Source: a virus. From it: a stretch of DNA of 25,960 nucleotides. Positions 1 to 25,960 of this stretch are shown here, piece by piece; the first letter of the stretch is position 1; the number at the start of each line of letters is the position of its first letter. Both the position numbers and the translations under genes were made by a program. The DNA lies in the IMG/VR virus record IMGVR_UViG_3300033571_029436, positions 1-25,960 of that record; one strand, 5' to 3'. The notes beneath the pieces were generated by a model. It was not told the origin of the DNA. It saw only the letters and a program-made list of their open reading frames with translations, and ran no database searches.

Positions 1-1546
1 CGGCGTTAGAAGCTTTGGCAATAGTTGCATCTTTACTATCTTCTGAACTTAGAGTAGTATTAGTATTAAGGTAGATAACAGGGGCATCGGCATTAAACGA
101 GCTCCCATGCTTTAAGTGAATTGAGCCCGTAGTTTGTACAAACTTACTTTCTGAAAGCTTGGTCCATTGGTTTTTACCTTGATGGTAATAACTATCTGCT
201 TTAGAATAGAGATTTGTGGTTTGTGAATATATGTTGGTGTTAGAAAGCATGTTTAAATTAGTACCAACGTGCAAATTAAGATTTGTATTAGCTTTTAAAT
301 GCATTTCTTTATAAGCTTCTATCTTTACATTGGCGCTGCTAATGTTAAATTCTTCTACGGCAGACATAAAAAATTTACCACCAGCTTGAGCAGTTATGTC
401 ATTAAAACAATTTAAAATTGTATTACCAGTTACTTCAATATGTGCATCGTTACCTACAAACACCCTACATTGACCGGCAACTGAAACATCAGCCTGGCCA
501 TTAATAGCAATCTTTCCATTTCTATCAATTATCTCATACGAAGAGCCCTTTGTACGCTTAACAATAGAGCCATTTGAATCTACCTCAATAAAGGTACCGG
601 TTCTATGGTAAATATGCAGACGCTCGGCTCCGGGCGTATCATCAATTTCAATTATATGTCCGGATTCGGTATTGGTTACTTTATTATAGGGATAAGTTCC
701 ACGGTAAGGTGAAAGAGGTTGTTCCCAGGCTTCTCCATTAGGTAGCTTGGCACCTGACATTCTCTCTTCATTTTTAATTTGAACTATAGTACCGTTTATT
801 TCACCTTTAGCAAGCTTATTAACTTCAGATTTTCCAGCATATTCTTTTGTAGGATACGTAGCGGTTGGGTCTGTAAATCCTGTTTTTACTACTGCAAGTT
901 TATCTGTATTGTCAGCATTCTTAATATCAAAGTTGCCTGCTTTTCTTAAATAGGTGCTAGCAATCCCAGTTGAATAACCTTTATTAAGAGCAGGAAATGC
1001 CCCTGCACCTAAAGACTGAATTAAATCATTAAAGTTAGCAGGAGAAGTAGATTGAGATTTTTTATTGGTACTAAAAATGGAGTTACTAAAACTATTAACT
1101 ATTGTTGAAACGCTTTGCTGAACTAGGGGTGCTGCTGCAGATGCTAAAATTCCACTTAAAGCACCAAAGTCAATTTTATTGGAAAGACTATTAGGTAGAG
1201 TATTTTTTAGTTCGTTAGATAGCCGGGAAAGTAGCTCTGTTGTAAGAGCATCACTTACTTGATTTTGAACACCAAAGTTTAAAGTGTTTGCTATATCTGT
1301 ACTGTTTTTATTTTGAGTGGTTACATTAAATGGGTCATTACTTTTAGGACCAATTAAAACATTATTGTTTATATCGTTTGAAGAAGTAGAGATAATTTTT
1401 TGTGTTGCCTCACCTGAGTAGGTAGACATTACCTTATAAACAGAACCTCTAAGAATAGAGTCTGGAACATTAATTCCGGTTTTTTTAACCTGTTGAATTA
1501 AGGCTTCTTGAATTATGTCTGTAACTTGATTACTTAAAATATTCAT
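1..1546 (-). CDS. Baseplate central spike protein with gp5-type beta-helix (partial, C-terminus outside window)
   Basis: The reading frame is open from the ATG at 1546 to the window edge (515 codons), so the C-terminus is missing. The N-terminal third is Ser/Asn-rich with no recognised domain. Further on, after a YPYNK stretch, comes a segment of the pattern ESGHIIEIDDTPGAERLHIYH followed by GTFIEVDSNG. It resembles the part of T4 gp5 and VgrG proteins that leads into the triple-stranded beta-helix. After it come many short beta-type repeats rich in Asn, Thr and Val (for example NTNLNLHVGTNLNMLSNTN). In T4 this needle is the C-terminal part of gp5; here it is a separate polypeptide starting one base after the gp5-like stop codon. 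The likely role is the membrane-piercing spike under the hub. The family resemblance is clear but the exact boundary of the beta-helix is not. Confidence 0.75.
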   Translation of the reverse strand, partial: MNILSNQVTDIIQEALIQQVKKTGINVPDSILRGSVYKVMSTYSGEATQKIISTSSNDINNNVLIGPKSNDPFNVTTQNKNSTDIANTLNFGVQNQVSDALTTELLSRLSNELKNTLPNSLSNKIDFGALSGILASAAAPLVQQSVSTIVNSFSNSIFSTNKKSQSTSPANFNDLIQSLGAGAFPALNKGYSTGIASTYLRKAGNFDIKNADNTDKLAVVKTGFTDPTATYPTKEYAGKSEVNKLAKGEINGTIVQIKNEERMSGAKLPNGEAWEQPLSPYRGTYPYNKVTNTESGHIIEIDDTPGAERLHIYHRTGTFIEVDSNGSIVKRTKGSSYEIIDRNGKIAINGQADVSVAGQCRVFVGNDAHIEVTGNTILNCFNDITAQAGGKFFMSAVEEFNISSANVKIEAYKEMHLKANTNLNLHVGTNLNMLSNTNIYSQTTNLYSKADSYYHQGKNQWTKLSESKFVQTTGSIHLKHGSSFNADAPVIYLNTNTTLSSEDSKDATIAKASNA

Positions 1547-1547
1547 T

Positions 1548-2627
1548 TTATGCAGTGCAAAGTTTTACGCAGTCAGTCTGCTCTCTGGCAAATCGATTTC
1601 TAACTGAATTTTGAATTGCTGTCCCGCTTGATTTAAATAAAGTGGTGGCATTAGCAATCTTATATTCACTTACAAGGTTTACCACGTCCTTATCAGATAG
1701 GTTACTTTTTCCTTGCAAAGGTGTGGTAAATATATAAGTAGCCTCAGGTCCAAACTGAACTGCTGTAGACCATACTAAATCTTGTACTCCTGGGCCGTAA
1801 ATAGTAAGGTCTAGACCTTTGCGCTGGCAAGAAGCTATATAAACATTATAATATTTTCTCTTGACATAGTTATGTTGATCTTCATCAAACTCAGCAGTAT
1901 GGGCAGCAGCTACTTGCTTCCATTTATTGTCAAACTCATTAGTAGCTGGCTCTAAACCTTCAAATTCTTTTTTAAATCTAGAACTCTTTATGTACTGTAA
2001 AACTGGAGAACCTACCGGTGATGGTCTCGCTGTCCCGTCAGGTTTTACAGGGGGTAAAAACGACGCAAATTGATACTTACCATAAGATGCACCGCCGCGA
2101 TCGTTAGAGGTTCTATAGTTATTAATAGCAGCTGGGTTGTTATTAGATTCATTAGCCGCCGATGTTTGGCCTAGTTTCCACCCTGGGGTACTTGGAACAC
2201 CTGCTTTTACAGGATTACCTTTAGGATCAACTACATCTTCTCCGTTACTATCTTTAAGTATTCCATCGTTGGTATTGCGATTATTAGGCAAATCTTCGGT
2301 CTGCTTAAATCCTTCTGGTGCTGCTTTTGTAGCAAAGGTACCCAACATAGCTGGTTGTTGACAATCTTCACCATCAAGAAAGAATCCCATTACCCAAGTT
2401 CCTTCTAAAGGACCGAGTGGTGAGCTACCAACCCCAGAAGTAGCAGCAGACGTAATAGGTTGTATAGGAACTGCCCACGGTAAGTCGACCGTAGGAAGTA
2501 GTTCTTTGCTATCGGTATGATATCCAAAAATACGAACCCTGCACCTACCTAATTGCTCGGGATCTAATCTATCTTCAACTACACCTATCCACCAATTGAA
2601 GCCGTCTTTATTGTATATTTTTTGCAT
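1548..2627 (-). CDS. 5: Baseplate hub tail lysozyme, gp5-like (OB-fold plus lysozyme-like domain)
   Basis: A 359-residue protein. Residues about 8-105 match the gp5/VgrG OB-fold pattern: WWIGVVEDRLDPEQLGRCRVRIFGYH near the N-terminus, then LPWAVPIQP and GTWVMGFFLDGEDCQQPAMLGTF. After a Pro/Asn-rich linker, the C-terminal half has NESNNNPAAINNY then DRGGASYGKYQF, a pattern seen in VgrG-associated and phage muramidases with a chitosanase-like fold; the Glu of NES is a plausible catalytic acid. It would cut peptidoglycan locally when the tail contracts. The start overlaps the end of the gp27-like gene by 20 nt, matching the known gp5-gp27 partnership. Unlike T4 gp5, it has no C-terminal beta-helix, which lies in the next gene. 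Confidence 0.85.
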   Translation of the reverse strand: MQKIYNKDGFNWWIGVVEDRLDPEQLGRCRVRIFGYHTDSKELLPTVDLPWAVPIQPITSAATSGVGSSPLGPLEGTWVMGFFLDGEDCQQPAMLGTFATKAAPEGFKQTEDLPNNRNTNDGILKDSNGEDVVDPKGNPVKAGVPSTPGWKLGQTSAANESNNNPAAINNYRTSNDRGGASYGKYQFASFLPPVKPDGTARPSPVGSPVLQYIKSSRFKKEFEGLEPATNEFDNKWKQVAAAHTAEFDEDQHNYVKRKYYNVYIASCQRKGLDLTIYGPGVQDLVWSTAVQFGPEATYIFTTPLQGKSNLSDKDVVNLVSEYKIANATTLFKSSGTAIQNSVRNRFAREQTDCVKLCTA

Positions 2628-3969
2628 CTTGTAATAATGTTAAAGAGTCTTTTACTACCTCCATCACCATAGTATGATCTGCTTTAGTAATACGGTGATG
2701 AATAGCTGTAATTAAATAAAAACCTGAGTAAAGTCTATCTTCTCTACTGGTAGTACCTTCATCAACAGGACCTAATTGCGGAAAAGAAAAATAAAGTATA
2801 TTACCAACTTCAATATCCGTTCGGCCAGGTACAGTTAAATGTAATTTAATATTGGTCAAATCTAATAAACTAGACTTTCGATTTCCATAAATTTCGCTTA
2901 TTTTTTCGCTAATGTTATTTGGAAAATTATTATATAGTTTAGGGTTTATAGGATAAAAACTAATATTAGTAGCCGGGTTTCTTATACCCTCTTCAGTAAA
3001 TACTGGCACCGAGGCTGAACCTATTCCTGACGTGTGGTACTGCCCTTTGTACTCTTGAGTATAATCGTAATCATATTGTTTGTAGATTTTATTGTACACA
3101 TCAAGGGTAATTAGTCTATTAGCTAAAAATCCATTGGTGTAGTTTTTAATAGCGTCATTATTTTCTACCATTTCTACATTTTTAGTAATAAAAAATTCTC
3201 TATCTACATTAGTTTGTTCATTTTTTCTTATATTAGAAGGACCATAAAAATATTTTCCAATATAATTATTATTTTCATAAGCATCTTTAAATAAATGCTC
3301 TACACTTCCAAAATAGAAAGCTTTATTACTTTCAAAAAATAAATAATTTTTTGCTATACCGTTTTTTGGTATAGCTTTGGAGGCCAGCCAGTTTAAACAC
3401 TTAAACGGTGTCCAACCCGGGGAAACAAATTTAACCGAATTTTCTGTCTCATTAAGTGTAATAAACGGTGTAGATGCCGGTACTTCTTTAACTGAGTCAC
3501 TTGCTTCAGATATATCATAGTCTCGGGCTGTTGCAATATATTCATCAAAAAGATTAAGAGCTACTTCATTTATTCTACCTTCAAAACTTACAAATAAAGG
3601 TAAAAGCATATCAAAAAATAACTCAACTGAGGCAAAATGAAGAACAAAAATTTGTGTATTGGTCTCTCTTACAACTTGCCTGTTGGAAATTTTAAAGACT
3701 CGAAAAGTTTTTTTAATTTTAGCTGGAAATGAAGGAGTTTGAATTTCCAGTGTTAGATATTCCTCTCCAATAATAGGTCCAAATTCAATAATATTTCTAC
3801 TATCTGAAATGAGAATGTCACCATATAAGTGACTAGAAAACATATCTTCATAGATATTAATTTCTGAAATAAAATCAGTTAAATCAATAACTATGTTTTT
3901 GGTAGTAATAAGCCGCGCATCATTTATATTAACTGACCCGGCTTTTTGCAAGCCATTTTCTTCAGCCAT
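2608..3969 (-). CDS. 27: Baseplate hub subunit, gp27-like
   Basis: A 453-residue protein, somewhat longer than T4 gp27 (391). The N-terminal part (IDLTDFISEINIYEDMFSSHLYGDILISD) is typical of gp27/gpD-type hub proteins, whose tube-like domains form the trimeric torus that holds gp5. Near the C-terminus, VPGRTDIEVGNILYFSFPQ followed by YSGFYLITAIHHRI is another hallmark of this family. It sits between gp53 (8-nt overlap at its start) and gp5 (20-nt overlap at its end), so the hub and its lysozyme are translationally linked. No internal frameshift or missing segment was seen. The identification rests on motif pattern and gene order. Confidence 0.82.
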   Translation of the reverse strand: MAEENGLQKAGSVNINDARLITTKNIVIDLTDFISEINIYEDMFSSHLYGDILISDSRNIIEFGPIIGEEYLTLEIQTPSFPAKIKKTFRVFKISNRQVVRETNTQIFVLHFASVELFFDMLLPLFVSFEGRINEVALNLFDEYIATARDYDISEASDSVKEVPASTPFITLNETENSVKFVSPGWTPFKCLNWLASKAIPKNGIAKNYLFFESNKAFYFGSVEHLFKDAYENNNYIGKYFYGPSNIRKNEQTNVDREFFITKNVEMVENNDAIKNYTNGFLANRLITLDVYNKIYKQYDYDYTQEYKGQYHTSGIGSASVPVFTEEGIRNPATNISFYPINPKLYNNFPNNISEKISEIYGNRKSSLLDLTNIKLHLTVPGRTDIEVGNILYFSFPQLGPVDEGTTSREDRLYSGFYLITAIHHRITKADHTMVMEVVKDSLTLLQDAKNIQ

Positions 3970-4459
3970 TTACAATAGTTACTTTCTTATTAAACTCACG
4001 AATAATTGCCCCAACATATTCGGCTCTTAGAATCTTTATTCTTCGTTTTTGCTCGTTTAGTCTTTCCTCATGTACAAAGTTTGATATAGGTGTGGCGCTA
4101 GGAGTAGTAGACATTACCTCATTTCCATCTACATCTTCATAATGGTGTATACCATTTAGATTAGTATACTTTGACTCACAGTATTTAATAAGATTATTGG
4201 TAGAAAGTACCCATCCAAACCTAGGATCTAAAATTTCATTAACATGCAGAATAACCCAGTGAAGCTGAGGGTCGTTGTAAAAAATATCAGCTACTATTTC
4301 TGGAGTTTCACCGTCTTTAACATCATACTGGTCGTAAAGTGAGAAGTTATTTTTTACCTCAGACTCAATTATAAATCTTATCATTATATTTTTAACAACC
4401 TGCACCGTGTTAAGGTTGTCTAAAGTATAAAGAGTGGTGGGTAGGGATTGAAAATACAT
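3962..4459 (-). CDS. 53: Baseplate wedge subunit gp53
   Basis: A 165-residue protein with the gp53 signature: an early IMIRFIIESEVKNN, then YDVKDGETPEIVADIFYNDPQLHWVILHVNEI and DPRFGWVLS, the shared LysM-like core of gp53/gp25-region wedge proteins. gp53 joins wedges around the hub in T4 baseplate assembly. It starts within a TAATG overlap with the upstream tail-cap gene and overlaps the gp27 start by 8 nt, so the four baseplate genes are one transcription unit. Confidence 0.88.
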   Translation of the reverse strand: MYFQSLPTTLYTLDNLNTVQVVKNIMIRFIIESEVKNNFSLYDQYDVKDGETPEIVADIFYNDPQLHWVILHVNEILDPRFGWVLSTNNLIKYCESKYTNLNGIHHYEDVDGNEVMSTTPSATPISNFVHEERLNEQKRRIKILRAEYVGAIIREFNKKVTIVNG

Positions 4460-5574
4460 TAGTAACCTTGAATAATGGATTCTTTTGTAATTATTTCTAG
4501 CTCTTTGAATGTTAGGGACATGTTTATTTCTGTAGGATGACCGTCTTTAAAACTAGAAAATGATTCTTGACCCCCATAGGTAACTTCCATATTTTCTAAT
4601 GCACAAGGTTTTAGTTTATGAAAATATGAATTAGGACCATCAAAGTAGTTATATTCAATTACAAATTCAGCCGGGTAAATAAAAAATAATTTGTCTTTTG
4701 ACATCTCAGGGTGCATATGAAACTTAAATTTCTTTATAATATCAAACACTGTGTCAGATTCTTGTCTTGATTTAGGAAAAAACCGATATCTAAATTGAAA
4801 AGTTCTAAAGTCTACGGATTCAAAAAGTACTTCTTTAAATGGGTTAAGCGCGGTTTTAGAAGATGCACTTATTAAAGATTTAAGATCGGTTGAACCTAAA
4901 GCCCCCGGGAGGGCAGCAAATTGAGATGCCACCGCGGCTGCTTGTTCTGACATTGGATTGGAAATTGATGATACCCCAGAAACACCGCCGGCGGCTATAC
5001 CTGCTAACGTGCCTAATTCTTTCATAGCGTAATTCATGTTATAACGTACCGTAGGAGGCCCATCTACATAAAGAGAAATAACATCTGAGATTCTATTAGT
5101 GGTATCTGGCTTTAGAAGTTGATTTGCATTTAAAACCTCTCCTGCTATTACTCCAGTTGCTAAACCAGCTGCACCTGCCACTCCAGTATCTACGATCGAC
5201 CTACCAACATTCTTTGCAACCGAGCTCCCTGTAGAACCGGTTTTTACATACTTAGATAGCAGATTTTTTGCAATACCAAAGCCAAGCACACCTGCACCAA
5301 TCTGTGTTACTGTAGTTGCAGATGTTGCGAGCTGATCGTTGGTAAAATTAGCAGAATCAGGATCACGTGTAACTTGACCTATTACTTTATCTTGATCAAA
5401 TTTAGATTTTCCACGTATATTAATTTTAAAGGTAATAAAATGTTGAAGATCGTTAGTGCCAAGATCCGAAGGATACCTAAGAAGATTAATATTATATTTA
5501 TTATCTTTTCTAGCCGGGCCTGGATTAGTCTGCTCGTTATAACTTCTTTGATTTATATCTTCCGCTAAAGCCAT
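4459..5574 (-). CDS. Baseplate tail-tube cap/initiator, gp48- or gp54-like
   Basis: A 371-residue protein, close to T4 gp48 (364). It begins with a disordered stretch, then NLLRYPSDLGTNDLQHFITFKINIRGKSKF, the typical opening of gp48/gp54 tail-cap proteins in T4-like phages. The middle (about 95-215) is Gly/Ala/Val-rich. The C-terminal third (VDFRTFQFRYRFFPKSRQESDTVFDIIKKFKFHMHPEM, then LKPCALENMEVTYGG) has the beta-sandwich typical of tube-like proteins. It would sit on the baseplate and nucleate the tail tube. The start ATG at 5574 has a GGAAAA stretch just upstream. gp48 and gp54 are paralogous families and I cannot separate them firmly here. Confidence 0.78.
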   Translation of the reverse strand: MALAEDINQRSYNEQTNPGPARKDNKYNINLLRYPSDLGTNDLQHFITFKINIRGKSKFDQDKVIGQVTRDPDSANFTNDQLATSATTVTQIGAGVLGFGIAKNLLSKYVKTGSTGSSVAKNVGRSIVDTGVAGAAGLATGVIAGEVLNANQLLKPDTTNRISDVISLYVDGPPTVRYNMNYAMKELGTLAGIAAGGVSGVSSISNPMSEQAAAVASQFAALPGALGSTDLKSLISASSKTALNPFKEVLFESVDFRTFQFRYRFFPKSRQESDTVFDIIKKFKFHMHPEMSKDKLFFIYPAEFVIEYNYFDGPNSYFHKLKPCALENMEVTYGGQESFSSFKDGHPTEINMSLTFKELEIITKESIIQGY

Positions 5575-5582
5575 GGGTTTTC

Positions 5583-5590
5583 CATAAATA
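5583..5590 (+). promoter_or_regulatory. Candidate T4-type late promoter (CATAAATA)
   Basis: CATAAATA matches the T4 late consensus TATAAATA at seven of eight positions, and NATAAATA is accepted in T4-like phages of marine bacteria. It lies in the 42-bp divergent gap between gp48/54 and gp4, 26 nt before the gp4 ATG. The predicted start is near 5596, giving a short leader with AGG before the ATG. A TATAAT also occurs at 5600-5605 without a clear -35 box. Confidence 0.55.
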
Positions 5591-5616
5591 GTTAAATCTT
5601 ATAATATTTAGGCAAA

Positions 5617-6069
5617 ATGTACAAGACAACTTACAAAGGAAAATATAGAATAAACAATCCTAGGAAATATAAAGGCTTGATAAACGATGTAATTTACCGT
5701 AGTTCCTGGGAGTTAAAGTTTATGAAATGGTGCGATAATAACCCTTCGGTGTTAGAATGGGGTTCTGAAACTATGATTATTCCTTATCGATCACCTATAG
5801 ATAACAAATTACATCGCTACTTTGTAGATTTTTATATAAAAGTAAAAGACAAAGATGGGCAGACTACCAAATATCTTATAGAAATTAAACCAGAACGTTT
5901 TACTCAACCTCCCCCTATACCTCAAAGAAAAACTAAAAATTTTATAGAGGAGGTCTTTCAATATGGAACTAATCAAGCTAAATGGAAAGCAGCCAACAGT
6001 TATTGCGAGGACAGAGGCTGGAAGTTTATAATTTTAACTGAAAAAGATCTTGGTATATCTACGACATAA
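5617..6069 (+). CDS. 4: Head completion protein gp4
   Basis: A 150-residue protein, the usual gp4 length. Key pattern: YRSSWELKFMKWCDNNPSVLEWGSE near residues 28-50, then YFVDFYIKVKD and YLIEIKPERFTQPP. The E...D...E-x-K layout is a restriction-endonuclease-like (PD-(D/E)XK, TnsA-like) fold and is the known signature of gp4, which prepares the filled head for tail joining. It is the first gene of the rightward cluster, divergent from the baseplate genes. Its TAA stop lies inside the CATAAATA element that precedes the next gene. Confidence 0.88.
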   Translation: MYKTTYKGKYRINNPRKYKGLINDVIYRSSWELKFMKWCDNNPSVLEWGSETMIIPYRSPIDNKLHRYFVDFYIKVKDKDGQTTKYLIEIKPERFTQPPPIPQRKTKNFIEEVFQYGTNQAKWKAANSYCEDRGWKFIILTEKDLGISTT

Positions 6070-6072
6070 ATA
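6065..6072 (+). promoter_or_regulatory. Candidate late promoter CATAAATA overlapping the gp4 stop codon
   Basis: CATAAATA includes the TAA stop of gp4 and ends 4 nt before the ATG at 6077. By T4 late promoter geometry the start would fall at or within one base of that ATG, leaving no leader. No Shine-Dalgarno sequence is present. It could be chance in AT-rich DNA, but the same arrangement recurs on the other strand at 18472-18479. Confidence 0.4.
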
Positions 6073-6076
6073 TTAG

Positions 6077-6637
6077 ATGGCTAATCCTTTTCTTAATATT
6101 CGTCAACAAGCTAGCGATACTGGGCGATCTCTTCAATGGTACCAGACACAAGTAAGATCGCTGGCCGCATTGAATCCAAATAAATTAATGTCTAATACAC
6201 CAGCGCTGGTAAATAATGTTTTACCTGGAAATATGTATATGTTTTTTTATGAAGCTAAACTTAAAGATCAACTTCCATATTATGACATGTTCCCGTTAGT
6301 GTTGCCGTTTAGAAAAGTAGCAAATGGTTTTTACGGTTTAAATTTACATTATATACCTTACGGTGCGCGATTTAAGATACTAGGGGCATTACATGAATTT
6401 GCTACTGATGAAAAAATCAATGAAGCTACACGTATAAAAATTTCTTGGAATATAGTTAAATCTTTTTCCGTTCTTAAGCCATTACAAGCTTGTGTAAAAC
6501 ATTATCTTACAGATCAGGTACAGAGTAGATTTTTACGTATAAATTACCCTGATTGGATTACAGCTTCTTTACTGCCTTTAGAGCGATTTAATGTAAACAA
6601 AACAACCGTCTGGAAAGACTCAAGAGAAAGATATTAA
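6077..6637 (+). CDS. Conserved T4-like virion protein of unknown function
   Basis: A 186-residue soluble protein with no signal peptide or membrane segment. The pattern GNMYMFFYEAKLKDQLPYYDMFPLVLPF followed by GFYGLNLHYIPYGARFKILGALHEF is familiar from T4-like phages of aquatic bacteria, but I cannot assign a firm name. It lies between gp4 and a tube-type protein and shares a TAATG overlap with the latter, so a structural or head-tail joining role is likely. In T4, gene 2 (DNA end protector) is next to gene 4, so a gp2-like role is a weak alternative. Confidence 0.7.
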   Translation: MANPFLNIRQQASDTGRSLQWYQTQVRSLAALNPNKLMSNTPALVNNVLPGNMYMFFYEAKLKDQLPYYDMFPLVLPFRKVANGFYGLNLHYIPYGARFKILGALHEFATDEKINEATRIKISWNIVKSFSVLKPLQACVKHYLTDQVQSRFLRINYPDWITASLLPLERFNVNKTTVWKDSRERY

Positions 6638-7323
6638 TGGCAGCTAATTTTAACTTATCTAAGTTTCAATCTGAAATTAGGAATAGAGGGCTAGCTAGAA
6701 CTAACCGATTTGAAGTTCTTATAAACCCACCTCCAGCGCTAGGTACTAATTATTTTTCTATCCTAGCTAGTATTTTTGTAGAACAAACTAGTTTTCCATT
6801 GTTTAACATTTCGGTTAAACCTTTTAAAATATTTGGTCCGGCTTATCAAAGGCCTATTACATCGGAATATGGTGGGGAGGGTATACCAGTTACTTTTCAT
6901 GTTGAAAGAGACATGAATATTAAAAGATTCTTTGATGATTGGATGCATGCTGTTGTACCAGATAATTTTCATTATGTAAACTATCAAGAAGAATATGTTG
7001 GTACTGTTAACTTGAGACAGCTAGATGAAGAAGAAAATGTAACTTATGAAATAGTTTTAGAAGAAGCTTTCCCAAGAAACATGAATTTAATAGAGTTAAA
7101 TAACTCTTCTACTAATCAAACTCATAGACTTAATGTTATATTTGCTTACAGAAAATGGCGTGACATTACAAAAACTCAAACTACCCCGGTTGATATACCA
7201 CGTTCTTTAATTACCCCTGAGCTGCCGGTCTTTGATTCTAGACCTGGGACGCAACGATGGAATTGGTCTACTGGTAATTTAGAACAAGGTACTTCAGGGT
7301 CTGATTTACCACCTTCAGCATAA
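6637..7323 (+). CDS. Tail tube protein, T4 gp19 type
   Basis: A 228-residue protein. The N-terminal LARTNRFEVLINPP, a middle YGGEGIPVTFHVERDMNIKRFFDDWMHAVV, and YNYQEEY-like and LEEAFPRNMNLIELNN stretches are the hallmark of the gp19/gpV tube fold, here ending in LNVIFAYRKW before a Pro/Thr-rich tail. It could be the main tail tube or a tube-like baseplate paralogue; the main tube gene normally sits next to the sheath gene gp18, which is not in this window. The start uses a TAATG overlap with the preceding gene. Confidence 0.75.
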   Translation: MAANFNLSKFQSEIRNRGLARTNRFEVLINPPPALGTNYFSILASIFVEQTSFPLFNISVKPFKIFGPAYQRPITSEYGGEGIPVTFHVERDMNIKRFFDDWMHAVVPDNFHYVNYQEEYVGTVNLRQLDEEENVTYEIVLEEAFPRNMNLIELNNSSTNQTHRLNVIFAYRKWRDITKTQTTPVDIPRSLITPELPVFDSRPGTQRWNWSTGNLEQGTSGSDLPPSA

Positions 7324-7343
7324 CAGAAGATATAGGAGATATT

Positions 7344-8039
7344 ATGGCTTTACCCAAGTTAGAAACACCTACTTATGAGTTGACGTTACCATCTACTGGT
7401 AAAAAAATAAAGTATAGACCTTTTTTAGTTAGAGAGCATAAGATACTCTTATCCATTACAGAACTTGATAATGACGAAATATCCAGAGTGGTAAAGGATG
7501 TTGTAGATGTATGTACCTTTAATCAATTAAATGTACATAGCCTTCCACATTTTGATATTGAGTACATATTTTTACATTTAAGAGCAAAGTCTATAAGTGA
7601 AAAAGTGGACCTTTTAATTAATTGCGAATGTGAAAATCAAATTGAAGTTTCTTTTAATATCGAAGATGTTAAGATAGAAAAAAATAACGACCATACTAAT
7701 AAAATTATGTTAACTGATGAGTATGGGGTAGAAATGAACTATCCTAAGTTTGACGATGTAATTGATCTATATTCGTCTATAACTCCTGATCTTGTTATTG
7801 ATCTTGTCATTAATAACATAAAAGGTATATTTAATAAAGACGGTTATTGGGATACTAATGATTATGATAAATCTGATGTAGAAGTTTTTGTTAATAGTTT
7901 AACTAAAGAGCAATTTGAAAAAATAGAAGAATTTTTTCTAACTGCCCCTAAAATTGTACACACCGTAGAAGCCGATTGTCCTAAATGCGGTAAACATAAC
8001 GTTTCAAGAATTCAAGGACTAAGTAATTTTTTCGTTTAA
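7344..8039 (+). CDS. 26: Baseplate hub assembly protein gp26 (short form of a gp26/gp51 frameshift pair)
   Basis: A 231-residue protein of the T4 gp26 type. It opens with LPKLETPTYELTLPSTGKKIKYRPFLVREHKILL, and has two Cys pairs, CEC at 94-96 and CPKC at 212-215, that could bind one zinc ion. It has a clear ribosome site (AGGAGATATT before the ATG). The last codons are AAT TTT TTC GTT TAA, containing the slippery heptamer T-TTT-TTC at 8027-8033. A -1 shift there leads straight into the gp51 frame and gives a 296-residue fusion. In siphophages, the short and frameshifted long chaperones G and GT lie just before the tape measure gene, as here. Confidence 0.85.
   Translation: MALPKLETPTYELTLPSTGKKIKYRPFLVREHKILLSITELDNDEISRVVKDVVDVCTFNQLNVHSLPHFDIEYIFLHLRAKSISEKVDLLINCECENQIEVSFNIEDVKIEKNNDHTNKIMLTDEYGVEMNYPKFDDVIDLYSSITPDLVIDLVINNIKGIFNKDGYWDTNDYDKSDVEVFVNSLTKEQFEKIEEFFLTAPKIVHTVEADCPKCGKHNVSRIQGLSNFFV
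8014..8033 (+). promoter_or_regulatory. Candidate programmed -1 frameshift site joining gp26 to gp51
   Basis: The heptamer TTTTTTC is in the correct frame (T-TTT-TTC) at 8027-8033, two codons before the gp26 stop. An AAGGA at 8014-8018 lies 8 nt upstream and could act as a stimulatory Shine-Dalgarno sequence. After a -1 slip the frame reads CGT TTA ACC and stays open for 66 codons through the gp51-like ORF to the TAA at 8231-8233. No strong downstream hairpin was seen. Confidence 0.7.
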
Positions 8040-8074
8040 CCCTTTCTCAGGATAATTTACAAAATTATTATGTT

Positions 8075-8233
8075 ATGAATTTTTCTCTAATGCATCATCA
8101 TAGATATAGTTTGACTGAATTAGAGAATATGATACCCTGGGAAAGGGAGGTTTACATAACGTTATTATCTGATTATATAAAACAAGAAAATGAAAGATTA
8201 AAAATGATTAATCAAACAGCAAAGTTTTTGTAA
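8075..8233 (+). CDS. 51: Baseplate hub assembly catalyst gp51-like; probably translated as a gp26 extension
   Basis: A 52-codon ORF from the ATG at 8075. The core is HHHRYSLTELENMIPWEREVY followed by LLSDYIKQENERLKM. A PWER(x)Y(x)xLL motif ending in a charged helix is typical of gp51 and of C-terminal domains of phage tail-assembly chaperones. There is no Shine-Dalgarno sequence before this ATG. The frame is open upstream to the slippery site at 8027-8033, adding 14 residues (RLTLSQDNLQNYYV), so fusion with gp26 by -1 frameshifting is the likeliest route. The next gene is the tape-measure-like protein. Confidence 0.75.
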   Translation: MNFSLMHHHRYSLTELENMIPWEREVYITLLSDYIKQENERLKMINQTAKFL

Positions 8234-8244
8234 GGTAAAAAATT

Positions 8245-10278
8245 ATGCAAGACGAGAATTTTAAAGAGTTTTTAAAAGGTCTTAATAACAAGACTACGGT
8301 TGATCTTGGCTTGCAAACTTTACAAGTAAAATATGATAGGGAAATGGCTGGGAAAGATAATGATAGAAGAGAAAATCAGCTCGAAGATATAAATAAAACC
8401 CTTGTTAGGATTGAAAACCTTGTTAAAATAAAAAAATCTTTGACTGGAAAGTCTAGCGTAGCCTTTAATAATTCGACTGCAGAAAAGCAGGCAGTTAAAG
8501 AAGGCTCTACTACCAATTCATTCTCTAATTTTTTTGAAGGATTTAATGAACGTAGAAATGAAATTGCAAGTTCTTTTACAGGTAAAAATCCGAGAGTTAA
8601 AGAAGAAACTTTAACTAAACAGTCAGAACAAGCAAATACTATTTTAGAAAAAGCAAATTTTTTACAAGAAGAACAACTTCAAAATCAAAAACTTCAATTA
8701 AAAGAATTTCAAAAATTTAATTTTAATTTAGAACCTTTAGGAGAAGCAATAGGTAAAATTGGTAATGATGTTACTAAAATTAAAGATAAACCAGTTCCTG
8801 TTGTTGAATCAGCGGCAGGTGGCGGATCAGCATTAGATGTGCTAGGTAGTGCTGGTAAGACGGGTATAGGTGCAAAATTAGCAGGTGGGTTTAAAGGTGC
8901 CATGGCGGGTGGAGGAGCTACAATTGCTACAGGTGCTGCTATGGTAGCAGCTCCTTTCGCTGTAGATGCAGGCCTTGGTGCTTTAGGTTTAGGAAAAAAA
9001 GAGATTGATGAAAAACAAGATAAAGCCAACTTTCAAAGAATGTCTTTCGGTGAAAAGGTTGAATCTGGTTTTGCAAGAGGTATAGAAAAGGTTGGTAGTT
9101 TGTTTGGTGGTAACATAACTAACGAAGCCCGGGCTAAACGCATTCAAAAAGAAACCGAATATCTTAATAAAAAAACTTCCGATAGTCAAAAACCTACTGT
9201 AGCAGGTGAAACATCAACTATAAGTCTTGCTACTTTTGCTCAGAATGATCCAAAGGGGTTTGAAGAGTATCAAAAATTTGTGCAAGACGAAATGGAAAAG
9301 GGTAAAAAACAAGTTGAAGAGGACTTTAAGTCTGGCAAGAAAAAAGGTGATAAAAAAGTCTTTATGGAAGACCTTGAAAGAAATGTAAAGAAGAAAGCAT
9401 TGGATAAGTTTAAAGATAAAATGATGGCTGCTGGCGCTATGGAAACCAAAACTAACATAAAAGGCGAAGCCAGAGGCAAAGACGGCACTAGTAAAGAAAT
9501 GAATGTTGATGAGATGAAAGCTATGAGACAGAAAATAGCTGACAAAGGACCAAGAACACAAAATCCACAATCCATTGAAACACATCAAGAAAAACTTCGT
9601 ACAATGGATATGGCCATTGCTGCTAAAGAAAAAGCAGGTGAGGATGTAACTGGCATGGGTTCTGATAGCGAATACAAGCCCGTAGATACAGGAAGCTTAA
9701 GACAAGGTCAACAAGGTCTAAAGGCTCAACATGAGCAGTTTATAAAAGATACTAAGCCTGCAAGAAGCGTTAAAGAAGAAGCTCCTAAGAAAACTATAGG
9801 CGAAAGAATAGCTAGCTTTTTTGGATTTGGCAAAGAAAAAACTTCAAAAGGCAATGATATATCTTCCACTAAAGAAAAAACGGCAGCAGCATATGACCTC
9901 CGTGATAGAGCCGCATTAGCAGCAAGCCAAGAAGTAGTCTCTCCTACCTCAGTTGACAAATCTAAAATGCATCCAATGGCTAGAAGACAGCTAGAAGATT
10001 TAGAAAAATACAACAAATCCAATCAACAAGCACAACAAGCTGAACTTGCAGCTAGCAATCGATCTAGTGCTTTAGCTCAACAAGTTGCTCAAGGCTCAGC
10101 TGAAAACGTTGCAATAAGAGATCAGATGTCTAATAAGCCTGTTACTACTCAACCGGTGGTATCTAATAACGTAAGTAATAATAATACCACGTCATATGTT
10201 CCAGTAAAAGCAGACCCAAGACCTATGCATCGAGGATCTGCTTTAGATAGGTACGTTGATAGAACGGCAGCTTATTAG
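8245..10278 (+). CDS. Tape measure / baseplate hub protein, gp29-like
   Basis: A 677-residue protein, the largest complete gene here. It is mostly charged helix (Lys, Glu, Gln, Ala), predicted coiled coil around residues 120-165 and 330-400. The middle (about 190-250) holds a Gly/Ala-rich hydrophobic stretch (KLAGGFKGAMAGGGATIATG and MVAAPFAVDAGLGALGLG), the sort of membrane-active segment found in tape measure proteins. The C-terminus is Gln/Asn/Ser-rich. Position directly after the gp26/gp51 chaperones supports a tape measure role; T4 gp29 has 590 residues and a 100-nm tail, so this one would suit a slightly longer tail. No motif proves it. AAGG lies 10 nt before the ATG. Confidence 0.65.
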   Translation: MQDENFKEFLKGLNNKTTVDLGLQTLQVKYDREMAGKDNDRRENQLEDINKTLVRIENLVKIKKSLTGKSSVAFNNSTAEKQAVKEGSTTNSFSNFFEGFNERRNEIASSFTGKNPRVKEETLTKQSEQANTILEKANFLQEEQLQNQKLQLKEFQKFNFNLEPLGEAIGKIGNDVTKIKDKPVPVVESAAGGGSALDVLGSAGKTGIGAKLAGGFKGAMAGGGATIATGAAMVAAPFAVDAGLGALGLGKKEIDEKQDKANFQRMSFGEKVESGFARGIEKVGSLFGGNITNEARAKRIQKETEYLNKKTSDSQKPTVAGETSTISLATFAQNDPKGFEEYQKFVQDEMEKGKKQVEEDFKSGKKKGDKKVFMEDLERNVKKKALDKFKDKMMAAGAMETKTNIKGEARGKDGTSKEMNVDEMKAMRQKIADKGPRTQNPQSIETHQEKLRTMDMAIAAKEKAGEDVTGMGSDSEYKPVDTGSLRQGQQGLKAQHEQFIKDTKPARSVKEEAPKKTIGERIASFFGFGKEKTSKGNDISSTKEKTAAAYDLRDRAALAASQEVVSPTSVDKSKMHPMARRQLEDLEKYNKSNQQAQQAELAASNRSSALAQQVAQGSAENVAIRDQMSNKPVTTQPVVSNNVSNNNTTSYVPVKADPRPMHRGSALDRYVDRTAAY

Positions 10279-11180
10279 TCTTCGTTAGCTAGTTTAGTAA
10301 AGTAAGACAAAGATTCATCTCCATCCTCATCTACATCAAATTCCTTCTTAGGAGCAGGTTTAGCTACCGGTTTACTAACTGCCTTAGGAGCATCTTCTAG
10401 AATGGTATCTTCAGCTTTTGTAACTGAGGTACTAGCCGCTGATAGAACTTGCTCTAATTTTGCCTTAAGTTCTTCATACGATTTAAAGTGCTTAGGGTCG
10501 AGAAACTCTTGCAGCGAGTGTTGCTTATTCCAAACAGCTTCCATCTCACCATCATCATCCGATAGTGCCTGTGAAGAATCAAACTCAGACTTATCGTAGT
10601 TACGATACCCTTCTACATTACGAATTTTAAGTTTGAAATTAGCACCTTTCCAAAAATCAAATGGATTAATTGGCTCCTCATCTTCATAAGTAGGCTGCAT
10701 TGCGTCTTTAATTTTATCAAAGATCTTTTTACCAAACTTATATAGATAAACTTTACCTTCGTTCTCAGGGTGGGTTGGATCTTTTACAATGTAAATGTTA
10801 GAAATATAGGTAAGGCGGCGTTTTTGCTTTCGGGCGATTTCTTTATTTTGCTCCGTTCCTGAATTCCAAAGCTCGGTATTTAACTCTGAAACTGGGTCTT
10901 GCTTGCCTAGTGTGGTAAGAGAGTTTTCAATGTACCACTTACCTGTAGGCCCTTGAAACCCATGATTCCAAATACGAACCCATGGAAATTCTTCCCCTTT
11001 AGGGGCAGGTAGAAACCGAATGACGGCATATCCGTTACCGGCTTTATCTACTTCCGGTTGCCAGAATCTATCGTCTTTTTGTGTTTCTTGTGCTGCAGGT
11101 GTCGCGATCTTTTCAACTTCCTTTCTCAGGCTGTCAAAAGCAGATCGGTTCTTTTTGAGGGATGAAAAATCTATTGGCAT
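10275..11180 (-). CDS. 32: Single-stranded DNA-binding protein gp32
   Basis: A 301-residue protein, the same length as T4 gp32. The N-terminal LKKNRSAFDSLRKEVEKI resembles the basic LAST motif used for cooperative binding. The core OB-fold has YAVIRFLPAPKGEEFPWVRIWNHGFQGPTGKWYIENS and YISNIYIVKDPTHPENEGKVYLYKFGKKIFDKI, both classical gp32 stretches. The C-terminus is acidic (DVDEDGDESLSYF) for recruiting replication partners. Unlike T4 gp32 there is no cysteine at all, so the zinc site is lost. The gene follows a sigma70-like promoter and has GGAGA before the ATG. Its TAA stop overlaps the TAG stop of the converging tape measure gene. Confidence 0.92.
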   Translation of the reverse strand: MPIDFSSLKKNRSAFDSLRKEVEKIATPAAQETQKDDRFWQPEVDKAGNGYAVIRFLPAPKGEEFPWVRIWNHGFQGPTGKWYIENSLTTLGKQDPVSELNTELWNSGTEQNKEIARKQKRRLTYISNIYIVKDPTHPENEGKVYLYKFGKKIFDKIKDAMQPTYEDEEPINPFDFWKGANFKLKIRNVEGYRNYDKSEFDSSQALSDDDGEMEAVWNKQHSLQEFLDPKHFKSYEELKAKLEQVLSAASTSVTKAEDTILEDAPKAVSKPVAKPAPKKEFDVDEDGDESLSYFTKLANED

Positions 11181-11241
11181 ATGTATGTCTCCGTATTAGC
11201 GTTGTATAAAAAGTATATTGCGATTTGTCCACATAATTCAT

Positions 11242-11270
11242 ATTATAGCACATTATATAGGCAAGCTCAA
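11242..11270 (-). promoter_or_regulatory. Sigma70-type promoter for gp32 (TTGAGC-17-TATAAT)
   Basis: On the minus strand TTGAGC (11270-11265) and a perfect TATAAT (11247-11242) are separated by exactly 17 nt. They lie about 60-90 nt before the gp32 ATG and just after the stop codon of the 61-residue gene. This gives gp32 its own host-polymerase promoter within the long leftward cluster, fitting the high demand for this protein. Confidence 0.7.
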
Positions 11271-11272
11271 TA

Positions 11273-11458
11273 TTATTTTGAGAATCTTTTAGAATCTACT
11301 TCTTCAAAATCCTCGTAATCTTCTTCTATTACGTCTTCATAATAATCTTCTTCAACGTAATCATAAAGGCTTTTCTTGTGCTTTTTACTTTTATCAGCAC
11401 CTTTTACTACTCTATGGATCTTTTTTTCTCGATCCATTTCCCTATCTCTAAATTTCAT
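11273..11458 (-). CDS. Small charged protein of unknown function
   Basis: A 61-residue protein split into a basic first half (MKFRDREMDREKKIHRVVKG, then KKHKK) and an acidic Tyr-rich second half (YDYVEEDYYEDVIEEDYEDFEE). There is no recognisable fold, Cys or membrane segment; it may be disordered. GAGGG lies 11 nt before the ATG. Placed between the replication genes gp59 and gp32, it may bind one of these or mimic DNA, but that is a guess. Confidence 0.6.
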   Translation of the reverse strand: MKFRDREMDREKKIHRVVKGADKSKKHKKSLYDYVEEDYYEDVIEEDYEDFEEVDSKRFSK

Positions 11459-11476
11459 TAAAAAATGCTACCCTCG

Positions 11477-11704
11477 TTAGTAGTTATCATTATCCTCTTT
11501 CATCGGTACCGGAATAAAAGGCCATCCAGAAACTCTTTTAGTTATTTCGGCCTGATTTTTAGCTAAAGCAATTACATATTTTTGAACTTCTTTTAATACA
11601 TCAGCCATTTGAGTAATATGCTCCTGCATTATAGCAATTTCCATTTCTAATTTTTCAATTCGGGCGTCAGAAATGGTCTGTTCTTTTTCTAATAATGGTT
11701 TCAT
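11477..11704 (-). CDS. Small coiled-coil protein between gp59 and gp32
   Basis: A 75-residue protein from the ATG at 11704; a TTG five codons upstream (11719) is possible but less likely. Residues about 10-60 form one long heptad-like helix (ARIEKLEMEIAIMQEHITQM, then VLKEVQKYVIALAKNQAEIT), followed by a conserved-looking tail KRVSGWPFIPVP. Similar short proteins with an AKNQAEITKRVS..WP pattern occur beside gp59/gp32 in T4-like phages of aquatic bacteria; no function is known to me. Its start lies inside the end of gp59. Confidence 0.65.
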   Translation of the reverse strand: MKPLLEKEQTISDARIEKLEMEIAIMQEHITQMADVLKEVQKYVIALAKNQAEITKRVSGWPFIPVPMKEDNDNY

Positions 11705-12275
11705 ATTTTTCTTTGTCAATGGTTAAAAAAGGCGAGTATTTTTTTATAATTCTCGATAGATCTGGCCAGATTAAATCATTAACAAGTCTTTGATCTAACT
11801 GTTCTACATAGTTATTTAGCTTGTTTAAAATTACAAGAGTTTCTATAGAAACAGCATTTCGTAAATATAATTTAACTATTAGAGGGTGTTGTCCATGCTC
11901 GGCAATAAAGCAACCCTCGAGCGGTAAATTCTTTTTTTGACCTTCTATAATTACACGGTCAAACTCTTTTTCAAAAGTATAGGAAATAGACTCTATTCGT
12001 CGTTTCCAATCAAGGTAGCGATTTTTTGCTTCAACATCAAACATCCCTCCCCATCTGTCCCCGGATACAAAGTTAGCAATTAAAAAATCTACTATTTCTT
12101 TATCATTATATGTAATAGCTATTTTTCGAATAGAGAGAAGATCTTTACGTTTAAGAAACGCCTGGCGAGAAGCTTTTACGCGGCCGCGTAATTTTATAAC
12201 ATCATACTTATCAGTGGTAAAATGAAGCTTTAAGGCCAAATAATGCCTGTATACGTCAAACTCCGTCATATTCAT
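11667..12275 (-). CDS. 59: DNA helicase loader gp59
   Basis: A 202-residue protein, close to T4 gp59 (217). It is nearly all helical and basic: MTEFDVYRHYLALKLHFTT at the N-terminus, YDVIKLRGRVKASRQAFLKR, then FVSGDRWGGMFDVEAKNRYLDWKRRIES, which matches the two-domain gp59 family. gp59 binds forks and gp32-coated DNA and loads the gp41 helicase. The order gp33-gp59-gp32 is the T4 order. The start is a TAATG overlap with the gp33 stop. Confidence 0.88.
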   Translation of the reverse strand: MNMTEFDVYRHYLALKLHFTTDKYDVIKLRGRVKASRQAFLKRKDLLSIRKIAITYNDKEIVDFLIANFVSGDRWGGMFDVEAKNRYLDWKRRIESISYTFEKEFDRVIIEGQKKNLPLEGCFIAEHGQHPLIVKLYLRNAVSIETLVILNKLNNYVEQLDQRLVNDLIWPDLSRIIKKYSPFLTIDKEKYETIIRKRTDHF

Positions 12276-12526
12276 TAAACTGGTAACCTACCTCTCGGTT
12301 TCATTAAGTTAGCTTCTTCAGCTTCTATCTGAATTTTTTCTTTCAAAGAGGGTGTAATTAGATTAGATATACTATCAATTTCTACATCATTATGATGACA
12401 ATAATCAATAATAATATCCATATACCCTATTCGCTCTTTGACTACTCTTTCCTCTATGTAAAGAGAGAATTCGGTCGGCGATCTAAACCGCTTTGTAATT
12501 AAGTAACTATCACTTATTTCGTTCAT
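12275..12526 (-). CDS. 33: Late-transcription co-activator gp33
   Basis: An 83-residue protein. YLITKRFRSPTEFSLYIEERVVKE then MDIIIDYCHHNDVEIDSISNLITPSLKEKIQIEAEEANLM matches the short gp33 of T4-like phages of aquatic bacteria. gp33 bridges RNA polymerase to the sliding clamp and activates late promoters. It fits the late-promoter motifs seen in this window. It starts in an ATGA overlap with the end of the membrane protein gene and ends in a TAATG overlap with gp59. Confidence 0.85.
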   Translation of the reverse strand: MNEISDSYLITKRFRSPTEFSLYIEERVVKERIGYMDIIIDYCHHNDVEIDSISNLITPSLKEKIQIEAEEANLMKPRGRLPV

Positions 12527-12837
12527 CTAAAGAAAATAAACCCTAAAAAGAAAATCTGAAAAATAAAACCTAGCCCGATTGTAATTATATTTAGAACGTC
12601 TTTTATTATAACTGACTTAAGAAATAAAAGCAATAAGGCTAACCATAAAATAACTGCAATATCTAAAGATGGAAGTCTATCAGAAAGACCAGAAAATACA
12701 GCAAAGTAGGTGGGTAAAAAAGCACAATGTAATAGAACTATTGAAAACCATTCTAATGTACCTTCTTTTAAAGAACTACTAAAAGAAAGTATTTTTTCTT
12801 TTATTACGTCAACATTTACTCTAGGAACAGTTTTCAT
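12523..12837 (-). CDS. Three-segment membrane protein, candidate holin
   Basis: A 104-residue protein with three predicted membrane helices (about 31-50, 58-75 and 82-103), a polar N-terminus of about 28 residues, and little else. Size, number of helices and position right after a cell wall hydrolase (ATGA overlap) are what one expects of a class I holin, which makes pores in the inner membrane and times lysis. I see no sequence match to a named holin family. A membrane anchor or spanin-like role remains possible. Confidence 0.5.
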   Translation of the reverse strand: MKTVPRVNVDVIKEKILSFSSSLKEGTLEWFSIVLLHCAFLPTYFAVFSGLSDRLPSLDIAVILWLALLLLFLKSVIIKDVLNIITIGLGFIFQIFFLGFIFFR

Positions 12838-13361
12838 CCTGGCTCTCCGTAAAAAATATGTCTGCCTATTTTAGCAACTCTAGGTTTTTTCCATTGTGGA
12901 TGAACGTAGTCAGCGTGGTAGTAATAGGCTTGTTTAATTGAAGGTAGTCTAAAACCTTCTAAAAGAACTTGTTTTGCAGCAATCAAAGACTCATTGTAAG
13001 CTTTATTATTAATATCTTTGGTTCGGGGACCAATCTCACAGTACCAAGAAAATTGGCAAATTACTTTAGAATAAACTATATTTTTTTGGTAAACTACTTC
13101 ACATATATCCGAGGGCCATTTTTGATTTTCAGAACGGTTTACGGTAACTTGAGCAACCGCTATTTTTCCTTCAAATGATTCATACCCTGCTTCAAAGTAA
13201 ATATTATCTGTCAAGCATTTTAGTTGTCTTTCTCTTTCCGAAAAAGAAAAGAAACTACCATTACTTAATCTTTTTAGTTCTTCAGCCTTCAAATTGTACA
13301 TAGTACTAATTAAAATTATTGTAAGTAGAACTATTCCAATTCTTATTAGGTTGGTAACCAT
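12834..13361 (-). CDS. SleB-type cell wall hydrolase (endolysin with N-terminal membrane segment)
   Basis: A 175-residue protein. A hydrophobic segment at residues 5-21 (signal or signal-anchor) is followed by a linker and the Hydrolase_2/SleB domain: NIYFEAGYESFEGKIAVAQV with the catalytic Glu at 57, then VNRSENQKWPSDICEVVYQ, and a terminal YYHADYVHPQWKK..KIGRHIFY block. SleB enzymes are lytic transglycosylases acting on peptidoglycan. The signal segment suggests Sec export, as in SAR endolysins, possibly making the holin a timing device. An excellent ribosome site (AAGGAG, 5-nt spacing) lies before the ATG and a GC-rich hairpin at 13377-13402 just upstream. Confidence 0.85.
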   Translation of the reverse strand: MVTNLIRIGIVLLTIILISTMYNLKAEELKRLSNGSFFSFSERERQLKCLTDNIYFEAGYESFEGKIAVAQVTVNRSENQKWPSDICEVVYQKNIVYSKVICQFSWYCEIGPRTKDINNKAYNESLIAAKQVLLEGFRLPSIKQAYYYHADYVHPQWKKPRVAKIGRHIFYGEPG

Positions 13362-13376
13362 TTGTACTCCTTCTTA

Positions 13377-13402
13377 GGGGGAACAGCAATAAGCCATCCC
13401 CC
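13377..13402 (-). other. GC-rich stem-loop before the endolysin ribosome site
   Basis: GGGGGA and TCCCCC form a 6-bp stem around a 14-nt loop, 11 nt after the stop of the upstream gene and 4 nt before the AAGGAG of the endolysin. No U-run follows, so it is not a standard terminator; RNA processing, mRNA protection or translational control are possible. Confidence 0.5.
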
Positions 13403-13412
13403 GGTCGTTAGA

Positions 13413-13682
13413 TTACTTCTTGGTAGAAGTTTTTTGTTCCTGTTGAATTTGTGAAACAAAGCCGTTTAAAACTTGCGCTTTAGTGATAATATCGGCTTCG
13501 GAGGGATATGGAGGGTAGCCAGGGTGATCGGGCATTGCTCCACCATTGATTTTAGCAATCTCACATTTTACTGCATATTCATTAGAAATTTGTTCACGCT
13601 TACCATAATAATCTTCACCTAACATTTCTCGTGCCATTTTTAATAACTCTAGACGAATCTCAAACGGTGTCATATTACTCAT
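13413..13682 (-). CDS. Conserved small phage protein of unknown function
   Basis: An 89-residue protein starting at the ATG at 13682, chosen because AAGGA lies 10 nt upstream; an in-frame start 20 codons earlier would add a sequence unlike a protein. The core reads MTPFEIRLELLKMAREMLGEDYYGKREQISNEY, then DHPGYPPYPSEADIITKAQVLNGFVSQ. It is soluble and mostly helical. The same pattern is, to my memory, shared by small unknown proteins of T4-like cyanophages, so it belongs to the core gene set of these phages. No role is known. Confidence 0.75.
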   Translation of the reverse strand: MSNMTPFEIRLELLKMAREMLGEDYYGKREQISNEYAVKCEIAKINGGAMPDHPGYPPYPSEADIITKAQVLNGFVSQIQQEQKTSTKK

Positions 13683-13711
13683 TTTTATTTTCCTTGTGTT
13701 GTGTGTGTAAT

Positions 13712-13732
13712 GGGAGCTTTTACAGTGCTCCC
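13712..13732 (-). other. Intercistronic stem-loop (GGGAGC/GCTCCC)
   Basis: A 6-bp perfect stem with a 9-nt loop lies between the secreted Lys/Ala-rich gene and the 89-residue gene. No U-run follows. It resembles the hairpin at 13377-13402 in size and placement. Confidence 0.5.
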
Positions 13733-13748
13733 TAAACTGCACAACTAA

Positions 13749-13919
13749 TTACTTCTTAGCTGCTTCTTTCTTTTCGTCCTTCTTTGCTGGGGCCGCAGGG
13801 GCTTCCTTTTTTACGTCAGCCTTTTTATCGTCTTTTTTAGCAGCAGGAGCTTGCTGGGCAAAAGCAACGGATGCAAAAAGGGCTGCTACGGTTGCGGCTG
13901 TAAGTTTAGCTATTTTCAT
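13749..13919 (-). CDS. Small secreted Lys/Ala-rich protein
   Basis: A 56-residue protein from the ATG at 13919, with GGAG 7 nt upstream. The first 22 residues (MKIAKLTAATVAALFASVAF plus AQ) form a textbook Sec signal peptide with an AFA cleavage site. The mature part is about 34 residues of low-complexity Ala, Lys, Pro, Asp, Glu repeats (APAAKKDDKKADVKKEAP). This type of short exported AK-rich protein is common in proteobacterial genomes, and the gene is richer in G+C than its neighbours, so it may have come from a host. It might coat DNA or bind the cell envelope; function unknown. It lies directly downstream of the tmRNA. Confidence 0.75.
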   Translation of the reverse strand: MKIAKLTAATVAALFASVAFAQQAPAAKKDDKKADVKKEAPAAPAKKDEKKEAAKK

Positions 13920-14035
13920 ATAAATCTCCAAAGTTTAAGTTTAACTGCACAAATTTAGCTCGTTACCTTAAAGCAATCCAAAGTCAAGAAAGCTTGACGG
14001 GTGTTGCATCTGGTTTTTACTCACTAAAAAATTTT

Positions 14036-14072
14036 TCGGCTCTTTGGGTAATAAGGAAGAGCCGAAAACCCC
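14036..14072 (-). other. tmRNA pseudoknot after the tag, ending in a U-run
   Basis: TCGGCTCTT (14065-14057) pairs with AAGAGCCGA (14044-14036), while GGGG (14072-14069) can pair with CCC in the loop (14048-14046). This makes an H-type pseudoknot as expected downstream of the tag. Four A and then six T (14031-14026) follow, so the same stem may also end transcription. Confidence 0.7.
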
Positions 14073-14082
14073 ATCTTACTGT

Positions 14083-14115
14083 TTAGGCAGCAAGAGCAAA
14101 ACGTTCATCGTTTGC
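14083..14115 (-). other. tmRNA proteolysis tag ORF, ANDERFALAA
   Basis: Reading from the GCA resume codon at 14115: GCA AAC GAT GAA CGT TTT GCT CTT GCT GCC TAA. The encoded tag ends in ALAA, the signal for ClpXP-type proteases, and closely resembles the E. coli tag (ANDENYALAA) and betaproteobacterial tags. It differs from cyanobacterial tags, which end in PVAA. Confidence 0.95.
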
Positions 14116-14213
14116 GTTTACTTTGTTTCACTTTTAACGTCTATCTGGTGACGGACCGTCTGTCTTTTTACTCACTGCCCTGTCGAAACCATGACTGGCC
14201 CATCATAAACATA

Positions 14214-14261
14214 CTATTGAACGTTGTCATGTATCCATTTCCAATATTCTTCAACTGACAT
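14214..14261 (-). CDS. Micro-ORF within the tmRNA intervening segment
   Basis: An AGGAG lies 5 nt before an ATG and opens a 15-codon frame, MSVEEYWKWIHDNVQ, ending in TAG. It fills 48 of the 80 nt between the mature CCA end (14282) and the mature coding-half 5' end (14201). The peptide is aromatic and acidic, with no match I know. In other permuted tmRNAs this segment is removed during processing, so translation would have to happen on the precursor. It may be chance, but the ribosome site is as good as any in the window. Confidence 0.4.
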   Translation of the reverse strand: MSVEEYWKWIHDNVQ

Positions 14262-14362
14262 AGTTACTCCTAATTTGTTTATGGTGGACCAGGCGGGAGT
14301 CGAACCCGCGTCCAGAACACTTTTCGATCAACATCATACGATCATATTAAATTATAATATAT

Positions 14363-14698
14363 TTATTTATAATTGCTACGTGACTTTGCTGGTTGAAAAT
14401 CTTCACCTGCTGCAATTAAACAAAAAATATTTTCTTTTGAAATTTCTACAAAAGTCCATGATTTAGTATCTGGGTTCACAAACAGTACAAAACTATTACT
14501 ATAGGATGTATCATTGTTTATAAGCCTATCGCTTTTACCTTTAGCAAAAGCTTTTTCTCCATGGGAAGCAACTGCTTTAGAAACATTATCTACTTGCTTT
14601 GTACATACTACAGGAAGTTCAAGTAAAAATCCTTCTGAATAAACTGGCAAGGTTAAAAAACAAGCGGCGATAAAAAGAAAAGTTTTTATAATGTTCAT
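14363..14698 (-). CDS. Secreted or periplasmic protein of unknown function
   Basis: A 111-residue protein. Residues 1-21 (MNIIKTFLFIAACFLTLPVY) form a signal peptide with likely cleavage near YSEG. The mature domain of about 90 residues has two cysteines (VVCTK and NIFCLI) that may form a disulfide bond, and a beta-rich centre (SFVLFVNPDTKSWTFVEI). I do not recognise the family. It is the gene just before the tmRNA, and the late promoter of the tmRNA overlaps its stop. There is no ribosome site; a promoter -10 lies 6 nt before the ATG. Confidence 0.7.
   Translation of the reverse strand: MNIIKTFLFIAACFLTLPVYSEGFLLELPVVCTKQVDNVSKAVASHGEKAFAKGKSDRLINNDTSYSNSFVLFVNPDTKSWTFVEISKENIFCLIAAGEDFQPAKSRSNYK
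14364..14371 (-). promoter_or_regulatory. T4-type late promoter (TATAAATA) for the tmRNA
   Basis: A perfect TATAAATA overlaps the last codons and stop (TAT AAA TAA) of the 111-residue gene. By T4 geometry the start would be near 14358, just before the tmRNA acceptor half. A further TATAAT-like element lies a few bases downstream (TATTATAAT), so host polymerase might also start here. Confidence 0.6.
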
Positions 14699-14704
14699 TA
14701 TTTA

Positions 14705-14733
14705 ATTATATTAAAAATTGAAGTTACGTGCAA
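14705..14733 (-). promoter_or_regulatory. Sigma70-like promoter for the 111-residue gene (TTGCAC-17-TATAAT)
   Basis: TTGCAC (14733-14728) and a perfect TATAAT (14710-14705) are 17 nt apart. The expected start, 7 nt beyond the -10 box, is the A of the ATG at 14698, so the mRNA would be leaderless. The -35 box matches only in TTG. Confidence 0.5.
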
Positions 14734-14741
14734 CTGTTACT

Positions 14742-15398
14742 TTAATGTTTCTTCCATTCTCTATATTCATCCCGTAAAAAAATAAATTTATCAATCCAAT
14801 TATCACGCTTTTCTTTAAATACGTGCACTCCTTCATCATCTACCGCCATAATAATAACTAGGTTACTTACTGGTATTTTTGTTCTTTCTTCAAACGCTAC
14901 CGCATATGCTGAACACTGCATAAAGTAATGCTGTATGTGTTCTTTTTGTTTAATTTTACTAGATGTTTTGAAATCTACAACAGAAAGCTTACCCTTGTAT
15001 TCTGCGATACAGTCTACTGTACCTGCGACCTCTAAATGATCAGAATAGAGCGGGGTTTCTAAAGCATGAATGTTATTAATTAGCTCCAGTTCCGGTTTGA
15101 TATCATACCAAGTAACACTGTCAAGGGAGGACATATCTCCTGTTGGTTCGTTTTGTAAGTATCTTTCACAAAGGGTATGGATTCTTGTTCCTCGTCTTGC
15201 AGCGGTGGAGGATATTTTATTGGCGGTTTCTGACCCAACTCTTTCTCTCCACTCCATGATTGATTTCTTTGTGTGCAATCCCGTAACCGATGTGACGGAA
15301 GGATAGGCTCTACCCGTCGGTGTTTTGTAGATTCTATCCCCGTTATTATTTGTGGTACGCTCCAACTTTGGATAATCATGATGTATATGTGTAAACAT
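14742..15398 (-). CDS. PD-(D/E)XK exonuclease, Cas4/RecB-like
   Basis: A 218-residue protein with the motifs of the PD-(D/E)XK nuclease superfamily in order: RRGTRIHTLCERYL (69-81; His and Glu), GTVDCIAEY (126-134; Asp129), LSVVDFKTS (138-146; D142-x-K144), and YFMQCSAYAVAFEE (158-171; the QxxxY motif). This is the group found in many T4-like aquatic phages and in mitochondrial genome-maintenance exonucleases. It is probably involved in DNA end processing, recombination or host DNA breakdown. Its ATG lies in a TAATG overlap with the stop of the upstream M15 peptidase gene. All catalytic residues appear intact. Confidence 0.85.
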   Translation of the reverse strand: MFTHIHHDYPKLERTTNNNGDRIYKTPTGRAYPSVTSVTGLHTKKSIMEWRERVGSETANKISSTAARRGTRIHTLCERYLQNEPTGDMSSLDSVTWYDIKPELELINNIHALETPLYSDHLEVAGTVDCIAEYKGKLSVVDFKTSSKIKQKEHIQHYFMQCSAYAVAFEERTKIPVSNLVIIMAVDDEGVHVFKEKRDNWIDKFIFLRDEYREWKKH

Positions 15399-15862
15399 TA
15401 AGCAATTAAACCTGGTTTATAAACAGTCTTACCGTTTTCTTTCATTGCTGTAAGCGTTTGACATTTAAGGTTTTTAGAGTCGTAAGATACATGTACCCAT
15501 CCCGAGTCAGGAATACCGGGGGTATAAAATTCTAATATTACCTGTGTAAAATAAAAATTATCGGCAATATATTTAGCAAGATCAGCGTTCGGGATACCAG
15601 GAATTTCTATATCAGCTGCTTGTCCACGACAGTGATCGGATGTTTTAGAACCTCCAACCTTTGCATTTACTTCTGGATGACGAAATCCAGAATTTACTTT
15701 AATACCACGGCCGTATGCATTTCGAATGGGTTGGAGAATATTTTCACATAATACTCTTAAGTTTTCAATTTCTGCTTCCCCAGGTGTGTTGTCCATATCG
15801 TATCTAAGGGCGGTCTCGCTTTTAATCATTTCTGATAAAGAGAAATTTTCGGTTAATTGCAT
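15398..15862 (-). CDS. M15-family peptidase (D-Ala-D-Ala/L-Ala-D-Glu type endolysin)
   Basis: A 154-residue protein of the Peptidase M15 fold. Motifs: NSGFRHPEVNAKVGGSKTSDH (57-77), CRGQAADIEIPG, and GWVHVSYD (121-128). The zinc ligands would be His77, Asp84 and His124, with Glu111 or a nearby acid as catalyst; all are present. It cleaves peptide cross-links of peptidoglycan. No signal peptide is seen, so it would depend on a holin or on the virion to reach the wall. AGGAG with 6-nt spacing precedes the ATG. Together with SleB and gp5 it is the third wall enzyme in this window. Confidence 0.88.
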   Translation of the reverse strand: MQLTENFSLSEMIKSETALRYDMDNTPGEAEIENLRVLCENILQPIRNAYGRGIKVNSGFRHPEVNAKVGGSKTSDHCRGQAADIEIPGIPNADLAKYIADNFYFTQVILEFYTPGIPDSGWVHVSYDSKNLKCQTLTAMKENGKTVYKPGLIA

Positions 15863-15863
15863 T

Positions 15864-17387
15864 TTATACTCCTATTTTTTCTAATACGTTTTTGTTAAAT
15901 AATTCACTATACTTATAGTTAGAATTCTTTTTCGCTTGAATGGTTTTCTCAGCAATAATATATAGTTCTTCTATACTAAAATTATGTATTTTTTGGCAGA
16001 ATTCTAACTCTTTTTTGACTATTTCCTCAGGAAATTTATTAAGGCCCCATAAAATATAACTCCACAGCCCCCATCCAGGATGACCAATATAATTTAAAAA
16101 ATCTCTTGAGGTAGGTAGTTTAGATTTACATGTTTCTAAGATATTAATTACTTTTTCAGTTTTAGTACTTCCTTCACTAATAAATTTCCAAAACGGTGTA
16201 TCTGTTCTTCCACCCATGTAATGTATTACGAGAAAATCTCTTATATCGTCATAAAGCATAGACATACGCTGATTGTAAATATTTTTTGACCCGGTATTCA
16301 TGGTCTGCTCTTTTGTATCTTTTATTCGTTCATACACCAGATCGTGTATCTGAACAATAGTGGAATGTATGGATTGTGCTTCTAAGGGCTCGGTAAAAGC
16401 AGCACAAAGCCCTATAGCTACCGTATTGTTTTTCCACATATCTTTTTGTCTACCAGAAACAAATTTAATTAGACCTCTAGATTCAATTTTTCTACCAAGT
16501 TTAGATTCTAATTCACGTATTGCTTGCTCGGGTGTTATAAATTTATCACAAAAAACATACCCCATTCCTTTTCTATTTTGAAGAGGAATGCACCACATCC
16601 AACCTGCGTCCATGGCAGTAGCTTGTGTAAAGGGGTCAGGGGTTTCTCCCTCTTCATACTCTAACCAAAATGGAATAGCAGAATTTACCGGAAGGTTTTG
16701 GCTATAATCAACCCATTCACTATTAAGTTTGGACATTAAAACTTTTTTAAAACCGGAAGCATCTACAAAAAAATCACCATTTACTACCTCATTACTAGAA
16801 AGCCTTATTGAACTAATATCCCCGGTACTGTCTAGAAAAATATCTTCTACCTCACTATCAAAATACTTAAAATTAGTTTGTGTTTGAAGTACCTCTTTAA
16901 TGTATTTACCAAACTCATATGTATCTATATGAAATGCAAAATTTATATTTTCTAAGTTATTGGTATCTTTGTTTACAGGAGATAGATCTTCTTCAATAAA
17001 GGTACCTAAAAAACTTGAAAGATGTTGAGTTTCTGGATCAAATAAACAATGCCCATAAGCTAAAGCATAATCTGGAACTAGCTCCGATGTTAAGCTCCCA
17101 TCAATAGGGGCTATAAATGTATTACCGTTAGCTGACCAATTAACAAATTTAATTCCATATTTTAATGTAGCATTACATTGACGAATAAACTTATGAATGT
17201 CACAACCGAAATTATGATAAGAGTTAGATAAAATACCCGTAAGTAAGCCTGTAGTGCTTTCCCCTACCCCTATTATTCCTAATTTTGATGATTCAATTAA
17301 AGTGACGGTATGATTTGTATGTACTTTAGAGATCATTAAGGCGGCGATCCAACCAGCTGTACCGCCGCCTACAATAACAATGTTCAT
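15864..17387 (-). CDS. Flavin-dependent tryptophan halogenase-like protein
   Basis: A 507-residue protein, the usual length of the family. FAD site: IVIVGGGTAGW (3-13) and GIIGVGEST (37-45). Halogenase signature WxWxIP at 263-268 (WMWCIP), catalytic Lys at 80 in YGIKFVNW, and EPLE at 333-336 near the expected catalytic Glu. All key residues of PrnA/RebH-like enzymes are present, so it should be active with FADH2, halide and oxygen. Substrate unknown: free tryptophan is not assured, as the characterised cyanophage halogenase VirX1 iodinates many aromatic substrates. Overlaps the phoH stop at its start (ATGA), so co-translation is likely. No partner flavin reductase is seen in the window. Confidence 0.9.
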   Translation of the reverse strand: MNIVIVGGGTAGWIAALMISKVHTNHTVTLIESSKLGIIGVGESTTGLLTGILSNSYHNFGCDIHKFIRQCNATLKYGIKFVNWSANGNTFIAPIDGSLTSELVPDYALAYGHCLFDPETQHLSSFLGTFIEEDLSPVNKDTNNLENINFAFHIDTYEFGKYIKEVLQTQTNFKYFDSEVEDIFLDSTGDISSIRLSSNEVVNGDFFVDASGFKKVLMSKLNSEWVDYSQNLPVNSAIPFWLEYEEGETPDPFTQATAMDAGWMWCIPLQNRKGMGYVFCDKFITPEQAIRELESKLGRKIESRGLIKFVSGRQKDMWKNNTVAIGLCAAFTEPLEAQSIHSTIVQIHDLVYERIKDTKEQTMNTGSKNIYNQRMSMLYDDIRDFLVIHYMGGRTDTPFWKFISEGSTKTEKVINILETCKSKLPTSRDFLNYIGHPGWGLWSYILWGLNKFPEEIVKKELEFCQKIHNFSIEELYIIAEKTIQAKKNSNYKYSELFNKNVLEKIGV

Positions 17388-18130
17388 GCGCTATATTGTT
17401 CCTCGTATTTCATCCTTGCTATAATGTATTCTTTTACTAAATTGGATCTAACAATATCATTAACTTCAAATTCAATGGTCTTCATTGAGGGCATCATATC
17501 AGCAATAACCATAAATTTTCTCAGACCTGACATATCTTGTTTTTTATAAAGGTCCGTCTGTCTAAAGTCACCGCAAAAAATTATCTTACTTCTGTCTCCT
17601 ACTCTAGTTATTATACTGTTAATTTCCATATCAGTCATGTTTTGGCACTCATCTACTATTATAATAGAATCATCTAGTGTAATGCCACGTACGAATGACG
17701 TAATCATAAATTGTATGGCGCCTTGTTCTAATAATCTTTGATACGCATCTTTTTTATTAAAGAGATTAGAACAAATTTCTACATAAGGTTGCTGATAAAC
17801 TTCGGTTTTTTCTTTTTCATCTCCAGGTAAGTAACCTATTTCTCTAGAGGGTACTGCTGATCGAACTATTACCACTTTGCTATATGTTGTTGACTTATCT
17901 AATACTTCTTCCAATGCTCGATAAAGGGCAATGTAAGTTTTACCTGTGCCTGCTACCCCATGCAGAAGCATTAAAATGGATGTTTTGTATTGCTCAAAAA
18001 ATCTCCTTTGGTTATCAGTTAATGGACTTATTGTCGTAAGATCTTCAATTTTTACTTTTAGTTTATTATTAATTAGCGTTACTGTAGGTTGTTCAAAAAC
18101 CTGCGGTAGTGAAGATGCTTTTCGCGCCAT
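17384..18130 (-). CDS. phoH: PhoH-like ATPase
   Basis: A 248-residue protein from the ATG at 18130, selected because GAGG lies upstream and the longer in-frame start at 18196 would run through a terminator hairpin. After a short basic N-terminus there is the PhoH P-loop LHGVAGTGKT (residues 56-65), VRSAVPSREIGYLPGD, Walker B SIIIVDEC (155-162) and CGDFRQTD. PhoH is a P-loop NTPase common in aquatic phages; a link to phosphate stress or RNA metabolism is proposed but not settled. The halogenase starts at its stop codon. Confidence 0.92.
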   Translation of the reverse strand: MARKASSLPQVFEQPTVTLINNKLKVKIEDLTTISPLTDNQRRFFEQYKTSILMLLHGVAGTGKTYIALYRALEEVLDKSTTYSKVVIVRSAVPSREIGYLPGDEKEKTEVYQQPYVEICSNLFNKKDAYQRLLEQGAIQFMITSFVRGITLDDSIIIVDECQNMTDMEINSIITRVGDRSKIIFCGDFRQTDLYKKQDMSGLRKFMVIADMMPSMKTIEFEVNDIVRSNLVKEYIIARMKYEEQYSA

Positions 18131-18148
18131 ATTTTCCTCTTTAAAAAC

Positions 18149-18181
18149 AAAAGGGGAATCAGTAGCTACTGTCCCCCTTTT
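18149..18181 (-). terminator. Rho-independent terminator (bidirectional) before phoH
   Basis: AAAGGGG and CCCCTTT flank an inner palindrome CAGTAGCTACTG, giving a long stem. On the minus strand it is followed by TTTTGTTTTT, and on the plus strand the stem runs into TTTTT. On the minus strand it would stop transcription from the gene ending at 18212, and as part of the phoH leader it may also act as an attenuator. Confidence 0.75.
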
Positions 18182-18211
18182 TAAAAAACACAACAAACGT
18201 TTTTATGTTTG

Positions 18212-18466
18212 TCATCGTCTGGATAATTTGTTGGATAAATTACTCTTGTAGTTATTTTGTGCTATTTTCGATAGAACCTCCCTGAACCCGTTATCATGGG
18301 TTCTAATACCTAGACGAACAGAATCTCCCAGATTTGCTGCTTGACCTGGTTCATGAAAACGTTGAAGATGGGGATTATCACGAATGAAATCATCATAGTG
18401 AGTGATGCCGAAATAATGCTCTTCGACCTGATTTGTTTCACTGTTTAAAAATGTATAACGTGGCAT
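18212..18466 (-). CDS. Conserved small phage protein, FmdB-like start, unknown function
   Basis: An 84-residue protein from the ATG at 18466. It begins MPRYTFLNSETNQVEEHYFGI, like the beta-hairpin opening of FmdB-type zinc ribbons, but the Cys pairs are missing. It then has YDDFIRDNPHLQRF and ends with GFREVLSKIAQNNYKSNLSNKL. Similar proteins occur in T4-like phages of marine bacteria with the same DGFREVLSKI ending. A perfect TATAAATA ends 5 nt before the ATG, and there is no Shine-Dalgarno sequence, so a leaderless late mRNA is predicted. A longer in-frame start at 18511 lies within the upstream gene and is less likely. Confidence 0.7.
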   Translation of the reverse strand: MPRYTFLNSETNQVEEHYFGITHYDDFIRDNPHLQRFHEPGQAANLGDSVRLGIRTHDNGFREVLSKIAQNNYKSNLSNKLSRR

Positions 18467-18471
18467 AATTT

Positions 18472-18479
18472 TATTTATA
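18472..18479 (-). promoter_or_regulatory. T4-type late promoter (TATAAATA) overlapping an upstream stop codon
   Basis: The element includes the stop codon of the 160-residue gene (TTA TAA ATA). Predicted transcription start is position 18466, the A of the next ATG. Transcripts would end at the terminator at 18149-18181, making a single-gene late unit. Confidence 0.6.
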
Positions 18480-18957
18480 AGAACCAATGTGGAATTTCGC
18501 GCTTGGTCCATTTAGCAAAGGACCGTTTTGACCCTCGGTAATAATTTCTATATGATTCTACTGCATTGGAGGTTTTATATTCATCTGGCATGGCTGGAGT
18601 TGGATCAGATATCCATGTTAACCTTGGAATATTTTTTGGAGAATTTTTTAAAATTTCTAATAAACCTTCGCGCTCAACTTTATGTATTTTTTCATAGCGA
18701 AAAGTATACTCAGCACATAGCTCTTTAAGAAGCATCCAAAGCCAGTCATAATGGGTTTTAGAAGCACGAACCCATAGCGCAGAAGGATGATTTTTATGTG
18801 TAAGTTTATATATTGGTTTTATTACTTGATCCCCATCATACATGTGATGGGCATTAGAAAGAAGTTGTGCAGATTCAAGAATCATTTTTACAACATGCTT
18901 ATCACAATGTTGCTTGGCACATTCTTTAGGTACATTACTTAAATAAAAAATATTCAT
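18475..18957 (-). CDS. Conserved phage protein with HCDKHVVKM motif, unknown function
   Basis: A 160-residue soluble protein. The N-terminal ECAKQHCDKHVVKMILESAQLL, the middle THKNHPSALWVRASKTHYDWLWMLLKELC, and the C-terminal YKTSNAVESYRNYYRGSKRS then FAKWTKREIPHWF are rich in His, Trp and Lys and look like a nucleic-acid-acting enzyme. I recognise the pattern from T4-like phages and some bacteria, but not a tested function. An analogy with T4 endonuclease V (pyrimidine dimer glycosylase) is weak: only the H..KHV..M pattern and all-alpha character agree. It overlaps the next upstream gene by 4 nt. Confidence 0.75.
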   Translation of the reverse strand: MNIFYLSNVPKECAKQHCDKHVVKMILESAQLLSNAHHMYDGDQVIKPIYKLTHKNHPSALWVRASKTHYDWLWMLLKELCAEYTFRYEKIHKVEREGLLEILKNSPKNIPRLTWISDPTPAMPDEYKTSNAVESYRNYYRGSKRSFAKWTKREIPHWFL

Positions 18958-19220
18958 TCTATAACTGCGTTATTAATAATTTCTTGAACTATAGATCTAA
19001 ATCTATTGGAAAAAATGTCAGCTTCAAGAGCGCTTTTAAGACACTTGAGCGCGGTGGATGGTTCAACTGTACTTATATCGTCAGCACCGTACTTAGTTTT
19101 TTCTTCAAAAAAGGTATTTACACAAATAAACAAGACTGTTATTTGTTCTTCATTGTATAGTGGTATTTTTTCTACTTTATTTTTTAATAACGGGGTAAAC
19201 TGTAGTATTTTTGCCGACAT
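18954..19220 (-). CDS. Small protein of unknown function
   Basis: An 88-residue protein with an alpha-helical pattern and two or three Cys (FICVNTF, LKCLKSAL). No motif is recognised. It is linked by overlaps at both ends (1 nt upstream, 4 nt downstream), which supports a real gene within the small-gene run between DsbA and PhoH. Confidence 0.6.
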   Translation of the reverse strand: MSAKILQFTPLLKNKVEKIPLYNEEQITVLFICVNTFFEEKTKYGADDISTVEPSTALKCLKSALEADIFSNRFRSIVQEIINNAVIE

Positions 19221-19405
19221 TAAAATATACGCTCAGAAACATGTACGTCAAATTCTATTTTACAGCCTCTTTTTGTTTCTTGCAAGATACTTTGTTTTTT
19301 ATTTTCTAACTCTTCTAAAGATTTAAACACACCTACAAATTCAGTCTTTTTGTTACGGCCCATCTTGTCTAAATTTTTCTTTTCCAGAACGTAAATATCT
19401 ATCAT
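19220..19405 (-). CDS. Small protein of unknown function
   Basis: A 61-residue protein: a beta-strand-like start (MIDIYVLEKKN), then a helix SLEELENKKQSILQETKRG and a final strand CKIEFDVHVSERIF. Overlaps DsbA by 4 nt (ATGA type) and the next gene by 1 nt. Not recognised. Confidence 0.55.
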   Translation of the reverse strand: MIDIYVLEKKNLDKMGRNKKTEFVGVFKSLEELENKKQSILQETKRGCKIEFDVHVSERIF

Positions 19406-19680
19406 ACATCTATTTTAGACAAACTAGTCTCACCTGTAATAGTTTCATACATATTTTCAAACTCTTCGTTATCTTGAACTTCTCTTGAGAAGTTGCGTTT
19501 ATGAAAAGTTCTAGCCATTTTTCTAAAGGTTTTTTTATTAATAGTATACTCTTCGCAAATTTTATTAATTGCCTCTTTAATAAAGTCTCGCTCACCTTCC
19601 GTACGAGTCATACTATTGGAAATTTCCTCTAAACATTTTTTTATAGCTTTTTTAATTTCTGGATCATTGGGAATAGACAT
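19402..19680 (-). CDS. dsbA: dsDNA-binding late transcription factor DsbA
   Basis: A 92-residue protein, close to T4 DsbA (89). Pattern: IKKAIKKCLEEISNSMTRTEGERDFIKEAINKICEEY then KKTFRKMARTFHKRNFSREV and a final EEFENMYETI. The long helix with NSMTR..ERD followed by a basic helix matches DsbA of T4-like phages, which binds late promoters and enhances late transcription. AAGG with 5-nt spacing precedes the ATG. Together with gp33 it places late-gene control factors in this window. (Not the disulfide-bond enzyme of the same name.). Confidence 0.78.
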   Translation of the reverse strand: MSIPNDPEIKKAIKKCLEEISNSMTRTEGERDFIKEAINKICEEYTINKKTFRKMARTFHKRNFSREVQDNEEFENMYETITGETSLSKIDV

Positions 19681-19688
19681 AAGTACCT

Positions 19689-20033
19689 TTATCTTCTCAT
19701 ATGTGCAAGATCTACAGCATCATCTTCTTTAAATACCGGAACAAAATTAGACTTATGCATTGAGGCTATCCCTAGCATGTTATTACCAGTATAAAACTCT
19801 TTTTTAACATTACAGATTACTGCACCAGTAACGCCGGAATCTTTACTAGGAATAAATTCAGTCTCTCTAATAAACTTTTTCGTTACTACCACCGGGCTTT
19901 TATCTTTACCGGAAAGCACGGACTTTTTACCCAATGCTACTTTATGAGTTTTACACCAGGTAAGGTATTTTTCTCTATCTTTTTCTTTTTGTTTTTTAGT
20001 TTTTTTAGACTTAGTACTTAAATAAATTAACAT
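19689..20033 (-). CDS. Conserved basic phage protein, unknown function
   Basis: A 114-residue protein. The N-terminus is very basic (KSKKTKKQKEKDREKYLTWC), the middle has RETEFIPSKDSG, and the C-terminus reads LGIASMHKSNFVPVFKEDDAVDLAHMRR. That IA(S/T)MHKSN(x)VPVF ending is shared by unknown proteins of T4-like phages of aquatic bacteria. A perfect AAGGAG lies 7 nt before the ATG and a TATAAT element at 20059-20054, so it probably starts a transcript with DsbA. Confidence 0.72.
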   Translation of the reverse strand: MLIYLSTKSKKTKKQKEKDREKYLTWCKTHKVALGKKSVLSGKDKSPVVVTKKFIRETEFIPSKDSGVTGAVICNVKKEFYTGNNMLGIASMHKSNFVPVFKEDDAVDLAHMRR

Positions 20034-20053
20034 AATATAGCTCCTTTTAATCT

Positions 20054-20059
20054 ATTATA
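20054..20059 (-). promoter_or_regulatory. Possible -10 element before the 114-residue gene
   Basis: A perfect TATAAT, about 20 nt before the ATG at 20033, overlaps the TAA stop of the frame that ends at 20055. No good -35 box is seen at 17 nt (TAGTAA). It may be an activator-dependent (middle) promoter or chance. Confidence 0.35.
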
Positions 20060-20234
20060 ACTTAAAATGAGTTTGATTACTAGTGTTACGTTTAATCATA
20101 CTATACCACCTCATGTCCGGTACTTTATCTTTTTGAGGCCCTTCAGATTTAAAACTCCAGTTATGCTCTATTAGCTCTTTTTTTACAAAGAATCGACTTA
20201 AGATTTTTCTAAGGAAGCCAATTCTTTTTTTGTC
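20055..20234 (-). CDS. -1 frame extension of the 172-residue protein
   Basis: A 59-codon open frame from the slippery site: DKKRIGFLRKILSRFFVKKE, then LIEHNWSFKSEGPQK and DMRWYSMIKRN, ending at TAA (20057-20055). It has no ATG at its head and no ribosome site, so independent translation is unlikely (a TTG at 20297 in this frame lies inside the other gene). Basic and aromatic composition looks protein-like. Alternatives: a decayed C-terminus, or an assembly error in the A-runs that split one gene. Confidence 0.5.
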   Translation of the reverse strand, partial: DKKRIGFLRKILSRFFVKKELIEHNWSFKSEGPQKDKVPDMRWYSMIKRNTSNQTHFKL

Positions 20235-20716
20235 TTTTTTAATTTTTTTTCCTCCATTACTACCTCTACAGGTACCTCGGAGGGCGGCGGGAGACAACCT
20301 GGGTAAGCCGCATCAATTAACTCTCTTGTAATAGATTTGTATAAGGTACTAAGTTTTCTACTTTTAGCAGCCAATAAAATTTCTGCCTCAGAAATATGAA
20401 GTCCCTCTAACATCTCTATAAAAAGTGATTCTTTTTTAATATTTTTTATATTAATGTTAGGGTCCATCCAAATATAAAACCGCTTAAGCTCAGTTCTTAA
20501 ATTTGTTTGCTCATACCCCATAGGGCGATCGGCCTGTCTTTTATAAGGAGGATCTCCGTCAGGAAGATTCATTTTAATTCTATGATCAAAATTAATTCTC
20601 ATAATATCTGGAATTAAAGTGGATTTAGTTTGTTCATGAGCCCACCTTAAATAACTAATTTTGTCTTCTTGTGTTTTAATTTTTTCTAATTCTGTAAAAT
20701 ATTCAGATAAAAGCAT
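20198..20716 (-). CDS. Conserved T4-like protein of unknown function; carries a -1 frameshift signal
   Basis: A 172-residue protein with LLSEYFTELEKIKTQEDKIS, then MRINFDHRIKMNLPDGDPPYK, LRTELKRFYIWMDPN, SLFIEMLEGLHISEAEILLAAK and ITRELIDAAYPGCLPPP. It matches a family of uncharacterised proteins next to RNase H in aquatic T4-like phages (of the DUF6433 kind; from memory). It ends in a Lys/Glu-rich tail. Ribosome site AGAGGA with 8-nt spacing. In the tail, GGAGG is followed 10 nt later by A-AAA-AAG in frame, the layout of the E. coli dnaX frameshift site; a -1 slip gives a 220-residue product. Confidence 0.8.
   Translation of the reverse strand: MLLSEYFTELEKIKTQEDKISYLRWAHEQTKSTLIPDIMRINFDHRIKMNLPDGDPPYKRQADRPMGYEQTNLRTELKRFYIWMDPNINIKNIKKESLFIEMLEGLHISEAEILLAAKSRKLSTLYKSITRELIDAAYPGCLPPPSEVPVEVVMEEKKLKKTKKELASLEKS
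20234..20255 (-). promoter_or_regulatory. Candidate programmed -1 frameshift signal (dnaX-like)
   Basis: GGAGG at 20255-20251, a spacer of exactly 10 nt, and A-AAA-AAG at 20240-20234 in the zero frame. A second A-AAA-AAA lies in the spacer region and a third just downstream. The -1 frame is then open for 59 codons. No strong stem-loop was found downstream, only a weak bulged one (CTTAGA/TCTTAAG). Confidence 0.6.
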
Positions 20717-20717
20717 T

Positions 20718-21602
20718 TTAAAATTCCTCTAAATGTTCCATTAAGTGTTTCATTTTATTTTCAATAAAAAAAGGTAGTATCAAGCTTCTGTCTTTAACCT
20801 TATAATTATTAAAGGTATTTATAATTTCCTTTTCTAAAAGCTCGGGTATTTGTGTTAGATCTATTAAAGATTTATTGCGATCATAATTACGCTTAAATGT
20901 AGTATCTTGCGGCATACTGGATGGGGTCTCAACCCACTCTTTTAATTTCTTTGAAGAGATCGGTCTTTGACGTTCCCCTGAAACTATGGCGTCGTCCTGT
21001 GAAAGAACGTTAGGTATTCCATCTCCCCTATCTCCTTTGATAATATGTTCTAGTACATATTTCTCTGGGATAATATCTGTCTTAATAAATTTTTTCAGAA
21101 TAGGTGAGTATTGCTTAACGTTTTTATATTTTTGAAGTTGTATGAAGTCATGATCACCAGAAATAATTAAGACCGGCTTAGGCTCAGAAAATATCTTTCC
21201 CTCCTCTACATAATTGTCTTGTGTCCATTTACAGAGCGTAGCAATAATATCATCAGCCTCAGCGCTTTGGACTTCTAGAACTCTGTAAGGAAAGAAATTA
21301 ATTATCTCGTCCTTTATTTGATTAATAGAATCAAAAATTAATTTCCAGTTATAACCTGATTCATCCCTTGCCCGTTTACGATTACCTTTGTAGTAGGGAA
21401 ATATTTCTTTACGCCAGTATTTTTTATTATCGCAAGCAATAACCAGCTCACCGTAGTCACCTTGAAATTTTAGCTTATGACTTCTTATAGTGTTAAGCAC
21501 CATATGACGAAGAAGATTAATATCAAGTTCGACGTCCTTACGGCCCCCTATCTCAGCCATTAAATTAGAAATAATGGTCTGAGAATAATCTAAAATAATC
21601 AT
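20718..21602 (-). CDS. rnh: RNase H / 5'-3' exonuclease (T4 Rnh, FEN family)
   Basis: A 294-residue protein, near T4 Rnh (305). FEN-family acids are all in place: Asp5 (ILDYSQT), Asp58 in ACDNKKYWRKEIFPYYKGNRK, the cluster SAEADD (113-118), SGDHDF (148-153) and GDRGDGIPN (190-198), the last being the helical turn that binds DNA. It removes RNA primers and flaps from lagging-strand fragments in partnership with gp32. Its start is adjacent to the gene at 21602 (1-nt overlap), and the stop is 1 nt before the next start. T4 has the same cluster: rnh, dsbA, 33, 59, 32. Confidence 0.92.
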   Translation of the reverse strand: MIILDYSQTIISNLMAEIGGRKDVELDINLLRHMVLNTIRSHKLKFQGDYGELVIACDNKKYWRKEIFPYYKGNRKRARDESGYNWKLIFDSINQIKDEIINFFPYRVLEVQSAEADDIIATLCKWTQDNYVEEGKIFSEPKPVLIISGDHDFIQLQKYKNVKQYSPILKKFIKTDIIPEKYVLEHIIKGDRGDGIPNVLSQDDAIVSGERQRPISSKKLKEWVETPSSMPQDTTFKRNYDRNKSLIDLTQIPELLEKEIINTFNNYKVKDRSLILPFFIENKMKHLMEHLEEF

Positions 21603-22684
21603 TATTTAAATGCTCGTAAAAGAACGCACTCTTCATTTATTCGACCATTTACCTTAGACTCTTTAGTTGAAAGATCGGTAAATAATTTTCGTAGCTGAAC
21701 TTTTCCGCTAGTTAATACTGCTGGGATAGTTACTTCAGGTTTTCGAAGCGCTTTTTGTTCGCACATATCAGGGTCGTAGTTTTGCAGAGTAGATCCTTTC
21801 ACTTGTATGCCGGATGCAGAATCAGTACGGTAAACAGATAGTTTCTTGTACTTAGTATTATATACCCATACCTGCGAAGCTCCAACTAATTCTGTTGGAG
21901 AGATTGATTTTATCTTAAGTTCACTATCTTCTTTTTTAAACTTAAGTTTAGAAGTCTGCTGTAGTGGGGACTTAGCTTTTTTTATTCTAGGTTTACGATT
22001 GGCCTTTTTAAACTCACCATATCGATTTACGTCCTCTAACCATTCTCCCATTAGTTTAATTAATGCAGTAATCTTACGTTTACCTAGATTAGAGTAACCT
22101 TCTTTAACTAAATCATCAGTTGACTCATAAACCATAATATACTCGGCTGCTTTTGACTTTATAAAAGTATCTATAAACGGAACATATGGCTGTGGAATTT
22201 GCCGATATTTTAAATCCTCAAATAGATTTACAGGTTCCTGCCCAATTAAAACAGCATCTATGTAACCTTCAACCTCACCAAGATATTCGTTTACTTTTTC
22301 TTGCATAAAGTCTCGCACTGAAGGTTTAGAAACTTTTTCCTGTTTTTCCGCTTCAAATGGTATTTCTTCTTTATATAAAAATAAATTTTGAAGGTATTCT
22401 TCTAATTTAAGATTATCCTTTTTAGTAAGAATTGTTCCGTTGCTTACCATTCTAGCCAACCACCCGTAGGTAGTTTTAATCATACTATCCGGTACGGTAT
22501 CAAAAACTTTTACTAACTGTTTGTTATGATGAAGAACATAGGAACGAAGATAATTCCTAGCATCTTTTTTTTCTTTTTCCTGGTTATACCAGTTAAAAGC
22601 GGTAGCTAGCTTGCTGGTGTAGTCCGAGCTTTCAAAAGTAAATACAGCCGGCTCGGACCCGTAAGGAGATAAAATTTTGCTCAT
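21602..22684 (-). CDS. Conserved phage protein of unknown function (360 residues)
   Basis: A soluble protein. It opens MSKILSPYGSEPAVFTFESS, has a helical, Lys/Glu-rich first half, then PSVRDFMQEKVNEYLGEVEGYID and LGKRKITALIKLMGEWLEDVNRYGE, a Lys-rich linker (KKANRKPRIKKAKSPLQQTS), and a beta-rich last third (LVGASQVWVYNTKYKKLSVYRTD, then QKALRKPE). Similar proteins occur next to rnh in T4-like cyanophages. The basic linker suggests nucleic acid binding. Function unknown. Its stop overlaps the start of rnh by 1 nt. Confidence 0.8.
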   Translation of the reverse strand: MSKILSPYGSEPAVFTFESSDYTSKLATAFNWYNQEKEKKDARNYLRSYVLHHNKQLVKVFDTVPDSMIKTTYGWLARMVSNGTILTKKDNLKLEEYLQNLFLYKEEIPFEAEKQEKVSKPSVRDFMQEKVNEYLGEVEGYIDAVLIGQEPVNLFEDLKYRQIPQPYVPFIDTFIKSKAAEYIMVYESTDDLVKEGYSNLGKRKITALIKLMGEWLEDVNRYGEFKKANRKPRIKKAKSPLQQTSKLKFKKEDSELKIKSISPTELVGASQVWVYNTKYKKLSVYRTDSASGIQVKGSTLQNYDPDMCEQKALRKPEVTIPAVLTSGKVQLRKLFTDLSTKESKVNGRINEECVLLRAFK

Positions 22685-22685
22685 T

Positions 22686-22979
22686 TTATAAAAATTTTAT
22701 AGATGTTATTGTATCGTATCGAAAAGAACGCCATTCTTGTTTTACAAGATCAAATGCAAAACAAACCTCATCATTTATTTTTCTATCAGTTTTTTTCTCA
22801 TACAACTTTACTAATTCTAATTTAGTAGTACAATTCATTTCACGAACTGTTCCATCTTTTTTAATAAATGTAACTAATGTTGGCCCATACTCTAAATGAT
22901 GTTTAAGCCATTCTCTAAATATTTTTTTATCCTGTTCGTTAAGAGTTTTATAAACTTGACCTTCGCTCATCCTGTCCAT
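22686..22979 (-). CDS. WYL_2/Sm-like SH3 barrel protein (DUF2693 type)
   Basis: A 97-residue protein. After a helical start it has VTFIKKDGTVREMNCTTKLELV, and ends EVCFAFDLVKQEWRSFRYDTI, the typical pattern of the small beta-barrel proteins (DUF2693, also called WYL_2) of T4-like phages. WYL-type barrels bind nucleic acids or nucleotides; this one's target is not known. GAGG 8 nt before the ATG; a second ATG three codons on is possible. It overlaps the end of the next upstream gene by 32 nt. Confidence 0.72.
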   Translation of the reverse strand: MDRMSEGQVYKTLNEQDKKIFREWLKHHLEYGPTLVTFIKKDGTVREMNCTTKLELVKLYEKKTDRKINDEVCFAFDLVKQEWRSFRYDTITSIKFL

Positions 22980-23148
22980 TATCTACCTCTATTTCAATGT
23001 TAGCATCGTCCCATCCATGCTTCCAAGCATCATAACACCCTGAATCAAAATCGTAGACGTATGGGTTAACGTAAATATCGCTCATACGAGCATCCCAGCC
23101 CTGAGTATAGCATCTACTATAAGTATCATCTACTTGAAATAAGCTCAT
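22948..23148 (-). CDS. Small acidic protein with RMF-like pattern
   Basis: A 66-residue protein from the ATG at 23148; a TTG nine codons earlier has no support. The core reads YSRCYTQGWDARMSDIYVNPY, followed by CYDAWKHGWDDANIE. The spacing Y..GW.AR....NPY.....Y.AW..GW..A resembles ribosome modulation factor (G..AG.....CPY.....W..GW..A), but the protein is acidic where RMF is basic, so ribosome binding is uncertain. No ribosome site; TATAAT 6 nt before the ATG predicts a leaderless mRNA. Confidence 0.6.
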   Translation of the reverse strand: MSLFQVDDTYSRCYTQGWDARMSDIYVNPYVYDFDSGCYDAWKHGWDDANIEIEVDNGQDERRSSL

Positions 23149-23154
23149 ATAATT

Positions 23155-23183
23155 ATTATAAGCTATTAAAACCAAAAAAACAA
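23155..23183 (-). promoter_or_regulatory. Sigma70-like promoter (TTGTTT-17-TATAAT) for the RMF-like gene
   Basis: A perfect TATAAT (23160-23155) with TTGTTT 17 nt upstream (23183-23178). The start would be the A of the ATG at 23148. The -35 box is weak and falls within the end of the upstream gene's 3' flank. Confidence 0.45.
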
Positions 23184-23186
23184 GAG

Positions 23187-24068
23187 TTACTTTCTACGTT
23201 TAAAGACCTTATCTAATATGTCTGTTGGTATTTCGTAAATTTTATTTTTTTCTACAGTAATATTTTTATCTTCTTGTGGGTAGGTATAATCATTAATTAT
23301 TTTTTTAGTTTTTCTATCTATTTTACTAGACTTATTAATTTTTTTGGCTAACTGCAATTCTCTATTAGCAGCAATAAGAAGAATGATAGCCAAAGGATCG
23401 AAGACAAGAACAATTAAAATTATTACCGCTCTGACAGCTGCTTCAAGTGTGCTCTCAGACGACTCTCCGTAGATAAGATCAGCAATATACTTGATTGGTC
23501 CAACTTCAGCCGCAATTCGTTTTGATTCTTTTCTAAGCGGACTTGCTTTAAGACTAAGATCCTTAATAGTTGAACTTGCAATACTAATTTCAGAAGCCAA
23601 TCTGCGACGTTCCCCTGTTTGTGAATTACGTAATTTGATAGCGGCTTCTGTATCACTCTGATCAACCAGTCTATCGAGAGCATTAAGAGATCGTTGAGCA
23701 TTTTCCATCCTTCTTTTTTCAGAGTTAATTTCGTCGTCAATTATTCTAAGCTCAACGAAGGAGTCTGCACCTATAATTGATTGATCAATATGGGCTTTAG
23801 ATAAAAAACCAAATATACCCATTGACGTAATAAAGGAAAGAGTAACTACTGCGACTAGGAAATAATACTTCATAGATCGAGCAGAAGATTTCCAGTTACG
23901 ATAAAGCCAGGAAGCGCATACTAGCTTGGCAAGCTCTAAGCTAATACCCATAATCATAATAGGAATTTCAGCTGTCGGAAAAATCGCTACTAAACCTACT
24001 ATTGAATAGTAAGCTGCTACCGTTGATAAGAAGAAAGCGGTAGAGAAGAGAAGGTAAATAAAAGTCAT
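23187..24068 (-). CDS. Membrane protein with cytoplasmic or periplasmic coiled coil, unknown function
   Basis: A 293-residue protein with predicted membrane helices at about 2-29, 35-56, 68-89 and 212-235. Between the third and fourth lies a long coiled coil (about 103-190: ELRIIDDEINSEKRRMENAQ, then LRNSQTGERRRLASEIS). The C-terminal tail is basic and disordered. The second helix region is amphipathic with ELAKLVCASWLYRNWK. Similar membrane-coil proteins occur in T4-like cyanophages without known role. It overlaps the GIY-YIG-like gene by 1 nt. Roles in membrane remodelling or superinfection exclusion are possible but unsupported. Confidence 0.75.
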   Translation of the reverse strand: MTFIYLLFSTAFFLSTVAAYYSIVGLVAIFPTAEIPIMIMGISLELAKLVCASWLYRNWKSSARSMKYYFLVAVVTLSFITSMGIFGFLSKAHIDQSIIGADSFVELRIIDDEINSEKRRMENAQRSLNALDRLVDQSDTEAAIKLRNSQTGERRRLASEISIASSTIKDLSLKASPLRKESKRIAAEVGPIKYIADLIYGESSESTLEAAVRAVIILIVLVFDPLAIILLIAANRELQLAKKINKSSKIDRKTKKIINDYTYPQEDKNITVEKNKIYEIPTDILDKVFKRRK

Positions 24069-24493
24069 TACAGTTTATTAAGATGAGATCGATTCACTTT
24101 TACCATTATCCATGTATTATACCATAAATCTCGATTTTCTAAAACTTTTTGAAGAAACTGTTCTTTTGCTTCTAGATAGTTAGTAACACCCTTAGATTTA
24201 CATAGGTGTATAATTTCACGTGTAAAGTTCTCCTTACCCGATATCTCTATATCTTGTTTTAACTCTTCCGATGATGACCAGTAATCTTTCCAGTCACTCT
24301 CTGCCTTATATCTTTTACGAACTTTGTTTACTTGTTTACGTTTAGAAGAGTAGAAGAATTTTTTACCAATATACTTTCTACCATTGGTATTATTTGTAAT
24401 AATGTAGACAAAACCATAATTATCACCAGGGTCAGTAAGAGGTTTATCTTTATAAACCCATTCATTCGTCAAATTCTGTATCGTCATCTTCAT
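24068..24493 (-). CDS. GIY-YIG-like putative endonuclease
   Basis: A 141-residue protein. GFVYIITNNTNGRKYIGKKFF (27-47) fits the GIY-YIG pattern (here FVY...KYIG), then SDWKDYWSSSEELKQDIE and FTREIIHLCKSKGVTNYLEAKEQFL, where a Glu in the last stretch could be the metal ligand. The family occurs widely in T4-like phages as a free-standing single-copy gene and is not obviously a homing enzyme. Start at 24493 (or the ATG at 24487), inside the end of the zinc-ribbon gene. Confidence 0.75.
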   Translation of the reverse strand: MKMTIQNLTNEWVYKDKPLTDPGDNYGFVYIITNNTNGRKYIGKKFFYSSKRKQVNKVRKRYKAESDWKDYWSSSEELKQDIEISGKENFTREIIHLCKSKGVTNYLEAKEQFLQKVLENRDLWYNTWIMVKVNRSHLNKL

Positions 24494-24611
24494 TCTCTTC
24501 TATACTTGAGCCACAGAAAGGACAGAAGTTAACCTCATAATATGTTTCGTCCATAGTGTGTTTTATTTTAAAGTCTGCATCACAATTTTCGCAGGTGTAT
24601 TTAGTTGTCAT
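24462..24611 (-). CDS. Small zinc-ribbon protein
   Basis: A 49-residue protein starting at the ATG at 24611. Two CxxC pairs, YTCENCDADF (Cys7, Cys10) and FCPFCGSS (Cys34, Cys37), should bind one zinc ion. An acidic tail follows (EENEDDDTEFDE). The tail region overlaps the start of the GIY-YIG-like gene by 32 nt. The start codon overlaps the end of the dCMP deaminase gene by 11 nt. Similar short zinc ribbons are found near these genes in T4-like aquatic phages; a transcription or DNA-binding role is a guess. Confidence 0.75.
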   Translation of the reverse strand: MTTKYTCENCDADFKIKHTMDETYYEVNFCPFCGSSIEENEDDDTEFDE

Positions 24612-25068
24612 TTACTTGTTGTACCTCTACCATGCATTGTTTTAAAAAATTTAGACCGGACTCATCTCTATAATTATTTTTATAAAATACTTTTTTTATT
24701 CCTGCAGTGTAAATTATTTTTGCACATTCAATGCAGGGGGAATGTGTAATGAACATATCAGCACCTAGCCCTGATTCGTGGTTACGGGCTAATTTTGCAA
24801 TAGCATTGGCCTCGGCATGAATTACTTCGGGTTTAGTTTTAAGTACATAAGTGGTACCGTCTTCTTCTAAACCGTCATATTGCCCGGGTGATGTAAAGTG
24901 CTTATACTCACATTCATTTGTCCAACCGGAAGGTGTACCGTTATACCCAATACTAATAACCCTATTATCTTTTACTACTATCGCTCCAACCTTTAATCTA
25001 ATAGCATGAGATAACTGGGCGTAAATTTCAGCTACCCTCATGTGTGCATCAATAAATTTTTGCTTCAT
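24601..25068 (-). CDS. cd: Deoxycytidylate (dCMP) deaminase
   Basis: A 155-residue protein of the ComEB/dCMP deaminase family. The zinc site is HAEANAI (His84, Glu86 as proton shuttle) and PCIECAK (Cys112, Cys115). GYNGTPSGWTNECE (41-54) is the typical substrate/regulatory stretch. It converts dCMP to dUMP, feeding dTMP synthesis for phage DNA. It is shorter than T4 Cd (193). It overlaps the desaturase gene by 20 nt. Confidence 0.92.
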   Translation of the reverse strand: MKQKFIDAHMRVAEIYAQLSHAIRLKVGAIVVKDNRVISIGYNGTPSGWTNECEYKHFTSPGQYDGLEEDGTTYVLKTKPEVIHAEANAIAKLARNHESGLGADMFITHSPCIECAKIIYTAGIKKVFYKNNYRDESGLNFLKQCMVEVQQVNDN

Positions 25069-25801
25069 GTTTTTTTCTAAAATCTTCTTGTAAGCTATCT
25101 TTTCTTTCCCATGCTAGTCCGAATTTATTAAATAATTTAAACCACATCCATCCAATATCAAACTCCCACCATTTTCTACTTAATTTAGGATTAGCAGGTT
25201 CGGCGTGATGATTGTTGTGGAATTCTTCACCACCGATGATGATACCCAAAATAGAAATATTACGAGATTTATCTTTTGTATTTGTATTACGATATCCCCA
25301 CCAATGACCGATTCCGTTGACTACCCCCGCCGCCCAAAATGGGATCCAAGCCATTTGAATTAACCAAAGAACAATACCCCAACCATGAAATAATAAAACA
25401 TTAAAAATTAGAAGTAGTGTAAATCCTAATTTATGGTATCTAGAATATAATTTTTTTTCTATCCAGTCTTCCGGGGTTCCAACCCCATACTGATCTACCA
25501 TTGTTTTATCCTTTGTAGCATTAGCATATAAAAATGCCCCTCCAAATAAAACATGCATAATTCCATACACATGTGGTGAGTGTGGATCTTCAGGCTTTTC
25601 GCATAATTGATGATGTTTACGATGAACAGCAACCCATTGCTTTGTAATCATCCCAGTTGTTAGCCATAGCCAAAATCTCATTATGTGCGACAAAGCTGGA
25701 TGAAATTCAATTCCTCTATGAGTTTGCCCTCTATGTAAATAAAGTGTAACACAGACAATTGTAATATGAGTCATTACTAGAAGATACAATAATTCTACCA
25801 T
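25049..25801 (-). CDS. Fatty acid desaturase (delta-9 type)
   Basis: A 250-residue membrane protein with the three histidine boxes of acyl desaturases: HRGQTH (23-28), HRKHH (60-64) and HNNHH (195-199), plus NGIGHWWGYRN (162-172). Hydrophobic segments at about 1-20, 38-52, 82-95, 126-147 and 150-165. It would insert a double bond in host acyl chains in the membrane, perhaps altering fluidity during infection. All iron ligands are present. AAAAGG lies 11 nt before the ATG. Similar desaturases are known in aquatic T4-like phages. Confidence 0.9.
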   Translation of the reverse strand: MVELLYLLVMTHITIVCVTLYLHRGQTHRGIEFHPALSHIMRFWLWLTTGMITKQWVAVHRKHHQLCEKPEDPHSPHVYGIMHVLFGGAFLYANATKDKTMVDQYGVGTPEDWIEKKLYSRYHKLGFTLLLIFNVLLFHGWGIVLWLIQMAWIPFWAAGVVNGIGHWWGYRNTNTKDKSRNISILGIIIGGEEFHNNHHAEPANPKLSRKWWEFDIGWMWFKLFNKFGLAWERKDSLQEDFRKKHEAKIY

Positions 25802-25831
25802 TATGGAATTACCTTTTTTCTGTAGAGTTCT

Positions 25832-25960
25832 TCATTGCAGTCGCTGAAGAAACTTGTTTAGTATCTGTTGGGAGCGTGTTAAAGTAACACGTTCTAATCT
25901 TACGCTAATGTTTGATCGTAGTAAAACTACATTACTGTAATGAAAACTTTTTCTTTTGTA
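25832..25960 (-). other. Possible 3' end of an upstream ORF, with a stem-loop
   Basis: One minus frame is open from the window edge to a TGA at 25834-25832 (42 codons, YKRKSFHYSNVVLLRSNISV onward), basic and without known motifs. Another frame ends at a TAG near 25930 (TKEKVFITVM). I cannot tell which, if either, is coding. A perfect hairpin CGTGTTA-AAG-TAACACG lies at 25875-25891 and a CATTAC/GTAATG repeat at 25930-25942. If non-coding, this is the leader of the desaturase gene. Confidence 0.3.

Follow-up and report, generated by a model that had tools for sequence, protein, structure and literature searches.

The window analysed here is the whole of the 25,960-base record IMGVR_UViG_3300033571_029436, a fragment of an uncultured virus. 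It carries a run of T4-like genes in which gp26 is followed by a gp51 reading frame and then by a gene for a 677-aa protein (Table 1). Elsewhere in the window, the T4 gp5-type hub/lysozyme family phrog_430 matches two neighbouring ORFs on the minus strand (2-2627). One of them (1548-2627) matches near the start of the family, and the other (2-1546), which is cut by the window end, matches further on. Two adjacent ORFs matching successive parts of phrog_430 suggest that the hub gene is split or rearranged. A tryptophan-halogenase-like protein is encoded at 15864-17387 on the minus strand (phrog_2928, E 1.8e-103) and is adjoined by a PhoH-like gene (17384-18196). At 13992-14393, again on the minus strand, ARAGORN calls a permuted tmRNA with the tag ANDERFALAA. 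Rfam matches it with tmRNA_permuted (134.6 bits) and beta_tmRNA (130.5 bits), each over the full model, which hints at a betaproteobacterial host.

Table 1. Features of the gp26-gp51 locus and its surroundings in the window.
Feature	Position	Strand	Remarks
Head closure gene	5617-6069		T4-like neighbour
DNA end protector gene	6077-6637		T4-like neighbour
Tail tube gene	6637-7323		T4-like neighbour
gp26	7344-8039	+	231 aa, 0 frame; proposed short tail assembly chaperone
SD-like AAGGA	8014-8018	+	8 nt upstream of heptamer; candidate frameshift stimulator
Slippery heptamer T_TTT_TTC	8027-8033	+	in register with gp26
gp26 stop TAA	8037-8039	+	one codon past heptamer
gp51 extension	8033-8233	+	-1 frame, as it would be read after the shift; 66 aa
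677-aa protein	8245-10278	+	tape-measure position; putative identity
gp32-like single-strand binding protein	after the 677-aa gene	opposite

The gp26 gene ends with AGT AAT TTT TTC GTT TAA. The initial annotation had proposed that gp26 and gp51 are joined here by a -1 frameshift, and the window sequence bears out its details: the heptamer is in register, AAGGA lies at the claimed distance, and the -1 frame runs open through the gp51 ORF. This frame is closed by a TAA at 8024-8026, then stays open over 8027-8230 up to a stop at 8231-8233. Since the gp26 frame has its own stop just past the heptamer, 8027-8036 is the only stretch in which a -1 shift could connect the two frames. Read from 8033, the -1 frame gives RLTLSQDNLQ...AKFL, so that the predicted long form consists of gp26 residues 1-230 plus 66 aa, that is 296 residues. 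The first ATG, GTG or TTG of the -1 frame is the ATG at 8075. The nearest AGGA (8049-8052) lies 22 nt upstream of it, so there is no SD at a usable distance, in agreement with the claim that gp51 lacks a ribosome site of its own.

We collected related loci from viral contigs, 80 by a gp26 search and 80 by the -1-frame peptide, with one locus common to both and some contigs occurring in both sets, and added 20 loci of named phages. The relatives are not independent samples, and L083-L161 were retrieved by the -1-frame sequence itself. Among 162 sequences, gp51 lies in the -1 frame in all 158 that hold both parts. When the loci retrieved by gp26 alone were considered (n = 80), gp51 was present in 77 and in the -1 frame in 77/77. 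The other three (L011, L060 and L068) hold no gp51, and their contigs stop at or soon after the gp26 end, with 51 and 46 bases remaining past the gp26 match in L060 and L068, respectively.

Seven T4-type sequences were set aside from the total of 180, and L166 and L154 gave no gp26 match; 146 distinct junctions remained after removal of duplicates. Aligning them, we found an in-phase T_TTT_TTN heptamer in 145 of the 146 (136 TTC, 8 TTT and 1 TTA), with exactly one sense codon between heptamer and stop in 136/145. The sole junction without it, L011, has a gp26 match that stops at residue 221, at the contig end and before the site, and its reading frame breaks earlier than the heptamer position. 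L166 (phiM9), inspected by eye, reads TCT TTT TTG CTC TGA with an open -1 frame. The -1 frame is open for 57-71 codons in 142/143 junctions; in the +1 frame, 45 codons are reached in only 1/143. By frame, gp51 lies in -1 in 142 of the 146 junctions and in +1 in one (S-SCSM1, L173), and was not found in three.

In S-SCSM1 the -1 frame stops after 4 codons, just past 2975, and about 8-10 extra bases after the gp26 stop place gp51 in the +1 frame. S-B05 aligns to it over 253 bases where the S-SCSM1 region has 261. Searched as an exact pattern, the insertion was not found in viral contigs and is therefore perhaps erroneous or private to this phage. S-SCSM1 may have truly lost the -1 arrangement, may shift in another way, or may carry an error.

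The heptamer is conserved at the nucleotide level. In the 145 junctions, which were selected as heptamer-bearing (a selection that left out L011 only), the third bases of TTT and of the codon before it are T in 145/145, and only these two of 231 well-filled columns reach 100% third-base identity. The residue before TTT varies (S 61, N 54, D 21, A 9). Elsewhere in the same genes, T-ending codons are used at 0.35-0.81 depending on the residue, and TTT makes up 0.74 of Phe codons. Taking 24 clusters at 50% identity, the joint chance of the fixed wobble bases is log10 P = -6.5. For the stretch from the shift to the usual first ATG, the -1 frame has pN 0.36 and pS 0.84, a pS too high for a corrected ratio to be given; the other two frames of the same stretch have pN > pS.

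We then looked at candidate stimulators. In 107/145 junctions the heptamer is preceded, at 4-14 nt, by an SD-like stretch, compared with 2107 of 29033 in-phase control sites (7.3%), and the spacing of this stretch to the heptamer is nearly always 8 or 10 nt. A conserved Glu-Gly partly encodes this stretch. The Glu before Gly is GAG in 75/108 cases versus 26% of Glu codons elsewhere, and this excess argues that the G-rich stretch is kept beyond the need of the protein.

Downstream of the heptamer, a hairpin beats synonymous recodings (z < -2) in 69 of 130 distinct segments, while control stretches reach this level in 4/130 and 7/130. After grouping at 70% gp26 identity, the hairpin is present in most members of 20/53 clusters. 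Its registers differ, and RNAalifold found no consensus structure over all 130 segments. A named stem of 11 pairs, beginning 6 nt after the heptamer, forms at least 8 of its pairs in 38/130 segments. On 75 rows picked by hand from the 130 segments, this stem exceeded 500/500 shuffles in cells paired, cells changed on both sides and covariation score; the covariation score and the cells paired both peaked at slide 0. On the same rows, the pairs changed on both sides (reached by 250/500 shuffles) and the further pair types (232/500) were not distinct from shuffles. In L151, L042, L050 and others, a strong hairpin lies 6-36 nt past the heptamer, its sequence changed and the hairpin kept. The idea that the SD-like element and the hairpin substitute for each other was dropped, as the two occur independently (Fisher p = 1).

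A downstream hairpin in the window itself was likewise rejected. It scored z 0.14 against synonymous recodings and z 0.96 against shuffles, a separate calculation gave z 0.66 and 1.19, and only 4 of the 11 stem pairs form. Among the 26 segments at least 50% identical in gp26 to the window, the window included, 8 have a hairpin. Thus, AAGGA is the only visible stimulator in the window.

Could gp51 instead be a separate gene, with translation starting at ATG 8075 or resuming past the gp26 stop by reinitiation? The records of HTVC008M, P-HM1 and Melnitz annotate it separately, the gp26 stop of KVP40 overlaps an ATG, and 47/142 relatives have their first ATG at codon four past the shift, which makes separate or coupled translation possible in those 47. 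Looking for homologues that contradict a shift, we found the heptamer kept, the frame kept except in S-SCSM1, and an SD before the first possible gp51 start in only 4/142, against 54/134 for gp26 under the same rule. Moreover, the conservation extends upstream of the first start, towards the heptamer. In the AlphaFold2 model of the extension (pLDDT 87), counting the frame from 8030, the first helix spans residues 10-23 and ATG 8075 is residue 16; a start there would cut this predicted helix. A separate gene also leaves the kept heptamer and its wobble bases unexplained, and we consider it very improbable. The annotated gp51 genes of HTVC008M (L165, 4052-4189), Melnitz (L171, 3763-3906) and Mosig (L174, 3058-3192) begin at a downstream ATG and omit the conserved residues between heptamer and ATG.

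The frames might also be joined by RNA polymerase slipping on the T run, and not by the ribosome. A run of at least six T is indeed present in 145/146 junctions, and T_TTT_TTT in 8/145. In 136/145, however, the run is six T broken by C, and a six-T run is short for polymerase slippage. Such slippage would, in addition, need neither the SD-like element nor the downstream hairpin. We give this explanation hardly any credence.

The gp26 protein matches Pfam PF12322 (E 1.7e-62, profile 1-218 of 219) and phrog_150 (E 5.3e-67), and the gp51 extension matches phrog_634 and columns 232-278 of phrog_150. The latter family therefore holds both parts end to end, with the gp26 of the window at columns 5-232 and gp51 at 232-278. 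The Pfam and PHROGs matches of gp26 include no chaperone family of the lambda type. In VIA-align, the top two of 999 chains for the AlphaFold2 model of gp26 (pLDDT 87) are the HK97 tail assembly chaperone 2ob9 (Z 7.3, over 84 residues at 4.0 A) and YqbN 3klu (Z 6.5), both at Z < 8, a range where chance arrangements occur. YqbN is a chaperone relative. The chaperone-like part of the model comprises residues 1-88. Foldseek of the gp26 model found no PDB match at E <= 0.001, and with Z < 8 the fold of gp26 alone is no proof. At the same limit, 57 predicted viral structures match the gp26 model; they mostly carry baseplate hub subunit or hub assembly chaperone names, and a few are gp51-like. The fold search of the gp51 domain returned nothing at E <= 0.001, and the sequence search against solved structures gave no credible relative. 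Weak matches of gp51 to Stealth_CR2 and prolyl hydroxylase fell below the cut-off and were taken as chance.

Pfam, PHROGs and NCBIfam yielded no family for the 677-aa protein at the limits applied, and its blastp against eight similarly placed genes and a part of T4 gp29 gave nothing significant. In HTVC008M the gene two places past gp51 is labelled by its submitter 'putative tail tape measure'; blastp of the 677-aa protein against it gave E 0.44, which is not significant. From its place and size, it is plausible that the 677-aa gene encodes the tape measure.

A further alternative is that gp26 and gp51 act not as chaperones but as ordinary components or catalysts of the baseplate hub, a reading under which the frameshift may still occur. 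The T4 annotation names a baseplate hub and a hub assembly protein, and genetic studies cited in a T4 review support a hub containing gp26 (PMC3004832), which fits a chaperone role less well. The cited passage of the same review nonetheless lists gp26 and gp51 as hub assembly chaperones, with gp51 absent from the final particle (PMC3004832). Against hub parts also speak the predicted chaperone-like fold of gp26 and the retention of the long form as a fusion in the T4 type. We regard hub parts or catalysts as unlikely.

We compared the window with seven T4-type phages, hand-picked from 1339 phage records matching T4 gp51. The statement that T4 has separate genes 26 and 51 is correct: they lie on opposite strands, so T4 needs no shift there. 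The two T4 proteins are paralogous (blastp E 8e-6; hhalign probability 99.3% between the seven gp26 and the seven gp51). A fusion profile of 297 positions with the junction near 235 matches the chosen T4-type gp51 in 7/7, with alignments crossing the junction. It matches the T4-type gp26 in 7/7 as well, but 0/7 cross the junction and none extends past position 236. An extension profile finds the C-termini of 7/7 T4-type gp51 (E 7e-12 to 7e-4), whereas none of the seven T4-type gp26 is matched below E 0.6; the E-values of both profiles apply to a search of 14 sequences. For these profile comparisons hhalign gave 99.5% and 99.7%. Because T4-type gp51 matches the fusion across the junction, T4 gp51 is, judged by these alignments, the naturally fused counterpart of the product that frameshifting would give in the window.

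None of the seven T4-type phages has T_TTT_TTN near the gp26 end; T4 and QL01 gp26 keep the FF residues as TTC TTT. The T4 type has two genes, with 51 first and adjacent in EC-F2 and KM3, while the window has one candidate frameshift pair. KVP40 and AsFcp_1 have the frameshift arrangement, and their records place both in T4's family. An ancestral shift would place the switch to two genes inside this family. We lean towards a T4-like common ancestor that made both chaperones by -1 frameshifting of one gene, as many relatives would still do. In the lineage of T4, a doubling of this gene would have yielded the short gene 26 and the permanently fused gene 51, with the heptamer lost from the former. 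Living frameshifting relatives would use the upstream SD-like element, and about half of those sampled also the covarying downstream hairpin.

Taken together, we read gp26 as the short tail assembly chaperone and gp26-51 as the long one, the latter produced by ribosomes shifting to the -1 frame as in lambda G/GT, with a probability of about 0.9. According to this reading, gp26 and gp51 would be one gene with two products. Most ribosomes would stop at the gp26 stop and yield the short chaperone. Some would slip back by one base on T_TTT_TTC, with AAGGA 8 nt upstream helping, and would add a helical domain of 66 residues to give the long chaperone of 296 residues. If the pair works like lambda gpG/gpGT, binding of the tape measure protein would fall to the short form and recruitment of tail tube subunits to the long one. 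Slippage and its frequency, the part that AAGGA plays in it here, and the function as chaperones are what we infer, whereas the conserved heptamer and frame, the missing gp51 start signal, the enriched SD-like element and the colinearity of T4-type gp51 are read from the sequences themselves.

The gp51 peptide matches 576 phage records, and many carry the name 'baseplate hub assembly catalyst' or are called hypothetical proteins. If they work as we read the window, these names mask the long product of a frameshifted tail assembly chaperone gene, and the separate gp51 start sites are annotation artefacts.

The initial annotation also saw a link between T4 hub assembly proteins and the tail chaperone frameshift. 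The link stands, with gp26 as the short form and gp51 as the long fusion, but it is already published. Vladimirov et al. in 2022 reportedly found frameshifting conserved in several T4-like groups, with T4 using genes 26 and 51. In passages of two later papers that cite Vladimirov, Gautam and Davidson (2022, Virology 566:9-15), some T4-like phages are described as having a short and a fused long TAC gene instead of frameshifting (PMC10885494), and poly-T signals as known -1 shift sites in T4-like TAC-N genes (PMC12846349). The window has the same poly-T arrangement as these published T4-like TAC genes. By these passages, a frameshifted chaperone is already in print for T4-like phages, and the window adds a well-supported case to a known phenomenon. 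In the same passages we find nothing on an SD-like stretch, on a hairpin or on T4-type gp26 having lost its heptamer. These three points may be new detail; the short-plus-fused arrangement is published.

Among known phages, KVP40, AsFcp_1, pelagiphages, cyanophages, phiM9, pf16 and Milchi resemble the window in having gp26 followed by gp51 in the -1 frame and a poly-T heptamer. The heptamer is T_TTT_TTG in phiM9 and T_TTT_TTT in pf16, and T_TTT_TTC in the window. S-SCSM1 has a heptamer like the window, but its -1 frame is not open. Lambda slips on G_GGA_AAG. The gp26 protein is larger than its lambda counterpart, and only residues 1-88 of its model are chaperone-like. In the arrangement of its frames, the window is like lambda gpG/gpGT, where a short form and a long form extended by a -1 frameshift are made (PMC5009743); the cited part of this 2016 review calls the shift widely conserved 'except T4'. 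The TAC of Vandenendeviridae and Andersonviridae is described with a -1 shift near the TAC-N end, upstream of the tape measure gene (PMC12846349). Their motif is GTTTTT, unlike the T_TTT_TTC of the window, and the likeness noted here is one of arrangement. The T4 pair would offer the natural comparison with the window: slippage in one and gene doubling in the other, for making the same two proteins.
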